Both the position numbers and the translations under genes were made by a program. A model generated the notes under the pieces. That model was given only the letters and a program-made list of their open reading frames with translations, was not told the origin of the DNA and made no database searches. Positions 1 to 56,198 of a stretch of 56,198 bases of DNA are shown piece after piece. This stretch comes from a virus. The stretch spans positions 1 to 56,198 of the IMG/VR virus record IMGVR_UViG_3300009103_000041; one strand, 5' to 3'. Positions within the stretch are counted from its first letter, which is position 1, and the number at the start of each line of letters is the position of its first letter.

Positions 1-31
1 TAAAAACCCGCCTTTCGACGGGTTCTCAAGA

Positions 32-913
32 TTAAGCTTCAGCCGCTAGTTTAGCGAAATAACTCATTGTGTCATCTTCAGCCTCAGCCTTTTGAACTGG
101 GTCAGCCGCGACAGCAACTGGGTCTGAAACAGACGGTTCATCATTGAATGGTGAATCATCTTCAGGTACAGACATTTTAACATCCTCACCCAACACTCTA
201 GTCAACTTAAGATTAAGCTCACTATAAGATTTGAATGTATCAACATCTGTAAACTCAGTAAGAGAATGCTGCTTATTATAGATATCTTCTAAAACAGCAT
301 CATCTGTATGGAGAGCTTCAGCTTTACCAAATTCAGAACGGTCATAGTTGCGGAATCCCGCTACCTGAGCAATCTTCATTTTAAAGTTGGCTCCCTTCCA
401 TAAGTCAAATGGATTAACAGCAGTTTCATCCTCATACTGTGGTTGCATGCTATTCATAATCTTTTCAAAGATTTTAGCACCATAGGTATATAGGAATACT
501 TTGCCATTGTTTTCTGGACTTTCAGGGTCAGAAACAACATAGATATTTGACACATAATGCAAACGACGCTTACGCTTACGTGCAATATCCTTATCAGCTT
601 CTATGCCTGTGTTCCATAGTTTTGAATTCATTTCGGAAACAGGGTCGTCCTTACCAATGGTTGTCAAAGATTTTTCAACATACCATTGACCAGTAGGTCC
701 TTGAAAGAAATGGTCCCAGTATTTAGCCCAAGGCAAATCATCACCTTCGACTGCCGGCAAGAAACGAATAACGGCATAACCGTTACCTGCTTTATCTACC
801 GTGGGTTTCCACATACGTTCATCAACGTATGATTTCTTTTCTGTGGTGCTTTCAGCCGCACCGACTAATGCGCTCATGTCATTAGCCTTAGCTTTTAAGT
901 CTGCAAAACTCAT
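32..913 (-). CDS. 32: gp32 single-stranded DNA-binding protein
   Basis: This is the T4-type ssDNA-binding protein that coats replication and recombination intermediates and coordinates polymerase, helicase loader and recombinase. The core (residues about 40-210) carries the family blocks NGYAVIRFLP, PENNGKVFLYTYG and FDLWKGANFKMKI, and the C-terminus is acidic. The start has a strong AAGGAGA ribosome site. In T4 gp32 zinc is held by one His and three Cys. Here the His (WDHFF) is kept, but the segment that should carry the three Cys has none, so the zinc site is lost. Length (293 aa) is close to T4 (301). gp59 and gp33 lie directly upstream, as in T4. Confidence 0.96.
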   Translation of the reverse strand: MSFADLKAKANDMSALVGAAESTTEKKSYVDERMWKPTVDKAGNGYAVIRFLPAVEGDDLPWAKYWDHFFQGPTGQWYVEKSLTTIGKDDPVSEMNSKLWNTGIEADKDIARKRKRRLHYVSNIYVVSDPESPENNGKVFLYTYGAKIFEKIMNSMQPQYEDETAVNPFDLWKGANFKMKIAQVAGFRNYDRSEFGKAEALHTDDAVLEDIYNKQHSLTEFTDVDTFKSYSELNLKLTRVLGEDVKMSVPEDDSPFNDEPSVSDPVAVAADPVQKAEAEDDTMSYFAKLAAEA

Positions 914-967
914 TGTACATCTCCTTTAAATATTAGTATTAATTTATATTTCTTTGTATCATTATAT

Positions 968-997
968 ATTATAACATACTTTTCTCAAAAGTAAACA
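968..997 (-). promoter_or_regulatory. early-type promoter for gp32
   Basis: On the minus strand TTTACT (990-995) is followed after 16 bp by TATAAT (968-973), inside CTGTTTACTTTTG and TATGTTATAAT. It matches the repeated early-type promoter of this window and would give gp32 its own transcript. Confidence 0.7.
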
Positions 998-1001
998 GCT
1001 T

Positions 1002-1574
1002 TTACTTAAAAACATCTAAAATAATTTTCCTCATTTTACTATCATCAACCTTTAGAAATGATTGGTATTTAGATATTTTTTTATATAAGTCAGGCCAAAG
1101 AATGGTCTCACTTATTTTTAAGTTGGCTTTCTCAATAAAACCTGTTAGCCTATTTACTATGCATACGGTCTCCAGGGAAACCATATCTTCCAGATAGTGG
1201 TGGATAATTTTTGGATATGTTTCTTCTATCTCCAAAAGGGTATCAAATCCATTATCTGAAATTCCTTCTAATTCATTTTTAAATAAATAAGATATACTAT
1301 CTATACGTTTTAAAAACTGGGTGTATGTATCTTCGTCCCTAATCATATCACCACTAAATTTATTACCAGCTACTTGATGAGCTGCAAAGTATAGTATTAT
1401 ATCATCTCTATTTTTAAATCTTTTTCCTATCTTAGTTAACTGAAATTTATCTGGTCTTTTCCAATATGTTTTTTCAGTTATATTTGTTTTGAAATTATAC
1501 TTAAAACAATCGTAAGTTCCATTGAAATGGAGGTTAATAGCGTGATGTAATTTGAATGCTGAATATCCATCCAT
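1002..1574 (-). CDS. 59: gp59 loader of the replicative helicase
   Basis: Homologue of T4 gp59, which binds fork DNA and gp32 and loads the gp41 helicase. The N-terminus (YSAFKLHHAINLHFNGTYDC, then a KYN block) aligns with T4 'VYKLYLMIKQHMNGKYDVIKYN', and the all-helical remainder has family spacing. Its place between gp32 and gp33 is the T4 order. Length 190 aa against 217 in T4. It abuts gp33, sharing one base. Confidence 0.85.
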   Translation of the reverse strand: MDGYSAFKLHHAINLHFNGTYDCFKYNFKTNITEKTYWKRPDKFQLTKIGKRFKNRDDIILYFAAHQVAGNKFSGDMIRDEDTYTQFLKRIDSISYLFKNELEGISDNGFDTLLEIEETYPKIIHHYLEDMVSLETVCIVNRLTGFIEKANLKISETILWPDLYKKISKYQSFLKVDDSKMRKIILDVFK

Positions 1575-1807
1575 TATATTGGTAATACATAAGTTGGATT
1601 ACCACCCTGTAGTAAGTTAAGTTCCTTAGCCTCAAACTCTACATGTTGTATAATCTCTTTTGAGATAAGCTTTTTGCTATCTCTTAAATCAATTTCATTT
1701 TCTTCACATACATCTATAATGGCATCAATATATGGACAACCTTTATGTGTTCTAACATATGTTTCTACTAACCGTGAAAACGATTTTTTATTAAGGTCAT
1801 CACTCAT
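1574..1807 (-). CDS. 33: gp33 late-transcription co-activator
   Basis: Small protein that links the sliding clamp and host RNA polymerase for late transcription together with gp55. It has the compact form seen in marine T4-like phages: 'VETYVRTHKGCPYIDAI' and 'CEENEIDLRD', then a C-terminal 'LNLLQGGN'. It sits upstream of gp59 as in T4. At 77 aa it is shorter than T4 gp33 (112 aa). gp55 is also in this window (54586-55167), so both halves of the late switch are present. Confidence 0.8.
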   Translation of the reverse strand: MSDDLNKKSFSRLVETYVRTHKGCPYIDAIIDVCEENEIDLRDSKKLISKEIIQHVEFEAKELNLLQGGNPTYVLPI

Positions 1808-2190
1808 TTTCTAAACCCCTCATCATCATATGCCGGAGCAATTGTTTGGTGGTAGACCGGATGCTCTTCATCTTCTCCATAGAAATTAAATGGAAACATA
1901 CCATCTCTCAAATATGAATGCAAACCTCTTAGGTATGCTTGAGAAGCTGTCAATTTAGCTAATGCACCCCTTTCATTATTATGTACTGCCTTTTTTAATA
2001 TACTAATTTTCTCTTTAGTGGCTTTAATATATTGTTTTACATTTACCATAGACAACCCGTGGTCATCATCTAATGCTTGAACACTAGGCGCAATACTTTT
2101 ATATGCTGCTGGTTTTTTAGCTGCTCTTGCTTTAGCTAGATTAGCGGCCACTACTTTCTTTTGCTCTTCACTCATCTTACGTTTAACCAT
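1804..2190 (-). CDS. conserved hypothetical protein, basic N-terminus
   Basis: Unrecognised 128-aa protein. It begins with a Lys/Ala-rich stretch (MVKRKMSEEQKKVVAANLAKARAAKK), followed by a helical segment and a C-terminus ending in DDEGFRK. It overlaps gp33 by 4 bp and the Pcm gene by 8 bp, so it is part of the gp32 operon. The basic N-terminus might contact nucleic acid, but nothing proves it. Confidence 0.6.
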   Translation of the reverse strand: MVKRKMSEEQKKVVAANLAKARAAKKPAAYKSIAPSVQALDDDHGLSMVNVKQYIKATKEKISILKKAVHNNERGALAKLTASQAYLRGLHSYLRDGMFPFNFYGEDEEHPVYHQTIAPAYDDEGFRK

Positions 2191-2857
2191 TATATTCTCC
2201 TTTAATCAATGGAACAAATCTTACACCTATTAATTTTTCTGTCCAAGTACCACCACCCTTTTTTCTTTTATGTATAAGGTGTAGCTTTTCATCAGAACCA
2301 AACATATTTCCACCAACGGCCTGCTTCATTGGTATAATCATTTTTCCATCAACAGCTAATTGTTCTATTAATGCTTTTGGTGGTATAAGTTCTTGTGATG
2401 TTGCAGTTACAATAATTCTGTCATAAGGTGCATGTGCTTTCCAACCCTCACAACCATCATCTAATTTTGTCTTAATATGTTTATGTTGTTCTATTGTTTG
2501 AAATAGTTTACTAGTTTTCATTGCTAGTTCTGGAACTCTTTCAACTGTATAAATCTTATTAGCTAAATAAGATAATACCGCAGCCTGATATCCAGACCCT
2601 GTACCAATTTCTAACACCTTATGATGCATCTCTACATCTAACATTTGTGTCATATATGCTACAATAAAGGGTTGGGAAATGGTTTGTTCATGACCTATTG
2701 GAAGTGGTCGGTCTGCGTATGGAACATTATTTTCGACAAAGAGATGCCTAGGGGTTTGCTCTAATGCATATTTAACCTTTTGATTAAGAGGACCTCCATA
2801 CTTTAGGAAGTGCTCATTAACCGTGTTAATCATTTCATCTAACTGTTCTTTATACAT
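2183..2857 (-). CDS. pcm: protein-L-isoaspartate O-methyltransferase
   Basis: Class I SAM-dependent methyltransferase of the PCMT family, which methylates isoaspartyl residues in aged proteins and so starts their repair. Diagnostic blocks are ALEQTPRHLF, the PLPIGHEQTISQPFIVAYMT active-site segment (residues 52-71) and SAM motif I VLEIGTGSGYQAAVL (81-95), with the late motif 'DGKMIIPM'. Length 224 aa is normal for the family. It lies in the gp32-gp33-gp59 operon. Rare in T4 relatives; probably an acquired host gene. Confidence 0.9.
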   Translation of the reverse strand: MYKEQLDEMINTVNEHFLKYGGPLNQKVKYALEQTPRHLFVENNVPYADRPLPIGHEQTISQPFIVAYMTQMLDVEMHHKVLEIGTGSGYQAAVLSYLANKIYTVERVPELAMKTSKLFQTIEQHKHIKTKLDDGCEGWKAHAPYDRIIVTATSQELIPPKALIEQLAVDGKMIIPMKQAVGGNMFGSDEKLHLIHKRKKGGGTWTEKLIGVRFVPLIKGEYNG

Positions 2858-2872
2858 TATATAAGTGTTAAA

Positions 2873-3121
2873 TTATCCTTTATAAATTTTTAATATTTGA
2901 CCTTCAAATGCTTCTACCTTGTCAACTCTATTAGGCCATTTAATATATTCTTTTTCAGGATTAGCCTTAAGGTTATTGAGCAATGGTGTGATAGCATTAT
3001 ATAAGTTGTCTAATTTAGTTTGTGCGCTTGCTGCTGATGCTGATGACGTTGCTACTTCTTTAGCTACATCTAATTCATCTTCATCTACTAGCGTAAAACC
3101 AAAATCAAAATCTACTGCCAT
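2873..3121 (-). CDS. small acidic hypothetical protein
   Basis: 82 aa. The N-terminus is acidic ('VDFDFGFTLVDEDEL'), followed by an Ala/Ser-rich helix and a C-terminus likely to form beta strands ('VDKVEAFEGQILKIYKG'). Similar short proteins sit near gp32 in marine T4-like phages as far as I recall, with no assigned function. It is co-directional with Pcm and separated from it by 15 bp. Confidence 0.6.
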   Translation of the reverse strand: MAVDFDFGFTLVDEDELDVAKEVATSSASAASAQTKLDNLYNAITPLLNNLKANPEKEYIKWPNRVDKVEAFEGQILKIYKG

Positions 3122-3125
3122 TTTT

Positions 3126-3368
3126 TTACTCCGTTAATAATTGTTTAATTCCTAGTGTCCAGTTTTCTGCTGCATCCTCAACGTAGCTTAAAGATTTATA
3201 TTTAAAATCTTCAGTTGTTATTCGCAAACCGGAGGCGTCCTTATATGTTATTGAAAAAAATGAATGTTCACCATCCATTCCATTTATAACTTGATATATC
3301 TTAGCGACACTACCATCATCTTTGTAGTATTCACCCATCAATTTTCTGTGATTCATTACTGCGTCCAT
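3126..3368 (-). CDS. small hypothetical protein, first gene of the gp32 operon
   Basis: 80 aa with no recognised domain. The beta-rich centre (YQVINGMDGEHSFFSITYKD) and Trp-containing C-terminal helix are typical of small phage accessory proteins. It is the first gene behind the early-type promoter at 3391-3422 and has an AAAGGAAA ribosome site. The next gene starts 4 bp after its stop. Confidence 0.6.
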   Translation of the reverse strand: MDAVMNHRKLMGEYYKDDGSVAKIYQVINGMDGEHSFFSITYKDASGLRITTEDFKYKSLSYVEDAAENWTLGIKQLLTE

Positions 3369-3390
3369 AATATTTCCTTTGATTAATACT

Positions 3391-3422
3391 ATTATATCAT
3401 AGTTTGGTATAAATGTAAATAG
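3391..3422 (-). promoter_or_regulatory. early-type promoter of the gp32 operon
   Basis: Minus-strand TTTACA (3414-3419), 17 bp spacer, TATAAT (3391-3396) in a TATGATATAAT context. It lies just downstream of the porin terminator and reads into the genes from 3368 to 32. Confidence 0.75.
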
Positions 3423-3429
3423 TATTCAT

Positions 3430-3465
3430 AAAATAAAAAGGGGACTTACATAAATGCAAATCCCC
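3430..3465 (-). terminator. rho-independent terminator after the porin gene
   Basis: On the minus strand GGGGATTTGC pairs with GTAAGTCCCC (10 bp including two G-U pairs, short AU loop) and is followed by TTTTTATTTT. It separates late porin transcription from the early gp32 operon. Confidence 0.8.
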
Positions 3466-3491
3466 TGAAGTTACTTAATAGTTAAGTTCCT

Positions 3492-4244
3492 TTAAAATGC
3501 TAAACTAGCTTTAAGAGTAGTAACACCATCTGCGCTTCCTACTTTTTCCCACTCGCCTGTCCAGATACCACGTGTTAAACTAAATGTTTTAGTTGTAACA
3601 CCAGCGCCTGTCTTAGACATTTCAGCTTTAACTGTACCTAAACCTTCTAAAGCTTTAGATACTGAACCGCCGTTTTCCGAGGTGCCATCTGCATTTGAAT
3701 CGTGATTAGCACTTAGGGTTAACCCTGCAAGTGTAGTCGCGATTGTTGTATCAATATTATTACCTGCTGTAACTTTGTTATGCACAACTGTAGCTTTAAC
3801 ACCGGCTACTTCATAAGTTGCTGTTGTTTCCCTTTCGGAATTTGTAACATCAGTCACATTAAATGTAATACCTGCAAGTGCGCCACCAACATTAAGTTCG
3901 GTACTTTCACCTGAGTCTTGACTAAGTCCTACTGTAAATCCACCTGATGTTGCTGTAACACCGATAGATACTACATCTGGGTCATCCCCAGAGGAATCAC
4001 CTAACTTAAATGTTAGAGGACCAGTAGTAGTTTCAACATACATATCATGTATATCAAAAGCGCCATCCAAAACCACAGTAACTGTGGAACTTCCAGATGT
4101 GCCTTTCATAGTAGTGGTTATATCTTGGGTATATGCACCGTGTGAATCTAGTGTACCCTCGTACAAACCCGAAAGACTAATACCAGCAAACGAAGTTGCG
4201 GATATTGCCATTGCCGCCGTCGCGACTAGTAGTTTTTTAAACAT
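3492..4244 (-). CDS. porin-like outer-membrane beta-barrel protein
   Basis: 250 aa with a Sec signal peptide (MFKKLLVATAAMAISATSFA, probable cleavage after residue 20). The mature part is Gly/Thr/Ser-rich with alternating hydrophobic residues throughout, as in beta-barrel strands. The protein ends in Phe ('LKASLAF'), the usual C-terminal signal for outer-membrane assembly. This resembles small alphaproteobacterial porins. A TATAAATA box lies 63 bp upstream and a strong terminator follows, so it looks like a late single-gene unit. It may be a pore, a receptor decoy or an exclusion factor. The beta-barrel nature is inferred from sequence pattern only. Confidence 0.75.
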   Translation of the reverse strand: MFKKLLVATAAMAISATSFAGISLSGLYEGTLDSHGAYTQDITTTMKGTSGSSTVTVVLDGAFDIHDMYVETTTGPLTFKLGDSSGDDPDVVSIGVTATSGGFTVGLSQDSGESTELNVGGALAGITFNVTDVTNSERETTATYEVAGVKATVVHNKVTAGNNIDTTIATTLAGLTLSANHDSNADGTSENGGSVSKALEGLGTVKAEMSKTGAGVTTKTFSLTRGIWTGEWEKVGSADGVTTLKASLAF

Positions 4245-4299
4245 ATGTTTTCCTTTTTTATTTTTTAAAAAATATCCTTTTTATAGTAGGGATTAGCTA

Positions 4300-4605
4300 C
4301 TAGGAATTATTTATATACTTTCTATATAAACCTTCCTCTTTTTCATAAGCTTCATTTTCATCAAGCTCACGATTTTCGTGTAATTGGAGAACGTGTACCA
4401 TTTCATGGCATACCGTTATGATGGTTTCTTTAAACCCAAGACGTGTATCTATTTCAATATCATATTCATCATCCTCAGCGGAATCAGTGGTCCAACCTTT
4501 AACATTATCTTCTGATATATCTTCCCGCTCAACAGATACTAAAACATCCTGCGGAATATTTAATTCCTTTTTACAAAAATCAACAATATCTTCTAGTAAC
4601 GCCAT
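4300..4605 (-). CDS. small HExxH metallopeptidase-like protein
   Basis: Starting at the ATG with GGAGG 5 bases upstream, the protein is 101 aa (an in-frame GTG 12 bases earlier has no such site). It carries a single zinc-protease signature, VCHEMVHVLQLHE, followed by an acidic helix with further Glu residues that could complete the site. The rest is short and acidic. It resembles minimal SprT/ImmA-like metallopeptidase cores, but the family is not certain. It follows its own TATAAATA box and precedes the porin gene, suggesting late expression. Confidence 0.65.
   Translation of the reverse strand: MALLEDIVDFCKKELNIPQDVLVSVEREDISEDNVKGWTTDSAEDDEYDIEIDTRLGFKETIITVCHEMVHVLQLHENRELDENEAYEKEEGLYRKYINNS
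4308..4315 (-). promoter_or_regulatory. T4-type late promoter box for the porin
   Basis: TATAAATA on the minus strand, 63 bp before the porin start codon, overlapping the end of the metallopeptidase gene. TATAAATA is the established gp55-dependent late promoter core of T4. Confidence 0.7.
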
Positions 4606-4643
4606 AGTTACCTCCACTATATCTCCTCAATGTGATATAGTTT

Positions 4644-4651
4644 TATTTATA
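4644..4651 (-). promoter_or_regulatory. T4-type late promoter box for the metallopeptidase gene
   Basis: TATAAATA on the minus strand, about 40 bp before the chosen start at 4605, in a gap between genes. Confidence 0.7.
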
Positions 4652-4873
4652 TTATCTATTCATTAGACACTCACCATTCGCGACAGAATCACCATAGCCT
4701 GTAAGGTATTCCTCATGCCATCTTTCAACAACAATATTACCCTTACATTCTTCAGGCATTTCTTGTGGATTTTCACATTCACGGTTTGCTATCCAACCCG
4801 CAACATAAAAACGTGATTTACCACGCAAATGCTCAGTTTCTTCAGCCTTATTAGTCACTAAATTAACCGCCAT
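4652..4873 (-). CDS. small hypothetical protein
   Basis: 73 aa with no recognised domain; AGGAG ribosome site 5 bases before the ATG. It holds three Cys (NRECENP, PEECKG, NGECLM) that could bind metal, but their spacing fits no motif I know. It lies directly downstream of the HAD gene, before the late metallopeptidase/porin unit. Confidence 0.6.
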   Translation of the reverse strand: MAVNLVTNKAEETEHLRGKSRFYVAGWIANRECENPQEMPEECKGNIVVERWHEEYLTGYGDSVANGECLMNR

Positions 4874-5473
4874 TTATTCTCCTGTAATAATATTATAAAT
4901 TTCTTTCCATGTCTTGACTCTTTTAAAATCAACACAATCTTTATTCCAATGGTGGTCCATTAGAATTCCATCAAGTCCAGCAACCTCTCCCATTTCAAGG
5001 TTTGCTACTTTGTCCTCAATCCAAAAACATTCGGTGCCTTCCCATTTAGCAAGGACTTTGTCTTTGTTTTGTCCGGTCTTAAGTATAGTAAATCCATCAA
5101 AAACATCTCCAAAGACATTTCTTAAGTTTTCCTTACGGTACTTTTGAGCGGTTGGGTCATCACTTTGTGAAGTAATAATATGGAATATATATCCATGCTC
5201 CTCATGTAATTTACGGACATATTTAACTGCATCTCGTAATGGAGATAATTTTCTCATCATTTCAGATTCATTAAATTCTTTAATTATTAAAGCGCTATCT
5301 TTCCAAGGAATTTCTAAAGCTTTGGCAACACTGTATATACTTTGCTTTTGCTCTAATCCATGAGTCTCAAGAACCCATTTATAGAAATGGTATTCCCAAT
5401 CTAATAGAACTCCATCGCAATCAGTTAATATAACTTTGTCCCTAACACTTCTTAAAATTTTACTTTCGCGCAT
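4874..5473 (-). CDS. HAD-superfamily phosphatase, 5'-nucleotidase-like
   Basis: 199-aa HAD hydrolase. Motif I is VILTDCDGVLLDW (catalytic Asp pair, residues 18-20), motif II is HIITSQSDD, and the acidic motif III/IV region is CFWIEDKVANL. The layout resembles phage 5'(3')-deoxyribonucleotidases and would remove phosphate from nucleotides, although the substrate is unproven. AGGAG lies 8 bases before the ATG. It overlaps the preceding gene by 14 bp. Confidence 0.75.
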   Translation of the reverse strand: MRESKILRSVRDKVILTDCDGVLLDWEYHFYKWVLETHGLEQKQSIYSVAKALEIPWKDSALIIKEFNESEMMRKLSPLRDAVKYVRKLHEEHGYIFHIITSQSDDPTAQKYRKENLRNVFGDVFDGFTILKTGQNKDKVLAKWEGTECFWIEDKVANLEMGEVAGLDGILMDHHWNKDCVDFKRVKTWKEIYNIITGE

Positions 5474-5696
5474 ATTTACTTCTCCTTGCTAATTCCATAT
5501 CTGCAATATCCATCATATCCCAAGCTTCTTTTGGAAGGTCTTCATATTTACATCCCATGCTTTTTTCTAAATCTGGTTTAATCAATTCGTCTTGGTCTAA
5601 AAAAGGATGGAAACCTTTTGCGTCAAGCCAGAGTCTGCAAGACCTAAGACGAATACCTTCTAAATCATAAATCGTTTTACGTTGTGCCCATCTCAT
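5460..5696 (-). CDS. small hypothetical protein
   Basis: 78 aa, charged, Trp-rich N-terminal half (MRWAQRKTIYDLEGIRLRSCRLWLDAKG). No family recognised. The start has GGAGGCGGGA immediately upstream, and the gene overlaps both neighbours, so it is translationally linked to the nuclease-like gene before it and the HAD gene after it. Confidence 0.6.
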   Translation of the reverse strand: MRWAQRKTIYDLEGIRLRSCRLWLDAKGFHPFLDQDELIKPDLEKSMGCKYEDLPKEAWDMMDIADMELARRSKYARK

Positions 5697-6207
5697 TCCC
5701 GCCTCCTATTTTATTTGTTGGCCAAGTAATTTCATACTCAGCAAATAGCCCAGCATTATATCCATTTATTGTATCAAAATTAACTGGACCAGTTGTGTTT
5801 TTCCAACGGAATGAACCTCCATGTGCATTGTCATCTAATTTGGCTCGTTTAAAAAATACTTTTTCTGGAATGATTGATACTCTTCCATTAAGCATATCAA
5901 CAATAGCTATATAATCACACTTACCCTTTTTAACTAATAAACCACCAACAGAAAAATCACCGGTTTTAGCTGAGCCTGTGGTTTTTACTTCATAGGTTTC
6001 ACCACCCTCACCAATAACATCATAGCCAGGACCATGCCTAATAGAACCATTGGTCATAGTACGAATAATCCTTTCACCATTTGCGGCAATCATATGACGA
6101 ATTATGTCATCATTTTTAGACATATTATTTTCATCATTATTATTAATATAATAATTAGCTTGGTCTCTGAGTTGAGCCTCAGTTAAGCTTGTTAATACTG
6201 AGGTCAT
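5677..6207 (-). CDS. possible PD-(D/E)XK nuclease-like protein
   Basis: Chosen start is the ATG at 6207 (AAGGA upstream, ATGA overlap with the micro-ORF before it), giving 176 aa; a longer form from 6243 lacks a ribosome site. The central segment GYDVIGEGGETYEVKTTG has the Asp...Glu-x-Lys pattern of restriction-like nucleases, followed by a KCDYIAIVDM strand and an internal positively charged region. Nuclease activity is inferred from this motif alone; the target is unknown. Confidence 0.55.
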   Translation of the reverse strand: MTSVLTSLTEAQLRDQANYYINNNDENNMSKNDDIIRHMIAANGERIIRTMTNGSIRHGPGYDVIGEGGETYEVKTTGSAKTGDFSVGGLLVKKGKCDYIAIVDMLNGRVSIIPEKVFFKRAKLDDNAHGGSFRWKNTTGPVNFDTINGYNAGLFAEYEITWPTNKIGGGNEMGTT

Positions 6208-6290
6208 GAAAGAATCCTTAATATTGCCCAACTCCAAACCCATGCATTAATGATTACTAATGCGACTACAAATAAATTTTCAATTGTCAT
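6204..6290 (-). CDS. 28-aa membrane micro-protein
   Basis: ATG at 6290 with GGAGG 6 bases upstream. The peptide (MTIENLFVVALVIINAWVWS...) is one hydrophobic segment of about 20 residues with a short polar tail. Its stop overlaps the next start (ATGA), and its own start overlaps the stop of the preceding micro-ORF (TAATG), so three genes are translationally chained. The ribosome sites and overlaps make chance unlikely. Function unknown. Confidence 0.65.
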   Translation of the reverse strand: MTIENLFVVALVIINAWVWSWAILRILS

Positions 6291-6352
6291 TAGACCTCCG
6301 TAATAATAATAACTAAAAATTGCAATAAAACAATTAGAACTGCTGTTTCCAT
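6290..6352 (-). CDS. 20-aa membrane micro-protein
   Basis: ATG at 6352 with GGGAGG upstream, inside the end of the preceding gene (TAATG overlap). The 20-residue product, METAVLIVLLQFLVIIITEV, is almost wholly a single transmembrane helix. Its last codons carry the GGAGG used by the next micro-ORF. Function unknown; similar size and composition to tiny holin-like or membrane-modulating peptides. Confidence 0.6.
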   Translation of the reverse strand: METAVLIVLLQFLVIIITEV

Positions 6353-6627
6353 TATGGCCTCCCTAAATGTAATTCATCATCATTGTCATAATATATTGCA
6401 AATGTATCAGCAGCAAATTTATGACAAAAGGATTGAGGTCTAGTATAACCAGGTTTACTTGCACCTCTATATTTAATTCGCCTATTTTTAACAGGTAACA
6501 TACGGGTTACCCAACGGAAATGCTCCATTGGTATTCCCTTGAAGGTACTAGTTTCATAAGTAGGACTCTTATAAAGAGATAGGAATGCTTCATCTATACC
6601 ATCTAAGTCTAAATAAATAGTTTTCAT
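6352..6627 (-). CDS. hypothetical protein
   Basis: 91 aa, basic, no recognised domain. It begins 'MKTIYLDLDGIDEAFLSLYK', which superficially recalls a HAD motif but lacks the second Asp spacing and the other motifs. The end contains the ribosome site for the following micro-ORF. It overlaps the stop of the preceding gene by one base. Confidence 0.55.
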   Translation of the reverse strand: MKTIYLDLDGIDEAFLSLYKSPTYETSTFKGIPMEHFRWVTRMLPVKNRRIKYRGASKPGYTRPQSFCHKFAADTFAIYYDNDDELHLGRP

Positions 6628-6884
6628 TATACCACCTCAATCATATTCATTGGTACAGTCCATCGTTGGTCATTTTTAAATTCACGACAAACAGCTTTTG
6701 TATGATTAATTTTTTCAACCACTCCATTGTGACCGGCAAACCAAACTTCTACGCCAACCCTTAAATTTAATTTTTTAGCGTGAGCTAATTTTTTACGTTG
6801 TAATTTGACGATTGGACCGATTTCATTTAATTCATCATTATCCATTTCACCAATTAATTTTGCTAATTTTTCAATTTTTTTCAT
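6627..6884 (-). CDS. hypothetical protein with SH3/KOW-like end
   Basis: Started at the internal ATG at 6884 (MKKIEKLAKL...), which follows AGGAAAAAAA; the longer form from 6944 would add a hydrophobic stretch read from inside the previous gene. The 85-aa product has a helical N-terminus and a beta-rich C-terminus (VGVEVWFAGHNGVVEKINHT...WTVPMNMIEVV) that looks like a small SH3/KOW barrel. Function unknown. Confidence 0.55.
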   Translation of the reverse strand: MKKIEKLAKLIGEMDNDELNEIGPIVKLQRKKLAHAKKLNLRVGVEVWFAGHNGVVEKINHTKAVCREFKNDQRWTVPMNMIEVV

Positions 6885-6898
6885 AATATATTTTTTTC

Positions 6899-7189
6899 CT
6901 ATTGTGATAATAAATATTTTCTTGAGTATGTGGATAAGCACCAAACTAAATCCAAATCACACTTAAGACCAACTGAATAATCATCTAAGACAACATCAGT
7001 AACTATGCCATATTTTTGCAAGTGTTTGACTTCACTTAATTTGACACCACTTTGTTGAAGTATAGAACGAACTGTTTCTCGTCTAGTATCCCAACCACTA
7101 TATGAAACATGAAGGCTTTTTTTATCCCTTGATGTCCATTGGTAATCAGAGCGATCGACAACTTTGTGTATTATATCTGTTATATGCAT
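6899..7189 (-). CDS. hypothetical protein
   Basis: 96 aa. The centre (RRETVRSILQQSGVKLSEVKHLQKYG) is predicted helical; the end has two Cys and a Trp (KCDLDLVWCLSTYSRKYLL). No domain recognised. ATTAGGAAAA precedes the ATG, and the start lies one base after the stop of a 24-aa membrane micro-ORF. Confidence 0.55.
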   Translation of the reverse strand: MHITDIIHKVVDRSDYQWTSRDKKSLHVSYSGWDTRRETVRSILQQSGVKLSEVKHLQKYGIVTDVVLDDYSVGLKCDLDLVWCLSTYSRKYLLSQ

Positions 7190-7190
7190 T

Positions 7191-7265
7191 TTAAAATTTT
7201 CCTAATGAAACGTGTATTAATAAATTAACTAATAAAACTAAAAAAACTAATATTTCACTTTCCAT
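7191..7265 (-). CDS. 24-aa membrane micro-protein
   Basis: First gene after the unusual promoter at 7296-7332. MESEILVFLVLLVNLLIHVS plus four residues is a single hydrophobic helix with an acidic start. AAGGG lies 7 bases before the ATG. One base separates its stop from the next start. It is the third membrane micro-ORF of this operon. Function unknown. Confidence 0.55.
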   Translation of the reverse strand: MESEILVFLVLLVNLLIHVSLGKF

Positions 7266-7295
7266 TTTTTGACCCTTTTTTATTATAATATAGAT

Positions 7296-7332
7296 ATTAT
7301 ATCATACTTTTGGCGGTTTAGGAGAGTATTTT
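7296..7332 (-). promoter_or_regulatory. second-class promoter, copy A
   Basis: TATAAT (7296-7301) in a TATGATATAAT context with CTCCTA at -35 (7319-7324, 17-bp spacer), extended upstream to AAAATACTCTCCTAA. The same block with identical spacing occurs at 49252-49288 and 49545-49581. It reads into the micro-ORF operon. Confidence 0.65.
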
Positions 7333-7404
7333 CAATAAGAATACTAACGGACCATGTTGCTGCAACAACATGAACCGTTAACTGAAGTATATTGTCTGCT
7401 AATT
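7316..7404 (-). repeat. repeated hairpin block, copy A
   Basis: About 90 bp that match 49273-49338 nearly base for base, apart from an enlarged hairpin. On the minus strand: GCAGACAATATACTTCAG, then TAACGG...CCGTTA, here enlarged by CATGTTG/CAACATG, then AGTATT...AATACT, then CTCC. Both copies directly follow a stop codon and precede a promoter. Confidence 0.75.
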
Positions 7405-7409
7405 TCCCC

Positions 7410-8066
7410 CTAAGAATTGTATTCTCGTATACATTTAAGGAGTTCTTTATCCCAATTATCCCTATGTTCTATAAAGACTTGAGCTGGAGCATCATCTACA
7501 GATATGATTGTTACTAATTGTGTAATTGGTTGTCCAGTTCTCTCTTCCCAGGCAATAGCATAAAAGCATTCTTGCATAAAGTAACTGTCAATCCATTCTT
7601 TCTTTTTTGTCTTACGGCTTGTTTTATAGTCTATAATAGATAATTTGCCATCAAACTCTGCTACGCAATCAACCCTGCCTGCTACTCCTAAGTAGTCAGA
7701 ATATAATGGTAATTCTTGTCCATAGACCGTACCAATACGTTCATCTAATATATTTTTAATTCTATTAAAATCAAATAAGATATTAGGCATTGCATCCTTT
7801 GCATAATCTGGGTGATTGTTAACATACATCTCACACATGGCATGAACCGCAGTTCCTCTTCTTGCCGCTTGACTTGAAATTCTATTTGCTTCCTCATGAC
7901 CAATTCTATCACGCCAAGCCATTATGGCGGCTTTACTTCTTTGGCCAAGGATTGTTGTTATTGAAGAGTATTTTTTACCATCGGGTGTGGTATATTTTCT
8001 TCCGCTTTTTTTGGTTACTGCTTTGAGGTCTTTATATCCTAAGTCAACTGGTTCGTGTTTAAACAT
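7410..8066 (-). CDS. PD-(D/E)XK exonuclease, RecB/Cas4-like
   Basis: 218 aa with the RecB-family nuclease core: RGTAVHAMCEMYV (motif I), GVAGRVDCVAEFDGKLSIIDYKTS (Asp, then Asp-Tyr-Lys, residues about 128-151) and a downstream Tyr/Gln motif 'YFMQECFYAIAW' (QxxxY-like). Such nucleases occur in many marine T4-like phages and probably process DNA ends during replication or host DNA breakdown. It lies downstream of RNase H in the same operon; its stop is followed at once by the repeat block. Confidence 0.8.
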   Translation of the reverse strand: MFKHEPVDLGYKDLKAVTKKSGRKYTTPDGKKYSSITTILGQRSKAAIMAWRDRIGHEEANRISSQAARRGTAVHAMCEMYVNNHPDYAKDAMPNILFDFNRIKNILDERIGTVYGQELPLYSDYLGVAGRVDCVAEFDGKLSIIDYKTSRKTKKKEWIDSYFMQECFYAIAWEERTGQPITQLVTIISVDDAPAQVFIEHRDNWDKELLKCIREYNS

Positions 8067-8346
8067 TTCCAGTTGCTAAATATTTTAAAGAATGCATAAG
8101 TATTCCATGAAGATAAATCCCAGTAGCTAATGCGTTAATAACTATAAGTGCTCTATCATGCCACATCATACCTACAATAAACCAACCAGTAGTACCAAGA
8201 CCAGCAAATAGAATATTCCACGGATGCATATCAAAATTTGCTGTCATAACCATACTAATAAGAAGTAATACACTTGATAACCATTTTATATACCAAGTTG
8301 CATCAAATCTTGGTGTGATTTTATTTATTTCAATCTTTTTCCACAT
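8059..8346 (-). CDS. small multi-pass membrane protein
   Basis: 95 aa with three to four hydrophobic segments: 'WLSSVLLLISMVMTANF', 'ILFAGLGTTGWFIVGMMW' and 'ALIVINALATGIYLHGILM'. This suggests an inner-membrane protein. No family recognised. It overlaps the exonuclease start by 8 bp and the upstream 53-aa gene by 17 bp. Confidence 0.6.
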   Translation of the reverse strand: MWKKIEINKITPRFDATWYIKWLSSVLLLISMVMTANFDMHPWNILFAGLGTTGWFIVGMMWHDRALIVINALATGIYLHGILMHSLKYLATGNV

Positions 8347-8491
8347 TGTTACGTCTTCCCATAATCTCAGGCACTTTATAAGGTTGCAATTTCATTTTTT
8401 CTAATTTTTGAGCTGTTACTTTGGGTGGTACTACTGTAATCTTTCCACCTTTATCTAAAAAATCTTGAACTTGTTTAGAATACTTTGGCAT
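8330..8491 (-). CDS. 53-aa basic hypothetical protein
   Basis: ATG at 8491, overlapping the upstream stop as TAATG; GGAGATAGC lies upstream. The product (MPKYSKQVQDFLDKGGKITV...) is basic and contains a VVPPK turn. No domain recognised. The tight overlaps on both sides support it as a real gene. Confidence 0.6.
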   Translation of the reverse strand: MPKYSKQVQDFLDKGGKITVVPPKVTAQKLEKMKLQPYKVPEIMGRRNNVEKD

Positions 8492-8742
8492 TAAATGCTA
8501 TCTCCTATTGTTACAGGATTATCTGGTGTTCCTTTACCTGCATGCTTTTTAATTTCTCTCATCCTATCTTTAAATCCTTCATCAGTTTTTAAACGCTGTT
8601 CACCAGTACCAGAAATTATTTGAGGTGCACTAACTTGTATAGTGCAATCATTCTCCTTTACATAGTCGTCAAGCTCGGCTATCTTCATAAATTTATCCCA
8701 TTCAGCACCAGTTGTTTTATTTTTGAATCTGTAAGTTGGCAT
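8491..8742 (-). CDS. conserved small phage protein, FmdB-like start
   Basis: 83 aa beginning MPTYRFKNKTTGAEWDKFMKI, a start like the short FmdB-type proteins of marine T4-like phages, but without the zinc-ribbon Cys pairs. The rest includes 'SAPQIISGTGEQRLKTDEGFKDRMREIKK'. Function unknown. It overlaps its upstream neighbour by 26 bp. Confidence 0.6.
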   Translation of the reverse strand: MPTYRFKNKTTGAEWDKFMKIAELDDYVKENDCTIQVSAPQIISGTGEQRLKTDEGFKDRMREIKKHAGKGTPDNPVTIGDSI

Positions 8743-8881
8743 CTCTATTCCTTATAACTATTCCTTTCCACCATCTAACTAACCACATAACTTTATGTGG
8801 GTGATGGTCTGGATTTGGTAATTCATTTTTAAAGTATTCCATGAATTCTTTAAGTTCTTCGTCACTATCAAAATATCTCAA
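8717..8881 (-). CDS. 54-aa hypothetical protein, TTG start
   Basis: TTG at 8881 overlaps the RNase H stop (TTGA) with GGGG just upstream; an ATG at 8842 is an alternative. The product is acidic at first (RYFDSDEELKEFMEYF) and aromatic/basic later (KVMWLVRWWKGIVIRNR). Kept because it fills an otherwise empty gap and is coupled on both sides. Confidence 0.45.
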   Translation of the reverse strand: MRYFDSDEELKEFMEYFKNELPNPDHHPHKVMWLVRWWKGIVIRNRDANLQIQK

Positions 8882-9735
8882 AACTCCCCTGCATTTTCAA
8901 TTAATAATTTCATATTATTCTCTATTAAATAAGTTAAGATATTACTACGTTTTGGATATTTATAATTTTCATATTGATTAATAGCATTCTCTTTAATATA
9001 CGAAGGGGTTCTATCTAGGTCAATCATTTCTCTATTACGAATATAATTTCTAAATACTTCTGGTGGCATAACCTCTTTAAGCTTATCACGATTGTTCCAC
9101 CATTCTTCTATTTTCTTTTTAGTCATGGGACTTTGCCTAATCTTATCAACTAAGCAAGTGTCAGAAGATAACACGTTTGGAACACCGTCACCACTATCAC
9201 CTTTTAAGAGATGTTCAAATAAATACCTTATTGGATTAGGGTCCTTTACCATCTTATTAAACATAGGTGACCATTGAATCACATTACCATGTTTTTGTAA
9301 TTGAATAAAATCTTTGTCTGCTGATATAATAACTACATCCTCACCAATAAGAGGTATGGATTTATGTACAGTTAAAGCTCCAATGATATCATCAGCCTCA
9401 GCTCCAAATACATTGATAACAGCATAAGGAAAATTATTACTAATATCATCTAATGTTGAATCAATTAAGTCAAATATTTTTGGCCAATCATGCTTATCTG
9501 TTTCTCGGGTGGAAGTCCTATTTGCTTTATATGGTGGGAATGTATCTTTACGCCAAGACCTCTCATCAGTACATATTACTATTTTGCCATACTTACCTTC
9601 AGAATATTTTTTCCTATATAACCTAAGGTTATTCAAAATAATATGTTTAACTAAATTTTCAGAGAGTCCTTCACCTCTATTTAAAGAACCCATTATACTA
9701 CCAATTGCTAAACCATTAAAATCTACTAATACCAT
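8878..9735 (-). CDS. rnh: RNase H / 5'-3' flap nuclease
   Basis: T4 RNase H homologue of the FEN-1/5'-3' exonuclease family; it removes RNA primers from lagging-strand fragments. Metal-site motifs are visible: LVDFNGLAI (N-terminal Asp), CTDERSWRKDTFPPYKANR, GAEADDIIG, SADKDFIQL and KGDSGDGVPN. At 285 aa it is close to T4 Rnh (305). It has its own early-type promoter directly upstream. In T4 rnh lies beside the gp33-gp59-gp32 genes; here it has moved about 7 kb away. Confidence 0.9.
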   Translation of the reverse strand: MVLVDFNGLAIGSIMGSLNRGEGLSENLVKHIILNNLRLYRKKYSEGKYGKIVICTDERSWRKDTFPPYKANRTSTRETDKHDWPKIFDLIDSTLDDISNNFPYAVINVFGAEADDIIGALTVHKSIPLIGEDVVIISADKDFIQLQKHGNVIQWSPMFNKMVKDPNPIRYLFEHLLKGDSGDGVPNVLSSDTCLVDKIRQSPMTKKKIEEWWNNRDKLKEVMPPEVFRNYIRNREMIDLDRTPSYIKENAINQYENYKYPKRSNILTYLIENNMKLLIENAGEF

Positions 9736-9742
9736 AATCTAT

Positions 9743-9774
9743 ATTATATCATAGTTTACTGCTTTTGTACATAG
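9743..9774 (-). promoter_or_regulatory. early-type promoter for rnh
   Basis: TGTACA (9766-9771) and TATAAT (9743-9748), 17 bp apart, in CTATGTACAA and TATGATATAATATA. The same CTATGTACAA variant occurs at 31572-31603. Confidence 0.65.
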
Positions 9775-10211
9775 TCTTCTGATAAATTTTTCACTGAACC
9801 ATATCCAATCTTAATAGCTATAATACCATTATAATTTTGTGGATTCAATAGAACATCCTCATCAAATTGTATTTTAGCTTCCATATAATTTGTCTCACCA
9901 CGTGTTTTGCATAAACAAATAATCTCACGTTTAAAATTTTCTTTGCCTAAGCCTTCTATATCCTCAGTGAGTCTCTTACTTGAACCCCAATAATCCTGCC
10001 AATCGGTCTCTTTAGCCTTATGCCTTTTATTTTTTCTACCTACGAGGGGTTTAAGCTTTCGTATTGTCCTGAAATACTTACGTCCGATGTAGTCATATCC
10101 GGTGACCAAGTTGGTAATGCGATACACAAAACCATAAAAGTCAGCAATATCAGCAGAAGTAAATTGTCGTTCATTATACGTCCAACTGGGGTCCGTCATA
10201 TTCTTCTGCAT
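9756..10211 (-). CDS. GIY-YIG nuclease-like protein
   Basis: The ATG at 10211 is preceded by AGGAGG with 5-base spacing and gives 151 aa. The first half reads YGFVYRITNLVTGYDYIGRKYF, a GIY-YIG pattern (here GFV...YIG), followed by an Arg/Lys-rich helix, WQDYWGSSK, and a later Glu in NYMEAKIQFDEDVL, where the family has its metal-binding Glu. It could be a free-standing nuclease related to homing endonucleases; it is not inside an intron here. Moderate certainty. Confidence 0.65.
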   Translation of the reverse strand: MQKNMTDPSWTYNERQFTSADIADFYGFVYRITNLVTGYDYIGRKYFRTIRKLKPLVGRKNKRHKAKETDWQDYWGSSKRLTEDIEGLGKENFKREIICLCKTRGETNYMEAKIQFDEDVLLNPQNYNGIIAIKIGYGSVKNLSEDYVQKQ

Positions 10212-10362
10212 CAAAGCCTCCTCTTTGCGCCCATTCTATATTTGCTCCACAAAATGGACAGTGAGTAGCTGGTGTATCCAACTCAATTGACTCAGTAGCA
10301 AATCCCATCTCATCCTTAACCATAACCTCAAAGGGTTGGCTATTACAATCATTACATATCAT
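10174..10362 (-). CDS. zinc-ribbon protein
   Basis: 62 aa with two Cys pairs, MICNDCNSQ and HCPFCGANIEW, forming a probable zinc ribbon, and an acidic tail. Its last 38 bases overlap the GIY-YIG gene and supply that gene's ribosome site. Function unknown. Confidence 0.65.
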   Translation of the reverse strand: MICNDCNSQPFEVMVKDEMGFATESIELDTPATHCPFCGANIEWAQRGGFDAEEYDGPQLDV

Positions 10363-10601
10363 AATCTTAATTCTCCTAATTGCATATGTGTCATTAACAT
10401 ATCATGACCACCTATATATTTTCCATCAATATATATCTGAGGAAATGTTCTGGCGTTTGGAACCGCTTTAAAAAAATCTTCTGGTGTCCAATTAGGTCCT
10501 TCAATATTTCTTTCCTCATAACTAATTTTTTTACTATCTAATAATGCCTTTGCTTTGGTACAAAGACTACAATTATTTTTACTCCATACTACTGCTCTCA
10601 T
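10359..10601 (-). CDS. glutaredoxin
   Basis: 80-aa glutaredoxin with the redox motif CSLC (residues 11-14), the TFPQIYIDGKYIGGHDM block (cis-Pro and glutathione-binding GG), and normal length. It overlaps NrdB by 4 bp, so its natural role is as hydrogen donor for the phage ribonucleotide reductase, as with T4 NrdC. The nearby IscA-like gene leaves a Fe-S role possible as well. Confidence 0.88.
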   Translation of the reverse strand: MRAVVWSKNNCSLCTKAKALLDSKKISYEERNIEGPNWTPEDFFKAVPNARTFPQIYIDGKYIGGHDMLMTHMQLGELRL

Positions 10602-11674
10602 AAGCTTAATCCCTCAAATGATTTTCTATTAACATCTTGTTTGACACCTCCGACAACATAAGATGTGATTTCTGTTTCTTGTGGTGCCACTTGGACAGCC
10701 CCACCACTTATCCATTTTTCAGTCCATGGAAGTGGGTTATGCATATGCACTGAGAATGGTACATGGTAATTAAGACTTTTAATTCTCTTTGCACCAATCC
10801 AACGCACATACTCTTTCAAAAGCTCAGTGTTTAAGCCAATCATTGAGCCATTACCAAATAGGTAATCACACCACTCCTCTTCTTGTATTAATGCATCTTC
10901 AAATAAATTCATTACTTGGTCATGTGTTTCTTCTTTAATTTTTTCAAAATCCTTATCATCTTTAATTAATTGTCTAATTATATTAAGTGATGCAGCTAAA
11001 TGCAAGTTCTCATCCCTTGCAATTAATTTAATTATTTTTGCGTTACCTTCCATTTGTTTTAACTCAGCAAATGCCCATGAACATGCAAAGCTTACATAAA
11101 ACCGTATTCCTTCTAATATGTATATAGAAATCATACAAAGGTATAATAATTTTTTATGTTTATAAGACCCAGTAGGTCCTTTATAATTAATTAGGTTATC
11201 ATAGTGTTCAGATATATCTTTGCCACAATCTAAAATTTCTGGTATAGACTTTATATCATCAAATACTTTAGATGGATTTGGATAAACATTTCTGATTAAA
11301 TGTGTGTATGAGCGAGAGTGAATGGTCTCAAAGAATGCCCAGGTCTCTATTAATAACTCTAGTTCTGGGTTACTCGCTATGGGTAATAATGCTAGGTCCG
11401 GTGACCTGCCCTGTACTGAATCTAAGAGTATTTGTCTTTTAAGGTTTGCTGTAAATATATGTTGTTCATTCTTTGTTAACTTACCAAAATCAATCTTATC
11501 CTTTGTGACATCTATCTCATCGGGTGTCCAATAAAAAGATAGCATCTTCTCATATAACTTTTGTAAGGCTGGGTATTTAACCACATCATATCTTGCTATG
11601 TCCACGCCCTCATCAAAAAATAATGTTTTATCTAAATGGTTTTTGGTGTTTATTTCAAATACTGATTTTTTCAT
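10598..11674 (-). CDS. nrdB: ribonucleotide reductase class Ia, beta subunit
   Basis: 358-aa radical-generating subunit. Diiron ligands and the radical Tyr are recognisable: NEQHIFTANL, ETIHSRSYTHLIRN (Glu, His and the equivalent of E. coli Tyr122), and ARDENLHLAASL (Glu...His). It pairs with NrdA at 12810-15104 and converts NDPs to dNDPs for phage DNA synthesis. Between the two subunits lie a tmRNA, an IscA-like gene and two membrane-protein genes. Confidence 0.95.
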   Translation of the reverse strand: MKKSVFEINTKNHLDKTLFFDEGVDIARYDVVKYPALQKLYEKMLSFYWTPDEIDVTKDKIDFGKLTKNEQHIFTANLKRQILLDSVQGRSPDLALLPIASNPELELLIETWAFFETIHSRSYTHLIRNVYPNPSKVFDDIKSIPEILDCGKDISEHYDNLINYKGPTGSYKHKKLLYLCMISIYILEGIRFYVSFACSWAFAELKQMEGNAKIIKLIARDENLHLAASLNIIRQLIKDDKDFEKIKEETHDQVMNLFEDALIQEEEWCDYLFGNGSMIGLNTELLKEYVRWIGAKRIKSLNYHVPFSVHMHNPLPWTEKWISGGAVQVAPQETEITSYVVGGVKQDVNRKSFEGLSL

Positions 11675-11680
11675 TTTTCA

Positions 11681-11992
11681 TCATACTGTAAAACTTTCTC
11701 CACAACCGCACCTTGCCCTTTCCTTTGGATTATAGAATTCAAAGCCTTCATTAAGACCTTTTTTCTTATGGTCTATTTCTGCGCCTTCTACATATACTTG
11801 GCTTTTTCTATCAATAACAATAGGAATACCTCTAACCTTAAAGACATCATCTTGGTCAGTTTCCATTATATTATATTCTAAGTGGTATGCCATACCTGAG
11901 CAACCAGTGCCTTTAACTAAAACTCTAAGCTGCATATTACCTGTGATTAAGGTATTTAATTTTTCAACAGCATTGTCGGTTAGGGTAATCAT
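11681..11992 (-). CDS. A-type Fe-S cluster carrier, IscA/ErpA-like
   Basis: 103 aa with the three conserved cysteines of A-type carriers: GTGCSGMAY (Cys31) and RCGCGESF (Cys95, Cys97). It hands Fe-S clusters to target proteins. Only 6 bp separates it from NrdB, and glutaredoxin follows. Together with the IscU homologue at 36820-37200 it suggests that the phage boosts host Fe-S assembly. Confidence 0.9.
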   Translation of the reverse strand: MITLTDNAVEKLNTLITGNMQLRVLVKGTGCSGMAYHLEYNIMETDQDDVFKVRGIPIVIDRKSQVYVEGAEIDHKKKGLNEGFEFYNPKERARCGCGESFTV

Positions 11993-12006
11993 AATGGTAT
12001 GTATAT

Positions 12007-12046
12007 AAAAAAAAGGACCGGAGTATTGGGTAATAAGGAACCCCGG
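12007..12046 (-). terminator. terminator after the tmRNA coding part
   Basis: CCGGGG pairs with CTCCGG (one G-U) around a loop of about 17 bases; GGTCC and eight T follow on the minus strand. It would end the permuted tmRNA precursor and insulate it from the IscA-like gene. Confidence 0.55.
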
Positions 12047-12290
12047 AGGAAACCCCAGCTAGCTATTAAGCAGCTAGCAAGTAATCGTGTTTGCCGATTA
12101 AATTTTTCATTTTTAAGCCTTTGTTGGCTGACGAGTCTTGGGCGTTTATGCTAACTAGTCGATGCTTTGTCTCCCCCATCAAATATATTCTTTATTTAAT
12201 ATATTTGACATACTACCAAAAATATATTTGGTGGAGGAGGTGGGAGTTGCACCCACGTCCTAATTGCCTCTACCCTTACCTTTACGTCGT
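12047..12290 (-). ncRNA. ssrA: circularly permuted (two-piece type) tmRNA
   Basis: Read on the minus strand, the acceptor half comes first. T arm GTGGG/CCCAC with a 7-base loop (12240-12256), 3' strand CTCCTCC, discriminator A, and CCA ending at 12229. An AU-rich spacer follows, then the 5' half starting GGGGGAG at 12177. The acceptor stem pairs perfectly over 7 bp, with G-U as the third pair, the alanine identity element. CTAGTT in the 5' half can pair with AATTAG in the acceptor half (helix-2 position). The tag reading frame ends in the loop of a GCTAGCT/AGCTAGC hairpin. The 3'-before-5' order is the permuted form known from alphaproteobacteria and some cyanobacteria. The 5' end of the acceptor piece is approximate. 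Confidence 0.88.
12066..12128 (-). other. tmRNA tag-peptide reading frame
   Basis: Resume codon GCC at 12128 follows CUCGUCA, much as GUC precedes the resume codon in E. coli ssrA. The frame encodes ANKGLKMKNLIGKHDYLLAA (20 residues) and stops at TAA TAG. The LAA end is the standard degradation signal. The tag is longer than the E. coli one. Confidence 0.8.
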
Positions 12291-12315
12291 TATTCACTTC
12301 ATTTTTGAATGAATG

Positions 12316-12543
12316 TTATGCATCATCATGTGAGAGTAATTTCCACAAAATTCCTGCGGCAATTAATCCAACTAAACCTGCGTCACCAAGCTGAGCTACG
12401 ATACCAATGATTGTACCAATGACGTCTCCGCCAAGGAAAGGTACGCTTCCACCAAAAACGATTTGCAAAACAATCGCTAAGCTTATTAGTGAAACACCAA
12501 TACCTGTTGCAGCGGCTACGCCGCTTGTGATTTTATCTAACAT
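12316..12543 (-). CDS. small two-helix membrane protein
   Basis: 75 aa with two long hydrophobic segments: GVAAATGIGVSLISLAIVLQIVF (about residues 8-30) and VIGTIIGIVAQLGDAGLVGLIAAGILW (41-67), and a charged SHDDA end. AGGAGAATAT precedes the ATG. Similar proteins occur in marine T4-like phages to my recollection. The shape would suit a holin, but there is no lysis gene beside it and I do not assign that role. Confidence 0.65.
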   Translation of the reverse strand: MLDKITSGVAAATGIGVSLISLAIVLQIVFGGSVPFLGGDVIGTIIGIVAQLGDAGLVGLIAAGILWKLLSHDDA

Positions 12544-12579
12544 ATATTCTCCTATGTCGTTGTTGTAAATAGTTTAGCC

Positions 12580-12726
12580 TTATTTCGAAGGTATATCTTC
12601 CTTAAAATTATTATTTAACTTATCATTTGCTTTAAGGAATAGTGGGAATAAAGTATTTGATAACACCCCAATAATTGCTAGTGTTAATATAAATCCTATT
12701 CCCGCACTTTGAAAAAATTCTGTCAT
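12580..12726 (-). CDS. 48-aa single-pass membrane protein
   Basis: ATG at 12726. MTEFFQSAGIGFILTLAIIG continues to a short charged tail ending EDIPSK: one transmembrane helix and a cytosolic tail. It is the first gene behind the promoter at 12763-12794, ahead of the two-helix protein. No strong ribosome site is visible. Confidence 0.5.
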   Translation of the reverse strand: MTEFFQSAGIGFILTLAIIGVLSNTLFPLFLKANDKLNNNFKEDIPSK

Positions 12727-12762
12727 AATTATATATAGCTTTTTTTATTTCAATATGAGTAT

Positions 12763-12794
12763 ATTATAACATATTTTTATATAAAAGTAAACAG
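12763..12794 (-). promoter_or_regulatory. early-type promoter after nrdA
   Basis: TTTACT (12786-12791), 17 bp, TATAAT (12763-12768) in TATGTTATAATATA. It would drive the two membrane proteins, tmRNA, the IscA-like gene and nrdB. Confidence 0.7.
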
Positions 12795-12809
12795 TTTTTT
12801 TGATATTTT

Positions 12810-15104
12810 TTATAAAGAACAGCTTTCACAGTACTCTTCATAGTCCTTTTGACTATCAAAGTCCTCTCTAGATAGGGTTGATTCATCCTCAGTGGTTAAA
12901 TCATTTGTATTAAAATAATATAATTGTTTACCACCATACTTATAAAATGTAATTAAATCCTTAAGCATTATAGACAATGGGATTTTATTATCTTCATATT
13001 GAGCTGGATTATAACTGGTATTAACAGATATTCCTTGGTCAACATACTTTTGAATTATAGCCATAATTTTAAGATAGCCCTCTGGTCCTTGTTGGTCCCA
13101 CAATAAATCATATTTATTTTTAAGGTTATACATATTAGGTACTACTTGAGGCATTACACCATCTTTAGATTGCTTATAAGATACAAGAGCCCTTGGTGGT
13201 TCTATACCATTGGTTGAATTACTTATCTGAGCTGAGGTTTCAGCCGGCATAACGGCCATTAAAGTTGAGTTTCTAATACCTTTTTTCTTAAGCTGTTCCC
13301 TTAATGCCTTCCAAGGCATCCTTTGTTTTGGTTTGACTAACTCATCCACCTCTTTTTTATAGGTGTCTATAGGTAAGATTCCGTGTCCGTACTTGGTCTC
13401 CATGTTCTTATAGCAACATCCTTGCTCTTTAGCCAAATCTGCAGAGGCTTTAATTAGATAATATGACCACGCTTCTGCATATTCATCAACGGTTTTTAAG
13501 GCCTCGTCATTATATTTAAGACCTCTTTTAGCTAAGAAATATGCAAGGTTAATTATACCAACACCCAAAGGTCTCCTATTCATTGTTGACCGCTGTGCCG
13601 CAATAATAGGATAGTTCTGATAATCCAATAAAGAATCTAAGGCACGTACTGCTAATTCACAGTAATGTTTAAATTGAGATGGTTCATTTATTAATCCCCA
13701 GTTAATTGCAGATAATGTACATAAAGATATCTCACCTTTATCAGTATCATCATAAGCTTCTAATCCATAACTTGGTAAATCTATTTCACAACATAAATTA
13801 CTTTGGTGAATAGGTGCTTGTTGTTCTATAAATGCACCATGTGTATTTGCATGGTCAACATTTTGTAAGTATATCCGACCAGTCTCTTTGCGTTCTGTAA
13901 GAAATTGTGAGAATACTTCTAAAGCTGGTAAAGATTTTTTCCTAATTGAATATGCCCTTTCATACTTCTCATATAATTCTTGGAACTTATCTTGGTCCTC
14001 AAAAAATGCATCATATAATCCTGGGACATCGTCTGGACTAAAGAATGTTATCTTACCACCAGTTAATAATCTCTCATACATAAGCTTATTAAATTGGAAT
14101 GCATAGTCCATATTACGTACACGGGTTTCTTCAGTACCTCTATTATTTTTAAGGACTACTAAGTCCTCAAATTCATAATGCCATACTGGTAGATATACAG
14201 TTGCTGCTCCACCTCGTACTCCACCTTGACTACAACTTTTAACTGCACTTTGAAAATATTTAAGGAATGGAATTAATCCAGTATGTACAACAGAGCCATC
14301 ACCAATGTGACTACCCACCGCTCTAATCTTTCCAGCATTAATTCCTAAGCCGGCTTTCTTACTAATATATTTAACAATGGATGTTGATGTTGCATTAATT
14401 GAGTTTAAAGAATCATTAGATTCTAATACTACGCATGAGGAAAATTGTCTTGTTGGAGTTCTACAACCAGCCATGATTGGTGTTGGAAGAGAGATATAAA
14501 ATTGACTAATAGCATTATAAAATTCTCTTATAAACTTCATACGTCTTCCATTATATCTAGCAAATAATGTCATAGCAATCATAATATATAATATCTGAGG
14601 TGTTTCGTATAGTGTGCCATCCGTTCGGTTTTGAACTAAATACTTTGATTGCATTTGCTCCATACCAGCATATGTGAATTCATCATCTCTGTTATGGTTA
14701 ATAATATGGCTATTAATATAATCTATTTCAGCCTCTGAATATTTATTTAATATTTCTGGGTCATATACACCAGCATCAATATTATGATTTATAATATCAA
14801 TAAGAGGCCAAGGGTCTTTGTCACCATATACTATTTTTTTAAGCTTATAATTAATAAGCCTTGCCGCTACAAATTGGTAGTTAGGTGTATTTTCAGTTAT
14901 GAGTTCGGCTGTGGATTTGATAAGAAGGTCATGGATTTTAATAGTTTCCATGTGTTCATATAGTTGAACATTAGCCCTAAGTTCTATTTCAGAAACAGAG
15001 ACACCAACTAAATCATCACAAGCCCATTCAAGAACGCGGTGGATTTTATTAATATTAAATGGCTCAGTTTCACCACTGCGCTTGGTTACAAAAATTGACG
15101 TCAT
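12810..15104 (-). CDS. nrdA: ribonucleotide reductase class Ia, alpha subunit
   Basis: 764-aa catalytic subunit. An N-terminal ATP-cone (FVTKRSGETEPFNINKIHRVLEWA) is followed by the barrel with 'AGCRTPTRQFSSCVV', 'NLCCEIDLPSY', 'GEISLCTLSAINW', the 'MPAETSAQISNSTNGIEPPRA' radical-transfer segment, and a redox-active C-terminal Cys pair (EEYCESCSL). There is no intein and no split, unlike some T4-like nrdA genes. It supplies dNDPs together with NrdB downstream. Confidence 0.96.
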   Translation of the reverse strand: MTSIFVTKRSGETEPFNINKIHRVLEWACDDLVGVSVSEIELRANVQLYEHMETIKIHDLLIKSTAELITENTPNYQFVAARLINYKLKKIVYGDKDPWPLIDIINHNIDAGVYDPEILNKYSEAEIDYINSHIINHNRDDEFTYAGMEQMQSKYLVQNRTDGTLYETPQILYIMIAMTLFARYNGRRMKFIREFYNAISQFYISLPTPIMAGCRTPTRQFSSCVVLESNDSLNSINATSTSIVKYISKKAGLGINAGKIRAVGSHIGDGSVVHTGLIPFLKYFQSAVKSCSQGGVRGGAATVYLPVWHYEFEDLVVLKNNRGTEETRVRNMDYAFQFNKLMYERLLTGGKITFFSPDDVPGLYDAFFEDQDKFQELYEKYERAYSIRKKSLPALEVFSQFLTERKETGRIYLQNVDHANTHGAFIEQQAPIHQSNLCCEIDLPSYGLEAYDDTDKGEISLCTLSAINWGLINEPSQFKHYCELAVRALDSLLDYQNYPIIAAQRSTMNRRPLGVGIINLAYFLAKRGLKYNDEALKTVDEYAEAWSYYLIKASADLAKEQGCCYKNMETKYGHGILPIDTYKKEVDELVKPKQRMPWKALREQLKKKGIRNSTLMAVMPAETSAQISNSTNGIEPPRALVSYKQSKDGVMPQVVPNMYNLKNKYDLLWDQQGPEGYLKIMAIIQKYVDQGISVNTSYNPAQYEDNKIPLSIMLKDLITFYKYGGKQLYYFNTNDLTTEDESTLSREDFDSQKDYEEYCESCSL

Positions 15105-15124
15105 GTCACTCCAATTAAATTATG

Positions 15125-15655
15125 TTATAATATGTTGCCTGCAGATATATAAATATTTTCTCTTGTTTTATATATAGGAACACCCGCAAAGTAAGATACG
15201 GGTTCTATAGAATCTAAATTCACAATAGTTCCTTTGGTTCTTTCCAAAATATCATGATTTAGTATGTGTTGACCCGTATGAATATCTTTAACCTCTTCAT
15301 TAAGGTCAAGGGAAACGTCATAACCTAAGTCTTCCAATACTTTTAAAATATCTTCTTCAGCCATACCAGTTTCTTCTTTTAATAATAAAAGAGCAGCAGC
15401 ATAAGAAGCTATTTTAGATTTACCAAATGGTACTTTTTCAAGTATTCTTTTTATATTAAAGACTAACCTATGAAAAACAGTATAAGCTTTCTTTTGAGCA
15501 GAGCTTTGGTCTTTTACTGCTACTAACAACTTACCCTTACTATCAATCACGCCTTCGTCATAGGCCTCGGTTTTTTTCCAGGGAGTTACTAGTAGTTTAA
15601 TAAACTTATATGTTATGAATAAATCTACAGCACCTTCTTTTAAATATTCTTTCAT
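15125..15655 (-). CDS. conserved T4-like phage protein of unknown function
   Basis: 176 aa. A distinctive N-terminus (MKEYLKEGAVDLFITYKFIKLLVTPW) leads to a helical centre with a hydrophobic 'KIASYAAALLLLKEE' segment. I recall proteins of this type in T4-like phages but no function. 'YLKE' near the start fits the (I/L)xE prohead-protease pattern, so it might belong to the possible virion-protein cluster upstream. It overlaps its upstream neighbour by 4 bp and ends 21 bp before nrdA. Confidence 0.6.
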   Translation of the reverse strand: MKEYLKEGAVDLFITYKFIKLLVTPWKKTEAYDEGVIDSKGKLLVAVKDQSSAQKKAYTVFHRLVFNIKRILEKVPFGKSKIASYAAALLLLKEETGMAEEDILKVLEDLGYDVSLDLNEEVKDIHTGQHILNHDILERTKGTIVNLDSIEPVSYFAGVPIYKTRENIYISAGNIL

Positions 15656-16008
15656 ATTTTCCTTAATACATCTATAATTGTGTCATCCAATGGTATTTCA
15701 ACATAACTATCTTCCGGTAAATAATTTAAATATACCAAGAAGGTTTTAACAATACTTTGTAAAGTATCATCTGTCTTAGACATTAATATCTCAGCACACA
15801 CATCTGGTCCCAAGACATTTCCTAAAATAATAATATGGTTAAGTATTAACCGTTCTTTTAATTCATCATCACGATAGTATCTATTGATTAAGCGATTAAT
15901 ATATTTAAATCTAGATATATCCTCTTTAAAATCTTCAGTTGTCGCCCATTTATCTCTTTGGTAATGCTTCGCAGCATATAACTCGAAGTTATTTTTACTT
16001 AATTCCAT
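15652..16008 (-). CDS. conserved hypothetical helical protein
   Basis: 118 aa, almost entirely predicted helix (FKYINRLINRYYRDDELKERLILNHIIILGNVLG...). Similar proteins are found in T4-like phages as far as I recall, without known function. Coupled by 4-bp overlap to the next gene. Confidence 0.6.
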   Translation of the reverse strand: MELSKNNFELYAAKHYQRDKWATTEDFKEDISRFKYINRLINRYYRDDELKERLILNHIIILGNVLGPDVCAEILMSKTDDTLQSIVKTFLVYLNYLPEDSYVEIPLDDTIIDVLRKI

Positions 16009-16022
16009 AATATTATTTATGT

Positions 16023-16307
16023 TTATTTTTTAACGAAGTCTTTTAATTGCTTCAATAAACTTTTTTTACTCTTACGCTTATCTAGTTCAATCCCAATAGT
16101 TCTACCATACTCTTCTAAGTCATCCTTTGAGGACCTATTGGAATATGATGCAGCTTCAGATTTTTTCTTCTTTGGTTTAACACCATTAAATTTATCTTGC
16201 TCTTCTTGAGTTAAAGCAGCCGCAACCAATCTTTCTCCGGTTGGACTAACAATACCTCCAGCATCTGCTATACCATTGGATAACCAACCAACTTTTTCTA
16301 GTGGCAT
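16023..16307 (-). CDS. hypothetical protein, Lys-rich C-terminus
   Basis: 94 aa. The first third is neutral and Gly-rich (VGWLSNGIADAGGIVSPTGERL); the rest is Lys/Ser-rich and ends in a helix (KKSLLKQLKDFVKK) of SAP/HeH-like look. It may bind nucleic acid; nothing more can be said. It has GGAGAAATAT before the start. Confidence 0.5.
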   Translation of the reverse strand: MPLEKVGWLSNGIADAGGIVSPTGERLVAAALTQEEQDKFNGVKPKKKKSEAASYSNRSSKDDLEEYGRTIGIELDKRKSKKSLLKQLKDFVKK

Positions 16308-16316
16308 ATATTTCTC

Positions 16317-17138
16317 CTATGTAGTAATAATATCTGAAAGCCAGAAGTTTTTAAACCTTCCATCTCCTTTCAGTTTCACTTCAACGTGATTGCTTCCTAG
16401 TTTATTGATTGTACCTTTTTGTCCATCATTAGTTACTATGTCATCATTCACATTAAATAGTTTGCCAGCCGCATACTTCTCGCGAAGTTTTGAGACTGGA
16501 CTTAATTTTATATCTTGTCTATAAAATTTTGATTCCTTTATACCCATACCTTTTTGAACTGCTTTCATAAGTCCCTCGGCATCTTTAAATCTTTTTGGTA
16601 GACCACTAGTAAATGCAATTAAGTCATTGTCTGCAGCAGCCGCTCTCATCTTGGAGGCTGACATACCTTCAGCACCTTCAGCGTCTGGGTCTCTTTGACC
16701 AGCACTTATAACATCTATTACATCAAATTCATAAAATCCATGTCTAGCTTTTCTGCCATTAAAATCATCTAAAAGTTTAACAAATTCTTGGTGTCTATCA
16801 TCACCAACAACTAATTCAAATTCTGTATATCCATCTTTATATGCGGTAACTGCTACATCCCAAATTGTTTTAACTTTTTTATCCATAAGAATATGCCTAG
16901 CATGCACAGGGAATACCTTACGCATATATTTAATTTTGGTTTTCCATTCTAATGGATTCTTTTTAGCATCTTGTGATTGGGATGCATATACCCTATGGTC
17001 ACCAGTACCTTTTTTCATACTAACATCTAAGAGTTTTTCATGGCCAATAGTGGGAGGATTAAACCGGCCAAAGTTTACCGTGACCGTCTTTGCCTTGGCC
17101 TCTTTAATTAAATGTTCTTTAAAAGTTCTTAATGTCAT
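16317..17138 (-). CDS. nucleotidyltransferase, NMNAT/cytidylyltransferase-like, possibly packaged
   Basis: 273 aa. The HIGH-superfamily nucleotidyltransferase core has GRFNPPTIGHEKLL (residues 24-37) and MSASKMRAA (159-167, the ISSTxxR position), so it should join a nucleotide to a phosphorylated substrate, NAD-type or otherwise. A KOW-like tail (VNDDIVTNDGQKGTINKLGSNHVEVKL) is appended. The N-terminus TFKEHLIKEA resembles the T4 capsid-targeting peptide (MKTYQEFIAEA) with an IKE cleavage site. It lies in the late-type operon that begins at 21394. Confidence 0.75.
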   Translation of the reverse strand: MTLRTFKEHLIKEAKAKTVTVNFGRFNPPTIGHEKLLDVSMKKGTGDHRVYASQSQDAKKNPLEWKTKIKYMRKVFPVHARHILMDKKVKTIWDVAVTAYKDGYTEFELVVGDDRHQEFVKLLDDFNGRKARHGFYEFDVIDVISAGQRDPDAEGAEGMSASKMRAAAADNDLIAFTSGLPKRFKDAEGLMKAVQKGMGIKESKFYRQDIKLSPVSKLREKYAAGKLFNVNDDIVTNDGQKGTINKLGSNHVEVKLKGDGRFKNFWLSDIITT

Positions 17139-17470
17139 TAATCTGGGTGCTTTATTTTTGCAGCATCTTTTACTGCTAGGTCAAATAGGTCAAGTGCAGT
17201 TATCATTCTGTCATATATAGCCATATATAATCCAGAATTTCTACTCATACTTGGACCAACATCTGCATCCATTTGAAATATAAAATCTGCATGTTGTCTT
17301 AATTCAAATGCTGCTTTTTTAGTTCTTGCGACTTGCGTATACATTTGTTTTGGTGTCCAAAGGCCTTTAATAGGTCTTATCCTTTTAGCCTCATTAATAT
17401 CTGTATATGGTATGGGTCTATCACCCATTTGTTCTAATGCATGTTGGACATTTATTGGTTTTTCTTTCAT
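17138..17470 (-). CDS. hypothetical helical protein
   Basis: 110 aa, predicted mostly helical, no domain recognised. It lacks the capsid-targeting-like N-terminus of its neighbours. One-base overlap with the nucleotidyltransferase gene and 4-bp overlap with the ligase-like gene make it part of the same transcript. Confidence 0.55.
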   Translation of the reverse strand: MKEKPINVQHALEQMGDRPIPYTDINEAKRIRPIKGLWTPKQMYTQVARTKKAAFELRQHADFIFQMDADVGPSMSRNSGLYMAIYDRMITALDLFDLAVKDAAKIKHPD

Positions 17471-18696
17471 CGTGATTCGGACTCCCAGCCTTTGATTATG
17501 TTTTTACTAAAATTATTATAACTGAATTCCATTCGGTCAACAATTTTGACGGCACCGTTAGTTAAATGGTCAATAGCAACATATCCTTCGGCACCTGTTA
17601 CTTTAAACCCATCTTTAGTCTTTACAAAAGTATTTATACTATCCATGCTATCTAAATGTGTTAATAGCTTCCTCTTAGCGTACACAAGTTCATTCTGCAT
17701 GTCAAACATGGTTATTAAATTAGCTTTATTATCATCATTAAACCATTCAAGAGCGGCTATCTTTGCTGCTTCTTTCTTGGCTTTGCCAGCATCTGACTTT
17801 AATTTTTCTATTTCATTATCAAATCTATTATGAATCCATTGAATTAATTCTTCAGCGTGTTGCGACGTGTTGCTAATCTCACTTTGCGTTCTAACCTTCG
17901 TGTTTCGAAAGGTATTAATAAATAAATTAATATCTTTATTTGTAGATACGTCTTTAAGCGCGTTAGCGGAGATTTTCTGAAAGAGTTTTCCAGCATTGGA
18001 TATATGTGTGGTAATTTCATCTGTTTCCTTTTTGGTTAATGTGGCAACACCAGAAATATCTGGGAAGCTAGCAGATTTCTGCCATACACTCCTAGGTTTT
18101 TTAAATGCTGCTATAGATGGAGCGAAGCTTGCACTCATTGATGCAAAGTCAGCTCCTGAGTAATAAGTATGCCACACTACGCCAATCTTTGCCGCTTTAA
18201 TTTCTTTAGCCGCTTCAATGGGTACTGCATATACTATAGTGTTTGGGTGGAAAGTGACATATTTCTTTCCATCAATTGTCTGTGTCTTAAGGTCTTTTTT
18301 AGTAAACATAATGTCACCTTGGTAGACCCCTTGTCTTATACCAAGTTTCTTTAATTCTTGAAATGCTACTGTAAGTTTAGCTGCTAAATCACCCTTTGTA
18401 TCGGCTTTAACTTCTTTAACGCTCTTATATACCATAGGATTCTTATTGAATATTCCTTTTTTAGCAACAAAAAATTTACCATCACTTGGGTCAATACCAG
18501 CAAATACCGCAGGTGCTCCATCCCATTTAACAGTAACTTCTTTATTAGCATTAGTGGTACCAGCCAACATATCTCTTAAATCTCTTAAAGCAAATATTGC
18601 GGCACGTGCACCAGTCACACCACCATCTATAACCATATCTTCTATATGGACCATGTGTGTGTTCTTAGCTTCTACTATATGTTTTTTAAAATTCAT
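17467..18696 (-). CDS. RNA/DNA ligase-like nucleotidyltransferase, possibly packaged
   Basis: 409 aa. Motif I of covalent nucleotidyltransferases is visible as VTVKWDGAPAVF (Lys57-x-Asp-Gly). Motif IV may be EGYVAID (about 370-376) and motif V AVKIVDR (Lys about 384); the space between holds a long insert. This layout suggests a divergent ligase or end-capping enzyme that self-adenylates. The N-terminus MNFKKHIVEAKN resembles a T4 capsid-targeting peptide with cleavage after IVE. It sits between a P-loop kinase-like gene and a second nucleotidyltransferase in the same operon. Confidence 0.65.
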   Translation of the reverse strand: MNFKKHIVEAKNTHMVHIEDMVIDGGVTGARAAIFALRDLRDMLAGTTNANKEVTVKWDGAPAVFAGIDPSDGKFFVAKKGIFNKNPMVYKSVKEVKADTKGDLAAKLTVAFQELKKLGIRQGVYQGDIMFTKKDLKTQTIDGKKYVTFHPNTIVYAVPIEAAKEIKAAKIGVVWHTYYSGADFASMSASFAPSIAAFKKPRSVWQKSASFPDISGVATLTKKETDEITTHISNAGKLFQKISANALKDVSTNKDINLFINTFRNTKVRTQSEISNTSQHAEELIQWIHNRFDNEIEKLKSDAGKAKKEAAKIAALEWFNDDNKANLITMFDMQNELVYAKRKLLTHLDSMDSINTFVKTKDGFKVTGAEGYVAIDHLTNGAVKIVDRMEFSYNNFSKNIIKGWESESR

Positions 18697-20729
18697 ACTG
18701 GAAATTCCGTTATTTTATCTTCTGGAACAGTTGATGTACCTTCAATATTAAAATTGAATGCACTTGCTCCACTCTTTTTAAATGCTATCTTATGGTACTT
18801 TGCTATACCATTATCTAACTCAGCAAATATCCACATATTAATTACCCAATATGGATTTATTTTATGTGGTAATACAGCAGCCTTTAATACTTTAATTTGT
18901 TTACCATCTAACTCTGGATTTTTTTGGGTGATTTTACCAACAGTAATAACTTCATAATCGGCGGCACTTGGATTACCATACACCTTAACAACCGGCAAAT
19001 TGGTATCTCCCATAGACATAGCCTGATTTAAATCATTAATAACCTTTATACCATTTTTATTAACATCACTTATAATATCATTAATAATTTGGAAAGATAT
19101 TACATTAGCCACTAAGAAATTAATAGCACCTGGTTCTGTAATATCAAACTTTTGATTTTCTATTCTTACATCACATACATCAGTATTTTTATTTTTTGCA
19201 ACCGTGTTATAATGCTTCTTAATAACATTAGCATATTTTCTTGTAATAGCTGAGTCTTTAACAATAGCATTAAGCATTGCTCCCTGGGACATTTCATTTA
19301 ATACATCTTCTGCAATATATCCTTCACCAAGGAATTTACTTCTTTTAGTCATCCTTTCAATTTCTGTGAATGTAGACTTTTCATATCTCTTTGCTAACTT
19401 ACTTATAAATCCTTTAATCCTATTCCAATATTTAAGTACTGCAACCGCGGCTACTTTGAATTTTTTAAGAGCAGCGCCGCCAATTTGTTTCATTTTAGCA
19501 GCAGCACTTCCAAAAAATCCTTCTCGTAATAGTTGTTGATATTCAAGTTCTTCTCCAAACCAACTGGTATCAATACCAGCTCTAGCCATATTGTCTTGAG
19601 TATCTCCATCAACTGGGTATTTACCTTTAAGTAAGAATGTAATCTTACCAAGTTTAGCTTTACCCATTCCAAGTTTTAAAGATATTTGGTACCATTCAAT
19701 ACCATTACATGATAATTTACCGGTCTTTTCATCCATTATAATTGGACTATCACTCTTTAATGCCTTATATAATTCTGTTTCTGTACCATCAACAAGGACA
19801 CAGTCCGATGTGTTGTCTTTAATTGTACCCTCTATACCTTCTTTGTTTTTTAAGTTTGTATAATATGTTTTAATACCGGTCCAAATTACGTATGGTCTTT
19901 TAACATCAATTTTGTTTTTATAATAATGACTACCATTAACTAGGCTTATAACATCACTACCTAATGTTTTATCTGCATCAAGGTAGTCAACAAATTTCTG
20001 CCATTCTTTAATATAACTACGTATTTGGAAATCACCAACAATTTTTAAATCAGTTAATTGTTTTTTAAAGGTATTAGGAGTTAATGGACTTGGTATGAAT
20101 AATCCAATTGCTTGAAAGAATTCTAAAAAGTCTGTATTTGTAGCAATACCAAAATCAGATAACATCACAGATTTTTTATTTGAAACTGACCCCGTTCCCC
20201 ATATAAGTAATTCTGCTCCTCTTGCGGTATGTAAACTAGGAAATTCTTTATGTAAATCATCTAATTTATATTTCTTATTTAAAGTTGTATTAACTTTAAT
20301 CTTTCCACCTTTAGGATTAAATACTAAAGAACCTGGACCTAATTTTTTAAATAATTTATCAATATCGTCTTTCTGTTTAGAAGAATATGGTAAGGACTTA
20401 ATATCAGATTTATTTTCATATTCTAAATTATATGCTTCTGTAATACTCCAATCTTTTACTGCTTCATATCTGGTTTTTCTATTTAATACTTTAGCAAACT
20501 CTCTATGATTTAATTTAAAATGGTCGGCTGCTATGTCTCTCATTTTTTGGTCAGATACACCTCGCTTTTTCATATCTGCATTTTTCTTAAAGGAATGATA
20601 CATTGCTAATGCGCCTTTATACTTATCGGCATGAGCTATTCTATAAATTTTGCGCTTTATTTTTTTAGGAAGTAAGTCAACTAATCGCATTTGTGTTGTT
20701 TCATCTATGTGTTCTCTAAATCCTTGCAT
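18693..20729 (-). CDS. large protein of unknown function, possibly packaged
   Basis: 678 aa, no family recognised. The N-terminus MQGFREHIDETTQ resembles the T4 internal-protein targeting peptide (cleavage after IDE). A basic region follows (LLPKKIKRKIYRIAHADKYKG). The middle is beta-rich; around residues 410-455 lies an Ala/Lys amphipathic stretch (FFGSAAAKMKQIGGAALKK) that might touch membrane or DNA; the C-terminus is again beta-rich. No ATPase or transferase motif was found. Overlaps on both sides bind it to the kinase-like and ligase-like genes. Confidence 0.6.
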   Translation of the reverse strand: MQGFREHIDETTQMRLVDLLPKKIKRKIYRIAHADKYKGALAMYHSFKKNADMKKRGVSDQKMRDIAADHFKLNHREFAKVLNRKTRYEAVKDWSITEAYNLEYENKSDIKSLPYSSKQKDDIDKLFKKLGPGSLVFNPKGGKIKVNTTLNKKYKLDDLHKEFPSLHTARGAELLIWGTGSVSNKKSVMLSDFGIATNTDFLEFFQAIGLFIPSPLTPNTFKKQLTDLKIVGDFQIRSYIKEWQKFVDYLDADKTLGSDVISLVNGSHYYKNKIDVKRPYVIWTGIKTYYTNLKNKEGIEGTIKDNTSDCVLVDGTETELYKALKSDSPIIMDEKTGKLSCNGIEWYQISLKLGMGKAKLGKITFLLKGKYPVDGDTQDNMARAGIDTSWFGEELEYQQLLREGFFGSAAAKMKQIGGAALKKFKVAAVAVLKYWNRIKGFISKLAKRYEKSTFTEIERMTKRSKFLGEGYIAEDVLNEMSQGAMLNAIVKDSAITRKYANVIKKHYNTVAKNKNTDVCDVRIENQKFDITEPGAINFLVANVISFQIINDIISDVNKNGIKVINDLNQAMSMGDTNLPVVKVYGNPSAADYEVITVGKITQKNPELDGKQIKVLKAAVLPHKINPYWVINMWIFAELDNGIAKYHKIAFKKSGASAFNFNIEGTSTVPEDKITEFPV

Positions 20730-21394
20730 TAATTATCCCTCATCCATTGTTGAGCTATCTTATTCTTTGGCATAGTCTTAGACCATTTAGATATTGTACC
20801 ATATAATCTGCGTGTTTGTGCTGGTGTTTTTTCAAATACTGAATTATCTACTTCAAAAAATAATTTACCAAACATTTTTCTGTATCTATTAATATTTTTT
20901 TCAACTGATTTATGCATTGAAGTTATCATTTTAGGACCAAGACTTCTACCACCAGTTGCGCCTCTCATATCGTCGTTCTCAATAGCAGATTCTAAACTTG
21001 TTGAGACATATATCATAGCACATTCATAACCCTTTGCTTCTAATTCTTTCTTTTGAGTTGCAATTTTACCTACATTACGAGCAGTTCCATCAATAACAAG
21101 ACCTAATCTACCTATCTCGGCATGCCTTTTCTTTGATTGACTATGTTTTTTTGCAACGGCTCTTGTTACATCTCTTTGGAATTGCTGGTCAACATTTAAT
21201 ACTAAATCTAAAAAAGCATCTTTCATATAACGAGTAAATTCATTATCTGAATTAATTTCTTTATATCCAAGCTGGCCAGGCAAAGCTAGTTCTTTTGCGA
21301 CATGAGATTTACCTGCTCCAGGTGAGCCGGCCATAAATACTGCGTGGAAAATTGATGGGTCGTTCCTACCCTCAAAAACTTTAAATGACTGCAT
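20729..21394 (-). CDS. P-loop kinase-like protein (zeta-toxin/AAA_33 type), possibly packaged
   Basis: 221 aa. Walker A is MAGSPGAGKSHVAKEL (P-loop at 23-30). 'INSDNEF' and 'LVIDGTARN' occupy the positions used by polynucleotide kinase and zeta-type kinases for substrate binding and Walker B. It begins MQSFKVFEGRND, a short version of the capsid-targeting-like N-terminus shared by three genes downstream. First gene of the operon behind the TATAAATA box at 21426-21433. The substrate (nucleic-acid end, sugar or protein) is unknown. Confidence 0.7.
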   Translation of the reverse strand: MQSFKVFEGRNDPSIFHAVFMAGSPGAGKSHVAKELALPGQLGYKEINSDNEFTRYMKDAFLDLVLNVDQQFQRDVTRAVAKKHSQSKKRHAEIGRLGLVIDGTARNVGKIATQKKELEAKGYECAMIYVSTSLESAIENDDMRGATGGRSLGPKMITSMHKSVEKNINRYRKMFGKLFFEVDNSVFEKTPAQTRRLYGTISKWSKTMPKNKIAQQWMRDN

Positions 21395-21398
21395 TAAT

Positions 21399-21446
21399 AA
21401 ACCTATATAAAATTAGATATAAAGCTATTTATATCTTTATAGGTTT
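21399..21446 (-). promoter_or_regulatory. late promoter box inside a palindrome
   Basis: TATAAATA (minus strand, 21426-21433) lies 32 bp before the kinase-like gene. It is embedded in GATATAAAtagcTTTATATC (21416-21435), itself flanked by AACCTATA and TATAGGTT arms. The palindrome could act as a terminator-like hairpin for the upstream gene or as a binding site. Confidence 0.65.
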
Positions 21447-21709
21447 TTAATGATTTTATTCAGATTTCTAATCTTACTATATTTTTTTAGCTTTTGCAGC
21501 TTAGGTTCTATATTATCATGAATGTTATTGAACTTAACGTATCCATAAAATTCAAGAATCATCATTACAGCCATTAAATCGCCTAGTTCTTTTTCTAATT
21601 TAGCGACATTTACTTCATCATAAGGGCCAAATCTAATTAATTTTGCGGTTGCTTGACTAACTTCAGCAGCCTCTTCTGACAATATAGTCAGTGTTTCTTT
21701 AATATTCAT
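21437..21709 (-). CDS. MazG-like nucleotide pyrophosphohydrolase
   Basis: 90 aa with the MazG/PRA-PH metal-binding pattern: ILSEEAAEVSQATAKLIRFG (EExxE) and LEKELGDLMAVMMIL (ExxD). It probably hydrolyses a nucleoside triphosphate or (p)ppGpp-like nucleotide to the monophosphate. Two other pyrophosphohydrolase-type genes lie at 31248 and 33281. Its stop codon lies inside the palindrome that starts the late operon. Confidence 0.75.
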   Translation of the reverse strand: MNIKETLTILSEEAAEVSQATAKLIRFGPYDEVNVAKLEKELGDLMAVMMILEFYGYVKFNNIHDNIEPKLQKLKKYSKIRNLNKIIKNL

Positions 21710-22020
21710 TATTTTTTAGGACCTAATATATAGTCCTGTTTCTCCATAGCATCATCCAAGATGCTTTTTAATATATCTCCTGCAGCAGCATTAAATTCAG
21801 GTTTACCATGAGGGTCATCTAAATTTGGATAATCTACTATTTCATAATCAAAATTTATAGATTGAGTGGTCTCATTAAGTTTAATAGATTCATATCTATA
21901 AATCACACCATGAAATTCGCCACCATCTAATCTTATATACCAATGGTCATCATTTCTACCGTGTTGGTCTACAAACGTCCATCTATTAAATGGAATAAAT
22001 TTAGGTTTTCTCTTGGCCAT
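21709..22020 (-). CDS. conserved hypothetical protein
   Basis: Started at the ATG at 22020 (MAKRKPKFIPFNRWTFVDQHG), after AGAGAAGAA, giving 103 aa; an ATG 12 bases earlier has a poor ribosome site. Trp/Tyr-rich beta region (DDHWYIRLDGGEFHGVIYRYESI) and an acidic C-terminal helix. No function known. Overlaps the upstream membrane-protein gene by 20 bp. Confidence 0.6.
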   Translation of the reverse strand: MAKRKPKFIPFNRWTFVDQHGRNDDHWYIRLDGGEFHGVIYRYESIKLNETTQSINFDYEIVDYPNLDDPHGKPEFNAAAGDILKSILDDAMEKQDYILGPKK

Positions 22021-22222
22021 TTCTTCTCTCATAAGGTATTGCTACCCACCAATCAATTACCATTGCCACTAAAGATATAACAATCATAATAATATATAAT
22101 ATTATAAAGGCAACTATAAAGATTGGTAGTATTATTATTGATGCTATCCATTCCTTTGTATTATCGATGTCCACTTGTGCACCTTTTGGAATTTGGATGA
22201 CGCTTACATCTAAACGTACCAT
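22001..22222 (-). CDS. small membrane protein
   Basis: 73 aa with a long hydrophobic block (WIASIIILPIFIVAFIILYI... through VAMVIDWW), long enough for two helices, and a charged end. The ATG at 22222 lacks a clear ribosome site; a GTG at 22174 is an alternative. It overlaps the 46-aa gene before it by 62 bp in another frame. Confidence 0.55.
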   Translation of the reverse strand: MVRLDVSVIQIPKGAQVDIDNTKEWIASIIILPIFIVAFIILYIIMIVISLVAMVIDWWVAIPYERRNGQEKT

Positions 22223-22301
22223 GACTTAAACGTTTTTTAGAGATTATATTTTTATTATGGTCCCTTTTAAATTTAACATGTGGTATTAATGTTTTACTCA
22301 T
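22161..22301 (-). CDS. 46-aa very basic protein
   Basis: ATG at 22301 overlaps the stop of the 58-aa gene (ATGAGTAA); AAGGA lies 8 bases upstream. The product is Lys/Arg/His-rich and ends CKRHPNSKRCTSGHR, with two Cys. A longer form reading back into the 58-aa gene is less likely. It may bind RNA or DNA; unproven. Confidence 0.5.
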   Translation of the reverse strand: MSKTLIPHVKFKRDHNKNIISKKRLSHGTFRCKRHPNSKRCTSGHR

Positions 22302-22470
22302 CGTCATTATCCTTTGGGTGACCAGTCTTAGGGTCAACTGGATGTAATTTTTTAAATAAATCAACATGGTCATGAGGGTGGTCTTTACTATGGACAACCT
22401 CTGGTAATCCATCCCAGAATTTCTTATACTTATATCCTTTATATTTTGCGTTGTCTGATAGTTTAGTCAT
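22294..22470 (-). CDS. 58-aa His-rich hypothetical protein
   Basis: ATG at 22470 overlaps the dCMP deaminase stop (ATGACTAA). The product carries a histidine cluster (VVHSKDHPHDHVDLFKKLHP) and an acidic tail. It could bind metal; no family recognised. The chain deaminase, 58-aa, 46-aa and membrane gene is linked by start/stop overlaps. Confidence 0.55.
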   Translation of the reverse strand: MTKLSDNAKYKGYKYKKFWDGLPEVVHSKDHPHDHVDLFKKLHPVDPKTGHPKDNDDE

Positions 22471-22945
22471 CTTCTACATCTACTAAATACATTACTTCAG
22501 CCTCTGCAAAAATTGCTTCAGCCAGCTTATTTGATTTATCCCATTCAGAATTATATATTTTAGGTCTTGTAGCAATGACTTTTTTAATTCCAACTTGAAT
22601 AATACCCTTAGCACATTCATTACAAATAGGTAATCCATAAACATATAGAGTGGCATCCTTTAAAGATACACCAGTAAGAGAAGCATTATATATAGCATTC
22701 ATTTCTGCATGAACAACTAATTCATATTTTCTTTCCCTATCAGCCCATCTTTCTTCAGTATCGCGTATTCTTCTTGGGAAACCATTATACCCTTGAGTTA
22801 ATACTTGACCATCTTTACCAATAATAACTGCACCAACTTGTGTGCTTGGGTCCTTTGACCATGTAGATATTTCTTTTGCCAAATCTTTATATCGCTGTCC
22901 CCATTCTTGTGGTGATATTGAATTTACGTTTTGGTAGTTACTCAT
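22463..22945 (-). CDS. cd: dCMP deaminase
   Basis: Started at the ATG at 22945, which has AGGGA 8 bases upstream, giving 160 aa. Zinc deaminase signatures are HAEMNAIYNAS and PICNECAKGI. It converts dCMP to dUMP for thymidylate synthesis and balances pools next to dCMP hydroxymethylase. It overlaps the gp41 stop region by 8 bp. Confidence 0.92.
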   Translation of the reverse strand: MSNYQNVNSISPQEWGQRYKDLAKEISTWSKDPSTQVGAVIIGKDGQVLTQGYNGFPRRIRDTEERWADRERKYELVVHAEMNAIYNASLTGVSLKDATLYVYGLPICNECAKGIIQVGIKKVIATRPKIYNSEWDKSNKLAEAIFAEAEVMYLVDVEDD

Positions 22946-24305
22946 ATTTAAATCCCTCATATTTATTTATTGTCTCTGGCTCGTCCCTTACATTTAATTC
23001 ATGCTTAACACCCAAAGTTTGAGCACTATCTTCCACATCATATAATCTCATCTTAGCCCTATCAACACCTATAACAAACTTTTTATTTTTACCAGTTGGG
23101 TCATTATATCTATTCTTAAGTTGTTTAATCATTAATTGATTTAAGTCTTCTAACTCATCAGTAGATATAATAGCAAACATTAAATCTGCTGTTGCTGGCA
23201 AACCAAATGATTCTGATGTATCTTCAAGTCCAATATCTGAACTGGCGAACCCAGAACGAGTGGTTTGTGTGGCAGTGACAATAGGTAAATTATACTCTAC
23301 TGCCATGCCACGCAATTCTTCAGCAATTGCTTTCACATAAGTATATGAATTAATTGCTCCACCAAGAGCCTTCATTCTTGAACTTGCACATATATTTAAA
23401 TAATCTACACAAATTAAATCAGGTTTAAAGTCTCTCTTAATTTTTAATTCTTTTAATAATGCTCTAAAGTGAATAGCACTTGCTGCTCCTGTAGGATATT
23501 CCTTAACAATTAATTTACCTACACCTTTATCGGTTAGCTTATGCATCTTCTTATCAAACATATCCTTTGACAAATTTTCTAACTGGTCAAGAGGAACATT
23601 CATAAGGTTAGCATCTATTCTCTCAGCAATCCGTTCTTCAGCCATCTCCATAGTTATATATAAAACATTTTTAAATTGGGTTAAAGCGCCGGCTGCTACG
23701 TGACACATAAATAGTGATTTACCTACACCAGTACCTGCCAGAGCCACGTTCAGTGACTTATTAACTAAGCCTCCTTTGGTTATCTCATTGAATTTTACTA
23801 AGTCAAATGGTAGATGTTCCTCTGCTCTATGGTAAAATTCATACCTAGCATCTGAATCATCAACATAATCATGCCCAACCCTTAAGTCAAAATTAACTTG
23901 AAGAGCTTCAGATAATACCTCGGGTAATGCATTCTTGTCTAATGTATCGTGTTTGCCCTCTATAATATTAATAGAGTCCATGATTGCTAGATAGATTGCC
24001 CTATCTTGACACCATTTTTCTGTATGTTCTATTAACCATTCAACAGTTTGCTCACCTTCTTGAACACTAATTTCAGGAATAAGAGCTAAAGAATCTGAAC
24101 CAACCTTTGGATTATTTCTAAGTTCGATTGATAATGCATCGGCACTTGGTAACTTAGAAAATTTATTGACAAAAGAAACTATCTCATTAAAGACAGCCCT
24201 ATAAGGTTCTTCAAAGTATTTAAGTTTTAAGTGTGGGATTACATTTCTAGTATAATCCTCATTCAACATTAAATTTCTAAGGATTAATGTCTCAATCTTC
24301 ATCAT
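22938..24305 (-). CDS. 41: gp41 replicative DNA helicase
   Basis: 455-aa DnaB-family hexameric helicase that unwinds the fork 5'-3' on the lagging strand. The N-terminal domain is followed by Walker A ALAGTGVGKSLF, TMEMAEERIAERI (H1a) and LICVDYLNI (Walker B), then the TQTTRSGF and QLKNRYNDPTGKNKKF motifs. Downstream of uvsX with a 14-bp overlap. The loader gp59 is at 1002-1574. Confidence 0.95.
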   Translation of the reverse strand: MMKIETLILRNLMLNEDYTRNVIPHLKLKYFEEPYRAVFNEIVSFVNKFSKLPSADALSIELRNNPKVGSDSLALIPEISVQEGEQTVEWLIEHTEKWCQDRAIYLAIMDSINIIEGKHDTLDKNALPEVLSEALQVNFDLRVGHDYVDDSDARYEFYHRAEEHLPFDLVKFNEITKGGLVNKSLNVALAGTGVGKSLFMCHVAAGALTQFKNVLYITMEMAEERIAERIDANLMNVPLDQLENLSKDMFDKKMHKLTDKGVGKLIVKEYPTGAASAIHFRALLKELKIKRDFKPDLICVDYLNICASSRMKALGGAINSYTYVKAIAEELRGMAVEYNLPIVTATQTTRSGFASSDIGLEDTSESFGLPATADLMFAIISTDELEDLNQLMIKQLKNRYNDPTGKNKKFVIGVDRAKMRLYDVEDSAQTLGVKHELNVRDEPETINKYEGFKYE

Positions 24306-25353
24306 CCCAACCTTCTTCTAGGTGTGAGACTTTAATCATATCGGCATGGCCTATTTCATACTTACGTTTTAGAAAATCTTTAAAGTCTGTATTAGCAAAG
24401 ATAGGTTTCCAAAATGATTCCTTAAGTGTTTCAGCTTGACGAACCTTTTTATCTTCTATCTCTCCAGTCTTTTTATCAACCTTAGAGTACCAGCCCATAG
24501 TAGGTTTAACTACATAACCACCTTCCATTGCTGCATCTAATAGACCAGAATATGTTTCAATACCACCTTCCCATGTTACAGATATAGGAATCTTAGATTT
24601 TTCTTTAACAAACCTAGACTTTTCTACATTAATAATAAAATGATAACCTTGAATTTCAGTTCCCTTTTTCTCTTGTTGTCTACCAAGAATCCAGATATTA
24701 TCACTTGAGTAATAAATACCAGTACCACCTGATACAATAGCCTTAGGGAATAAACCAATCTCTTGATATGTGTGATTGACAGCAAGTAATGGAATATCTC
24801 TCATTGTGAGATATGGTGTGGTCATTCTAAATAAACCTTTAAGAGCTTTTGCTCTTGACATATCTGCTACGGATTTCTCACTCATAGTATCATCTAATTC
24901 TTTTTTAGAAGCTAAGTTACCAATAGAATCAATCATAATAATAACTTTATCTTTGCGTTCGATATTCTCTAATTGATTAATTAAATCAAACTTCAGTTCC
25001 TCAACATTAGTAATGGGACTATGGAGTACTCGGGAAGTGTCAATACCGAACGACTTAAAGTATTGCTGGGGTGAGCCAAATTCTGAATCATAAAATAATA
25101 GAACGGCATCTTTATATTTTTCTAAATAAGCAGCCGCTATTAATAATCCAAATGATGTTTTAAAATTCTTTGATGGTCCTGCCAATACAGTTAATCCCGA
25201 GGTTAGTCCACCATCAGGGTCGCCTGATAAAGCGACATTAATCATTGGAACCTTTGTTGGTACCATTTCTTGATTAGAAAAAATCTTGGATTTGTCAAGA
25301 GTATCAGTCTCTTTAATCCTAGAATTCTTTTGTAGTTTATCCATTATACCCAT
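24292..25353 (-). CDS. uvsX: UvsX RecA-like recombinase
   Basis: 353 aa. Walker A LAGPSKNFKTSFGLL is the UvsX-type variant of the RecA P-loop, Walker B is KVIIMIDSIGNLAS, and the NHTYQEIGLF/GGTGIYYSSDNIWIL blocks match the L2/DNA-binding part. It forms the presynaptic filament for recombination-dependent replication with gp32. The ATG overlaps the stop of the small upstream gene. Confidence 0.94.
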   Translation of the reverse strand: MGIMDKLQKNSRIKETDTLDKSKIFSNQEMVPTKVPMINVALSGDPDGGLTSGLTVLAGPSKNFKTSFGLLIAAAYLEKYKDAVLLFYDSEFGSPQQYFKSFGIDTSRVLHSPITNVEELKFDLINQLENIERKDKVIIMIDSIGNLASKKELDDTMSEKSVADMSRAKALKGLFRMTTPYLTMRDIPLLAVNHTYQEIGLFPKAIVSGGTGIYYSSDNIWILGRQQEKKGTEIQGYHFIINVEKSRFVKEKSKIPISVTWEGGIETYSGLLDAAMEGGYVVKPTMGWYSKVDKKTGEIEDKKVRQAETLKESFWKPIFANTDFKDFLKRKYEIGHADMIKVSHLEEGWDDED

Positions 25354-25517
25354 TATTTAGCCCTCATACCTTCATTAATTAATTCATCAATACGATTATT
25401 TAATACACCAATAGTTGTATGTAAATGTCCTGTTCCAGCAGGCTTAATTCTTTTAGTTAAAACTTCTACCTCTTTGCGAAGTACTTTAATTGCATTAATG
25501 ATTTCTTCATTTGCCAT
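25353..25517 (-). CDS. 54-aa hypothetical protein before uvsX
   Basis: ATG at 25517 with AGGAGATATAA upstream. Helical product (MANEEIINAIKVLRKEVEVL... ending MRAK), probably a short coiled coil. Its stop overlaps the uvsX start (TAATG). First gene after the promoter at 25549-25580. Not long enough to be UvsY. Confidence 0.7.
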   Translation of the reverse strand: MANEEIINAIKVLRKEVEVLTKRIKPAGTGHLHTTIGVLNNRIDELINEGMRAK

Positions 25518-25548
25518 TTATATCTCCTATTATTTCAAGTATACTACT

Positions 25549-25580
25549 ATTATATCATAAATCTAAACAAAAGTAAATAG
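25549..25580 (-). promoter_or_regulatory. early-type promoter for uvsX-41
   Basis: TTTACT (25572-25577), 17 bp, TATAAT (25549-25554) in TATGATATAATAG, in the gap after the methyltransferase gene. Confidence 0.75.
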
Positions 25581-25582
25581 AT

Positions 25583-26818
25583 TTACATAAATTTATCTAA
25601 AGTTAATGGCTCACTTTCTAGGGATTTTGATTTATTATCTTGTATTATAAAGTCATCATATATCATTTCACATCCACCTTCTAAAAATCTTTTAATATTA
25701 TATGCCATATCCTCAGCAGTAGTCACTGGAACATTTTGACATAAGTGATTAAGATTTCTCTTTGGGTCTATCATAATAAAATCTTCTGGCAACTTCATAA
25801 CTGCCATTGCCTCTCTATATGTCAAGTATCTATCTTCATCTGGGTGAGTTAATTTAAAAGGTAGGTGAGCAACAAAAGCTCCAATAAAATCACATGGGAT
25901 TTCAGTACCTCTTCTCATTATATTAGCACCTTTAACTGATAATTTTTTATACATGGCTCTAGCTTTTTCAGCCTTTTCATTTTCATTAATAGTATCTAAC
26001 CAATCTGCATAGTCATTATAATTACTATGAACTTCTATATAGTCTTGAACATTAACACTTCTTTTTAGTGTCTTTTGAAAATCATAATGGCTCATACCAT
26101 TATGCAATACTTCCAATATATATCTGTAATGCAAATCATCTTTACTTGGTATATTTGGATTAGTTAATTCTGACATAGGGTCAGCCATATCAAATTTAGT
26201 ATTACGTATTAAGTCTTCTATTCTCTCATTAGGTCTATCATACCAATCAAACATAGGTATGGCATCTCCTTTCCAAAAGAAATAAAATGACCTGTCCCGT
26301 ACTTGACTTAATCCATGTAATATGCTTTTTGTTTTATATAAAGAAAATGTATAGCCATTCTTTTTTGCTAAAGCTCTTAATTTTTTTACAACCGGCTTGC
26401 CCAAATTGGTAGCTAACCTTGGAGCATTTTCTCCCCATAGTACCTTTGGACCTACTTCCTCTAAGATGTACTTTGCGGTCTTAGCCATATAATCATTTAT
26501 TTCTGCTTCACCTGATGGTGCAACATTTAAAGAAGAGAGACCAGCACATGGACATATAGTATTAACTACATCAACGTACTTTCCATTTTCACCTATTTGT
26601 TGACCATGCCAGATAAATGGTTCTTCTAATATATAATAAGGAACATAGTTTCTACCATCTTCAGGGTCACTGCATTGTTTCCTATAGTGTTCTACTATAT
26701 GCCTATCATTATTTACAAATTCTCTATATGACATCATGTATGCTGGCCTTTTGCCAAATACATTTTCCATTGCTATGGTTCCACCTCCAATAAGAGGTAC
26801 TATACTAGCCCATTTCAT
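25583..26818 (-). CDS. DNA cytosine-C5 methyltransferase homologue
   Basis: 411 aa. The N-terminus has a diverged SAM motif (SIVPLIGGGTIAMENVFG). ICPCAGLSSLN is motif IV with the catalytic Cys, GENAP is motif VI, and 'LSQVRDRSFYFF' is motif VIII (QxRxR). The C-terminal 'TYREAMAVMKLPEDF...NLNHLCQNVPV' matches motifs IX-X. It lies in the operon with dCMP hydroxymethylase and the glucosyltransferase homologue, and overlaps the fusion gene by 14 bp. If phage DNA contains 5-hydroxymethylcytosine, its C5 position is already occupied, so this enzyme may act on host DNA, on residual C, or do related C5 chemistry. Confidence 0.8.
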   Translation of the reverse strand: MKWASIVPLIGGGTIAMENVFGKRPAYMMSYREFVNNDRHIVEHYRKQCSDPEDGRNYVPYYILEEPFIWHGQQIGENGKYVDVVNTICPCAGLSSLNVAPSGEAEINDYMAKTAKYILEEVGPKVLWGENAPRLATNLGKPVVKKLRALAKKNGYTFSLYKTKSILHGLSQVRDRSFYFFWKGDAIPMFDWYDRPNERIEDLIRNTKFDMADPMSELTNPNIPSKDDLHYRYILEVLHNGMSHYDFQKTLKRSVNVQDYIEVHSNYNDYADWLDTINENEKAEKARAMYKKLSVKGANIMRRGTEIPCDFIGAFVAHLPFKLTHPDEDRYLTYREAMAVMKLPEDFIMIDPKRNLNHLCQNVPVTTAEDMAYNIKRFLEGGCEMIYDDFIIQDNKSKSLESEPLTLDKFM

Positions 26819-28283
26819 TTAATACCTTTTGTAAAAATCTTGTTTGTCGTTTAGAATCGTCATAGTGCAATGGAATACATGTAGCAACAAGTAATAATCC
26901 ACCTTTTAATATAATATCTTTTGGTAAATCATATTCATCTAACTTATGAACAAATAATTCTTTTACGTATTTATTATGTGGAACATCAGCAACAGCTGCA
27001 TTATATCCATAATAACAGTCATGTGCTAACTTAGCCCAATCATAAATATCATCTCCTATTGTTCCAACCTTTCCTCCATAGTTTCCTCTTGGGTCAAGGA
27101 GTTTAAACTGGTCTGTCTGTTGGTTATATAATATATTAGCAAAGTGTAAATCACCATGCATTCCAGAAATTGGAGTAGTATTTTTATGAACTTCATAAGC
27201 CCAATCTAATAATTTTTGTTTAATGCCCTTAGGAAAACCACCAATCCTAGATAGTCTTTCTTCTGTTTTGTCAATCCACATTTTTCTAGATAATCCTGAA
27301 AAACTATCAATGTTACCTACGTTTTGTATTCTATTATTAAAATACTTTAATTTAATTTGAAATATTCTATCCATTATATAATCCCAATGGGAATCAGGCA
27401 TATTTTCATATAGCATTATATCACTTAATAATGTACCAGATTCATATGACATAATTAAATCAACTTTATGTGGTAATATTCTTGGTGTAAATAATGATTG
27501 CTCTGGAGTGAGTGTATCATACCAGGCTTTTTCATCTCTTAATGTTTTTATACTATGTTCATTATGATAGTCAGGACCTTTTCTTATTGTGCCAAGGTCT
27601 GCATCAAAATGTAAATTATTAAATGCGCGAGCTTTTGTATTTAAAAGAGCAGCACAGGTTTTAAAATACCTAGGCAAATCGCCAATGTCGTACCATAGAT
27701 TAGTGGTTACGTTACTAAACTCTCCATATATTTTTAGGGCGCCTGATATATCAGAATCAGCAGTTTCACGAAATGCATCTCTAGCACGGCCGCCATCTTT
27801 AAATGAATATAATCCAACCAATGCTGTACCATTTGGAATTGGTTTATCCGGTTTATTATAATAATCTAAACCATCCCACATACACCAGTTTTTATGGTCA
27901 TCTACAATTTTAGTTAAGAGAAAATCTGTGCCTAATGGCATATCTTTTTCTAAAATAATTGCATCACCTAACCAAACTACAACTGGTTTATCTGGGTCTT
28001 CTAAAGCATTCATACCAATCTTAATAGCATCCCTTGGTCCATCAAAACTTGGTTGATTAGCAAATTTTATGTTTGGATGTTTTACCTCACAGTACTCTCG
28101 GATATCTGAAAATTTTCCATCAATAATAACAATCTCATCAACACTACCATTGACGGCCTCTATTATATAATCAAGGGTTGGTTTACCATTAACACGTACC
28201 ATAATCTTTGACGTGTTGGAAGATAACGGTCTTAATCTTGTTGCCGCTCCGGCCGCTGGTATTACTAAATTGAATCTGTCCAT
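26805..28283 (-). CDS. nucleotidyltransferase-kinase fusion (LicC/LicA-like)
   Basis: 492 aa. Residues 1 to about 240 form a sugar-phosphate/choline-phosphate nucleotidyltransferase: VIPAAGAATRLRPLSSNTSKIM at the start and VVVWLGDAII for the metal Asp. Residues about 260-492 form an aminoglycoside/choline-kinase-like domain: SGMHGDLHFANIL (catalytic HGD at 376-378) and KLLDPRGNYGG (metal Asp 397). One protein could thus phosphorylate a small alcohol and activate it as an NDP ester. The surrounding DNA-modification genes make a modification donor one option; a surface polysaccharide precursor is another. Confidence 0.75.
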   Translation of the reverse strand: MDRFNLVIPAAGAATRLRPLSSNTSKIMVRVNGKPTLDYIIEAVNGSVDEIVIIDGKFSDIREYCEVKHPNIKFANQPSFDGPRDAIKIGMNALEDPDKPVVVWLGDAIILEKDMPLGTDFLLTKIVDDHKNWCMWDGLDYYNKPDKPIPNGTALVGLYSFKDGGRARDAFRETADSDISGALKIYGEFSNVTTNLWYDIGDLPRYFKTCAALLNTKARAFNNLHFDADLGTIRKGPDYHNEHSIKTLRDEKAWYDTLTPEQSLFTPRILPHKVDLIMSYESGTLLSDIMLYENMPDSHWDYIMDRIFQIKLKYFNNRIQNVGNIDSFSGLSRKMWIDKTEERLSRIGGFPKGIKQKLLDWAYEVHKNTTPISGMHGDLHFANILYNQQTDQFKLLDPRGNYGGKVGTIGDDIYDWAKLAHDCYYGYNAAVADVPHNKYVKELFVHKLDEYDLPKDIILKGGLLLVATCIPLHYDDSKRQTRFLQKVLNEMG

Positions 28284-28645
28284 TCTTTAAATTCCTCTAA
28301 GTTCATTGACTTATCATCTACATACCAGGTAGATGAATAGGGTTTACCCCATATAATTTCATCGTATGGAACGTCATGTTCCTTTAACCAATTAATAGTT
28401 ATATCACCTACATCTGCTATGATTGCTTCTACATCACCATCATGTGTTAACATCCTTCTGGCTGTAAGTAAAATAATTTTAAATCCCTTTTCCTTTAATC
28501 TTCTCATACCATTTATAACATCATGGTTTGGAGTTGATAATCCAAACCTTTCTGCTGAACTTACCAAATCCAACCTGGGAAATGATATTGTATGGTCTAT
28601 ATCTATTACTACCGATTCTCTATTTTGTTTTTTAACTAAATCCAC
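28265..28645 (-). CDS. HAD-superfamily phosphatase, capsule-phosphatase-like
   Basis: Started at the GTG at 28645, which has AGGAG 4 bases upstream, giving 126 aa (a GTG 18 bases further upstream has no site). HAD motif I is VVIDIDHTIS, motif II is IILLTARRM, and motif IV is TWYVDDKSMN. Short HADs of this kind accompany sugar-nucleotidyltransferases in capsule clusters, and here it directly precedes the nucleotidyltransferase-kinase fusion, overlapping it by 19 bp. Confidence 0.72.
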   Translation of the reverse strand: MDLVKKQNRESVVIDIDHTISFPRLDLVSSAERFGLSTPNHDVINGMRRLKEKGFKIILLTARRMLTHDGDVEAIIADVGDITINWLKEHDVPYDEIIWGKPYSSTWYVDDKSMNLEEFKEWTDSI

Positions 28646-29193
28646 GGGTCTCCTAATAACCACATTACTAATGAATATCTAGTACCCTTTGTTACTGTAT
28701 CCACTTTGTGCCACATATCAGATGGGAATACACAAATGGAACCTTGATGTGTTATTTTTTTATTTTGTATAGGTGTAGTTATACCATATTTTTCTTCAGG
28801 GTCGAAGTACATAGCGCCACCTTCATATCCATCATTTAAATTTACAGTAACACTTAACTTTCTTATTTTACCATCTATTGGTCTGGAAAACGTATCCCTA
28901 TGCCAATTATAAAATTGACCTTTACCATATTTTGTAAACTGAAGTTGTGGTACTGGTTCCCATTGAAAATTCCATTCAGCTTGTTTATTTGCTAAATTGA
29001 CATAAGGATTTATTATACCTATAATCCATTGGTCATATAACCAAGTTATTTCTGAATCTCTATTAATGCTAACATTACCAGTACCAGTTTTTGCTTTCAT
29101 TGATTTTTGTGCTAAACCATGTTCAATTATTTTATCACATGTCTCTTTAGAAAAAGCTTTATCAAATGTCCAAGCCATATTTTTTACTCTCAT
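28636..29193 (-). CDS. 2-oxoglutarate/Fe(II)-dependent oxygenase
   Basis: 185 aa. The Fe site is YNWHRDTF (His-x-Asp) with a distal His in 'MWHKVDTVTKGTRYSLVMW', and the following Arg binds 2-oxoglutarate. The double-stranded beta-helix pattern is of the PKHD/prolyl-hydroxylase type common in marine T4-like phages. Start at 29193 overlaps the glucosyltransferase stop (ATGA); an ATG at 29178 is also possible. Substrate unknown: protein hydroxylation is usual, but its place in the DNA-modification operon leaves a base modification open. Confidence 0.85.
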   Translation of the reverse strand: MRVKNMAWTFDKAFSKETCDKIIEHGLAQKSMKAKTGTGNVSINRDSEITWLYDQWIIGIINPYVNLANKQAEWNFQWEPVPQLQFTKYGKGQFYNWHRDTFSRPIDGKIRKLSVTVNLNDGYEGGAMYFDPEEKYGITTPIQNKKITHQGSICVFPSDMWHKVDTVTKGTRYSLVMWLLGDPWI

Positions 29194-30560
29194 GCAAAAA
29201 AGTCCTCTAAGGAAATTTGGCCATCATCTTTTAATTCTTGTTTTGATTTATATACTATTCTTTTTTTCTTTTCAAAATAACTTATGGTTTGATTCATAAC
29301 TTCTTTTGCACCCAACGCTGGTATATGATTTTCCATTACATAATTAAAATGTTCTTTTACATCTGTCTTATAAACATTATCTAGGAAAGTATCATGGTCC
29401 CACTTATTTGTTTGCTTACCAACCTTAGTTATATGTTCTAGCATTGGTGGTATTATATTAGAAGCATCAGTTTCTGTTTTAAGAAATTCTATGCCAGCAT
29501 CTAAATATCTATTATAGGCACCTTCATCTTTTGAAATTCTATGTATTTGCTCTTTAGTATTTTCTAAATCATTTCTATCAGACCAAATAGCTATATCATG
29601 GTCAGAGAATGCTTTACCATTTTCAGCCTTATTATATAATCCATAGTCAATATCAAATATTGGAACTGTCCCTACAGCAATTATTTCCATTTGAGCATAT
29701 TCAAATCTATCACCATAGTTATGTCTTTCTTTTGGTAAAGCATAACCACTATATCCAAACATACTATTAGCTATAAGGTTCATACCCTCTTGATATTCAT
29801 AAGGACCAAATGATTCCATTAGTTCTCTACCAGCATAATAAGTATATCCATTAAACTTTGCTTGATATTCTGTTCTATCTATAATATCAAACTTAGCTCC
29901 AATAGACCTTTCAATTCCATGAATCGCATAATGAAAATCTTTATCCATTTCCCAAAGGTCAATTAATCTACTTGGGTGTTTCATTGAAGTCCAACGACTT
30001 GCGTATATACAAGATTTATTTTTGTCCTTAAATGGTATTCTATATTTTTCATAATCAGAAACTGTTATAGGTAATTTCATTCTTGCTATTCTTTCACCAA
30101 GCTTTTTATTGGTTAAAATACCAGCCATGTCCTGTGAGTATGTGGTTTCTGTAGAGAAATTAAATATTATATCAGCAGCATTAGATATTGCTAAGTGAAT
30201 TGGTATTCTGTCATAGTTCATTCTTTTAATCTCATGCATCATACTAACCAATATAGGTTTCTTTATTTGTAGAACTAAATCATAATAGAAACTCTTAATG
30301 GTTTCTCTTTTATGCATGGGACTTGGATAACTATTTAATATTACAATATCATAATTGTCATTTAATCTCTTTGCAATATCTAGCATCTCACTAGGTTTAA
30401 AAGAAATTGATTCTTTAATATGGCCACCCGACCTAACAAAATTTCTTTCAGCTAAATTAAATATATCAATATTGTCTGGGTCATAGCGTTTCCACTCATA
30501 ACCATATTTCTCAACTCCACAGCCATCAAGGCCTTTTCCAAATACTATTGCTATTTTCAT
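29190..30560 (-). CDS. DNA alpha-glucosyltransferase homologue (T4 AGT-like)
   Basis: 456 aa. The N-terminus IAIVFGKGLDGCGVEKYGYE matches T4 alpha-glucosyltransferase (CIFMARGLEGCGVTKFSLE), followed by the nucleotide-sugar domain of a GT-B fold with 'ERHNYGDRFEYAQMEIIAVGTVPIFD', which aligns with T4 'LQRSLEYTHLELGACGTIPVFW'. T4 AGT moves glucose from UDP-glucose to 5-hydroxymethylcytosine. It follows dCMP hydroxymethylase by an ATGA overlap. It is about 56 aa longer than T4 AGT, with a C-terminal extension ending ISLEDFFA, the same type of C-terminus (clamp-binding-like) as gp43 (TISLESFFV). Confidence 0.85.
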   Translation of the reverse strand: MKIAIVFGKGLDGCGVEKYGYEWKRYDPDNIDIFNLAERNFVRSGGHIKESISFKPSEMLDIAKRLNDNYDIVILNSYPSPMHKRETIKSFYYDLVLQIKKPILVSMMHEIKRMNYDRIPIHLAISNAADIIFNFSTETTYSQDMAGILTNKKLGERIARMKLPITVSDYEKYRIPFKDKNKSCIYASRWTSMKHPSRLIDLWEMDKDFHYAIHGIERSIGAKFDIIDRTEYQAKFNGYTYYAGRELMESFGPYEYQEGMNLIANSMFGYSGYALPKERHNYGDRFEYAQMEIIAVGTVPIFDIDYGLYNKAENGKAFSDHDIAIWSDRNDLENTKEQIHRISKDEGAYNRYLDAGIEFLKTETDASNIIPPMLEHITKVGKQTNKWDHDTFLDNVYKTDVKEHFNYVMENHIPALGAKEVMNQTISYFEKKKRIVYKSKQELKDDGQISLEDFFA

Positions 30561-31279
30561 TGTGCTGGGCTATAATCAACCCACATTTGTTTAGGTTTAA
30601 TTAAGTCAAAATGTTTTTCATAAACATGGAGGTTTTGAACCTGCCAAATCATATCACCTACATCTACATTTAAATCATTAGCTAATTCATGTAATACAAA
30701 TTGTTGCCATGCATAATCATTTTTATATCCATACACAACATCATTACTGCGCATTGATACTGAACAATTAAGGTGGTCATTACGAATATAATAAGCTACT
30801 GAATTAGTACATATAAAATCAGAACAACCATTCATATTATATTCATTCCAAATTTCTGGTCTATTATAAATCATCATAGCTCTTCTTGAATTAGGATTAG
30901 CTTTTAATTCCTCTAAGCATTTGTCATATTGATTATGATTATCTTCATGCCATATTAAATAACCATAATTGGAATGAATCCAACCCTCATCAGAAGCGGC
31001 ATATTGCCATGCCTCTGGTGGACTTTTACCAAATCCATATATGTCATTAATATTTAAAGACATGGATTGGTACCAATCAATTTCTTTTTTAATGTATTCT
31101 ATATTTGGTGTACCGAATATTGCGGGTTCATCTGCTAGAAATGACGCACCAATTAATTCAATACACTTAACGCCTGTCTTATCTATTGTTTGGCCATAAT
31201 TACCGCCTTGTTTGGCGCCAATAAAATAGTCACGGACATCCGCTACTTTATGTGGTCTTATTAACATTATATCTATCAT
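30557..31279 (-). CDS. 42: dCMP hydroxymethylase (gp42)
   Basis: 240 aa, colinear with T4 gp42: DKTGVKCIELIGASFLADEP, SNYGYLIW.EDN, SRRAMMIYNRP, GCSDFICTN (catalytic Cys157) and YGYKNDYAWQ. Asp188 occupies the position where T4 gp42 has Asp and thymidylate synthases have Asn, which selects cytosine over uracil. It makes 5-hydroxymethyl-dCMP. Overlaps both neighbours. Its presence means the phage genome probably contains hydroxymethylcytosine. Confidence 0.93.
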   Translation of the reverse strand: MIDIMLIRPHKVADVRDYFIGAKQGGNYGQTIDKTGVKCIELIGASFLADEPAIFGTPNIEYIKKEIDWYQSMSLNINDIYGFGKSPPEAWQYAASDEGWIHSNYGYLIWHEDNHNQYDKCLEELKANPNSRRAMMIYNRPEIWNEYNMNGCSDFICTNSVAYYIRNDHLNCSVSMRSNDVVYGYKNDYAWQQFVLHELANDLNVDVGDMIWQVQNLHVYEKHFDLIKPKQMWVDYSPAQ

Positions 31280-31565
31280 CCATTTCTGGATGCTCCATTT
31301 GGTGTACCATTAAAATTAACATTTGGGTGGTGGCATGAGCTAAATGAGATTTACCAGATTCAGGGTCAATATCTTCACCTTCCCAAAATTTATTGAGGTG
31401 ACGTTGAATAGAAGAATAAGTGCGAGCCCATTCTGTTTTGTCACCATCATCTCGCCAATTATTCATACCATATTTTTCAGCACCAAACCGAAATACATCG
31501 GCTACTTCATAAAGAGGTTCAGGTGGAATTAGAGCCATAGGTGGCTTTTCTTTATCAAATTTCAT
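31248..31565 (-). CDS. dATP/dGTP diphosphohydrolase-like protein (DUF5664)
   Basis: 105 aa matching the DUF5664 pattern: KPPMALIPPEPLYEVADVFRFGAEKYGMNNWR...HLNKFWEGEDIDPESGKSHLAHATTQMLIL. Family members are annotated as dATP/dGTP diphosphohydrolases. It is the first gene behind the promoter at 31572-31603 and overlaps dCMP hydroxymethylase by 32 bp. A pool-cleaning role parallel to T4 gp56 (dCTPase) is an inference from this neighbourhood. Confidence 0.75.
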   Translation of the reverse strand: MKFDKEKPPMALIPPEPLYEVADVFRFGAEKYGMNNWRDDGDKTEWARTYSSIQRHLNKFWEGEDIDPESGKSHLAHATTQMLILMVHQMEHPEMDDRYNVNKTT

Positions 31566-31571
31566 AACTAT

Positions 31572-31603
31572 ATTATATCATATTTCATGGTGATTGTACA
31601 TAG
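31572..31603 (-). promoter_or_regulatory. early-type promoter for the DNA-modification operon
   Basis: TGTACA (31595-31600), 17 bp, TATAAT (31572-31577) within CTATGTACAA and TATGATATAATATAG; overlaps the end of the next gene upstream. Confidence 0.7.
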
Positions 31604-32007
31604 ATTCCCTGTAAAAAATAATTTAATTTATTATCATGTACCCAGATATATAATTTCTTTTCTATATCATATGCTTCATTAGCTCTTTCTAAAACATAAG
31701 GAACATAATGGGGTTGTGAAGTAGCTTTTTGTTCAGCTGGGTCTCCTTCTGGTTCAATTACATCTTTATAATCTCTAGGGTCATCTTTAAAATGTTTAAA
31801 TTGAATTAAATAATATTCAGGTGCATGACCAATTAAAACTGTTTGTAAAATTTTTTCTAAGGTTCTATTCTTACGTGTAGATTTTTTATTATAAATTAGT
31901 TGTGCTTCAGCTTTAGCTCTTGCAACAAATGGACTTTGGTCTAAATCCTTTACATTAAATTTCCAAGGAGAATCTTTTTTAGTGTACTCAATTATTGGAG
32001 TAAACAT
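31585..32007 (-). CDS. conserved hypothetical, possible nuclease
   Basis: Started at the ATG at 32007 (a TTG is two codons earlier), 140 aa. Central region GHAPEYYLIQFKHFKDDPRDYKDVI is followed by 'PAEQKATS', a loose Asp...Glu-x-Lys pattern, and by strands at the end. This hints at a PD-(D/E)XK fold but is weak. Starts inside the end of the primase-like gene. Confidence 0.5.
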   Translation of the reverse strand: MFTPIIEYTKKDSPWKFNVKDLDQSPFVARAKAEAQLIYNKKSTRKNRTLEKILQTVLIGHAPEYYLIQFKHFKDDPRDYKDVIEPEGDPAEQKATSQPHYVPYVLERANEAYDIEKKLYIWVHDNKLNYFLQGIYVQSP

Positions 32008-32947
32008 ATTCAATTGCTCTATCTGCTTCTTTTTTTAAAGGTCTATTATCATACCAACCACCATTGTCCATATCAATTTGTCTGCATAATTCTGCAATTT
32101 CCTGAGAAGTAATTGGATATTTTTTGCGTATTGCAATACCAGCAATGGATGTCATAATAGCATACATCTTTGCATACCAACCCGTATCAGTTATTTGATT
32201 ATATTCTTTAACTAATTTCTTATTGACAAATGGACAATCTTTATAATTATTCCAAGTGATATTTGTATTTGTCATTGAATTTTTACGGTGAGCGAGTACC
32301 TGTGCTCTCATTTCTGGAGGTAGATTATCTAATAAAGAACCAGTGCGTTCTACATAATCGTGTTTACTTATGATTTCAAGTGGGTCCATGTCAACCCCGT
32401 TAAAATTATTGTATATAAAATTATATGCACCCTCATATTTCCCAGGGATATAATACATCCTAGATAAATCTTTTGTTTGAGGGTCACCAACATCTCCTAA
32501 CTCTTTATTAAGAGCATACCAAAAATGTTTAATTGAATTTTTTCCTAAGGCTTTTTTTAATGGAAAGACCATTCTAAATTTTGGTTTTTCATATGTGGAT
32601 GATGCCGTACTATAGCATATATAGTTCCATTTACTATATTTTTTAACTATCTCTTCTGTAAGGGTATCACCATGCCAATTACCTTCATCTATATCTACAG
32701 CACACCAACCAGCCCAACCTAAGACATTATCATTTGCCCTTGTTGTTTTTTCTGTGTATATGGCAGGTGATATTAAAGGAGCTGATTTTTTATCTTTACG
32801 AGGTTCTTGCGCTAAATCAAAAAACATTTTTTCAAAGGACATATATGAATTAAAGTTTAAACGCTTATGCGTTTTATTGTCATATATTGATTTAAATATT
32901 GTAAGTGAATAATTCAAGTTACTTTCTCTATGTTTCCTTTTTTCCAA
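31988..32947 (-). CDS. AEP-type primase/polymerase-like protein
   Basis: 319 aa from a TTG (no ATG is possible without losing about 35 residues; an in-frame stop lies just upstream). GWCAVDIDEGNW gives the Asp-x-Asp metal site of archaeo-eukaryotic primases, with ICYSTASSTYEKPKFRMVFPL downstream as the second motif region. The C-terminal part (PITSQEIAELCRQIDMDNGGWYDNRPLKKEADRAIEY) looks like a primase C-terminal helical domain. It sits between the MazG-like gene and the dCMP hydroxymethylase operon. No gp61-type primase is seen in this window. Confidence 0.65.
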   Translation of the reverse strand: MEKRKHRESNLNYSLTIFKSIYDNKTHKRLNFNSYMSFEKMFFDLAQEPRKDKKSAPLISPAIYTEKTTRANDNVLGWAGWCAVDIDEGNWHGDTLTEEIVKKYSKWNYICYSTASSTYEKPKFRMVFPLKKALGKNSIKHFWYALNKELGDVGDPQTKDLSRMYYIPGKYEGAYNFIYNNFNGVDMDPLEIISKHDYVERTGSLLDNLPPEMRAQVLAHRKNSMTNTNITWNNYKDCPFVNKKLVKEYNQITDTGWYAKMYAIMTSIAGIAIRKKYPITSQEIAELCRQIDMDNGGWYDNRPLKKEADRAIEYVYSNN

Positions 32948-33084
32948 CCATCATATTCTTTTTTCCATTTAGTATGTTCATTAACAGTGAGGTCATGAAC
33001 AGTTTTACCTTTATACCTTTGCAACCATAAGTCGTAGGTATGTGTTTTAGAAAATATCCAGTCGTTCCAAGATTGTTTAGCCAT
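32914..33084 (-). CDS. 56-aa hypothetical protein, Trp/Lys-rich
   Basis: ATG at 33084, stop inside the start of the primase-like gene. The product (MAKQSWNDWIFSKTHTYDLW...) is rich in Trp and Lys. Start lies 2 bp after the stop of the preceding gene. No family recognised. Confidence 0.55.
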   Translation of the reverse strand: MAKQSWNDWIFSKTHTYDLWLQRYKGKTVHDLTVNEHTKWKKEYDGWKKGNIEKVT

Positions 33085-33086
33085 AA

Positions 33087-33281
33087 TTAATGCACCTTTG
33101 GTATTTCGGGTGTTAAAATATCATCCCGACTTTTTAATATATGTTCAGTCATTACTTTAAATTCATCTTCAGATAACATGGCTTTATAAATTTTCATTGC
33201 TTGTGCCATCATTATTCCTGCAGCCATTAACGGCTCATGATTTATTGTTAATTTTTCATACTTTTCATATAATTCATCCAT
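33087..33281 (-). CDS. 64-aa hypothetical helical protein
   Basis: Predicted all-helical (MDELYEKYEKLTINHEPLMAAGIMMAQAMKIYKAMLSEDEF). No domain recognised. ATG overlaps the stop of the MazG-like gene by one base. Confidence 0.6.
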   Translation of the reverse strand: MDELYEKYEKLTINHEPLMAAGIMMAQAMKIYKAMLSEDEFKVMTEHILKSRDDILTPEIPKVH

Positions 33282-33895
33282 TATTTTACCTCATCTTTTC
33301 TAATAGTTTCAACTGCTCTACCATATTTTTCAATAGCATCTGGTGTCCACTTAGTATTATACTTACCACTAATTTCAGTTCTAGCTTTATTTGCTTTCAT
33401 TGCTTTTTTTAGTAGCTCTTTGTCATGTATCATTTTTTCTAATGCTGCCTCTTGTTCCTCAGTCCAAATTTCTTCTTGGACATTACCCTTATGGGATTGA
33501 GGTATAAGACCATGATTACCTTCATGACTTGGTGCTTTCCAATCTTTTGGTTTAATCATATCAGGAATTCCTAATGGATTTGGTCGTTCAGGTTTTACTC
33601 CGGCCTCCTTTGCCATATTAGCTTTCATAACTGTATCCCATGCTTTATGTGGATTAACACCTAATGCATCTAACGTACCAATAGCAACAACACACAAATC
33701 AATAAGACCATCAACAAGTTCTTCAGAATCCTCATAAATAATTGCCTCTCGTGTTTCTTCCATTTCCTCTTTAAGAAAATCATATCTAAATTTTATGTAT
33801 TTCCTCAACATAAAAGGACTAGCATTTGCTATCCAATTACGTACGCCAAATTTGGTTTGCATTCTATTAATATCATTTACCCAATCTGCACTCAT
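33281..33895 (-). CDS. MazG/phosphoribosyl-ATP pyrophosphohydrolase-like protein
   Basis: 204 aa. Residues 1-110 carry the all-alpha NTP pyrophosphatase pattern FLKEEMEETREAI (EExxE) and EELVDGLIDLCVVAIGTL (ExxD). The C-terminal 90 residues are charged and helical with no recognised domain. It starts its own transcript at the promoter 33916-33947 and has AAGGAG before the ATG. It likely trims dNTP or signalling nucleotides. Confidence 0.8.
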   Translation of the reverse strand: MSADWVNDINRMQTKFGVRNWIANASPFMLRKYIKFRYDFLKEEMEETREAIIYEDSEELVDGLIDLCVVAIGTLDALGVNPHKAWDTVMKANMAKEAGVKPERPNPLGIPDMIKPKDWKAPSHEGNHGLIPQSHKGNVQEEIWTEEQEAALEKMIHDKELLKKAMKANKARTEISGKYNTKWTPDAIEKYGRAVETIRKDEVK

Positions 33896-33915
33896 AAATT
33901 TCTCCTTTATGGTAT

Positions 33916-33947
33916 ATTATATCACAATTAATATTAAATGTAAATAG
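33916..33947 (-). promoter_or_regulatory. early-type promoter
   Basis: TTTACA (33939-33944), 17 bp, TATAAT (33916-33921) in TGTGATATAATA, directly after the gp43 stop. Confidence 0.7.
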
Positions 33948-36470
33948 TTAAACGAAAAAAGATTCTAAAGAAATAGTCTTTTCGCTTTTCCAACCAACTG
34001 CATCTAATACTGGTTCAATCGCACTAATAAATGTCTTTTCAAATTGAAGGTTATAATCTATATAATCCTCAAGCTTAAATTGCTTTGGTAAAAAATCAAT
34101 AAATGAAATGACATTCTCTTTTATAGGATTTGGCATAACAAGGTATGTGAATTTAACCTTGTCGCCACTATGTATTTTTTCTATTTTTCTTTGAAGTTTT
34201 TGGTCATCAATTAAATGATTATGTAATATTGCTCCCCTCACATGAATTGGTGTACCCTTTTTATATATAGATTCTTTATCAATCCATTTGCGAATATTTT
34301 GCACAGACCGAGGAAAACTAACTTCCTCAGCTGCCGCTTGAGAGAATACTTTCTTAAAATTTTGTATATCACTTTGGACTGTCTGTTCATCAGTCTCAAT
34401 AATTCTTTTAAACATATCTTTTAATGCTTCCCTGCATATTGCTGGAGTACTTGACTTGATAGCTTCAATACCCATAATTTTTAAATGAGGATTTGTATAA
34501 CGAACACCTTCATTGTCATACACATTTAATATGTATCTTTTCTTTGCTGTCCATATACCTCTATTAGCAATTACTTCTCGTCCCATAACCATTTTATTTT
34601 CATAACCACCAAGTGAAATATATAGCTCATTAAAAGCTTCTTTAAGAGCATCTTCTATTGCGGTGGAACATAATTTATCTAAAAAGTTAATAGGGTTTGC
34701 TGGTTTAAAACGTTTAATAAATTCATCAAGGGTGACATACACTGAATCAGTATCAATAGCAATCACATAGTCTTTGTCAGTTTTTAAAGTCTTATTAAGA
34801 TATTCATTCAAATATTTCTCTGCCCATTTGATAGTTGCTTGGCCAGTAAGAGTAATAGCTTCAGCAATTCTCATATCAAAATACCTAAACCATTTATTAC
34901 CTATAGCGCCATATAAACTATTAAGAAGAATCTTAAGAGCCATTTGCTGATTTTTAGCTAAGGCAATACGCTTTTCAATATCATATTGCTCTGACTTACT
35001 GCCGGACAATTCTAATTCTTGTTCAGCTTTAATTTGTTTTTGTTTGAATTTAACCCGTTCATCATAGATTTTTTGGATTACTTGTGGGAATACACCACGC
35101 TTTTTACAATCAAAGCGGGTACCATTAACAGCTAATCCTGTATAGCGATGCGTATTTTTAATTTTATTATTAAGAACAGATTCAACATTAGTACCAGGCT
35201 CATCATCAAGTAATATAGTCTCAGGTGACATATTGTATTGCATAATGATTGATGGATATAGAGAGTTCAAGTCAAATGAACATACCCAATCATGCATTCC
35301 CACTTGAGGTTCTTTAACATACCCACCAGGATATGCACTTTTAAATGATTCCTCATTTTGTGGTATTGCTATTTTATGCTCATATAGATGTCTATAAATT
35401 AATGAATCCCAAATAGCAACAGTCCCTAGAACTGAATCATAATTGACACCACCTTTATATGCCATTGTCAAACATAAAGTAATAAGTCCAAGCTTATCTT
35501 CCATACGGTCTATAAGCTCAACGTCTTTTATATTATAATCAATAAACTTTTGATAGTCATTTGTATATAATTCATTTAAATTAGAAGCCTCACCGAAGTC
35601 AAGTTTCTTTTCACCAAGAACTATATTAGCAATATGGTCTAACTTATAAGATTCTTGTGGACCATGTTGATAACTAAACTTTTTAAAGATAGCCATATAG
35701 TCAAGAATAGTAATACCCTTTAGTTCATATCTAGTACGAATTTGTCCATAGCCCGTGTTGATTTCTCTTTTGTCTACCATTCTCCACGGAGATAGGAATT
35801 TCATTTTATTCTCACCATTAACTTTAGCTATTCTATTAACTAAGTAAGGAATATCAAAAAACTCTACGTTCCAACCAGTAATAACATCGGGTGATGTCTT
35901 TGCCATGTGATATACAAACTTGTGTAAGAGCTCATGTTCGGTTTGACATTTAATATATCTTACCTCATGAGTTTGCATAAGGGATTTACTCTTGTCATAA
36001 TCGCCACAGCCAAATGTATAATAGACATCATCTATATTGTTTTTCATTGTGATGGCTGTAATCTCTTGGTCGGCTATATCTGGGTCAGGGAAACCATCTC
36101 CATATTTTACTTCAATATCAAGTGAAGTAACATTAATAATATTTCTATCCCATTCTATATTTCCAGGAAATTTCTCATTAAGAAATTGCGCAACATAATT
36201 AGTATTACCATATATTTTAAAGTTAGGAACATCTTTATATTGTTTTATAAAATCAGTAGACTCACTCATACTTCCAAACGCAATTGGTTCTACTGGTGTG
36301 CCATCAAGTGCAGTCCAGCTGATTAGAGTCATTGTTTTATCTTCTTTGCTTGGGACGTATAAGGTTGGTGCGTATGGAACAGTATAGCTTACTTTTTTAC
36401 CATTCTTATAACCAGTATATTTGATTACTTTTCCGTGACGAAAAGCGTTAGTGTAAAAAGTATTATTCAT
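33948..36470 (-). CDS. 43: gp43 DNA polymerase, family B
   Basis: 840 aa. The exonuclease domain has TSLDIEVKYG (Asp118, Glu120), ITGWNVEFFDIPYLVNR and 'DYNIKDV'-type Exo III (FIDYNIKDVELID). The polymerase domain has SFDLNSLYPSIIMQYN (motif A), KILLNSLYGAIGNKWFR (motif B) and AIDTDSVYV (motif C). The C-terminus ISLESFFV is a typical sliding-clamp-binding tail. Uninterrupted by inteins or introns. Slightly shorter than T4 gp43 (898 aa). Confidence 0.97.
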   Translation of the reverse strand: MNNTFYTNAFRHGKVIKYTGYKNGKKVSYTVPYAPTLYVPSKEDKTMTLISWTALDGTPVEPIAFGSMSESTDFIKQYKDVPNFKIYGNTNYVAQFLNEKFPGNIEWDRNIINVTSLDIEVKYGDGFPDPDIADQEITAITMKNNIDDVYYTFGCGDYDKSKSLMQTHEVRYIKCQTEHELLHKFVYHMAKTSPDVITGWNVEFFDIPYLVNRIAKVNGENKMKFLSPWRMVDKREINTGYGQIRTRYELKGITILDYMAIFKKFSYQHGPQESYKLDHIANIVLGEKKLDFGEASNLNELYTNDYQKFIDYNIKDVELIDRMEDKLGLITLCLTMAYKGGVNYDSVLGTVAIWDSLIYRHLYEHKIAIPQNEESFKSAYPGGYVKEPQVGMHDWVCSFDLNSLYPSIIMQYNMSPETILLDDEPGTNVESVLNNKIKNTHRYTGLAVNGTRFDCKKRGVFPQVIQKIYDERVKFKQKQIKAEQELELSGSKSEQYDIEKRIALAKNQQMALKILLNSLYGAIGNKWFRYFDMRIAEAITLTGQATIKWAEKYLNEYLNKTLKTDKDYVIAIDTDSVYVTLDEFIKRFKPANPINFLDKLCSTAIEDALKEAFNELYISLGGYENKMVMGREVIANRGIWTAKKRYILNVYDNEGVRYTNPHLKIMGIEAIKSSTPAICREALKDMFKRIIETDEQTVQSDIQNFKKVFSQAAAEEVSFPRSVQNIRKWIDKESIYKKGTPIHVRGAILHNHLIDDQKLQRKIEKIHSGDKVKFTYLVMPNPIKENVISFIDFLPKQFKLEDYIDYNLQFEKTFISAIEPVLDAVGWKSEKTISLESFFV

Positions 36471-36476
36471 GGTACC

Positions 36477-36508
36477 ATTATACCATAAATCGCATTAAAA
36501 GTAAATAG
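36477..36508 (-). promoter_or_regulatory. early-type promoter for gp43
   Basis: TTTACT (36500-36505), 17 bp, TATAAT (36477-36482) in TATGGTATAATGG, in the short gap upstream of gp43. Confidence 0.72.
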
Positions 36509-36510
36509 AT

Positions 36511-36816
36511 TTATGTAAATATTTCTGCTTGTGTTGGTTCTATTAATTTGATTTTGCCTTTAATCATATCTTCATATTTTGTTTGGAGGCCAGCTTCAGG
36601 TTCACATATAAACATAATATGTTCTTCTTTAATAACTAATTCATCCATCTCACAATAAGACAAATAAGGCATAAAACTTATTCTACCAGTACCTCCTGGT
36701 TCAGGGATTAATATTACTGGGTCTGTTACAACTGTTTGTTTTTCATTTATATCTTTAATACCAACTAGTATTTCCTCACCCGACGTGAGCCGGATTAATC
36801 TAATTAAATCATTCAT
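36511..36816 (-). CDS. small Sm-like-fold candidate protein
   Basis: 101 aa. Beta-rich N-terminus LIRLIRLTSGEEILVGIKDINEKQTVVTDPVIL resembles an Sm/LSm first half, then 'ISFMPYLSYCEMDELVIKEEHIMF' and a C-terminal helix. The protein at 55316-55690 follows the same layout (LVSGETIVAY... EEPMKV ... MTPWLPFAS ... LTSEVEIDV) and looks like a paralogue. RNA binding is possible but unproven. Between IscU and gp43. Confidence 0.6.
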   Translation of the reverse strand: MNDLIRLIRLTSGEEILVGIKDINEKQTVVTDPVILIPEPGGTGRISFMPYLSYCEMDELVIKEEHIMFICEPEAGLQTKYEDMIKGKIKLIEPTQAEIFT

Positions 36817-36819
36817 AAT

Positions 36820-37200
36820 TTACCTGTGTTGTTTTGATTTGTAATCTTTTATTGCCGTTTTAATTGAATCTTCAGCTAAAACTGAGCAATGGATTTTGAC
36901 TGGAGGTAAGTTAAGTTGTTCAACCACCTCTGTATTTTTTATTTGTGTTGCTTCATCAAGGGTCATACCTTTAAGCATTTCTGTTATAATAGAAGAAGAT
37001 GCTATTGCAGAACCACAGCCATAACATTTAAATACTGCATCCTGTATAATATCTTTCTCTACTTTAATTTGTAGCTTCATAACATCACCACAAGAAGGAG
37101 CACCTACCATACCAGTTCCAACATTTTTATCATTAATATCCATCTTACCCACATTGCGTGGATTGTTATAATGGTCTAAAACTGCGCCTGAATATGCCAT
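36820..37200 (-). CDS. iscU: IscU/NifU-type Fe-S scaffold
   Basis: 126 aa, complete. Start YSGAVLDHYNNPRNVG is canonical. The cluster ligands are present: GAPSCGDVM (Cys37 with Asp39), CYGCGSAIASSS (Cys62), and LPPVKIHCSVLAED (His104, Cys105), which also contains the chaperone-recognition motif LPPVK. It builds and hands over [2Fe-2S] clusters, normally fed by a cysteine desulfurase. None is encoded in this window, so the host enzyme would be used. The IscA-like gene is at 11681-11992. Confidence 0.94.
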   Translation of the reverse strand: MAYSGAVLDHYNNPRNVGKMDINDKNVGTGMVGAPSCGDVMKLQIKVEKDIIQDAVFKCYGCGSAIASSSIITEMLKGMTLDEATQIKNTEVVEQLNLPPVKIHCSVLAEDSIKTAIKDYKSKQHR

Positions 37201-37219
37201 AGTGCTCCTTAGTATTTAT

Positions 37220-37678
37220 TTACCCAAGCAATAGCTTTTTAGCGTGCTTAGGTAGGTCACCTAAATTGATAGTTTGAGGCTTGTCCTCTTCTGGAATATC
37301 ATTCTCCAAAACAACAACAAGCAATCCATCTATAATGTCAGCTCCAACAACCTTAATTGTGTCGCTTAAAGTAAATGAACGCTCAAACGCCCTTTGAGAA
37401 ATACCACGATGTGTGTAATCTCTCTTATCTGAATCGCTATGTCTGCGACCAGATATAGTTAAAACCCCTTTTTCAAGAGTTAAGTCAATGTCTTCTTTCT
37501 TAAATCCTGCAACAGCGATTTCAATTAAAAAGTGACCGTCATCTCTTTTAACAACATTGTAAGGTGGATACCCTACGCCTCTGGCGGCTTGCATGTTTGT
37601 TTCCGCTAGTGTGTTAAAGAGTGAATCAAATCCCAGGAATGTATCCCTCGGGAAGTTAGTAAATGCTAAGTTTGTCAT
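37220..37678 (-). CDS. hsp20: small heat-shock protein Hsp20
   Basis: 152 aa. The alpha-crystallin domain spans about residues 35-135: PPYNVVKRDDGHFLIEIAVAGFKKEDIDL, ...KGVLTISGR..., 'YTHRGISQRAFERSFTL' and 'IIDGLLVVVLENDIPEE'. IbpA-like, as in most marine T4-like phages. It holds unfolding proteins soluble, perhaps during capsid assembly. The leader has an early and a late promoter and a ROSE-like thermometer over its ribosome site. Confidence 0.95.
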   Translation of the reverse strand: MTNLAFTNFPRDTFLGFDSLFNTLAETNMQAARGVGYPPYNVVKRDDGHFLIEIAVAGFKKEDIDLTLEKGVLTISGRRHSDSDKRDYTHRGISQRAFERSFTLSDTIKVVGADIIDGLLVVVLENDIPEEDKPQTINLGDLPKHAKKLLLG

Positions 37679-37755
37679 AATGACCTCCTATATATAGCAA
37701 GGTTATAAAATGTGGCTTCATGCCACGGTTATTGACAGCCCTTTCGGCACCGTCA
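37679..37755 (-). promoter_or_regulatory. ROSE-like RNA thermometer in the hsp20 leader
   Basis: The 5' leader folds into three hairpins. First: TTGACGG...CTGTCAA with GAAA loop. Second: GTGGC-ATGAA-GCCAC. Third, at the ribosome site: CCTTGCT (37702-37696), loop ATATAT, AGGAGG (37689-37684). The last pairs through with one bulged G, and TTGCT is the U(U/C)GCU signature of ROSE elements. ATG follows after TCATT. Confidence 0.7.
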
Positions 37756-37759
37756 AATC

Positions 37760-37767
37760 TATTTATA
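37760..37767 (-). promoter_or_regulatory. T4-type late promoter box for hsp20
   Basis: TATAAATA on the minus strand, 82 bp before the hsp20 start and overlapping the stop of the gene upstream. A transcript from here would contain the whole three-hairpin leader. Confidence 0.65.
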
Positions 37768-38281
37768 CATATATTATATCACAGTTTGGTGTAATTGTAA
37801 ACAGTTTTATTAATTTATTTTGCTCTTTTATTTCTTCCATCATTTGTATATCATCTATATACCATTCATAATTTGGGTATGTTATATTCCAGCCACCTGC
37901 TTCTTGCCACCAATTAAAACATTCATTATTATCTCTAACTACTGCAACAATTTTACTTTCTGGAAATAACTCTACAATATCATTTAAGTAATATGCAAAA
38001 TTATGAGATAGTATTACTTTAGTTTGGTCTTTAGGTCCATTAAAACTTTTGTCGATTTCATCAATCCACATTTGTCTGGTACCAAAAGTAGAGCCTAACC
38101 AATTACCATATTGCATCTTTGGTCCATAGTAATTTCCTTTATGACCAGCATATTTATGATGTTTATATATTCTGTCAGGAGTACAGTCAGTCATATCTGC
38201 ATTATGCTCTTCTCTAATTTTTTGAGAAATACCACTCCACATACTTCCTGGAGCACCTGTTACAAAAATCCAGTTTTTCAC
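37763..38281 (-). CDS. sulfotransferase-like P-loop protein
   Basis: 172 aa from a GTG that overlaps the TctC stop (GTGA). The N-terminus WIFVTGAPGSMWSGISQKI has a P-loop resembling the PAPS-binding loop of sulfotransferases, and 'SKIVAVVRDNNECFNWW' resembles the second PAPS-binding block. No acceptor can be deduced. Its last codons contain the promoter elements of hsp20. Confidence 0.5.
   Translation of the reverse strand: MKNWIFVTGAPGSMWSGISQKIREEHNADMTDCTPDRIYKHHKYAGHKGNYYGPKMQYGNWLGSTFGTRQMWIDEIDKSFNGPKDQTKVILSHNFAYYLNDIVELFPESKIVAVVRDNNECFNWWQEAGGWNITYPNYEWYIDDIQMMEEIKEQNKLIKLFTITPNCDIIYV
37773..37804 (-). promoter_or_regulatory. early-type promoter for hsp20
   Basis: TTTACA (37796-37801), 17 bp, TATAAT (37773-37778) in TGTGATATAATATATG, lying inside the end of the sulfotransferase-like gene. 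Confidence 0.7.
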
Positions 38282-39363
38282 CCTCTTAAATCAACTCCTT
38301 CAAGCGCTGTTGGTACCTCAACTTCTATTACAAAATGGTCTTTAAATATGCTTGCTAATCCTAATGCTTCTGTATTAAAACGAATTAAATTCCTAAGAGC
38401 ATCTTCAGTAATGAATGACATAAGGGTATCTCTATGTGCATTACCTTCATCACCAATCTTCCATTCATATTTACCAACTTTAGCTTCAATAGCAGCTACT
38501 GCGTCTGGGTCTAAACTCATTTGATGTAAAGCATTCCTTAAAGCAAATGTATTTGGATTTCCTTTATTTACCCATAAGGCTTTTTGCATACCATCTCTAA
38601 ATGATTTGACAAGCTTATAAGCATCATAAAATTCTCCGCTTGGTGGTGCATCCCAAAGTTCTTCAAATAAAATTTCTAATTGGAATCCAGGATAGTTAGG
38701 GTCATCAGCATGACTTCCATCTGCTTGCAATATACCATGATGGAACCATATTTCTGCTTTATCATTTGGTTCAACATGTTTTTTATATGCAGCTGGGTTT
38801 TCTCTTGTACCATTTAGTTCACCGCGTTTGAATGCAAGTCTACGTTCACCGCCTGACATTCCATTAACCCAAGTCACATGCTCTTTAAAGCATGCAATAT
38901 AATAATCTATTGATGTAGATTTATTACCACATATTAACATGGTCATAGCAAAAGCTTCGGGAACCATACCCGAACCAGCAGCAAAACTTGGATATGTCAT
39001 ATCTGCTCCAATAGCTTTACCGGCTATAATATTTAAATTCATAAGACCAATTGAGTCATAATCATTATAGTCATAGTCAACATTCTCTTGTAAGAAGCTA
39101 ACTCCATTACCACCATGACTTACCATGACAATCTTATCAGATGTTCTTAAAGAGTTATGGAATTCATTAAAGCCAGGAATATCTCTTGCTCCTGGTATAT
39201 GTTTAATGGTTATATTTTCTCCTAAGAATGGTTCAAGTTGGGTGGCTATAATTTGAGCCCATTGGCTTGTTCCAGCTCCAGGTTTTTGTGGTACAACAAA
39301 GATATAATCTGCAAATACAGATGTTGATAATGTTAAAATTAAAAGTGCTAGTAGTTTTTTCAT
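38278..39363 (-). CDS. tctC: TctC-type periplasmic solute-binding protein
   Basis: 361 aa with a Sec signal peptide (MKKLLALLILTLSTSVFA). The mature start DYIFVVPQKPGAGTSQWAQIIATQLEPFLG matches the TctC/Bug family beginning (P..PGGG.D...R), and the body shows the two-lobe pattern with 'KIVMVSHGGNGVSFL' and 'FKRGELNGTREN'. These proteins capture carboxylates for the TctA permease. Its ATG overlaps the TctA stop (ATGA), so both are made together. Slightly longer than usual (about 320 aa). The ligand cannot be read from sequence. Confidence 0.85.
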   Translation of the reverse strand: MKKLLALLILTLSTSVFADYIFVVPQKPGAGTSQWAQIIATQLEPFLGENITIKHIPGARDIPGFNEFHNSLRTSDKIVMVSHGGNGVSFLQENVDYDYNDYDSIGLMNLNIIAGKAIGADMTYPSFAAGSGMVPEAFAMTMLICGNKSTSIDYYIACFKEHVTWVNGMSGGERRLAFKRGELNGTRENPAAYKKHVEPNDKAEIWFHHGILQADGSHADDPNYPGFQLEILFEELWDAPPSGEFYDAYKLVKSFRDGMQKALWVNKGNPNTFALRNALHQMSLDPDAVAAIEAKVGKYEWKIGDEGNAHRDTLMSFITEDALRNLIRFNTEALGLASIFKDHFVIEVEVPTALEGVDLRG

Positions 39364-40781
39364 GCGTACTCCAATTTGTTTTTCTTTATAGACAATGTTG
39401 CCATTGCTATAATTGTTATAATTAAAATAATAAATATTGGCCTAGTCATAAGAGTATCTATAGTATATAAAGCACTTAATTGTAGGGTCAATGTTTCTAC
39501 TTTTATGGCTAAGATGAATGCCATCAGCAAAGCCGGTCTACTATATTTATATTGCTTGCAAAAGACTCCAAGAGCAGAGCATAATATTAATATAGCATAG
39601 TCCTCCCAACCACCAGTGTATTGAGCACAAGCCCAAGTGATAAACACCACAAGGATTGGGAAATAATATTTATATGGCCAAGAAGATATCTTTGAAATGT
39701 ATCTATTAAACACAATGCATAATATACCTACTAAAACCGTAGCCCACATAAATCCAAATGTGAGACTGTCAAAAAATCTTGTATCATAAGCAAGGTCAGG
39801 CGTTCCTAATTCAAAACCTAATACCATAAATAAAGCCATTAGTACTGCAGCAAAAGAAGCTCCAGGGATTCCAAATAAAACTGTGGGAATCATTGATGTA
39901 GCCTTTTGAGAATTATTAGCTCCTTCCGAACCTATAACACCTCTTATATTTCCTTTACCAAATTCTTCATTAGGATTGGCAGCAACGGCTGAACCATACG
40001 CCATCCAATCTCCCATAGCACCACCAAGTCCTGGAAGGAAACCAATAAAGGCTCCTATTGCTCCACCTCTTATTGAATCCCATTTATATTTCCATGCGGC
40101 TTTAATTCCTTCTAATGTTTGGCCTGATGAATTATGTTTAGTTGTTGTTGCATCTCCTTTTCTCCAACCATCTAATATTTCAGGGAAGGCAAATAGACCA
40201 GCAACCATTGGCATAATTTGAATACCAGCTCCTAGATATTCCCAACCAAATGTCCACCTATCAGCATTTGTCACTGGGTCAGTGCCTATGCTTCCTAAGA
40301 ATAATCCAATTAATATAGCAATCAAGCTTCTAATCCAGAATTTATTAGATACAAATCCAACACAGGCAAGAGCTAACATAACAAAAGCCCACATCTCTGG
40401 GACGCCAAAGACCATCATAAGTTTTGTATACCAAGGGAGTAAGGCAAATGTAAGTGTTCCCCATAGGAGACCATTGACAGTTGAGGTTGTTATTGCAGCC
40501 GTAAGAGCATAGGTTGCTTTACCTTGCTTGGCTAGAGGGTGACCGTCGACCATTGTGGCCGCGGCTGAATTAGCACCTGGGATACCTAATAAGATTCCGG
40601 AGTATGTATCACCTGTGGTAGAGGCTGCTACTACAGCCATACAGAATATAACTCCTAAGTACGGGTCTGAGAAATAAGACATAAAACCAAATAGAACTAC
40701 AAGACCCGTGGTGGCTCCAGCAGCTGGTATCAATCCAATTATAAGCCCATACAATGTGCCTAATAACAATGCTAAAATCAT
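39360..40781 (-). CDS. tctA: TctA-type tripartite tricarboxylate transporter permease
   Basis: 473 aa with about 12 hydrophobic helices and the two TctA signature repeats: GLIPAAGATTGLVV ... TTGDTYSGILLGIPGANSAAATMVDGHPLAKQGKATYAL, and 'GFLPGLGGAMGDWMAYGSAVAANPNEEFGKGNIRGVIGSEGANNSQKA...GIPGASFAAVLMALF'. It imports di/tricarboxylates with TctC. The N-terminus is about 20-30 residues shorter than common TctA. No TctB lies beside it. It follows RegA by 10 bp inside the replication operon. The signatures are intact, so the gene does not look decayed. Confidence 0.93.
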   Translation of the reverse strand: MILALLLGTLYGLIIGLIPAAGATTGLVVLFGFMSYFSDPYLGVIFCMAVVAASTTGDTYSGILLGIPGANSAAATMVDGHPLAKQGKATYALTAAITTSTVNGLLWGTLTFALLPWYTKLMMVFGVPEMWAFVMLALACVGFVSNKFWIRSLIAILIGLFLGSIGTDPVTNADRWTFGWEYLGAGIQIMPMVAGLFAFPEILDGWRKGDATTTKHNSSGQTLEGIKAAWKYKWDSIRGGAIGAFIGFLPGLGGAMGDWMAYGSAVAANPNEEFGKGNIRGVIGSEGANNSQKATSMIPTVLFGIPGASFAAVLMALFMVLGFELGTPDLAYDTRFFDSLTFGFMWATVLVGILCIVFNRYISKISSWPYKYYFPILVVFITWACAQYTGGWEDYAILILCSALGVFCKQYKYSRPALLMAFILAIKVETLTLQLSALYTIDTLMTRPIFIILIITIIAMATLSIKKNKLEYA

Positions 40782-40791
40782 AATCTAATTT

Positions 40792-41202
40792 TTACTTTAT
40801 TCCAATATTATACTTGGGACATAATTCCCAATCCCCTTTTTCCTTGTGTGATATTATTTTAATTTGATTTAATGGAGCTGTATCTCCAATTGGTTTAACA
40901 GTTTCTAATAATCCCCAATCAGACATGAGTGTAACAATTGTATTACGTCTTTGGAGGTCATTCTCTGTTAGGTTAGATGGTTTGCCATCTAATAAGAATA
41001 ACTCTTTAAAGTGAGTTATAAAATACCTACCTTGCTTATGAAGGATATGGCATGATTGAAATAGTTGAGAATCTCTTTTGGACGCTACGCCCATACGTGT
41101 TAATGTTTCTCTGATTTTTAAAAAGTCATCTGGCTCAGCTAGAGTTACTTCCAGCATCATGTCTGGTGTCCAGCTAACTAGATTGTCTTTGTGTTCCGCC
41201 AT
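40792..41202 (-). CDS. regA: RegA translational repressor
   Basis: 136 aa. 'MLEVTLAEPDDFLKIRETLTRMGVASKRDSQLFQSCHILHKQGRYFITHFKELF' aligns with T4 RegA from residue 1, and 'KGDWELCPKYNIGIK' with its end. There is an N-terminal extension of about 15 residues if translation starts at 41202 (AGAGGA upstream); an ATG at 41157 matches the T4 start. It binds early-gene mRNAs at their ribosome sites. Order gp44-(small genes)-gp62-RegA is as in T4. Confidence 0.9.
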   Translation of the reverse strand: MAEHKDNLVSWTPDMMLEVTLAEPDDFLKIRETLTRMGVASKRDSQLFQSCHILHKQGRYFITHFKELFLLDGKPSNLTENDLQRRNTIVTLMSDWGLLETVKPIGDTAPLNQIKIISHKEKGDWELCPKYNIGIK

Positions 41203-41554
41203 GATTTATTTTCCTCTTTATAATAGTAAGGTTTTCATTACTTAAAAGCGGAAGTACATCACGAGCTTTTTCGTTGCTATAACCATAATATTGTTTTATA
41301 GCATTGATATTTTCAGATTCAATAGATTTATTCCACTTGGAAAAACGATTACGTTTCCTTATGGTATTTATAAGAAATGAGTATTGTAATCGACCTCCAA
41401 GATGGTGGAACTTATTCATTTCATTGGCGTATAAGACAGTATCTGGAAAATAAGATAGACCACGGTTTACCATAAAGGCATTATAGTCTTTTTCATTTTC
41501 AAGTATATCTTTTTTGGTGGAGGATATTGATTTTATTAATTCAAATGGACTCAT
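41174..41554 (-). CDS. 62: gp62 clamp-loader small subunit
   Basis: Started at the ATG at 41554, which overlaps the methyltransferase stop (ATGA), giving 126 aa. MSPFELIKSISSTKKDI, ...EKDYNAFMVNRGLSYFPDTVLYANEMN and 'LQYSFLINTIRKRNRFSKW' are characteristic. Shorter than T4 gp62 (187 aa), as in marine relatives. It works with gp44 to load gp45. Overlaps regA by 29 bp. Confidence 0.88.
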   Translation of the reverse strand: MSPFELIKSISSTKKDILENEKDYNAFMVNRGLSYFPDTVLYANEMNKFHHLGGRLQYSFLINTIRKRNRFSKWNKSIESENINAIKQYYGYSNEKARDVLPLLSNENLTIIKRKINHGGTQRQSS

Positions 41555-42147
41555 ATTTTTTTCCATACCCATACAGCGAGTTGGACTGGTGTTGTGCCAT
41601 CTCTAAGAGATATCATTGTTTCAATATGCATATCTAATACTTTAAATTTATCTTTGAACCATTTGAAAGCACAATTATCAGCGCTCTCTATTGTCCAATG
41701 CGCATATTCTGTATCAGGTTCCATATGAATCTCTGCTCTATTAAGATGAACTCTTACAATACATAGTCCACCTTTTTTTAACCATGAATAAAATTTATCA
41801 AAATGATATAGGTTCTCATTAAGGGTGCCGAAGTTGCATGAACCTAGAGCTAATACAACATCAGCAAAATCTCTATTAAATATATGATGTGCTTGATTAA
41901 AAGTTGCTTGGAAGTCTGCTCCTTCATACGGAGCTGCGTCAAATCCTATAAGGTTATTAATCTTTTCTTTAAATGGATTAATACCACAACCAGCGTCAAT
42001 AACCAAACCATTAGGCTTTACTCCATTTACAAAGTCAGCCAATGCTATGCCTGAGCTATCATGGTTATTAAAGTGGTTTATGTCATACGGCTTTCTGGTA
42101 AAAAAGTCAATGACTTTATTTTCATTCTTAGTGGGTGGTTTTGACAT
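41551..42147 (-). CDS. SAM-dependent methyltransferase, class I
   Basis: 198 aa. Motif I GLVIDAGCGINPFKEKI, then GFDAAPYEGADFQATF and 'FADVVLALGSCNFGTL' (acidic and post-motif positions), then 'WLKKGGLCIVRV'. The substrate is unknown. It sits between gp44 and gp62, which are usually adjacent, so it is probably an insertion into the clamp-loader block. Overlaps the upstream DUF2693-like gene by 20 bp. Confidence 0.75.
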   Translation of the reverse strand: MSKPPTKNENKVIDFFTRKPYDINHFNNHDSSGIALADFVNGVKPNGLVIDAGCGINPFKEKINNLIGFDAAPYEGADFQATFNQAHHIFNRDFADVVLALGSCNFGTLNENLYHFDKFYSWLKKGGLCIVRVHLNRAEIHMEPDTEYAHWTIESADNCAFKWFKDKFKVLDMHIETMISLRDGTTPVQLAVWVWKKI

Positions 42148-42376
42148 ATTGCACGTTATCCACTAAAAAAGAACGCCAACCTATTTTATCTAAATCAAAT
42201 ACATTGACCACATCTAAATTTTCTTTAGCTGTGCTTGTACCTTTAGGTGTGTGTTCCTCAGGTATAAGCTTAGGTTTAAGTGTACATTTCATAACACGTT
42301 CAGTACCATCTTTTTTTGTAAACATTATTTCAGCTACACCATCACGTAATAATTCTTTTATATCTGCTCTATTCAT
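42128..42376 (-). CDS. DUF2693-like SH3-fold protein
   Basis: 82 aa. 'IKELLRDGVAEIMFTKKDGTERVMKCTLKPKLIP' is the DUF2693 pattern of small phage proteins with an SH3-like fold, ending in 'FDLDKIGWRSFLVDNVQYV'. Function unknown; common in marine T4-like phages as far as I recall. Start lies within the stop of the 45-aa membrane gene (ATGAATAG). Confidence 0.7.
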   Translation of the reverse strand: MNRADIKELLRDGVAEIMFTKKDGTERVMKCTLKPKLIPEEHTPKGTSTAKENLDVVNVFDLDKIGWRSFLVDNVQYVKTTH

Positions 42377-42506
42377 CTGAAAATCCTTCCTTTAAAATTC
42401 TACTCATTTCTTTTACCAATCTACTGGCCTTATCTAATTGCCATACCACATTGACCATTGCCAACATAAGTATGATTGTTGCATAATTTGCCATGTTATC
42501 TAGCAT
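42369..42506 (-). CDS. 45-aa single-pass membrane protein
   Basis: ATG at 42506 with GGAGACAAT upstream (spacing 5). The first half is one hydrophobic helix (MANYATIILMLAMVNVVWQL); the second is a charged helix (KEMSRILKEGFSDE). Located between gp44 and the DUF2693-like gene with an 8-bp overlap to the latter. Function unknown. Confidence 0.6.
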   Translation of the reverse strand: MLDNMANYATIILMLAMVNVVWQLDKASRLVKEMSRILKEGFSDE

Positions 42507-42514
42507 ATTGTCTC

Positions 42515-43447
42515 CTATTTAAATTTAATTTGTGACATTATTTCTGTCATACATGCCACTACATTTAATTCATGGTCAGCTACAAAACTATCTTTATAAG
42601 AATAGTCTGCAAGTATAAGCACTAATTGTGGAATACTATTAGGCGTTACATACTCAACCATATTATCATAAACCATTCTAAATAACTTTGAGGATTCTAC
42701 ATCAATATTGTCATTAACCCACTTGCGCATACTCTTAAAGTTTTTAGATTTTAAATCTTTCATTAATGCCTTAATGCTTGACTCAGATAGAGTAACAAGA
42801 ATGCCGGTATCAATGGTACCACTCATTCCATATCTTTGACATTCATTTAAGATACGTCTCCAATCTGGAATATATTTCATAATCAATTCAGCAAGAACTT
42901 GATTATCATATTTAATTTCTTCAGCATCAAGGATATCTCCTAACCTACGCATAAACGCTGCGGCTATAGGTCCTTTATCCATGCCATAATTAAATTCATA
43001 TATAGAACACCTTGAATGCAAGGGGTCTATAATACGATTCTTAAAATTGCAAGTTAATATAAATCTACAATTAGAAGAGAACTCTTCAATAAAACCCCGC
43101 AAAGCAGGTTGTGTAGATTGAGGATTTAAATAATCAGCCTCGTCGAGTATGACTACCTTTTGCCCGCCATGTAATGATATAGTACTTGCAAATTGTTTTA
43201 TTTTACCACGAAGTGTATCAATGTTTCCATCTTCGGAACCATTAATCATTATATAGTCTAAATCTAATTCATTACACAATGCTCTGGCAACTGTAGTCTT
43301 ACCAACTCCAGCCGAACCAGTGAACATCATATTGGGAAGCTCTCCCTTTTGGACAATACTTTCAAAAGTATCTTTTAATCCTTTAGGGAGAATGCAATCC
43401 TCTATGACTTGTGGTCTATACTTTTCAACGAATAAAAACTCTTTCAT
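42515..43447 (-). CDS. 44: gp44 clamp-loader ATPase
   Basis: 310 aa AAA+ protein. Walker A FTGSAGVGKTTVARAL, Walker B VVILDEADYL, SRC arginine finger in DPLHSRCSIYEF, N-terminal FVEKYRPQVIEDCILP. Four copies with one gp62 open the gp45 clamp. Own early-type promoter at 43456-43487. Confidence 0.95.
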   Translation of the reverse strand: MKEFLFVEKYRPQVIEDCILPKGLKDTFESIVQKGELPNMMFTGSAGVGKTTVARALCNELDLDYIMINGSEDGNIDTLRGKIKQFASTISLHGGQKVVILDEADYLNPQSTQPALRGFIEEFSSNCRFILTCNFKNRIIDPLHSRCSIYEFNYGMDKGPIAAAFMRRLGDILDAEEIKYDNQVLAELIMKYIPDWRRILNECQRYGMSGTIDTGILVTLSESSIKALMKDLKSKNFKSMRKWVNDNIDVESSKLFRMVYDNMVEYVTPNSIPQLVLILADYSYKDSFVADHELNVVACMTEIMSQIKFK

Positions 43448-43455
43448 AATATAAT

Positions 43456-43487
43456 ATTATACCACAAATTAAGTTAAAAGTAAACAG
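43456..43487 (-). promoter_or_regulatory. early-type promoter for gp44
   Basis: TTTACT (43479-43484), 17 bp, TATAAT (43456-43461) in TGTGGTATAATATT, in the gap after the 88-aa gene. Confidence 0.72.
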
Positions 43488-43754
43488 TTATTTTTCTTCT
43501 GTTTTGGGTGCGGCTTTGGTAGGTGCTGTGTCTTTTGGAGCAGCAGCCTTAATAAATTTTTCTAATCTATTTCTTATTGAGCCAACATCAGCCATTTCAT
43601 TTCCTTCAAAGGCACCACGTTTGGTTACTACATCAATAATTTGAATTACTGCTGCAATATCTGTGAGATTTAAAGTATCACCAGTTGGATTCATTTCAGG
43701 AACAGCTTCATCTGCTACTGTTTCTTCAACTGCTTCTTTAGTTTTATCAGCCAT
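43488..43754 (-). CDS. conserved small acidic protein beside the clamp gene
   Basis: 88 aa: an acidic, Ala/Pro-rich N-terminus, a compact central part (LTDIAAVIQIIDVVTKRGAFEGNEMADVGSIRNRLEKFI) and a low-complexity Lys/Ala/Pro tail. The central segment recurs in marine T4-like phages from memory; function unknown. It is 5 bp from gp45. Confidence 0.62.
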   Translation of the reverse strand: MADKTKEAVEETVADEAVPEMNPTGDTLNLTDIAAVIQIIDVVTKRGAFEGNEMADVGSIRNRLEKFIKAAAPKDTAPTKAAPKTEEK

Positions 43755-43759
43755 ATATA

Positions 43760-44461
43760 TTATTCCTTATATGTTGTTGTCTTATCAAGGGCAACCCAAT
43801 ACTTGATGTTGCCAGCCATTACAGAAGCAATAAGCTTCTTATCAATACCAAATTCATATGAATCGGCACCGATGAATTTAAAATTATTCATATCAAAAAC
43901 AAAATCAAATTCTGCAGAAGTATTTATACTGCAATTTGAGATGTTCATTGTGAATTGATTTGAAGTTGGATTAGATTTATCAACAATGGTGCATTCAATA
44001 AAGTGTGAACCAGTGGTACTTTTTCTTACACTCAATGTGTTTGTCCTAAGAGTTCCAGCTGCTTTTCTTAATTGCATCATTTGGTCATGAGTTAAAGTGA
44101 AAGTTATATCACTACATTCTAACTCAATGTCCTTGGTAGGCACTGTCAACGTGTCAATCTCAGAGAAAAAATACTTAAAGGTTGTGATACCATCTGTAAT
44201 AATCACATACTTTTTATCATCATCAAATGACAATGTTGGGTCATCAAACATATTAAGACAACTTAGGAATTCTCCTAGGTCATATATGCCAAAAGTATAT
44301 GGCCATTGATATGGTACCTCGGGTTCTATGTTCGCCTTCGCCATGAGTGTTTTAGACACCGACATGGTGCGTATAAACCCACCTTCCTCTCCTAAGGCAA
44401 TATTACTATTAATAGATTGAAAGTTATTTAGTGCTTCAATTATTTCATTACTAAGTTTCAC
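43760..44461 (-). CDS. 45: gp45 sliding clamp
   Basis: 233-aa processivity clamp. MKLSNEIIEALNNFQSINSNIALGEEG and the C-terminal 'DMNNFKFIGADSYEFGIDKKLIASVMAGNIKYWVALDKTT' follow the T4 gp45 pattern. It tethers gp43 and, with gp33/gp55, activates late promoters. Overlaps the DUF3310 gene by 11 bp. Confidence 0.93.
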   Translation of the reverse strand: MKLSNEIIEALNNFQSINSNIALGEEGGFIRTMSVSKTLMAKANIEPEVPYQWPYTFGIYDLGEFLSCLNMFDDPTLSFDDDKKYVIITDGITTFKYFFSEIDTLTVPTKDIELECSDITFTLTHDQMMQLRKAAGTLRTNTLSVRKSTTGSHFIECTIVDKSNPTSNQFTMNISNCSINTSAEFDFVFDMNNFKFIGADSYEFGIDKKLIASVMAGNIKYWVALDKTTTYKE

Positions 44462-44792
44462 GGTTTGACTCCTTTATATCATGTTCATTCATTGCTAATA
44501 AAGCATAATGAATAATTTTCATTAAGTCAACTCTATTAGCTCCATTTTTCTTACCATATCTTGATGCGTATTTCATTACATTACCAAGACAAAAATCCAA
44601 ACCTCTTCCAGAAGCTGAGATTAAATCCATACTTTGAATTCCATTTGCAGACGTGTAATGACCTGAATAGGTCTTTTCCACATATATTCCAACGTCCAAC
44701 AAATTTTTATGTTCATTAAATTTCATAAGACTATTTTTGTCGTGTTTCATAATGTTATCAATTTCATCACTTGTTATATTATTAAATTTCAT
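44451..44792 (-). CDS. DUF3310 protein
   Basis: 113 aa. C-terminal half SGHYTSANGIQSMDLISASGRGLDFCLGNVMKYASRYGKKNGANRVDLMKIIHYALL is the DUF3310 signature, often annotated as a nucleotide-kinase-like phage protein without proof. First gene of the gp45 transcript behind the promoter at 44802-44833. Confidence 0.78.
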   Translation of the reverse strand: MKFNNITSDEIDNIMKHDKNSLMKFNEHKNLLDVGIYVEKTYSGHYTSANGIQSMDLISASGRGLDFCLGNVMKYASRYGKKNGANRVDLMKIIHYALLAMNEHDIKESNRET

Positions 44793-44801
44793 AATAGTAT
44801 T

Positions 44802-44833
44802 ATTATATCATAAAATAACAGTAAAGTAAACAG
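44802..44833 (-). promoter_or_regulatory. early-type promoter for the gp45 operon
   Basis: TTTACT (44825-44830), 17 bp, TATAAT (44802-44807) in TATGATATAATAA, directly after the GH5 stop. Confidence 0.75.
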
Positions 44834-44834
44834 T

Positions 44835-45926
44835 TTAATTTAAATTTAATGCTAAAAATAATGCTTCATCTTTAATCAATTCCTTATCAATATTTCTATC
44901 ACAATTACCATTCACTCTTTTATATGGTGAATTGGCAGGACTATCTATTGCCCACCAAGTAATTCCAATGTCTGCTGGATTTAAAGTATCATAAACAACT
45001 TCAACATACTTTGCTCTATCCTCTGGGTCTGGTCCAAGTCCATCACATTTACCATGTAATCCTATTTCACTTAATACCACTGGGACATTATATTTATTTG
45101 AGTAATTAATAAGTTGGCTCATATGTGATTTAACTTCACCTAGGTATGGCATAACTTTTAATTCCTCATGTGCATAATAATGAAAGCCATAAATAATATT
45201 TGTCCTATCAATAGGAAGTAATAAATTTGCTGGATTTCCATGCCTTGCCCATAAGCCTTTATGTATTCCTTCAATTATAATTGTTCTCCCAGGGGAGACT
45301 TTTCTTATAGCATCAACAATTTCTGTTGACCACTCTTGCCATATTTCTCTTTTATTCCAAGCTCTCATTTGTTCAAACTCAGGCTCATTTAAAACATTAA
45401 AGATTAAATTATTATTGGAGATATGCTTTAAGTCTTTTGATATGATTTCCCAAAGCTTATGATATGTCTCTCTAACTTCTTTATCATTTTCAAATGCTTC
45501 ATGCCAGCGTGTTTGGTTCATACCATCTGGTGCTTTATAAAAAGTTTCATATCCAGGCTTTAAGGAAATACCAAACACAGCATCAGGATGCTCAATTAAA
45601 ATCTTTTCAATTTGTTCTCCAATAGATTTAATTTTTTTATGGACTAATAATTCATCAATGGTCTTAAAGTCTTTACTTAAAAATCTATTAAATGCAATTA
45701 TATAAACATAATGAGACCAACCATCATCAAGGACTTGGTCAACTTTTAAGATATCTTCTGAGACTGTCAATGAAGCAAAGTCAATATCACTTGTCCAATT
45801 TGCACTTGAATTTGCTCCAACTTCTGTAAGTTGGTTCATAACATTATTTGGAATATTATTATCTTCCCAAGCACCAGCGTTGGCGTAATGAGAAAATAAT
45901 AATACTAAACTAAGCAGCAACCGCAT
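44835..45926 (-). CDS. secreted glycoside hydrolase family 5 protein
   Basis: The ATG at 45926 begins a clear Sec signal peptide (MRLLLSLVLLFSHYANA); an in-frame TTG lies 15 bases earlier. Mature protein follows the GH5 barrel: LIFNVLNEPEFEQ (acid/base Glu181), YGFHYYAHEE, and VPVVLSEIGLHG (nucleophile Glu287), then ITWWAIDSPAN. It should cleave a beta-glycan outside the inner membrane. 363 aa, single domain, no carbohydrate-binding module. The target could be host surface polysaccharide. It overlaps the end of the VWA gene by 17 bp, so it is co-transcribed with the CobS/CobT-like pair. Confidence 0.85.
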   Translation of the reverse strand: MRLLLSLVLLFSHYANAGAWEDNNIPNNVMNQLTEVGANSSANWTSDIDFASLTVSEDILKVDQVLDDGWSHYVYIIAFNRFLSKDFKTIDELLVHKKIKSIGEQIEKILIEHPDAVFGISLKPGYETFYKAPDGMNQTRWHEAFENDKEVRETYHKLWEIISKDLKHISNNNLIFNVLNEPEFEQMRAWNKREIWQEWSTEIVDAIRKVSPGRTIIIEGIHKGLWARHGNPANLLLPIDRTNIIYGFHYYAHEELKVMPYLGEVKSHMSQLINYSNKYNVPVVLSEIGLHGKCDGLGPDPEDRAKYVEVVYDTLNPADIGITWWAIDSPANSPYKRVNGNCDRNIDKELIKDEALFLALNLN

Positions 45927-48057
45927 CTGTAATTTTTCCAACTAATTGCTTAGTGGTTTTCTTAGTTCTATTGAATTTTTTAAATTCACGTTTAATGTCT
46001 TTCAATTCAGTTTTTCCATCTGGTAAAACAAACTCATCATCTGTAACTTTCTTATTAATTTTTATTACAAAATAGTTGTCATAACCTTTTGCTTTTTTGA
46101 ATTCAGAAAAACCTTCTTTTCTCCATTTTTTAATCATAGTTTGAAAATCAAGATAATCATTATATGGGTCATCATCTTTAATTCCATATATTCCTTGACC
46201 AAATGAAGAAGCATCAGTCGCTAAATGGAAACCCATTATAGTAGCACCAGTTAATTCTTTAAGACGCCCTAACATATTTTTATACATTTCTCTAGAACCA
46301 TCAGCTTTAATTAATTTACCATCAAAGTTTATTGTCTTTTTTCCAGAATGAGTTTTAACATCAGCATGCTTATCCTCTTCAATATAAATTCCATCAGGAG
46401 CACCATCAGTTAAGAACATCAAATTTGTATTTTGTATTCCATGTTTTTTAACAAAAGCCTTAGTCAATCTTGAGGCTAACATACATGTTTGGACAAGTGG
46501 AGTTGAACCCATTTGGTCTATTTTTGATAATTCCCTGCTAGACATATAATATGGAATTTGTCTAGAATATGAATGAGCTTTTGAAACTGCAAACATTGTG
46601 AAAGAAGCCTCATCAAAAGTTTTGTTATTCATATATGAAGAAAACATCTCAACAATTTTAGCACCTTTAATATCCATTTCACCTTCAGCTAATGTGACCT
46701 CTGGACGAATATCATCTGAGTAGTAAGAAGTGGTTGTGAATGAATATGCCTCAAAAGGTATATTAACTTTTCTACAAAACATTGCAATAGTAATTGCTTG
46801 GGCCATAACATCTTCTATGATTTCACACATTGAACCTGAAAGGTCTAGGAACATTATAATTCCATGTGATTTAGCTTGAGCTAATTTAGTAGTTGTTAAA
46901 AAGATATCCTCAGTCATTTTATATGAATGAAGCTTTAATGGGTCAAGCTTTCCAGATTTTGCTGTAGTAGCTTTTGAATATTCAAACGCTGCTTTCTTTC
47001 TTTCAAAATCCTTAGCTAATAATTTAGCTGTTGAATTATAACCTGCTTTAGATTTATTCCAATCTTCTTTACACTTATGTGAAACATAAGCACAATATTC
47101 ATAATCTCTTTCTGTTAATTTTTCAACCATAAATTTTTCACGAGCAGCTTCAGCTTCTTTATATGTGAATAACATATTTTTAAGATTAACATCAGAAATT
47201 CCAGAAGAAAACTGTGATTGCCTATTATTATCATAACGGTCAGTTTCTTTATCTAAAAGATTTTCTTCATTTTCTCTAAAAGTATCATCAGTGAAAGTTT
47301 CATGACCAGGCTCAATAGGTGCTTTATCTTTTTCACCATCACCTTCACCATCACCTTTACCACCTTCACTTTCTTGGTCGTCATCATCATCTTCTGGAGG
47401 AGTGGTACCTTTAGGATTTTCAGTTTCAACTTCATCATCGCCGTCCATATCATTACTTGGAAAATCAGCGCCTGTACCTTCAGGCATTTCATCTTCTTCC
47501 TCTTTATTTTCTTCAACAAAGTCATAGAATTTTTTACAAACATTAACAACGTCATCCCAAGTTTCAACTTTCATAGCTTCTTCAACTAATGGAGTTTCTT
47601 CATCTGAGAATTCAACTGGAATATAACCACGACCTTTTGAATGAACATTAAGTCTGTCCATAAGACCAGCCTCATTAATGTCCCTGTCATCTGTACCAAA
47701 TAGGTTATCATTAAAAAGTTTTTTATAACCATTTTTAAAACGACGAACTATTCCAGGATATGTCTCTTGGATTTTACGTTCAATACGGATATCTTCAACG
47801 ATGTTTAAATAAGCTCTAGGAATTTTTCCAATTTTCTTTTCAGAATCATGCCACCCATCAGCTGGGGTATAAAGAGCATGACCAACCTCGTGACCAACTA
47901 GTAAGTCATAAACATCCTTACCTTTGTCTTCCCAAAGTGGTAATCTTAAAACTCTATTTAAAACATCAAAGCTAGCTGTAGAATAATTACCATGTTGAAC
48001 TGATAAATTTTCTTTTGCTAAAAGCTTTGCTAAATATTCTTGTGCTGATAAATTCAT
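45910..48057 (-). CDS. CobT/VWA-type protein with HExxH motif
   Basis: Started at the ATG at 48057, which overlaps the AAA+ gene stop (TAATG); 715 aa. An N-terminal zinc-peptidase motif VGHEVGHALYTPADGWHD (His56-Glu57...His60) is followed by a long acidic low-complexity linker (about 190-265) and a C-terminal VWA domain with MIDAS motif IIMFLDLSGSMCEII and 'LMFLTDGAPDG'. This is the architecture of the peptidase/VWA partner of phage CobS-like ATPases. Probably remodels or cleaves a protein together with its AAA+ partner; there is no sign of cobalamin genes. Confidence 0.8.
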   Translation of the reverse strand: MNLSAQEYLAKLLAKENLSVQHGNYSTASFDVLNRVLRLPLWEDKGKDVYDLLVGHEVGHALYTPADGWHDSEKKIGKIPRAYLNIVEDIRIERKIQETYPGIVRRFKNGYKKLFNDNLFGTDDRDINEAGLMDRLNVHSKGRGYIPVEFSDEETPLVEEAMKVETWDDVVNVCKKFYDFVEENKEEEDEMPEGTGADFPSNDMDGDDEVETENPKGTTPPEDDDDDQESEGGKGDGEGDGEKDKAPIEPGHETFTDDTFRENEENLLDKETDRYDNNRQSQFSSGISDVNLKNMLFTYKEAEAAREKFMVEKLTERDYEYCAYVSHKCKEDWNKSKAGYNSTAKLLAKDFERKKAAFEYSKATTAKSGKLDPLKLHSYKMTEDIFLTTTKLAQAKSHGIIMFLDLSGSMCEIIEDVMAQAITIAMFCRKVNIPFEAYSFTTTSYYSDDIRPEVTLAEGEMDIKGAKIVEMFSSYMNNKTFDEASFTMFAVSKAHSYSRQIPYYMSSRELSKIDQMGSTPLVQTCMLASRLTKAFVKKHGIQNTNLMFLTDGAPDGIYIEEDKHADVKTHSGKKTINFDGKLIKADGSREMYKNMLGRLKELTGATIMGFHLATDASSFGQGIYGIKDDDPYNDYLDFQTMIKKWRKEGFSEFKKAKGYDNYFVIKINKKVTDDEFVLPDGKTELKDIKREFKKFNRTKKTTKQLVGKITDAVAA

Positions 48058-49220
48058 TATGCGTTCCACTCATCATCATCTTTAAAGGAAGATAAAACTT
48101 CTTCAGTTAAATCCTCCGGATTTAAATTACTTTCCGGTTCACCATTGATTGTCGCATCAACTTTTTCATAAAGGTCTTTAAAAGCATCTTTAGTATCTTC
48201 ATCAAACCTGTTAACACAAAGTGAAATTGCTTTATCACGTTTTTTGAAAATTGAAAATGTTTGAACAATGTGGCATAAACGACGAGTTGAAATAACTTCA
48301 TCAATACCTTCATCATAAAAAGTTTTCCTAATAGCATCTGCCCAACCAACTAAAAGCTTAGCAAATTCTTCATCAATAGTTTCAAACTTTTTCATATGTT
48401 TCATAACAATTTTTTCCTCAGTTTTAATATTAGGAAATGTTTGTTCTAAAGTAATAGTAAATCTTTCTAGGAAAGCATCATCAATAACTGAAGCACCTGA
48501 ATAACGGCCATCTTCTGAACCCTTACCTTTGGTATTCGCTGTAGCAATTATATTAAAACCTTTTTTAGGTTCAACAACTTCACCTGTCTTTTTAATTAAA
48601 ACCGGCTTACCTTCAAGAACACCTTGAAGACACATAATTTTATTTGTACCACGGTCAATTTCGTCAATCATTAAAACTGCTCCAGCTTCCATAGCCTTAA
48701 TAACCGGACCTTTTTGGAAAACTGTCTCACCTTTAATTAGACGGAAACCACCAATCAAATCGTCCTCATCTGTTTCAGGACTTATTTGAACCCTAACATA
48801 TTCACGATTTAATTTAGCACAAGCCTGTTCTATCTGGAATGTTTTACCATTACCTGATAGTCCAGAAACATAAGTTGGATAAAACATTTTTGACCTAATA
48901 ACTTTTACAATTTCTGTAAAGTTACCCCAAGGAACAAAAGTCTCATCAAAATTTGGAACAAAAACTTCATCATTTGTAACTGATTCAACACCTTTGACCA
49001 TAGCTGGTGCTGACTTTTTAGGTAAAGCAGATTTTGGCATCATGCTTTCCAAGTTATAAACTCCACGACGGACCGTAGGACATTTTTTAACATATCTAAT
49101 ATTAACGTAAGCAGACCTTGGGTTTTCCCCAGCTGCTTTAGCGGCTTCTTTAATCATTGCCGCACTAAATTCCGTTTTATTCGGGTATTTTGTCATTAAA
49201 TTTTCAATTGTTGCATTCAT
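48057..49220 (-). CDS. cobS: CobS/MoxR-type AAA+ ATPase
   Basis: 387 aa. Walker A YVSGLSGNGKTFQIEQA, Walker B AVLMIDEIDRG, 'IIATANTKGKGSEDGRYSGASVIDDAFLERFT' (sensor and arginine finger). The N-terminal 80 residues look like a small DNA- or protein-binding helical domain. Named CobS in cyanophages, but the larger CobN subunit is missing and MoxR-like chaperone work with the VWA partner is as likely. Driven by the second-class promoter at 49252-49288; AGAGGA before the ATG. Confidence 0.85.
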   Translation of the reverse strand: MNATIENLMTKYPNKTEFSAAMIKEAAKAAGENPRSAYVNIRYVKKCPTVRRGVYNLESMMPKSALPKKSAPAMVKGVESVTNDEVFVPNFDETFVPWGNFTEIVKVIRSKMFYPTYVSGLSGNGKTFQIEQACAKLNREYVRVQISPETDEDDLIGGFRLIKGETVFQKGPVIKAMEAGAVLMIDEIDRGTNKIMCLQGVLEGKPVLIKKTGEVVEPKKGFNIIATANTKGKGSEDGRYSGASVIDDAFLERFTITLEQTFPNIKTEEKIVMKHMKKFETIDEEFAKLLVGWADAIRKTFYDEGIDEVISTRRLCHIVQTFSIFKKRDKAISLCVNRFDEDTKDAFKDLYEKVDATINGEPESNLNPEDLTEEVLSSFKDDDEWNA

Positions 49221-49251
49221 ATTTTTCCTCTTTTTTTATTTTATATAGTAT

Positions 49252-49288
49252 ATTATATCATAGTTTAACGGCTTTAGGAGAGTATTTT
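49252..49288 (-). promoter_or_regulatory. second-class promoter, copy B
   Basis: TATAAT (49252-49257) in TATGATATAATATA, CTCCTA at -35 (49275-49280, 17-bp spacer) inside AAAATACTCTCCTAA. Reads into cobS, the VWA gene and GH5. Confidence 0.68.
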
Positions 49289-49338
49289 CAATAAAAATAC
49301 TAACGGTTCCGTTAGCTGAAGTATATTGTCTGCCAATT
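49273..49338 (-). repeat. repeated hairpin block, copy B
   Basis: Matches 7316-7404. On the minus strand GCAGACAATATACTTCAG, perfect hairpin CTAACGG-AA-CCGTTAG, then AGTATTTTTATTGAAAATACT and CTCC. It starts right at the stop of the 58-aa gene. Lacks the CATGTTG/CAACATG extension of copy A. Confidence 0.75.
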
Positions 49339-49513
49339 ATACCATACTCCTGAATTCTTCAAGCCTATTTTCAGGGATTGAAATAGTAATTGAAGGTAAT
49401 GGTAATTCCGGTTGTTCATCTAATGAAATTAAAGTTGCCTCAAAATAAGTTAATGAGCGAAGTAATTCCAAAATTGAGATATTGTGGTCAATATCAGTTG
49501 TAAATGTTACCAT
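49337..49513 (-). CDS. 58-aa hypothetical protein
   Basis: ATG at 49513; acidic product (MVTFTTDIDHNISILELLRS... ending FRSMV). Lies alone between two second-class promoters (copies B and C). AAAGGCATACAAAT precedes the ATG. No family recognised. Confidence 0.5.
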   Translation of the reverse strand: MVTFTTDIDHNISILELLRSLTYFEATLISLDEQPELPLPSITISIPENRLEEFRSMV

Positions 49514-49544
49514 ATTTGTATGCCTTTTTTTATCTTAATGTACC

Positions 49545-49581
49545 ATTATATCATACTTTAAGGCACTTAGGAGAGTATTTT
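49545..49581 (-). promoter_or_regulatory. second-class promoter, copy C
   Basis: TATAAT (49545-49550) in TATGATATAATGG, CTCCTA at -35 (49568-49573, 17-bp spacer) inside AAAATACTCTCCTAA. The hairpin block of copies A and B is absent. Reads into the 58-aa gene. Confidence 0.62.
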
Positions 49582-49611
49582 TAAAAAAAGAAAGTTTATT
49601 CTATTAAACGG

Positions 49612-51288
49612 CTAATAGAAGGAATAATTTTCTATAGAACTAAAATTGTTTACTTTTTTAAATTCAATTTTAGCTTTGAGTTTATTCTCAAGTAGGTCTG
49701 GCTTATGGGAAATAATAAATGTATTTGTACCATTTTCTAAAGTCAGTAAAATTTTTAATAGGTTATCCACACCATCGTCATCTAGTGATGAGTCAAATGT
49801 TTCGTCAAGAATTAGCAAATTTGTGTTGGTAGAGTTTTTCATCTTAGCTATTTGACGCCAAGCAAATAATAAACTCAAGTCAATCCTCATCTTTTCTCCT
49901 TCTGAGAAATTGTCATATACAAATGTATCCCTATGTCTGGACTTAATTGTCTCTTCAAAATTGTCATCAAGGTGGAATGCTACAAAGAATTCTAAAACTT
50001 GGAGGTACTGATTAATAAGATTATTCATTGCGGGTAGATATTCTTTTATGACTTTAGTTCTTATCCCAGTATCTTTTAGCATTTCTGATGCTATGTCATT
50101 ATATAATAAATCAGTATTTGCTTCATCTCTAAGCTCTTGTAATTCTCCAAGCTTATATGTCAAATCAACTAAATCCTGTAATGGCTTTTTAATATCTACT
50201 TCTTTAACTTTTCTATTTGTCAAATCAGCTATTCTATCTGAACACCAACTAATTTTCCTATTGGTATCAATCATAGAATTAATATCATCTCTCGTTTGTT
50301 CTATTGTTAATGAAGTAGAATTATATTTTGCTTCATTATGGTCCACTTCTTGTTGAGTCTTTTTTGCTTGCTCTTTAACTTCAATAAGCATTGCAGTCTT
50401 TAACTGCTTATTAATCTCTTGAGTACATGTTGGACAATCATCATTATTTTCAAAAAACTTAGCTGTATCAACAAGATGTTTCATAACATGATTGCACTTA
50501 CCCTTTTCAGTAGTTAACTCATCTTTTATATCTCTTAAAGTTTTTAATTTTTGTTCAAGTCCGTATGGATATTTTTCTAATTCTAATTTAAGTACTTTAA
50601 GTTTTTCATCACAGTCTTTAATTTCTTCATCAAAGGATTTTTTTGCTTCTTCATTTATTTTTTCTAATTGGTTGATATGTTTTTTCTGATATTCAATTTT
50701 ATCCTTTTGAGCATTTACAGATATCTTTAAACCCTTAGCATTTTCACGTACAGTAGATGTTCTTGCTTTTAATACGTGTTTCATTTTACTAAATATATTA
50801 ATGTCTAATAAATCTTCAATTACTAATCGCCTTTCATGAGTTCTTAATTGCATAAAGGGTATAAAGTTGCTTGAACCAAGAACTACAATCTGGTGAAAAC
50901 TTTTATGATTTAGTTTCAGTATATTTTGTTCTAAAAATTTTTGGTAGTCGCGTACTGAACTGGTTTGGTCTATCATCTTACCATTCTGCCATACCTCAAA
51001 TTTATTTGGTTTTATTCCTCGTATCACTTTAAAGTCATGACCAGCTGTCTCAAACTCTACTGATACCTCACAGCCTTTTCCATTAACAGAATTTATTAAT
51101 CCATTTTTATTAACATTTCTATGTGCCTTACCAAATAAAGCAAAGGATAATGCATCAAGTATTGTGGATTTACCGGACCCATTGGTGCCTACAACAAGAG
51201 TAGATTTACTCTTATTAAGTTGAATTGTTATGGGATTGTTTCCGGTAGATAGAAAGTTTTTATATACTAACTTCTGGAACTGTATCAA
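49612..51288 (-). CDS. 46: gp46 recombination nuclease subunit (Rad50/SbcC-like)
   Basis: 558 aa. TTG start with GGAGATTCAAC upstream. Walker A VVGTNGSGKSTILDAL, long coiled coil with zinc hook DDCPTCTQEI, signature motif NFSEGEKMRIDL, Walker B LLILDETFDSSLDDDG, His-switch ISHKPDL. With gp47 it resects ends for recombination-dependent replication and breaks down host DNA. Two small membrane-associated genes separate it from gp47. Confidence 0.95.
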   Translation of the reverse strand: MIQFQKLVYKNFLSTGNNPITIQLNKSKSTLVVGTNGSGKSTILDALSFALFGKAHRNVNKNGLINSVNGKGCEVSVEFETAGHDFKVIRGIKPNKFEVWQNGKMIDQTSSVRDYQKFLEQNILKLNHKSFHQIVVLGSSNFIPFMQLRTHERRLVIEDLLDINIFSKMKHVLKARTSTVRENAKGLKISVNAQKDKIEYQKKHINQLEKINEEAKKSFDEEIKDCDEKLKVLKLELEKYPYGLEQKLKTLRDIKDELTTEKGKCNHVMKHLVDTAKFFENNDDCPTCTQEINKQLKTAMLIEVKEQAKKTQQEVDHNEAKYNSTSLTIEQTRDDINSMIDTNRKISWCSDRIADLTNRKVKEVDIKKPLQDLVDLTYKLGELQELRDEANTDLLYNDIASEMLKDTGIRTKVIKEYLPAMNNLINQYLQVLEFFVAFHLDDNFEETIKSRHRDTFVYDNFSEGEKMRIDLSLLFAWRQIAKMKNSTNTNLLILDETFDSSLDDDGVDNLLKILLTLENGTNTFIISHKPDLLENKLKAKIEFKKVNNFSSIENYSFY

Positions 51289-51772
51289 GTTGAATCTCCT
51301 GTGGGGTTTTTATAAGCATCATATCTAAACCAATACTTTGTGTTTGCTCTAAAAATACATCACAATCATTATATAATGCTGCGGCAAAATGACCGGTTTG
51401 GTATGTCATATTATCTGTTAGTTCATCTGTATTTATATCATGTTTTTCAATAGCCAAATTCATAAAATAATTGCCAGAACCAGACAAAGTTCCACAATTA
51501 TCATACCACCATTTAATACCACCAAGTATCATAATGATTAATTCTCTATCTTCAAAATGCTTTTCATATTTATTTTTATTTAATAACTCTTCTTCTGCAT
51601 CATTTCTTTCAACATAGTCATTAGTAACTATATCTACTTGTGGACTAAAATCTGTCCATACAACTTCTGAGCTTCCTATTTCACCCCATACGGGATAGCT
51701 TATTAAAGCTAATAAAGCTACTGTAAATATAAATTGATAAATTGTCCAAATAACCCACTTGGGTTTAGACAT
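51260..51772 (-). CDS. inner-membrane protein with large periplasmic part
   Basis: Started at the ATG at 51772 (TAATG overlap with the lipoprotein stop), 170 aa. One N-terminal helix (WVIWTIYQFIFTVALLALIS) followed by about 140 hydrophilic residues. No family recognised. Inserted between gp47 and gp46 with the lipoprotein gene; its end overlaps gp46 by 29 bp. The pair resembles an anchored envelope complex, but I cannot say which. Confidence 0.6.
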   Translation of the reverse strand: MSKPKWVIWTIYQFIFTVALLALISYPVWGEIGSSEVVWTDFSPQVDIVTNDYVERNDAEEELLNKNKYEKHFEDRELIIMILGGIKWWYDNCGTLSGSGNYFMNLAIEKHDINTDELTDNMTYQTGHFAAALYNDCDVFLEQTQSIGLDMMLIKTPQEIQLDTVPEVSI

Positions 51773-51987
51773 TATTCTGTGGTCGTACCACTCTCCACCC
51801 AGCCTTCGCATCCAGTCTCCGTATTGCTTGTACATTCTATAACTTCTGTCTCACCTAAGCCCACTAAACCTTTAGCTTGTGCCATTTTTTCTTCAAACAT
51901 TGCACAACCACTACTCATGAATAGTACCACTATTACTGCTAATGCTAAAGCGCACCATGCTAATCTGTGTCTCATTTGTTGTTTCAT
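51772..51987 (-). CDS. small lipoprotein
   Basis: 71 aa. Basic start, hydrophobic core (LAWCALALAVIVVLF) and lipobox MSSGC give a type II signal peptide, leaving a mature acidic lipoprotein of about 45 residues with two further Cys (IECTSN, TGCEG). Start overlaps the gp47 stop. Size suits an outer spanin or an exclusion lipoprotein. Confidence 0.65.
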   Translation of the reverse strand: MKQQMRHRLAWCALALAVIVVLFMSSGCAMFEEKMAQAKGLVGLGETEVIECTSNTETGCEGWVESGTTTE

Positions 51988-53051
51988 TATTGTATCTCCA
52001 TATCTAAGGCATCGTTATATAAACTATTCATAAGGGTTTTTAATTTCCCTTTATCTAAATCAGTGTTAACACCATCTATATAGCTTGCCATTAAGTCAGT
52101 CGTATTTTCTATTTCTTCTATATTGGTTACTACATTTTCACCCAAGAATTCAGAGAAGTTTTCAGCTATTTTTAAATCATGTGTGTTTAGCTCTGATATT
52201 CGTTCTATAAACTTATCAAACATAAATGGGTTCGACTTATTACCCACTATGACTTTAACAAATTTGTTCGTACATATATTTATATCAAAATTCTCATAGT
52301 CTTGTGTAGTATCATCATAATATATTTTTTCAAACATCCTTAAAGGATTTGGTATTGCTTTAATTTCTTTTGTATCTGTGTCTAATATATGGAAATACTT
52401 TTCATCATGAGCGTCTGCCCAAGTGAATTCCATTTGACATCCAAGATATCTTATATTAGCTTGTTGACTTGAGGCATGATAATGTCCAGATAAAACTATA
52501 TCATAATGCTTAAATGGTTCAACACCCATTCCATTTCCCATTGGTTGTTTAATACCCCTCATCATTTCAAATCCTTGTAACTCTAAATGAGCCATTATCA
52601 TACCATTATTTTTTCTTATAAACTCCATTGAGTGCTTATGGTTATCTGGATTAATCCACGGTAGCAAATGAATATCCAATCCATCATAATTTAATGTGGA
52701 AGGCTTCATTATAATATTAATATTTTTTGTATAGTATCCTAAGAGCTCTTTAAGAGAGCAAAGTTCATTTGTATTTTTATGGAACACATCATGATTCCCT
52801 GGAATAATATCCATTGTCATACCATTATTAGCTAATGGTTCTAAGAAATGTTTTCGGTTAGCATTAAGTGCTTTAAAGTTTACAAACTTCCTATGGTCAT
52901 AATAATCTCCAAGATGTATTATATGTTTAATATTATTAGCTTCGCAATATGGAAAAAAGATTTCTGAATAAAATCTTTCTTGAAAGTCTATGAATATTTT
53001 TGAGCTATTTCTTACACCACAATGGGTGTCATTTAACAATGCGATTTGCAT
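51987..53051 (-). CDS. 47: gp47 recombination nuclease subunit (Mre11/SbcD-like)
   Basis: 354 aa. Metallophosphoesterase motifs: LLNDTHCGVR, HLGDYYDHRKF, IPGNHDVFH, 'MIMAHLELQG' and LSGHYHASS. Nuclease partner of gp46. The first 23 bp overlap the epimerase gene, and an internal early-type promoter (53219-53250) allows separate expression. Confidence 0.94.
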   Translation of the reverse strand: MQIALLNDTHCGVRNSSKIFIDFQERFYSEIFFPYCEANNIKHIIHLGDYYDHRKFVNFKALNANRKHFLEPLANNGMTMDIIPGNHDVFHKNTNELCSLKELLGYYTKNINIIMKPSTLNYDGLDIHLLPWINPDNHKHSMEFIRKNNGMIMAHLELQGFEMMRGIKQPMGNGMGVEPFKHYDIVLSGHYHASSQQANIRYLGCQMEFTWADAHDEKYFHILDTDTKEIKAIPNPLRMFEKIYYDDTTQDYENFDINICTNKFVKVIVGNKSNPFMFDKFIERISELNTHDLKIAENFSEFLGENVVTNIEEIENTTDLMASYIDGVNTDLDKGKLKTLMNSLYNDALDMEIQ

Positions 53052-53742
53052 GCATCCATCCTAATTTGTTTAAAATAGTTGTATCTGCACATGTCCTTAT
53101 ACGTTCATGTGGTGGGTTTTCAAATCTAATTTCAGGTGTGTGGTATGGCATTAATTTTGCAGCTACTTCTTTTAAGTTAATAGATTCCCCAGTTCCAATA
53201 TCAACAACTTTACCTACTATTATATCATAGTTTTCCACTAAAGTAAACAGCCCGTTACAAACATCATCTATATGGGTCCAATCTCTTTCATGCCTTCCAT
53301 TAATATATTTAACAGATTTAGGATTATTAATCATCCTATCATATAACATATCCTCTCTGCCTGGATATACTGTATGAGGTCTAAAACCTACAAAATCTTT
53401 TCCATCATGTTCATTAATCTTTTTGGTTGTGGCATAAGGATTGGTCCACCATTCTATAGCATTTGAAGAGGAAGCATATAAACATTTTACGTTATTCTCT
53501 CTGCATTCTTTAAAAACAGCTTTAGTACCCTCTACATTTGTTTCCCAATAAGCTTCTGGATTGTCAATTGATTTCCTTACCCCTGTTAAAGCAGCAAGAT
53601 GGATTACCATATCATAAGTATCTGCTAATTTAAAATTACATACATCTTTTGTATATGGCCATACATTATGACCTCGTTCTACTAAGTATGGCATAAGGTG
53701 TGAACCTATATAACCATTATAGCCTGTCATTAATATATTCAC
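53029..53742 (-). CDS. NAD-dependent nucleotide-sugar epimerase/dehydratase
   Basis: 237-aa extended SDR. NAD-binding TGYNGYIGSHLMPYL, the DMVIHLAALTG strand, active-site Tyr-x-x-x-Lys as YATTK, and 'DWTHIDDVCNGL'. Shorter than the usual 310-350 aa, with a reduced substrate domain. It follows the nucleotide-sugar dehydrogenase with an ATGA overlap, suggesting one sugar-nucleotide pathway acting on host surface polysaccharide or a DNA-modification sugar. Confidence 0.83.
   Translation of the reverse strand: MNILMTGYNGYIGSHLMPYLVERGHNVWPYTKDVCNFKLADTYDMVIHLAALTGVRKSIDNPEAYWETNVEGTKAVFKECRENNVKCLYASSSNAIEWWTNPYATTKKINEHDGKDFVGFRPHTVYPGREDMLYDRMINNPKSVKYINGRHERDWTHIDDVCNGLFTLVENYDIIVGKVVDIGTGESINLKEVAAKLMPYHTPEIRFENPPHERIRTCADTTILNKLGWMHANRIVK
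53219..53250 (-). promoter_or_regulatory. early-type promoter inside the epimerase gene
   Basis: TTTACT (53242-53247), 17 bp, TATAAT (53219-53224) in TATGATATAATAG, inside coding sequence about 170 bp before gp47. A full match to the window's early consensus. Confidence 0.65.
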
Positions 53743-54596
53743 CCTGGTAAATCTTCCTCTTTATAACCTTGAAAAGCGTCTGCCCATACCATACCAGCTC
53801 TTAGTTCTTTATTTATTTCTGTGGCTTTTTCTAATAACTGCAAAGTTGTAGCTTTATTCTTAGAACTCTTAATGAAGGCTGATGTATCTTTTGGAAAACA
53901 CATACCACCAAATCCAAATTTTCTATCAGGACCTGGTACCATCATATGACTTTTTCCAATTCGTTCGTCCTCAGCAATAAGCTGTGTTAACTCATCAAAT
54001 TCTTCTCCACCACTATTATTATATAAATTATATAACTCATTAAAAAATACAACCTTAGTTGCAAGGAAACTATTAATGGCATACTTTGCATAACATGCGT
54101 TTAACATAGAAGTAAATCTAACGGAATGCATTTTTATACCAGCGTTCATAAATATTGAATACCAATGCCTAGCATTAGCTCCACCAAATATAGTAAACTT
54201 CTGATTAAGAAACTCTTCTTTTGAATCAGCCTCTGTCAAAAATTCTGGATTAAATGTTATTTCTTTGTCGTCTTCTAATAGGGCAATTAGTTCAAGTGAT
54301 ATGGTTGACTTAATAAGGATAGGTACATACGGTGCTACTAAACGAATTTCATGAATGTATTGCTCAACCATCATATCATCACATTCACCTGTTGGTCCTT
54401 GAGGTGTAGGTAAACATATTATAATACCATCATAATAACCATAATCAGCATAGTTATTAATCCCATCATCTAAAGGATTCATATCCTTTGGTGGGTCCAT
54501 AATTTTTATATAATTCATTGAGTCTTTATTTAGACCTTCATATACAGCTTGACCAACTACACCATAACCAATAATTAATAAATCTCTATGCGTCAT
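53739..54596 (-). CDS. UDP-glucose/GDP-mannose 6-dehydrogenase family protein
   Basis: 285 aa. Rossmann start LLIIGYGVVGQAVYEGL, 'IICLPTP', 'FNPEFLTEADS' and the catalytic-Cys block FGFGGMCFPKDTSAF. The C-terminal nucleotide-sugar domain of full-length enzymes (390 aa or more) is missing, so the protein may be a shortened functional form, as in other marine T4-like phages. Coupled to the epimerase downstream. Confidence 0.82.
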   Translation of the reverse strand: MTHRDLLIIGYGVVGQAVYEGLNKDSMNYIKIMDPPKDMNPLDDGINNYADYGYYDGIIICLPTPQGPTGECDDMMVEQYIHEIRLVAPYVPILIKSTISLELIALLEDDKEITFNPEFLTEADSKEEFLNQKFTIFGGANARHWYSIFMNAGIKMHSVRFTSMLNACYAKYAINSFLATKVVFFNELYNLYNNSGGEEFDELTQLIAEDERIGKSHMMVPGPDRKFGFGGMCFPKDTSAFIKSSKNKATTLQLLEKATEINKELRAGMVWADAFQGYKEEDLPG

Positions 54597-55167
54597 TCAT
54601 CACCTTTTCTAAACCTTTTTTCTTTTTTTCTTTTTCAGCCTTAGCAAAATCTTTAATAGCTTGGTCTGTTTCTTGAATCCTAGATATTTTCTCTCTAATT
54701 GTGTCAAGAAATGATTGGTCAATAGGACTATTTTTATCAATGCTAGCAGCAAAGTCTTCTATATCCGCTTGAGCCATAAATTTAAATTTAATATCTGTTT
54801 GTTTTTTCTCTTTAACTATACGTCTAATAAAAGCAAAATAAGCTATTTGAGTAAAGTAAGAGAATGCGTTTGGTTTTCCCGTACGGGTTGCTGCTTCAAT
54901 TCGATAATTATATATTGCTTTAAGACAGTTTTCAACTCCATCCATAACCATTTCATCACGATAGGTATACCGAACAAAATTAGGTTTATGGGAAAGGCCT
55001 TCACATATTTTCATAAAGCAAGTGGCTATATAATCTGGAACCACTGGATTTTTATCTCCTCTTTCTTTAGCGGCCTGCGCTTCGGTCACATAATCAACCA
55101 CAGCATATGAAAACTGTCGATTATTTACGTAATGGGGTTTCTCTCTGGGTTTGATTTTTTCACTCAT
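54586..55167 (-). CDS. 55: gp55 late sigma factor
   Basis: 193 aa. Divergent sigma-70-type factor directing host RNA polymerase to TATAAATA promoters. 'YRDEMVMDGVENCLKAIYNYR...KPNAFSYFTQIAYFAFIRRI' is the region-2-like core. With gp33 (1574-1807) and gp45 it forms the late activator. Preceded by an early-type promoter (55189-55220) and a TATAAATA box (55265-55272). Confidence 0.9.
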   Translation of the reverse strand: MSEKIKPREKPHYVNNRQFSYAVVDYVTEAQAAKERGDKNPVVPDYIATCFMKICEGLSHKPNFVRYTYRDEMVMDGVENCLKAIYNYRIEAATRTGKPNAFSYFTQIAYFAFIRRIVKEKKQTDIKFKFMAQADIEDFAASIDKNSPIDQSFLDTIREKISRIQETDQAIKDFAKAEKEKKKKGLEKVMNDA

Positions 55168-55188
55168 ATTATCTCCATGTTTATATAC

Positions 55189-55220
55189 ATTATATCATAG
55201 TTATCCCTTAAAGTAAACAG
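55189..55220 (-). promoter_or_regulatory. early-type promoter for gp55
   Basis: TTTACT (55212-55217), 17 bp, TATAAT (55189-55194) in TATGATATAATG, in the 148-bp gap upstream of gp55. Confidence 0.75.
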
Positions 55221-55252
55221 TAAATTAATTAATATTTATTTTGTAAAAACTG

Positions 55253-55281
55253 TTTACTTTTGCATATTTATATGATATAAT
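55253..55281 (+). promoter_or_regulatory. early-type promoter on the plus strand
   Basis: TTTACT (55253-55258), 17 bp, TATAAT (55276-55281) in CTGTTTACTTTTG and TATGATATAATAG, a full match to the consensus but pointing against all genes. Transcripts would start near 55290 and run antisense to the Sm-like gene and uvsW. Confidence 0.6.
55265..55272 (-). promoter_or_regulatory. possible late promoter box upstream of gp55
   Basis: TATAAATA on the minus strand, about 98 bp before gp55, overlapping the plus-strand promoter spacer. Could be chance in AT-rich sequence. Confidence 0.4.
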
Positions 55282-55315
55282 AGAATAGATTGTCGGGGAG
55301 ACCAGAATAGAGCTC

Positions 55316-55690
55316 TTAGTGTATGGTGGAGCCACCTTGTAATCTTCGTACTTCTTCTTTGATTTCTTCCTGGTTTTGTTGGGTACCATCTAATATTATT
55401 TTCATATAATGAGCTTTAACATCAATTTCCACTTCCGAAGTTAACATAATATTAAAATCCTCTAATACATGTAGCTTTTGTGATGCAAATGGTAACCAAG
55501 GAGTCATGACAAAACGTTGGTTATCCTCAACTATTACTTTCATTGGTTCCTCAATACCTATTAATCCTTGAGGAGCTTCTTCTATATCATGGGTGTATGC
55601 AACTATAGTTTCACCTGAAACCAATTTAAATAATTTAACTGGAACATCTTCCAGTCTTTCTGGGAATTTTTTGTTGTTTAAATCTGTCAT
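55316..55690 (-). CDS. small Sm-like-fold candidate, paralogue of the 36511 gene
   Basis: 124 aa. 'VKLFKLVSGETIVAYTHDIEEAPQGLIGIEEPMKVIV' then 'FVMTPWLPFASQKLHVLEDFNIMLTSEVEIDVKAHYMKII' follows the strand order of the 101-aa protein at 36511-36816, suggesting a shared Sm-like fold. Charged C-terminal tail. A TATAAATA box lies just 6 bp from its start. Function unknown. Confidence 0.6.
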   Translation of the reverse strand: MTDLNNKKFPERLEDVPVKLFKLVSGETIVAYTHDIEEAPQGLIGIEEPMKVIVEDNQRFVMTPWLPFASQKLHVLEDFNIMLTSEVEIDVKAHYMKIILDGTQQNQEEIKEEVRRLQGGSTIH

Positions 55691-55695
55691 AATAC

Positions 55696-55703
55696 TATTT
55701 ATA
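55696..55703 (-). promoter_or_regulatory. possible late promoter box very close to a start codon
   Basis: TATAAATA on the minus strand at the end of uvsW, 5 bases from the ATG at 55690. If used, the mRNA would begin about at the start codon (leaderless). Confidence 0.35.
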
Positions 55704-56198
55704 ATAATTTGACTTCATGTATCTTAAATTTAAACTTTTCTTTAGCATATATTTCTACCCTATCTTTACTGTGATTTAGCGTATAATTCTTTTTAGATTT
55801 CCAATGTAGGTCGTCAGCTAAGTCATACAACTTAGTATCCTTATCTGTTTTTCTTAATCCTCTACCAATAGATTGTAATACCCTTATCTGACTCTTACTG
55901 GGCGAGGCAAAAATTATATTATTTAAATTAACTATATTGATACCGGTAGAGAATGTACCATAAGAACATACCAATATAGCATCCTTTTCTGTTTCTGTTA
56001 TAGCTCTAATTTCTTCTCTTGTATCTGCTGGGACCTTACCACTTACAAAAAATACTTTTCTTTTACTCATATTCCATATTCCCTTAGCGGCTTCATCAAT
56101 CATTCTAAATAGTGGTTCACCATGTTTTTCAACAAATTGGAATAAGATTAATGTATTACCTTTTTGGTCTAGAGCTAGGTTCTTAATAAATTTATTTC
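55699..56198 (-). CDS. uvsW: UvsW helicase, C-terminal part (runs off the window)
   Basis: The reading frame is open to the window edge. The visible end holds superfamily-2 helicase motifs: LILFQFVEKHG (IV), ILVCSYGTFSTGINIVNLNNIIFASPSKS (V) and 'RVLQSIGRGLRKTDKD' (VI). UvsW unwinds branched recombination intermediates and R-loops and helps the switch to late replication. The start codon and N-terminal domain lie beyond position 56198. Confidence 0.88.
   Translation of the reverse strand, partial: NKFIKNLALDQKGNTLILFQFVEKHGEPLFRMIDEAAKGIWNMSKRKVFFVSGKVPADTREEIRAITETEKDAILVCSYGTFSTGINIVNLNNIIFASPSKSQIRVLQSIGRGLRKTDKDTKLYDLADDLHWKSKKNYTLNHSKDRVEIYAKEKFKFKIHEVKLL

Follow-up and report, generated by a model that had tools for sequence, protein, structure and literature searches.

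The window, by which is meant the whole IMG/VR record IMGVR_UViG_3300009103_000041 (56,198 bases, classed as linear, which is often the mark of a fragment), carries a permuted tmRNA gene on its minus strand between nrdA and nrdB. The parts of the gene and its neighbours are as follows.

12810-15104, minus strand: nrdA, class Ia ribonucleotide reductase large subunit
12316-12543, minus strand: 75-aa small membrane protein, directly upstream of the tmRNA (conserved neighbour)
12007-12289, minus strand: complete permuted tmRNA gene, U-tract included (12289-12066 by the RF04321 match; 3' module and probable terminator from sequence reading plus alignment)
12229-12289, minus strand: tRNA-like domain, acceptor (3'-terminal) piece with CCA at its end (12289 is the start of the RF04321 match)
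12240-12256, minus strand: T arm, 5-bp stem GUGGG/CCCAC with a 7-nt loop (both-side changes in 3 of 5 pairs)
12229-12239, minus strand: acceptor 3' strand CUCCUCC (12239-12233), discriminator A (12232) and CCA (12231-12229)
12178-12228, minus strand: 51-nt spacer from CCA to the 5' piece, with complementary ends (12 bp)
12171-12177, minus strand: acceptor 5' strand GGGGGAG, which opens the mRNA-like piece
12116-12129, minus strand: hairpin AGCC/GGCU before the tag, at the pseudoknot-1 position (12129-12126 with 12119-12116)
12069-12095, minus strand: predicted tag frame GKHDYLLAA with resume codon GGC (by frame comparison)
12063-12068, minus strand: stop codon UAA, then UAG
12058-12078, minus strand: 7-bp hairpin with the stop codon in its loop (12078-12072 with 12064-12058)
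12007-12046, minus strand: 3' hairpin CCGGGGU/ACUCCGG with CCUUAUUACC in its loop, then eight U (kept in relatives)
11681-11992, minus strand: A-type Fe-S protein (Fe-S_biosyn), directly downstream of the tmRNA (absent in some relatives)
10598-11674, minus strand: nrdB, ribonucleotide reductase small subunit

The Rfam model RF04321 (permuted tmRNA) matches 12289-12066 on the minus strand over its entire length (positions 1-213 of 213) with 79.1 bits, the cut-off being 47 (E = 1.5e-13), and this is the sole Rfam match within the window. ARAGORN can miss permuted phage tmRNA genes, as its run on the window did here. The covariance-model match bears out the first-pass annotation, which had read the region as a permuted tmRNA whose 5' half is preceded by the acceptor half with its T arm, the two halves being separated by the spacer at 12228-12178. 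As it had also proposed, the acceptor stem comprises 7 bp with G-U at pair 3 (G3-U70), all standard, in which CUCCUCC pairs perfectly with GGGGGAG (12177-12171) and the CCA ends at 12229; the stop codon lies in the loop of a 7-bp stem; and the gene closes with a putative U-tract terminator, consisting of a final 7-bp hairpin (12046-12040 with 12024-12018) and a run of eight U. This hairpin and the eight U probably form the RNA end and an intrinsic terminator, and the hairpin with its CCUUAUUACC loop is a beta-type 3' module. The fold energy of the tmRNA region (281 nt) lies 4.8 standard deviations below that of shuffles (z = -4.8). The RF04321 score of the window (79) is well below those of most bacterial permuted tmRNAs (113-162), and the activity of the tmRNA could thus be altered.

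Two further elements were considered and rejected. The stability of a possible 5' leader hairpin near 12290-12320 does not exceed chance expectation (z = 0.2), and a pseudoknot suggested by eye between GGGGU (about 12056) and ACCC of the 3' loop is inconsistent with the changes seen in relatives.

Conservation of structure and tag frame

In an alignment of 18 clade members, 98.8% of the cells are paired in the 43-pair structure, compared with 94.5% in shuffles, and both sides have changed in 12 of the 43 pairs, located in six helices, compared with 5.9 in shuffles. The covariation score is 0.194 against 0.108 in shuffles, none of the 500 shuffles being as high, while slid versions of the structure drop to 32-52% paired and all score below the true one, a comparison which somewhat favours the true structure, since the window member served to derive it. 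Four arms receive support: the tRNA-like domain's long helix, the T stem, the stop-codon hairpin, which has both-side changes in 3 of its 7 pairs and 96.8% of its cells paired, and the pre-tag hairpin AGCC/GGCU, where the third pair is a CG in 5 sequences and a UA in 13. The acceptor stem is without variation inside the clade, G3-U70 being invariant in the 18 sequences, and its pair 6 covaries across clades (U-A in 73, A-U in 22 and C-G in 17 of 113 viral sequences, with one mismatch). Compensatory changes in related phages, which the first-pass annotation had expected, are therefore found both within the clade and, at the acceptor stem, beyond it. The spacer varies in sequence and in length (27-52 nt in the clade, counting the last base of CCA), but in every one of the 18 members its ends show complementarity of 5-12 bp, and such ends may hold the precursor together for processing.

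The resume codon GGC (12095-12093) is preceded by UUAAUC, with an A at position -4, and opens the frame GKHDYLLAA. This GGC-start frame, of 9-10 codons, is intact in 18 of 18 aligned sequences, all ending in LAA, with the last tag codons varying mostly at third positions, and the A at -4, before a resume codon starting with G, is likewise invariant (18/18). The invariant A matches the rule known from E. coli, where the frame is set mainly by A86, which lies four bases ahead of the resume codon (PMC2481249). As the frame is open in every sequence and stands behind UUAAUC with the invariant A, the comparison shows the predicted tag to be one of 9 residues, GKHDYLLAA. A tag frame had been expected to persist in relatives, and it does so in this shorter form; the 20-residue tag first proposed, read from GCC (12128), has to be corrected. 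The window and 3 of 17 relatives have that longer frame open, but it is broken in the other 14 (13 frameshifts and one stop), its GCC sits inside the stem of the conserved AGCC/GGCU hairpin, and the conserved upstream context belongs to GGC, so there is hardly any chance that it is the true tag.

Three outlying members (L143, L144 and L075) have an Asp resume codon and the tag DNNVYLLAA, and the region between the stop and the last hairpin is longer in them. The window tag does not begin with AND, as is common in bacteria, and by an automatic rule G is the first residue in 38 of 106 viral tags.

Place of the gene and the phage that carries it

The gene order in relatives is nrdA, membrane protein, tmRNA, an optional Fe-S gene, nrdB and glutaredoxin; the Fe-S gene is absent in L075, L120, L143 and L144, where the tmRNA is still there. 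A scan started from nrdB, and blind to the tmRNA, covered contigs whose NrdB is 86% or more identical and which extend far enough upstream, and the tmRNA lies just upstream of nrdB in 54 of these 54 close relatives. At about 75% NrdB identity it is present in 6 of 12 contigs, and in the tmRNA-free relatives L405, L406 and L408 the membrane protein lies near nrdB while Rfam gives no match. When the scan was started from the 75-aa membrane protein, the tmRNA was found in all 59 loci that also show nrdB, and of the 15 loci in which nrdB was not in view, 12 had no tmRNA. The tmRNA is stably inherited as part of the nrdA-nrdB region in one marine T4-like phage lineage, a gene fixed in place across uncultured phages.

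Phage tmRNAs are easily written off as stray host genes, and here selection on both structure and tag is shown. A non-working remnant of a prophage integrated at a tmRNA gene, or of imprecise excision, would be conceivable, as tmRNA genes commonly serve as integration sites and gene exchange with a prophage was suggested by Buchholz et al. for the Methylophilales phage Melnitz (PMC9004378). Such an origin is nevertheless very improbable, since the gene is complete, has compensatory changes and keeps its tag intact in all relatives, stands at the same place in the 54 contigs of a T4-like phage lineage, and is accompanied by no integrase among the window genes scanned (a subset of the ORFs).

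The window encodes gp32, gp43, a DnaB-like helicase, UvsX, SbcC/SbcD-like gp46/47 and class Ia NrdA and NrdB, and thus belongs to a T4-like phage. Its DNA polymerase has Phage C48C1 (49.8%) and cyanophages as nearest isolates, and its gp32 cyanophages and Melnitz. As no close isolate was found by DNA polymerase, gp32, NrdB and the Fe-S protein (best about 46-62%), the host is left uncalled.

Several other genes deserve mention. Close homologues of the 75-aa protein without nrdA, nrdB or the tmRNA nearby occur in L278, L279, L283, L284, L286, L336-L341 and L343, some of which are contigs of more than 100 kb, and the small protein thus has a second context. The region 38278-40781 of the window encodes the membrane subunit of a TctA transporter (PF01970, E = 9e-96) and, after it, a 361-aa protein whose start resembles a signal peptide. 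This second protein has no Pfam match and no match in 50,697 phage records and is possibly a TctC-type binding protein; an organic-acid uptake system borne by a phage would be unusual. The window also contains two Fe-S assembly proteins, namely a NifU_N/IscU-like scaffold (36820-37200) and the A-type carrier (11681-11992), a SegE-type GIY-YIG endonuclease (9756-10214) directly downstream of nrdB and glutaredoxin, and a GH5 cellulase-like protein (44835-45941).

Lineage type and known phage tmRNAs

The beta_tmRNA model (RF01850) gives the window 64.2 bits over its full length against a cut-off of 84, and among relatives L130 exceeds this cut-off with 88.9 bits and L072 reaches 83.9. The alpha_tmRNA model (RF01849) gives the window 48.3 bits, under the cut-off of 50, with a match over part of its length (58-192 of 355). 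In 15 of 16 clade members beta outscores alpha, L143 being the exception (alpha 54.7 versus beta 46.5). The 3' module of the clade, CCUUAUYACC, is similar to the beta form CCUUGUUACC and unlike the alpha form with AACAGAA; the beta form is also present in a genome of the same class as a Granulosicoccaceae genome (L210). By model scores and motif the tmRNA of the clade is beta-like.

The first-pass annotation had linked the permuted form to alphaproteobacteria (and some cyanobacteria) and the phage to a probable alphaproteobacterial host, and had named the alphaproteobacterial model as the search to make, in which the window falls below the cut-off. Descent from a SAR11-type tmRNA, together with a SAR11 host, appears rather improbable: the outlying L143 favours the alpha model and the SAR11 phage HTVC008M has an alpha-type permuted tmRNA, but the latter lies at a different locus, and the preference of the 15 other members, the L130 score and the 3' module all point to the beta type. 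The tmRNA type is itself weak evidence for the host, because the type of the Melnitz tmRNA does not match that of its host (PMC9004378), so a SAR11 host taken by itself is possible.

The clade shares with the tmRNAs described by RF04321 and RF01850 the order of parts, the T arm, the G3-U70 acceptor, the spacer, the tag frame and a 3' module with a CCUUGUUACC-like loop. It differs from them in an A-U at acceptor pair 6 (CUCCUCC/GGGGGAG), a Gly (or Asp) resume codon and a tag of 9-10 residues without AND. No permuted tmRNA with this acceptor variant was found in 84,980 species genomes scanned with an exact pattern, by which variants would be missed. The only two matches are both one-piece tmRNAs with a chance downstream GGGGGAG, and were rejected as a bacterial source of the variant.

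Permuted tmRNAs of phages are a kind already known, and the addition made here is the present clade, with its location, beta-like type and Gly-start tags. The two-piece tmRNA of Melnitz was described in 2022 by Buchholz et al., who grouped it with alphaproteobacterial tmRNAs (PMC9004378). The first-pass view that a permuted phage tmRNA is unusual holds in part; it fails in so far as 53 of 133 distinct phage tmRNAs are two-piece, 50 of the 53 being aquatic (PMC9004378), and a pattern scan of IMG/VR found at least 120 stretches with the permuted-tmRNA pattern in viral contigs (L003-L122). The commonest tag among the matches listed (L003-L122) is ANESYALAA (11), which is one residue from ANESYAIAA of the bacterial genome L186, perhaps SAR11.

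The Pelagibacter phage HTVC008M contains a permuted tmRNA (KC465899.1 145161-145370; L002 2987-3196) which is absent from its GenBank annotation, is of alpha type (83.8 bits) and has ANFNEYALAA as its tag by reading, while the tag of the Melnitz tmRNA (MZ577097) reads ANDNYVPVDYALAA. Both resemble the window gene in being permuted tmRNAs of marine T4-like phages of Kyanoviridae. However, theirs adjoin the late-transcription coactivator and are alpha-type or alpha-like, whereas the window gene lies between nrdA and nrdB and is beta-like. The window tmRNA belongs to a phage lineage of its own, and the differences in type and locus suggest that marine T4-like phages acquired or moved a permuted tmRNA at least twice. 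The tmRNAs of the mycobacteriophage Bxz1 group and Bacillus phage G are also phage-encoded, but are one-piece and not permuted. The tmRNA of phage DS6A, likewise phage-encoded, differs in being TLD-only, without a tag frame (PMC4131195).

Predicted role in ribosome rescue

The window very probably carries a phage-encoded, permuted and functional tmRNA, as judged from its sequence and that of its relatives. SmpB was sought in the window, a 140-kb relative, HTVC008M and phage C48C1 and none was found, an absence which is provisional as the window and the 140-kb relative may be incomplete; host SmpB must then serve. The earlier suggestion that the phage took over or replaced host ribosome rescue is thus not supported, as the tmRNA must work with host factors. 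We give a probability of about 0.82 to the reading that the gene is a functional two-piece tmRNA of beta-like type, kept in the nrdA-nrdB region of the phage as a supplement to ribosome rescue.

The tmRNA would be transcribed with the ribonucleotide-reductase genes and end at its own 3' hairpin and U-tract. The precursor would then fold so that the two acceptor strands pair, and host tRNA-processing enzymes would remove the spacer, as in known permuted tmRNAs. The two pieces would remain paired and be charged with alanine by host AlaRS, as predicted from the G3-U70 present in the sequence, and the charged tmRNA would bind host SmpB and EF-Tu and enter ribosomes stalled on broken mRNA. Translation would resume at GGC (12095) with the addition of GKHDYLLAA, whose C-terminal LAA would direct the product to host proteases. 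The likely benefit would be extra rescue capacity in infection, when mRNA turnover is high, supplementing and not replacing the host system.

An LAA end is read by ClpXP-type proteases, and its retention in the tag speaks against an RNA which would by its amount displace host tmRNA on SmpB and divert the tagged proteins to another fate; the conservation of the full tag frame and the stop hairpin, needless for a pure decoy, speaks against it as well. Such a takeover of the host system is unlikely, although it would accord with the missing AND start and the share of G-starting viral tags (automatic rule), with the acceptor variant, of which the bacterial genomes scanned yielded no permuted example, and with the inhibition of tmRNA by the TLD-only phage RNA of DS6A or its like (PMC4131195; PMC11915505). 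It is possible, if doubtful, that the tmRNA represents a phage-only lineage kept in the ribonucleotide-reductase region, its acceptor variant having no permuted counterpart in the bacterial genomes scanned and its tag (G-N/K-x-D-Y-L-L-A-A) being read abnormally by host adaptors, in which case the phage would control the fate of rescued proteins.

One group of relatives (L138 and the near-identical L139-L142) has genomic CCU instead of CCA at the acceptor end, and the CCA of these tmRNAs would need completion by a host enzyme.

What the first reader, a model, noticed from the sequence alone, without database searches (positions are those of the whole stretch)
15125..21394. Late operon of enzymes with T4 internal-protein-like N-termini: a possible injected enzyme set
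Seen: four genes start with related peptides (QSFKVFEG, QGFREHIDE, NFKKHIVEA, TFKEHLIKEA), like the T4 capsid-targeting sequence KTYQEFIAEA with (I/L)xE cleavage sites. Their products are a P-loop kinase-like protein, a 678-aa unknown, a ligase-like protein with KWDG, and an NMNAT-like nucleotidyltransferase. A TATAAATA late box starts the operon. Known: T4 packages Alt and IPI-III by such peptides, and gp21 cuts after (L/I)xE. Inference: these enzymes are packed in the head and enter the host with the DNA, perhaps for nucleic-acid end repair, NAD supply or defence escape.
Basis: partly seen in the sequence, partly recalled or inferred. Interest (0 to 1): 0.85.

Follow-up and report, generated by a model that had tools for sequence, protein, structure and literature searches.

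The report
Head-packaged phage enzymes with targeting tags
A marine T4-like phage carries a late operon of enzymes whose N-terminal tags match those T4 uses to load proteins into its head, and the same tag picks out enzymes already found in purified particles of related phages, so these phages probably inject a swappable enzyme kit with their DNA.

Summary
Three of four genes carry a clear tag (F-K-x-[FYH]-[IL]-x-E); the kinase's copy is shortened here but complete in relatives. The conserved columns are the four residues that mutagenesis of T4's capsid-targeting sequence showed to matter. A profile trained only on metagenomic relatives ranks 61.1, IPII and IPIII first among 275 T4 ORFs. In cyanophage S-CREM2 its three best genes of 219 are the three "regulatory" enzymes that published mass spectrometry found in virions. 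The operon has a conserved late-promoter box, and prohead protease genes were found in 6 of 7 related records. I conclude these are head cargo, probably cut by the prohead protease and injected. Packaging of this phage's own proteins, the cutting and the host targets are unproven; the nuclease reading of the effector rests on motifs only. A new variant of the T4 internal-protein system.

The parts
21426..21433 (-). T4-type late promoter box TATAAATA upstream of the operon
   Evidence: Seen in sequence; ATAAATA at -35 to -41 of the kinase gene in 21/25 unique upstream regions of relatives, background 0.03 per 80 nt
20729..21394 (-). Zeta-toxin/PNK-like P-loop kinase, 221 aa
   Evidence: Pfam Zeta_toxin E 5e-13, AAA_33 E 1e-8; PHROG polynucleotide kinase E 8e-9
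21371..21394 (-). Shortened targeting tag MQSFKVFE of the kinase
   Evidence: Close relative L008 has the full MQSFKIFIYEG; the window copy lacks two residues
18693..20729 (-). 678-aa modular cargo protein
   Evidence: No Pfam, PHROG or padloc family; homologues in IMG/VR marine contigs
20700..20729 (-). Targeting tag MQGFREHIDE of the 678-aa protein
   Evidence: Profile score 17.2
20436..20699 (-). N-terminal LLPKK module (residues 11-98), ending in predicted protease site ITE|A
   Evidence: Conserved to about residue 89 on proteins with unrelated C-termini; also stand-alone in other phages; [ILM]xE at residue 98 in 14/14
19521..20435 (-). Candidate PD-(D/E)xK-like effector region (residues 99-403), ending in site LRE|G
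   Evidence: Invariant N306-T307-x-D309 and Q348-x-S350-L-K352; nuclease reading rests on motif only; site 14/14
19293..19520 (-). Basic helical linker (residues 404-479) with predicted sites LGE|G and LNE|M
   Evidence: Sites 12/12 and 14/14; pLDDT below 50 around them
18696..19292 (-). C-terminal domain of the 678-aa protein (residues 480-678)
   Evidence: Alignment A1
17467..18696 (-). DUF6267 RNA-ligase-like nucleotidyltransferase, 409 aa
   Evidence: Pfam DUF6267 E 7e-97; invariant K57-x-D-G, E370-G-x-V and K384-x-V-x-R; RNA ligases recur in the structural second look, Z up to 6.8
18670..18696 (-). Targeting tag MNFKKHIVE
   Evidence: Profile score 22.3
18517..18528 (-). KWDG, ligase motif I of DUF6267
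   Evidence: K57, D59 and G60 invariant in 20 sequences
17138..17470 (-). 110-aa ORF, untagged, function unknown
   Evidence: No significant family
16317..17138 (-). NMNAT/cytidylyltransferase-like protein, 273 aa
   Evidence: PHROG cytidyltransferase E 4e-63; GRFNPPTIGH and SASKMR motifs seen in sequence; homologues in cyanophage virions (PMC3037559, PMC9146016, PMC10665884)
17100..17138 (-). Targeting tag MTLRTFKEHLIKE, one residue longer between H and the cut site
   Evidence: Profile score 7.3; same spacing in orthologues
16533..16535 (-). Predicted internal protease site GMGIKE|S (E202) after the NMNAT core
   Evidence: GMG[IL]KE in most relatives printed; the L106 protein ends at the equivalent place
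16023..16307 (-). 94-aa protein with basic C-terminal motif, untagged
   Evidence: Weak PHROG hits (phrog_3259 E 4e-5; minor head protein inhibitor of protease E 0.003)
15652..16008 (-). DUF7207, conserved neighbour, untagged
   Evidence: Pfam E 6e-37; ATAAATA box upstream in 26/40 relatives
15125..15655 (-). Conserved 176-aa phage protein, untagged
   Evidence: phrog_18642 E 6e-37

Best explanation
This is a late operon of head cargo of a T4-like (Kyanoviridae-like) marine phage. The cargo proteins start with a capsid-targeting sequence of about 10 residues of the T4 internal-protein type. By analogy with T4, residues 4 and 7 dock the protein onto the prohead scaffold, and residues 8 and 10 form an [IL]xE site for the gp21-type prohead protease. 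The cargo is built into the prohead, the tag is cut off, DNA is packaged around it, and the cargo enters the cell with the DNA. The cargo comprises a P-loop kinase, an RNA-ligase-like nucleotidyltransferase (DUF6267), an NMNAT-like enzyme and a modular protein with a swappable C-terminal effector. Further conserved [ILM]xE sites in disordered linkers suggest that the larger proteins are also cut into domains. Shown by computation: the tag, its register with the experimentally tested T4 residues, its match to proteins found in other virions, modularity, site conservation and the late box. Inferred: packaging, cutting and injection in this phage. Speculative: that the enzymes act on nucleic-acid ends and on NAD at the moment of infection, and that the effector is a nuclease.
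For: (1) Tag on 44/47 DUF6267 and many NMNAT, kinase and 678-type proteins, which are not homologous to one another. (2) The conserved columns equal T4 CTS residues 4, 7 (targeting) and 8, 10 (processing) (PMC9026906). (3) A profile trained on IMG/VR loci ranks T4 61.1, IPII and IPIII as the top 3 of 275 T4 ORFs. (4) In S-CREM2 the top 3 of 219 genes are the three 'regulatory' virion enzymes; Fisher P 4e-4 among genes outside the structural block (Table 3 of PMC10665884). (5) NMNAT homologues in virions of S-SM1, S-SZBM1, S-SCSM1. (6) Peptidase S77 (gp21 family) in 6 of 7 related records; the seventh is a 76-kb fragment. Major capsid proteins of five phages keep an [IL]xE at about residue 51-57; T4 61.1 aligns to T4 gp23 with its E10 at ...FGSFLTE|AEIGG (E 6e-6), where gp23's 65-residue propeptide ends (PMC9026906). 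(7) Conserved late box. (8) [ILM]xE at residues 98, 403, 469, 479 of the 678-aa family in every sequence that has the E (14, 14, 12, 14 sequences), all in pLDDT<50 segments. (9) 8 of 11 module families keep the site at internal junctions; binomial P 3e-8 against the measured site density (families grouped by hand).
Against: The window is a 56-kb fragment without gp21 or gp23. The kinase tag is shortened here. Authors of the virion studies note that detected enzymes could be carry-over from lysates (PMC10665884, PMC9602691). In S-SZBM1 the best-scoring ORF (_191, 105 aa) is not in the virion list, and HTVC008M has almost no canonical tags. Some junctions lack the site (RYE|EAPPGM; cyanophage NMNAT). 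Most of S-CREM2's non-structural virion proteins (9 of 14) have no clear tag, so the tag is not the only route, or some detections are carry-over. The same-register argument uses T4 results as summarised in a review.
Confidence: 0.85

Rival explanations
1. The enzymes are ordinary late-expressed cytoplasmic auxiliary metabolism and repair enzymes; the N-terminal similarity reflects common ancestry or amphipathic starts, and detection in virions is lysate carry-over.
For: Authors of two virion studies raise carry-over (PMC10665884, PMC9602691). NMNAT and ligase-like enzymes have plausible cytoplasmic roles.
Against: The tag is shared by non-homologous folds and is rare on other genes. In S-CREM2 the tag predicts which enzymes are found. 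Untagged DUF6267 of S-SZBM1 is not in the list while its tagged neighbour is. T4 internal proteins are recovered blind.
Confidence: 0.1
2. The proteins are scaffold or prohead-core components that use the tag for assembly and are degraded or lost before infection, so nothing enzymatic is delivered.
For: T4 core proteins gp22 and gp67 are gp21 substrates and mostly removed (PMC9026906). A small gene before gp21 in C48C1 begins MRTFKELREAK.
Against: The cargo has conserved enzyme motifs (K57xDG, Walker A, GRFNPPTIGH). NMNAT homologues are detected in mature virions (PMC3037559).
Confidence: 0.04
3. Tag and [IL]xE sites target the proteins to another place, such as the virion exterior or host membrane, rather than the head interior.
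For: Short amphipathic N-terminal peptides can bind membranes (general knowledge).
Against: Same register as the experimentally defined T4 head signal and similarity of T4 61.1 to the cleavage region of gp23.
Confidence: 0.01

Closest known systems
T4 internal proteins IPI-III and Alt with the capsid-targeting sequence
   Same: 10-residue N-terminal tag with aromatic at 4 and 7, I/L at 8 and E at 10; prohead protease; variable cargo behind a conserved tag; Alt is an enzyme cut by gp21 at both ends (PMC9026906, PMC5694885)
   Different: Here the cargo is a conserved enzyme set in one operon between gp41 and the gp61/nrdA region, with multi-domain proteins carrying several predicted sites; T4 IPs are small
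Virion-associated cytidylyltransferase/NMNAT-like proteins of cyanophages (T4-GC190)
   Same: Homologous protein family, same genomic neighbourhood in S-SM1, found in virions (PMC3037559, PMC9146016, PMC9602691, PMC10665884)
   Different: In the passages read, no targeting mechanism was proposed and carry-over was left open; this report supplies a tag that explains the detection
Ejection proteins of giant phages (SPN3US, phiKZ)
   Same: Cargo enters the host with DNA; prohead protease cuts at x-x-E motifs (PMC5694885)
   Different: Different cut motif (A-x-E or S-x-E) and different cargo; no shared short tag known to me
Polymorphic toxins of bacteria (from general knowledge)
   Same: Conserved N-terminal delivery module joined to interchangeable C-terminal effector regions
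   Different: Delivery by a phage head instead of secretion; no immunity gene identified; toxicity untested

Membership tests
T4-type capsid-targeted internal protein | N-terminal tag with aromatic/His at 4 and 7, I/L at 8, E at 10 | tested here: met
   678-aa protein and DUF6267 fit; NMNAT has one extra residue; window kinase is two residues short but relatives fit
T4-type capsid-targeted internal protein | gp21-type prohead protease in the same phage | tested here: inconclusive
   Found in 6 of 7 related records; the window itself is a fragment without the head genes
T4-type capsid-targeted internal protein | Late transcription with head genes | tested here: inconclusive
   Sequence level only: conserved ATAAATA box at -35 to -41 in 21/25 relatives; no transcript data
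T4-type capsid-targeted internal protein | Present inside the mature virion and cut after E10 | not testable with these tools
   Needs proteomics; homologues are in virions of other phages (PMC3037559, PMC10665884)
T4-type capsid-targeted internal protein | Delivered to the host cytoplasm | not testable with these tools
   None
Covalent nucleotidyltransferase / RNA ligase (DUF6267) | Motif I KxDG, motif IV EGxV, motif V lysine | tested here: met
   Invariant K57xDG, E370GxV, K384 in 20 sequences
Covalent nucleotidyltransferase / RNA ligase (DUF6267) | Ligase fold | tested here: inconclusive
   T4 Rnl2 Z 6.8, Rnl1 Z 6.0 and other ligases recur, but helical bundles score equally and Foldseek had no significant hit
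NMNAT / nucleotidylyltransferase | GRFxPxxxGH and SxSxxR motifs | tested here: met
   GRFNPPTIGH and SASKMR seen in sequence; PHROG cytidyltransferase E 4e-63; Pfam CTP_transf_like below its cut-off
NMNAT / nucleotidylyltransferase | Makes NAD from NMN | not testable with these tools
   Substrate unknown
Zeta/PNK-like P-loop kinase | Walker A and family profile | tested here: met
   GSPGAGKS; Zeta_toxin E 5e-13, above cut-off; substrate unknown
PD-(D/E)xK nuclease (678-aa effector) | Catalytic D ... (D/E/Q)xK in a restriction-endonuclease-like core | tested here: inconclusive
   Invariant D309 and S350-x-K352, but the residue before xK is S, not D/E/Q; HinP1I Z 3.1 and MGME1 Z 2.5 are weak

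The most novel reading that the evidence does not exclude
A polymorphic effector system delivered by phage heads: one tag plus a small conserved module is joined to interchangeable C-terminal effectors (several with a D...SLK signature suggesting nucleases), assembled as a polyprotein and cut into separate domains by the prohead protease, with fusion and fission of modules occurring at the protease sites.
Probability: 0.45. Interest if true: 0.9.

Novelty: new variant of a known kind. Interest (0 to 1): 0.78.

Why it matters
Several groups have found metabolic enzymes in cyanophage particles without knowing whether they are cargo or contamination. A short, predictive head-targeting tag makes that question directly testable and lets cargo be read from genome sequence. 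If true, these phages act on the host's nucleic acids and NAD before transcribing a gene, and they swap effectors behind a constant delivery signal. The tag also nominates an unrecognised T4 head protein, 61.1.

Tried and rejected
TATAAATA count in the window is at chance, so the box alone was not used; its conservation was. tblastn found no relative of the 678-aa protein in named phages, and Pfam, PHROGs and padloc found no family. Foldseek found no significant match for either model; second-look ligase hits for DUF6267 are used only together with the motifs. The model of the 678-aa protein has mean pLDDT 64.5, so no fold is claimed; HinP1I at Z 3.1 was not taken as evidence. A first automatic junction test over all hits gave 31 of 64 against 16% expected; many misses came from mis-projected queries, so the family-level count (8 of 11) was made by hand and is reported as such. 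UvsW and clamp-loader hits of the tag pattern come from internal starts and were dropped. The S-SZBM1 whole-genome test was mixed: rank 1 is not in the virion list, rank 2 is.
Full report
WHAT WAS CHECKED. The four genes exist at the stated coordinates with the stated starts. The window is a 56-kb IMG/VR virus fragment. It carries gp32 (Pfam); its other T4-type genes (uvsX, gp41, nrdA) were recognised by eye and by position. DUF6267 and cytidyltransferase homologues lie in a comparable position in Kyanoviridae such as S-SM1, Syn9 and P-SSM4, after gp41 and mazG and before gp61/nrdA; in C48C1 and HTVC008M related genes also lie together.

THE TAG. In relatives from IMG/VR the same peptide begins many non-homologous proteins of this cluster. 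Its register is M-x-x-F4-K-x-[FYH]7-[IL]8-x-E10. A review of T4 work reports that residues 4 and 7 of the IPIII capsid-targeting sequence carry targeting and residues 8 and 10 carry processing (PMC9026906). These are the conserved columns here. A profile trained on loci L007-L112 only, calibrated on 6,146 internal methionines, gave as the top three of 275 T4 ORFs 61.1 (15.2 bits), IPII and IPIII (10.7 each); IPI scored 4.8. Phage C48C1, not in the training set, has six hits above 12 bits, all between 57.3 and 68.4 kb, in and around the cluster. T4 61.1 lies between genes 41 and 61 and aligns to gp23 across ...FGSFLTE|AEIGG, where the gp23 propeptide of 65 residues ends according to PMC9026906.

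TAG AND VIRION CONTENT. PMC10665884 lists 52 S-CREM2 virion proteins. Scoring all 219 annotated genes, the three best are gp154 cytidylyltransferase, gp14 APH/ChoK-like kinase and gp6 SAM hydrolase, the three proteins that the paper groups as regulatory; all three are in virions (Fisher P 4e-4 among genes outside the structural block). gp13 and gp136, also in virions, score 4.3 and 3.9, and the Cas9-annotated gp12 has FASFMAEAA from residue 19. Against this, gp91 and gp175 (45 and 55 aa) score 4.4 and 4.0 and are not in the list, and 9 of the 14 non-structural virion proteins have no clear tag. In S-SZBM1 the tagged cytidylyltransferase _140 is in the virion list and the neighbouring untagged DUF6267 _141 is not, but the best-scoring ORF, _191, is not in the list either. 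PMC3037559 reports T4-GC190 cytidylyltransferase in S-SM1 virions, and it has the best tag score in that genome.

LATE EXPRESSION AND PROTEASE. An ATAAATA box lies 35-41 nt before the kinase gene in 21 of 25 unique upstream regions (a 22nd hit, in Melnitz, lies at -58); the same box is found in 2 of 38 regions before mazG and 0 of 49 before NMNAT. A Peptidase S77 gene was found in 6 of 7 related records; the seventh, G003, is a 76-kb fragment. The major capsid proteins of five phages keep an [IL]xE at about residue 51-57.

MODULARITY. The 678-aa protein shares its first ~89 residues (48-67% identity) with proteins whose remaining parts show no similarity to its own by blastp, and its C-terminal part occurs behind other N-termini (L072, L085). 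The N-module also occurs alone. In 14 aligned members, eleven columns have E in at least 12 sequences; four of them (98, 403, 469, 479) have I, L or M two residues before in every sequence with the E. These four sit in weakly conserved surroundings (0.31-0.47) and in segments with pLDDT below 50. In L103 a 799-aa protein joins NMNAT, kinase, DUF5824 and a YKRRVVK module; the junctions keep [IL]xE where other phages have separate tagged genes, for example EEYIEE|GVDDPAIFKAIF against MLPFKSFIEE|GKNDPAIFHAIF. By module family, 8 of 11 keep the site within two residues, against a measured chance of 6.3% (P 3e-8). The eight are kinase, three effector types, DUF5824, YKRRVVK, ARxKDN and T4 61.1/gp23; the three without are the APPGM module, the L009-type effector and cyanophage NMNAT. 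The grouping into families was done by hand, and DUF5824 has exceptions outside this cluster.

WHAT THE CARGO MAY DO. DUF6267 has invariant ligase motifs, and RNA ligases recur in the structural second look at Z up to 6.8, below the level that is convincing alone. The kinase is Zeta/PNK-like; the NMNAT-like protein has nucleotidylyltransferase motifs. Kinase plus RNA-ligase-like enzyme suggests repair of nucleic-acid ends; NMNAT suggests NAD supply; both are inference from family membership. The 678-aa effector has NTSDCVLV...WYQISLKL, resembling a PD-(D/E)xK core, and several unrelated effector types have similar D...SLK or D...E[VI]K stretches; profile and fold searches gave only weak hits.

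VERDICT. Head cargo of the T4 internal-protein type is the best-supported reading (0.85). Processing at internal sites is likely but untested; effector chemistry is open. In the literature searched I found no paper that applies the capsid-targeting sequence to these phages; the library is incomplete.

Noticed in passing
T4 NC_000866 18966-19130 (gene 61.1; L178 1967-2131): Carries the highest tag score in T4 and aligns to the gp23 propeptide cleavage region; predicted to be an unrecognised T4 head protein.
   Followed up: partly
window 39360-40781 (-): Phage-encoded TctA (tripartite tricarboxylate transporter) gene, Pfam E 9e-96; the next gene 38278-39363 starts like a secreted binding protein.
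   Followed up: partly
window 44835-45941 (-): GH5 cellulase-family gene, Pfam E 6e-24.
   Followed up: no
L107 3111-4025 (+): Tagged 304-aa protein (MITFKQYIAEQ) with a weak match to the RNA polymerase ADP-ribosylase PHROG (E 0.005); possibly an Alt-like cargo.
   Followed up: no
window 19293-19520 and L009, L019, L026: Several effector types carry a basic amphipathic helical stretch right after an LxE site; role unknown.
   Followed up: no
L181 7704-10313 (S-CREM2 gp12): Virion protein annotated as Cas9; FASFMAEAA at residues 19-27 suggests it is tagged with an extended start.
   Followed up: partly
L162 82-1131 (Melnitz): Tagged RimK-like ATP-grasp protein (Pfam E 3e-33) outside the main cluster.
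   Followed up: no
C48C1 14434-14631 (L126) and G001 38135-38452 (L120): Small gene directly upstream of gp21 with an N-terminus resembling the tag (MRTFKELREAK, MLTFKESFNEVIEAK); may be a prohead core protein.
   Followed up: no
L180 22312-22629 (S-SZBM1_191): Best tag score in S-SZBM1 (MKSFKSFLSES, 105 aa), next to a virion structural gene but not in the published virion list.
   Followed up: no

Follow-up and report, generated by a model that had tools for sequence, protein, structure and literature searches.

Does a virus that carries its own small heat-shock gene also carry a temperature switch for that gene? The locus analysed here raises this question. The whole stretch of DNA under study (the window, 56,198 nucleotides) comes from a 56-kb virus record, and it is judged to be that of a T4-like phage by its T4-type late promoter, its family B DNA polymerase and an hsp20-polymerase neighbourhood common to T4-like marine phages. 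The leader of its hsp20 gene very probably acts as a ROSE-like RNA thermometer, and the evidence for this assignment comprises the anatomy of the leader, its conservation and covariation, its specificity for hsp20, and its likeness to the leaders of Escherichia coli ibpA and ibpB.

The hsp20 locus and its leader

All features of the locus lie on the minus strand (Table 1). The window Hsp20 protein is related to the IbpA/IbpB models, with scores under their cut-offs. Downstream of hsp20 are a NifU-like gene, a small gene and then the polymerase gene (33948-36470); the NifU-like gene, which encodes an iron-sulphur scaffold protein (36820-37200, minus strand; PF01592, E=1e-48), directly follows hsp20. 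Upstream, the order is a sigma-70-type promoter, the T4 late promoter, three hairpins and the ATG. The sigma-70-type promoter is a pattern match alone, of a type that occurs on average 1.8 times in shuffled sequence, and its start site is putative. The late promoter is found at the same position in close relatives; the T4 late consensus is TATAAAT (PMC3037559).

Table 1. Features of the hsp20 locus, in window coordinates
Feature	Position	Strand	Description and basis
hsp20 gene	37220..37678	-	small heat-shock protein, 152 aa; PF00011, E=1.6e-15
Shine-Dalgarno (SD) AGGAGG	37684..37689	-	sequence
Hairpin 3, putative ROSE-like thermosensing hairpin, ACCTTGCTATATATAGGAGGT	37683..37703	-	fold, conservation, covariation
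U(U/C)GCU anti-Shine-Dalgarno motif	37696..37700	-	bulged G at 37698
Hairpin 2, GTGGC-ATGAA-GCCAC	37712..37726	-	lineage-specific; many relatives without it
Hairpin 1, companion hairpin with its own bulged G, GACGGU[G]CC GAAA GGGCUGUC	37732..37756	-	fold and covariation
T4-type late promoter TATAAATA	37760..37767	-	sequence; 5' of all hairpins
Sigma-70-type promoter TTTACA-17-TATAAT, TG before the second hexamer	37773..37801	-	11/12 consensus; 5' of all hairpins

An earlier reading made from the sequence alone had placed three hairpins in the leader, the last of which pairs CCTTGCT with AGGAGG around a 6-base loop and leaves one bulged G. Both the sequence and the coordinates given there were correct, and the fold was reproduced: CCTTGCT (37702-37696) pairs with the SD, G37698 is bulged, and the loop has 6 bases, or 4 with one extra A-U pair. 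In the predicted fold, hairpin 3 hides the hsp20 ribosome site, and the SD of hsp20 is predicted to be the third least accessible among the 43 SD-bearing genes of the window. Of 200 dinucleotide shuffles of the 101-nt leader, 196 folded less stably than the leader itself (z -2.28), a result that by itself is only suggestive; it is the conservation among relatives, described below, that lifts the structure above chance. When the first codons were included, the hairpin 3 region was instead paired to the beginning of the coding sequence in the minimum-energy fold of the resulting 151 nt, and because of this competing fold the predicted hairpin 3 is marginal in the window phage itself. The computed accessibility of the SD stayed flat over temperature in the phage leaders, but the E. 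coli ibpA control behaved in almost the same way, so predicted melting does not discriminate.

Conservation and covariation of the leader hairpins

Loci carrying hsp20 were gathered by single-protein Hsp20 searches, and 80 IMG/VR loci were found to encode an Hsp20 protein 61-100% identical to that of the window. In the leaders of close relatives, AACCTTGCT..ATAGGAGG is near invariant, whereas in hairpins 1 and 2 a change in one arm is matched by a change in the other; within the window's own clade, CCTTGCT and AGGAGG are nearly constant. The last hairpin of a more distant set (L062-L081) reads CTCGCTTAATATAAGGAG or CTCGCTTAACAGGAG, in which the U.G pair is replaced by C-G and the bulged G is kept; the definition of the ROSE motif also permits UCGCU (PMC11342760). 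The SD hairpin is also present in S-RSM4-like and HTVC103P-like relatives and in named phages, including S-PM2, syn9, P-SSM2, P-SSM4, P-HM1, P-TIM40, S-ShM2, S-CRM01, S-CAM8, Syn33, S-PRM1, MA10, ACG-2014f, S-RSM4, Mosig, HTVC103P, HTVC115P and C48C1.

Across 180 distinct hsp20 leaders, the strict motif U(U/C)GCU, paired with AGGA and closed by a complementary outer pair, was found in 175, and the outer pair is C-G in 59 of them, G-C in 59, A-U in 55 and U.G in 2. The other five leaders are those of L246, the Pseudomonas jumbo phage Callisto, S-TIM61 and two Vibrio phages. Judged by their sequences, L246, Callisto and S-TIM61 may be read as variants of the motif, and the Vibrio phage pair weakly so; Callisto has the SD hairpin in a variant form, and S-TIM61 has CACGCT..AAGGTG, an exchange of U-A for A-U inside the motif, with no hairpin 1 registered. 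At the starts of other genes in the same loci the motif occurred in about 1 of 654 cases (about, since five of the six matches there look like hsp20 genes overlooked by the filter), versus 139 of 140 recognised hsp20 genes. As far as leader sequences tell, nearly every marine phage hsp20 copy examined carries the ROSE-like hairpin. The sequence-only reading had staked its claim on the conservation of TTGCT and of the pairing in related phages and had proposed to look there for compensatory changes: the motif, the bulged G and the pairing are all kept in T4-like cyanophages and pelagiphages, and as a variant in the Pseudomonas jumbo phage, and compensatory changes are present.

Two minor observations concern individual phages. 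The annotated GTG start of P-HM1 hsp20 falls inside hairpin 1 (GU071101.1:130072; L279:1372; GTGTCGCCTTCGGGG), and the ATG after the ROSE-like hairpin is the likely start. In P-SSM2, a manA RNA (RF01745, 181.6 bits; L278:728-925) lies about 0.4 kb 5' of the hsp20 thermometer.

The leader has three hairpins in the window and two in most relatives. Hairpin 1 occurs in nearly all phages with the SD hairpin, although the companion hairpin of HTVC115P deviates from the usual core; in many cyanophages it carries the same bulged-G module as the SD hairpin, and in relatives both bases have changed in five of its seven pairs. Since the changes in the outer pair of the SD hairpin follow clades, few independent events lie behind them, and hairpin 1 adds further independent change events. 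A MAFFT alignment of 12 seed leaders placed all five measures above all 500 shuffles. MAFFT alone left loops ungapped, so leaders with equal loops served to build a model, to which the remaining leaders were then aligned. In the resulting alignment of 46 distinct leaders, which leans towards the structure, 99.5% of cells pair, compared with 77.8% after shuffling. Covariation scores 0.608 versus 0.185 in shuffles, none of 500 of which came as high. Controls with slid partners gave 0.045-0.109, and the number of pairs with double changes in the 46 leaders was not in excess over shuffles (322 of 500). The count of 175 among 180 leaders is independent of this alignment.

A covariance model, R1, was built from 12 leaders of other phages with the window's leader left out. 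Applied to the window, R1 matched 37684-37753 at 26.5 bits (E=1.5e-8), the next match having E=0.011. In 16 of 22 complete phage records, its best match was the hsp20 leader; stricter filters in this search lost HTVC103P, which the locus search recovered. Second matches in S-CAM8 and Syn33 fall inside uvsX and were taken as chance. On 4 kb around ibpAB of E. coli K-12, the top two matches of R1 were the ibpA and ibpB leaders, with the companion-hairpin part only loosely fitted.

The sequence-only reading had also proposed a search with the ROSE covariance models, and here the outcome was divided. The Rfam models (RF00435, RF01832 and RF02523) left the window leader unmatched even at E≤10, and they found no ROSE element in 19 loci, mostly of named phages, nor in 11 further phage loci. 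ROSE_3 (RF02523) did match a related hsp20 leader, L312, which comes from a metagenome-assembled bin and follows a T4 late promoter, at 33.7 bits (E=0.0017), under the curated cut-off of 43 bits; a second hsp20 leader, L318, gave a sub-threshold E=0.034. Thus, no phage leader searched reached the curated cut-off of an Rfam ROSE family, and 33.7 bits was the best score of a related hsp20 leader.

Likeness to ROSE elements and competing explanations

In its published definition, a ROSE element has two to four hairpins, the motif U(U/C)GCU and a bulged G with a U.G (or C-G) pair on one side and a C-G pair on the other (PMC11342760; PMC3669281). Tested ROSE elements open on warming, the SD hairpin alone being sufficient, and induction is weakened or lost once the bulged G is taken out (PMC11342760; PMC3669281). 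The window leader has TTGCT opposite AGGAGG, a predicted bulged G with such neighbours in an imperfect stem, and three hairpins with the SD in the 3' proximal one, and it stands 5' of a small heat-shock gene (PF00011). The ROSE-like reading offered from the sequence alone is thus supported, both by the fit of the motif to the published definition and by the conservation of motif and pairing with compensatory changes. A fourU thermometer was rejected: it needs four consecutive U against the SD, and the strand opposite the SD here is CCUUGCU.

Among known families, ROSE_2 (RF01832, E. coli ibpA) has the same arrangement, namely a penultimate hairpin with one bulge followed by an SD hairpin, CUC[G]CU..AGGAG. 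The SD hairpin of the E. coli ibpB leader, ACTCGCTTCTTAGAAGGAG, is nearly identical to the cyanophage hairpin, TGTCCATTGTGGA is common to the companion (penultimate) hairpin of E. coli ibpA and to hairpin 1 of the HTVC103P type, and ibpA, ibpB and phage hsp20 belong to the same gene family. Unlike ROSE_2, however, the phage element belongs to a phage gene preceded by a sigma-70-type promoter and a phage late promoter, is shorter and is unrecognised by the Rfam model, and the window clade has the additional hairpin 2. ROSE_3 and the short Pseudomonas ibpA elements (PMC3669281) likewise have two hairpins, of which the first is stable and the second contains U(U/C)GCU, with flanking G-C pairs, whereas the phage leaders score under the ROSE_3 cut-off and their function is inferred. 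Hairpin 1 is the counterpart of the stable companion hairpin in the enterobacterial and Pseudomonas elements, and it probably keeps the fold in register.

Phage thermometers with tested temperature control of translation include those of lambda cIII, SPbeta blyA (fourU) and Caudoviricetes sigma-70 (PMC10586365; PMC11182007), but these are of other RNA types and on other genes; none is a ROSE element and none is on a heat-shock gene. In Synechocystis, a member of the phylum infected by cyanophages, the small heat-shock gene hsp17 has a thermometer (PMC4477652). In the papers searched, ROSE elements are described in bacteria only; the open literature, with subscription journals and preprints outside the scope, yielded neither a phage-borne ROSE element nor a thermometer for a phage hsp20 gene, and the papers examined on cyanophage Hsp20 do not mention a thermometer. 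What is new here is therefore a ROSE-type element in viruses, unreported in the literature searched and absent from Rfam; the ROSE kind itself is known.

A hidden ribosome site could also serve purposes other than sensing temperature. In T4 genes e and soc, a timing hairpin hides the SD only in early read-through transcripts, while late transcripts begin inside the structure and are free. The window comes from a T4-like phage with a late promoter directly 5' of the structure, yet all three hairpins lie 3' of TATAAATA and of the sigma-70-type promoter, with their putative starts; both transcripts would thus include the hairpins, and a late start inside the structure that removes the 5' arm is not predicted. 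Pelagiphages of a different kind, whose promoter is TTGACA/TATAAT, have the same element, as do bacterial hsp20 genes, and a timing hairpin of the T4 type, to which we assign a very low probability, was rejected. Equally rejected was the idea that the hairpins are terminators or attenuators of the upstream gene: hairpin 2 with its tail ATTTTATA scores terminator-like and a T-run follows hairpin 1 in some relatives (L012 type), but the T-run is unconserved (for example in P-SSM4, P-TIM40 and S-CAM8), hairpin 2 is absent from many relatives, the hairpins lie 3' of both promoters, and the SD pairing covaries on its own, which leaves this explanation barely credible. Conservation of the motif as plain sequence, for a strong ribosome site or its spacing and with incidental pairing, might account for the near invariance of CCTTGCT and AGGAGG in the window's clade; it has next to no chance of holding against an outer pair that shifts on both sides between clades (C-G to G-C to A-U), the internal U-A to A-U exchange in S-TIM61 and the strong covariation of hairpin 1, and it was also rejected.

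The remaining alternative, that the SD hairpin is a switch for a protein (a phage repressor such as RegA, or Hsp20 in feedback) or for a small molecule instead of temperature, is improbable, though the least so of the four. The regA gene is just 5' of hsp20 in several cyanophages, and the strongly conserved shape of hairpin 1 could be a putative binding site. Against it, the same structure is found on bacterial hsp20 and in phages with quite different neighbours, and in ROSE elements the bulged-G module acts as the sensor (PMC11342760; PMC3669281). A protein operator is only disfavoured, and it may be combined with temperature control.

Proposed action and bacterial counterparts

By analogy with tested ROSE elements, the ROSE-like thermometer would repress translation in the cold, when U(U/C)GCU in the 3' hairpin is paired to the SD and one G is left bulged. 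On warming, the stem, weakened by the U.G or C-G pair beside the bulged G and by an A-U-rich loop end, would open, and the phage chaperone would then be translated from pre-existing mRNA. The likely benefit would be a chaperone for proteins of phage or host when the infected cell is warm or under heat stress. Phage hsp20 may also be under temperature control independently of the host sigma system, as the sequence-only reading had suggested; the sigma-70-type and T4 late promoters, as candidate sites, would fit such control. T4-like cyanophages have hsp20 among their core genes, and its role has only been guessed, as capsid scaffolding (PMC3037559). A conserved leader that is probably heat-gated suggests instead that Hsp20 is needed when the infected cell is warm.

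R1 was also used to search a sample of 190 bacterial genomes of the class to which a Rhodobacteraceae bin belongs. Several of the best matches were hsp20 leaders (L316, L317, L318, L323 and L327). Four of these leaders are in small genomes (L318 and L323 on contigs of 0.88 and 1.21 Mb), and L327, from a larger genome, has the cyanophage core AUGCCUUCGGGGU. As in the phages, two hairpins precede hsp20 in these alphaproteobacterial leaders; unlike the phage copies, the genes are apparently chromosomal. Since R1 matches at alphaproteobacterial hsp20, these bacteria have an element of the phage kind on their own hsp20 genes. Judged by sequence likeness, then, one element outside Rfam coverage is common to T4-like cyanophages, pelagiphages and alphaproteobacterial hsp20 genes. 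A bolder proposal, which we put forward tentatively and with more doubt than confidence, is that thermometer and chaperone form a near-universal virus-owned cassette in these three groups that has moved as one piece and makes infections temperature-responsive. If so, the thermometer type would be foreign to the host in some hosts.

In two alphaproteobacterial genomes, R1 also matched just 5' of rpoH (sigma-32; TIGR02392 above cut-off), at L319:1501-1554 (E=2.6e-6) and L330:1501-1558 (E=2.3e-4), respectively. These leaders may possibly contain a ROSE-like thermometer, unlike the E. coli rpoH structure. Several contigs in Gammaproteobacteria and Rhodobacteraceae bins (L247, L248 and L308-L314) have a phage-type hsp20 behind T4 late promoters, and those bins probably contain phage contigs.

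Elsewhere in the window, Rfam RF04321 identified a permuted (two-piece) tmRNA at 12066-12289 on the minus strand (79.1 bits versus a cut-off of 47), where ARAGORN called no tmRNA. A TctA-family transporter subunit (39360-40781, minus strand; PF01970, E=9e-96) adjoins two genes without a Pfam match.

Follow-up and report, generated by a model that had tools for sequence, protein, structure and literature searches.

The question raised by this locus is whether a T4-like phage that carries a TctA-family permease gene beside a gene for a TctC-like binding protein encodes a working importer and, if so, whether such an importer needs a TctB subunit and which ligand it takes up. The window, meaning the whole stretch of DNA that was analysed, is a virus record of 56,198 bases with 33% G+C, and the contig is of the T4-like phage type. 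It contains genes for a sliding clamp, the gp44 and gp62 clamp-loader proteins, RegA, DNA polymerase, a primase-like protein, SbcC/SbcD-like proteins and ribonucleotide reductase, and no tRNAs were found in it. The closest DNA polymerase from an isolate belongs to Phage C48C1 (49.8%), the record of which names no host. The minus-strand order is gp44, a small ORF, a methyltransferase-like ORF, gp62, regA, tctA, the tctC-like gene, orf172, hsp20, an iscU-like gene, a small ORF and DNA polymerase. The features needed for the argument are as follows.

40792..41202, minus strand: regA translational repressor, upstream flank of the insertion (PF01818, 4.6e-41)
39360..40781, minus strand: tctA, a 473-aa TctA-family permease without the TctB-like C-terminal extension (PF01970, E=9e-96)
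39360..39363, minus strand: ATGA stop/start overlap of tctA and the tctC-like gene (junction sequence TACGCATGAAAA)
38278..39363, minus strand: tctC-like gene for a 361-aa secreted solute-binding protein (predicted fold and remote homology)
37763..38281, minus strand: orf172, 172 aa with a GTG start, possibly sulfotransferase-like, with a GAPGSxWSG loop (Sulfotransfer_3, below cut-off)
37220..37678, minus strand: hsp20, downstream flank of the insertion (PF00011, 1.6e-15)

The sequence-only reading had described a tctA and tctC-like pair at 38278-40781, joined by an ATGA overlap and lying between RegA and Hsp20 among replication genes. Both ORFs are on the minus strand and the span is exact, the junction sequence agrees, and RegA, gp62-type, gp44-type, sliding clamp, Hsp20, NifU/IscU-like and DNA polymerase proteins were identified in the neighbourhood. 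The start of tctA lies 10 nt past regA. A third gene, orf172, was absent from the earlier span; it is coupled to the tctC-like gene by a 4-nt GTGA overlap and also precedes hsp20. Because the pair sits in the replication gene cluster, it is probably expressed together with the replication genes. The T4-type late promoter TATAAATA occurs at 15 sites in the window, where chance alone would give 16.8, and for that reason no claim about timing is drawn from it. The NifU/IscU-like iron-sulfur scaffold gene (36820-37200; PF01592, 1e-48) adjoins hsp20 and the replication cluster and is kept in close relatives. Positions 29190-30560 of the window resemble a PHROG family named alpha-glucosyltransferase (1.3e-70), and glucosylation of DNA or of the surface is possible.

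In one related viral locus (L182, RegA 84% identical) hsp20 follows about 106 nt after regA, and tctA, tctC and orf172 are all missing. Since this site is empty, the three coupled genes can be regarded as an optional cassette at the regA-hsp20 site. None of the other regA loci in the same set with at least 1.5 kb downstream has a tctA gene, and the regA-hsp20 interval of Phage C48C1 holds two small hypothetical genes.

The permease matches the TctA family profile PF01970 with 321.5 bits (cut-off 28.9), residues 2-419 aligning to profile positions 1-422. The hallmark of the TctA family is a duplicated G-Hy3-G-Hy3-G-Hy2-P-G-Hy-G motif, located in TM1 and TM7 (PMC5812351). The TM7 signature, G-x3-G-x3-G-x2-P-G-x-G, is complete in the window protein and in 55 of 56 viral copies. 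In TM1, P-A replaces P-G and the rest is complete; among the 56 viral copies this position is A, S or G. The earlier description of a full-length TctA with both signature repeats thus holds for the length and for TM7, while TM1 is altered at one glycine (Ala). Searching the PDB with a TctA profile gave no credible relative, and the predicted TctA structure was poor (pLDDT 65) and was left unused.

For the TctC-like protein of the window no match was obtained in Pfam, NCBIfam or PHROGs, and PF03401 (TctC/Bug) matched neither it nor any of 24 family members. Its signal peptide spans about residues 1-18 (MKKLLALLILTLSTSVFA), with the mature protein starting at D19 as read from the alignment; the peptide has a basic start and a hydrophobic stretch, and the Ala at -1 is invariant in 68 of 68 viral copies. 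The AlphaFold2 model has a pLDDT of 87, and all Foldseek hits at ranks 1-17 are binding proteins of the tripartite tricarboxylate transporter (TTT) type. Alignment of the model with VIA-align to 11 TTT entries gave Z scores of 17.7-20.8 over 260-274 aligned residues (rmsd 3.3-4.3) and a two-domain type II fold, the next family, a phosphonate-type binding protein, following at Z 12.5. A profile of 24 viral copies touched BugD (E=0.016) and MatC (E=0.32), both in the N-terminal part, and a profile from viral copies recovered TctC-like proteins from Pelagibacterales and gammaproteobacteria (about 1e-18 to 1e-23). BLASTP of the window protein against a SAR11 TctC-like protein gave 25% identity over 333 columns (E=2e-14), and a gammaproteobacterial relative is itself similar to BugE, Bug27 and MatC. 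Because of this fold and this homology to cellular TctC-like proteins, the protein is a divergent relative of the TctC/Bug family and no PF03401 member. The earlier call of a TctC-like protein with a signal peptide was therefore right by fold and remote homology, with no support from Pfam.

A loop motif, P-F-X-A-G-G-X-X-D, is described as almost ubiquitous in TctC/Bug proteins, some Bug proteins carrying hydroxyl residues in place of motif residues (PMC5812351). The viral loop reads P-Q-K-P-G-x-G-T-S/T, with the aromatic docking residue F changed to Q and D changed to S/T in 68 of 68 copies. R187, E188 and N189 are invariant in the viral copies. With the loop changed in this way, homology does not tell which ligand is bound, and citrate should not be assumed. 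The import of citrate or related carboxylates, which the earlier reading took over from the known TctABC systems, is thus not established, and the loop sequence suggests that the ligand or the binding mode may differ from those of the TTT family.

Single-protein scans of viral contigs returned 42 tctA and 99 tctC relatives, and an alignment-based scan returned at least 286 confirmed viral stretches. Contigs carrying relatives reach 328 kb, and several of the larger ones contain the T4-type prohead protease (PF03420), which served as the phage marker in one genome search. The 328,292-base viral contig L306, with a T4-type prohead protease, carries a tctC-like gene. tctA lies near tctC in 144 loci and within 60 nt of it in 125, counts that include overlapping loci from the same contig. 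Ten tctC loci have no tctA nearby; in nine of these tctC is at the contig edge, L096 being the sole exception, and TctA and TctC are linked almost wherever the contig permits. Apart from the regA-hsp20 site, the pair is found beside methyltransferase-like and orf172-like genes. No tctC relative was found in the named-phage genome collection, and TctA matches there were rejected as members of the clade described below, being 27-30% identical and outside it.

In the trees the viral TctA copies form one group (support 100/100), the stem of which is about 3 changes per column long, and the viral TctC copies likewise form one group (100/99). Inside the viral group are two apparently bacterial loci, L111 (a bin of marine bacterium B5-7) and L113 (an Omnitrophota bin, with a TctA 58% identical to that of the window); their neighbours look cellular, and neither genome has the T4 prohead protease. 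With the phage-type pair in two bacterial bins, transfer between viruses and bacteria is possible. The gene content of L112, from a Pelagibacter bin, looks like that of a phage contig, and the bin holds a prohead protease. In a sample of more than 1,000 bacterial genomes, no further one reaches the clade score. Judged from these trees, the pair is a deep clade that occurs almost only in marine viruses and is rare in bacteria, and it is no recent acquisition from SAR11. The comparison with SAR11 that the sequence-only reading had proposed thus leads to a mainly viral clade on a long branch, and not to a close copy of SAR11 genes.

Against nine relatives, tctA gave dN/dS values of 0.07-0.12, and most of those for tctC lay at 0.15-0.34; a single tctC value was 0.58, where dS was very low. 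Purifying selection acts on both genes, and of the two tctC changes faster. There was no interior truncation among 86 tctA and 95 tctC loci. Frameshifts in related phages and a tree leaving the TctA/TctC families had been named beforehand as findings that would count against the proposal; no frameshifts were seen, and the trees stay inside both families. TctA and TctC distances correlate (r=0.67, 780 pairs), as expected for any linked genes, and the value is not used as evidence of co-evolution. That host genes were picked up recently and by chance, without selection for any function, would fit the empty site, which marks the module as mobile, and the codon use of tctA, which differs somewhat from that of the phage core (cosine 0.83; gp44, 0.97). 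This view is contradicted by the deep viral clade with its long stem, the low dN/dS, the lack of decay and the hundreds of copies, and we give it hardly any credence.

Phages use membrane and periplasmic proteins for exclusion. The pair could likewise serve superinfection exclusion, by blocking or remodelling a receptor on the host surface or its import system, and take up nothing of use; the altered binding-loop signature would agree with this. Such interference nevertheless seems quite improbable: the two genes stay together and undamaged, conservation is stronger in the permease than in the binding protein, the loop glycines are conserved, the binding fold has both of its domains in full, and a decoy would need no full 473-aa permease.

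In agreement with the earlier statement, no TctB was detected in the window, between tctA and tctC in relatives or, by PF07331 at E<=1, in 20 viral records. The sensitivity of this profile is low, however: the C-terminal tail of a SAR11 TctA escaped it, and a gammaproteobacterial fusion stayed under its cut-off. No small 4-TM gene accompanies the viral pair. The tctA-tctC gaps of relatives, considered as a hiding place for TctB, hold a 230-250-aa soluble protein, a methyltransferase-like protein or small ORFs, and no 4-TM protein. The two apparently bacterial clade members also lack TctB at their loci, and its absence looks like a feature of the whole clade. For that reason, of the two options that the sequence-only reading had left side by side, dispensability of TctB is more likely than completion of the complex by a host TctB.

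That the phage TctA and TctC-like proteins need a resident TctB, recruited into a tripartite importer, is accordingly held to be unlikely, although there are arguments for it. Both membrane subunits were essential in Comamonas TpiBA, the one TTT system where this was tested, as cited in PMC5812351. Many sampled Pelagibacterales genomes encode TctA-family transporters, some beside a separate 4-5-TM gene in the TctB position, so that a SAR11-like host might offer a partner. However, the nearest relatives outside the clade, SAR11 and gammaproteobacterial systems, have a TctA of about 650-670 aa that carries TctB-like sequence as a tail, with no free subunit (the window TctA is 35% identical to one SAR11 TctA). 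In addition, the Omnitrophota genome with a clade member, a metagenome bin, has no PF07331 match.

The nearest cellular systems are flanked by PrpF, aconitase or ComA genes. In the SAR11 locus L177 two ComA-family (phosphosulfolactate synthase) genes, at 5431-6225 and 9500-10363, flank a TctC-like and long-TctA system, which is a clue to an organosulfur substrate there. TTT systems for sulfolactate are named in PMC5812351. The product of orf172 scored 0.0059 against Pfam Sulfotransfer_3, below the cut-off, with a relative scoring 1.3e-4. Together these observations would allow the ligand to be an organosulfur compound (a sulfonate or sulfated acid) and not a plain carboxylate, tied to the sulfotransferase-like gene, which would be compatible with a two-component importer. 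We nevertheless doubt this choice of ligand: the other nearest cellular systems have PrpF genes as neighbours, one of them aconitase as well, and so suggest tricarboxylates, the orf172-family profile found no relative in the PDB, and the gene is missing from some relatives, such as L012 and L013, that keep tctA and tctC.

Many viral loci, and one apparently bacterial locus, have a relative of orf172 close to tctA/tctC. The family has an invariant GAPGSxWS loop (the window gene; L111, 9093-9695; L112, 2877-3467), and the last residues of the window copy reach the region just upstream of hsp20. Often between or beside tctA and tctC is the 230-250-aa family, in which HxD and a later His are conserved (L028, 9431-10135; L029, 9431-10174; L109, 7276-7992). 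Its identity as a 2-oxoglutarate/iron oxygenase, suggested by eye, found no support from Pfam, PHROGs or the PDB.

We therefore favour, at a probability of roughly 0.7, the reading that the locus is an auxiliary metabolic module, namely a two-component, TctB-less, TTT-related importer of an organic anion that is expressed with the replication genes and feeds the infected cell. The idea of a working importer is supported by homology, predicted fold, co-inheritance and purifying selection. The TctC-like protein would be exported to the periplasm, capture a small organic anion and hand it to TctA with no use of TctB. TctA would then move the anion across the inner membrane on an ion gradient, an energy source suggested by what is known of the family. 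The presumed benefit is an enlarged carbon (or sulfur) supply of the infected cell while phage DNA is made. The conservation of the pair among hundreds of viral sequences, together with its rarity in bacteria, suggests that viruses boost the organic-acid uptake of infected cells. A broader and more tentative view, to which we give somewhat less than even odds, is that of a virus-dominated lineage of two-subunit, binding-protein-dependent secondary importers with their own ligand specificity, widely used by marine T4-like phages to feed replication. If the module works as proposed, phages carry a whole importer, beyond a binding protein for a host importer, and this would be common to hundreds of viral sequences. 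Carbon or sulfur uptake of infected cells would then be a virus-controlled step in the ocean, and the module would be a natural test of the TctB requirement in the TTT family.

The phage pair resembles the TTT systems (TctCBA, including Salmonella TctC, Bordetella Bug27/BugD, Rhodopseudomonas MatC/AdpC and TphC) in that a TctA-family permease and a periplasmic protein of the type II TctC fold are encoded by adjacent, co-oriented genes. It differs from them in that TctB was not detected, the binding loop is changed (F to Q and D to S/T), the order is A-C, and the genes lie inside a phage replication cluster. The closest ordinary cellular relatives of both proteins are the SAR11/gammaproteobacterial systems L156, L161, L163, L179 and L181, near PrpF, aconitase or ComA genes; their TctA has extra C-terminal helices, and a long branch sets the clade of the phage proteins apart from them. 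A TctA domain match on marine viral contigs was likewise reported by Roux et al. 2014 (PMC4164917) for SUP05 viral contigs found by non-reference methods, in a passage that calls its role unknown and mentions no TctC partner. No further mention of such a domain in viral contigs was found in a search of open-licence papers. Bug/TTT-domain proteins of uncultured Caudovirales (BFVD A0A6J5T247, A0A6J5L7K0) have the TctC fold too, at about 11-15% identity to the window protein. Phage-carried PstS is a solute-binding protein that feeds the infected cell through a host ABC importer. A binding protein would feed the cell in both cases, but here the phage supplies the permease as well.
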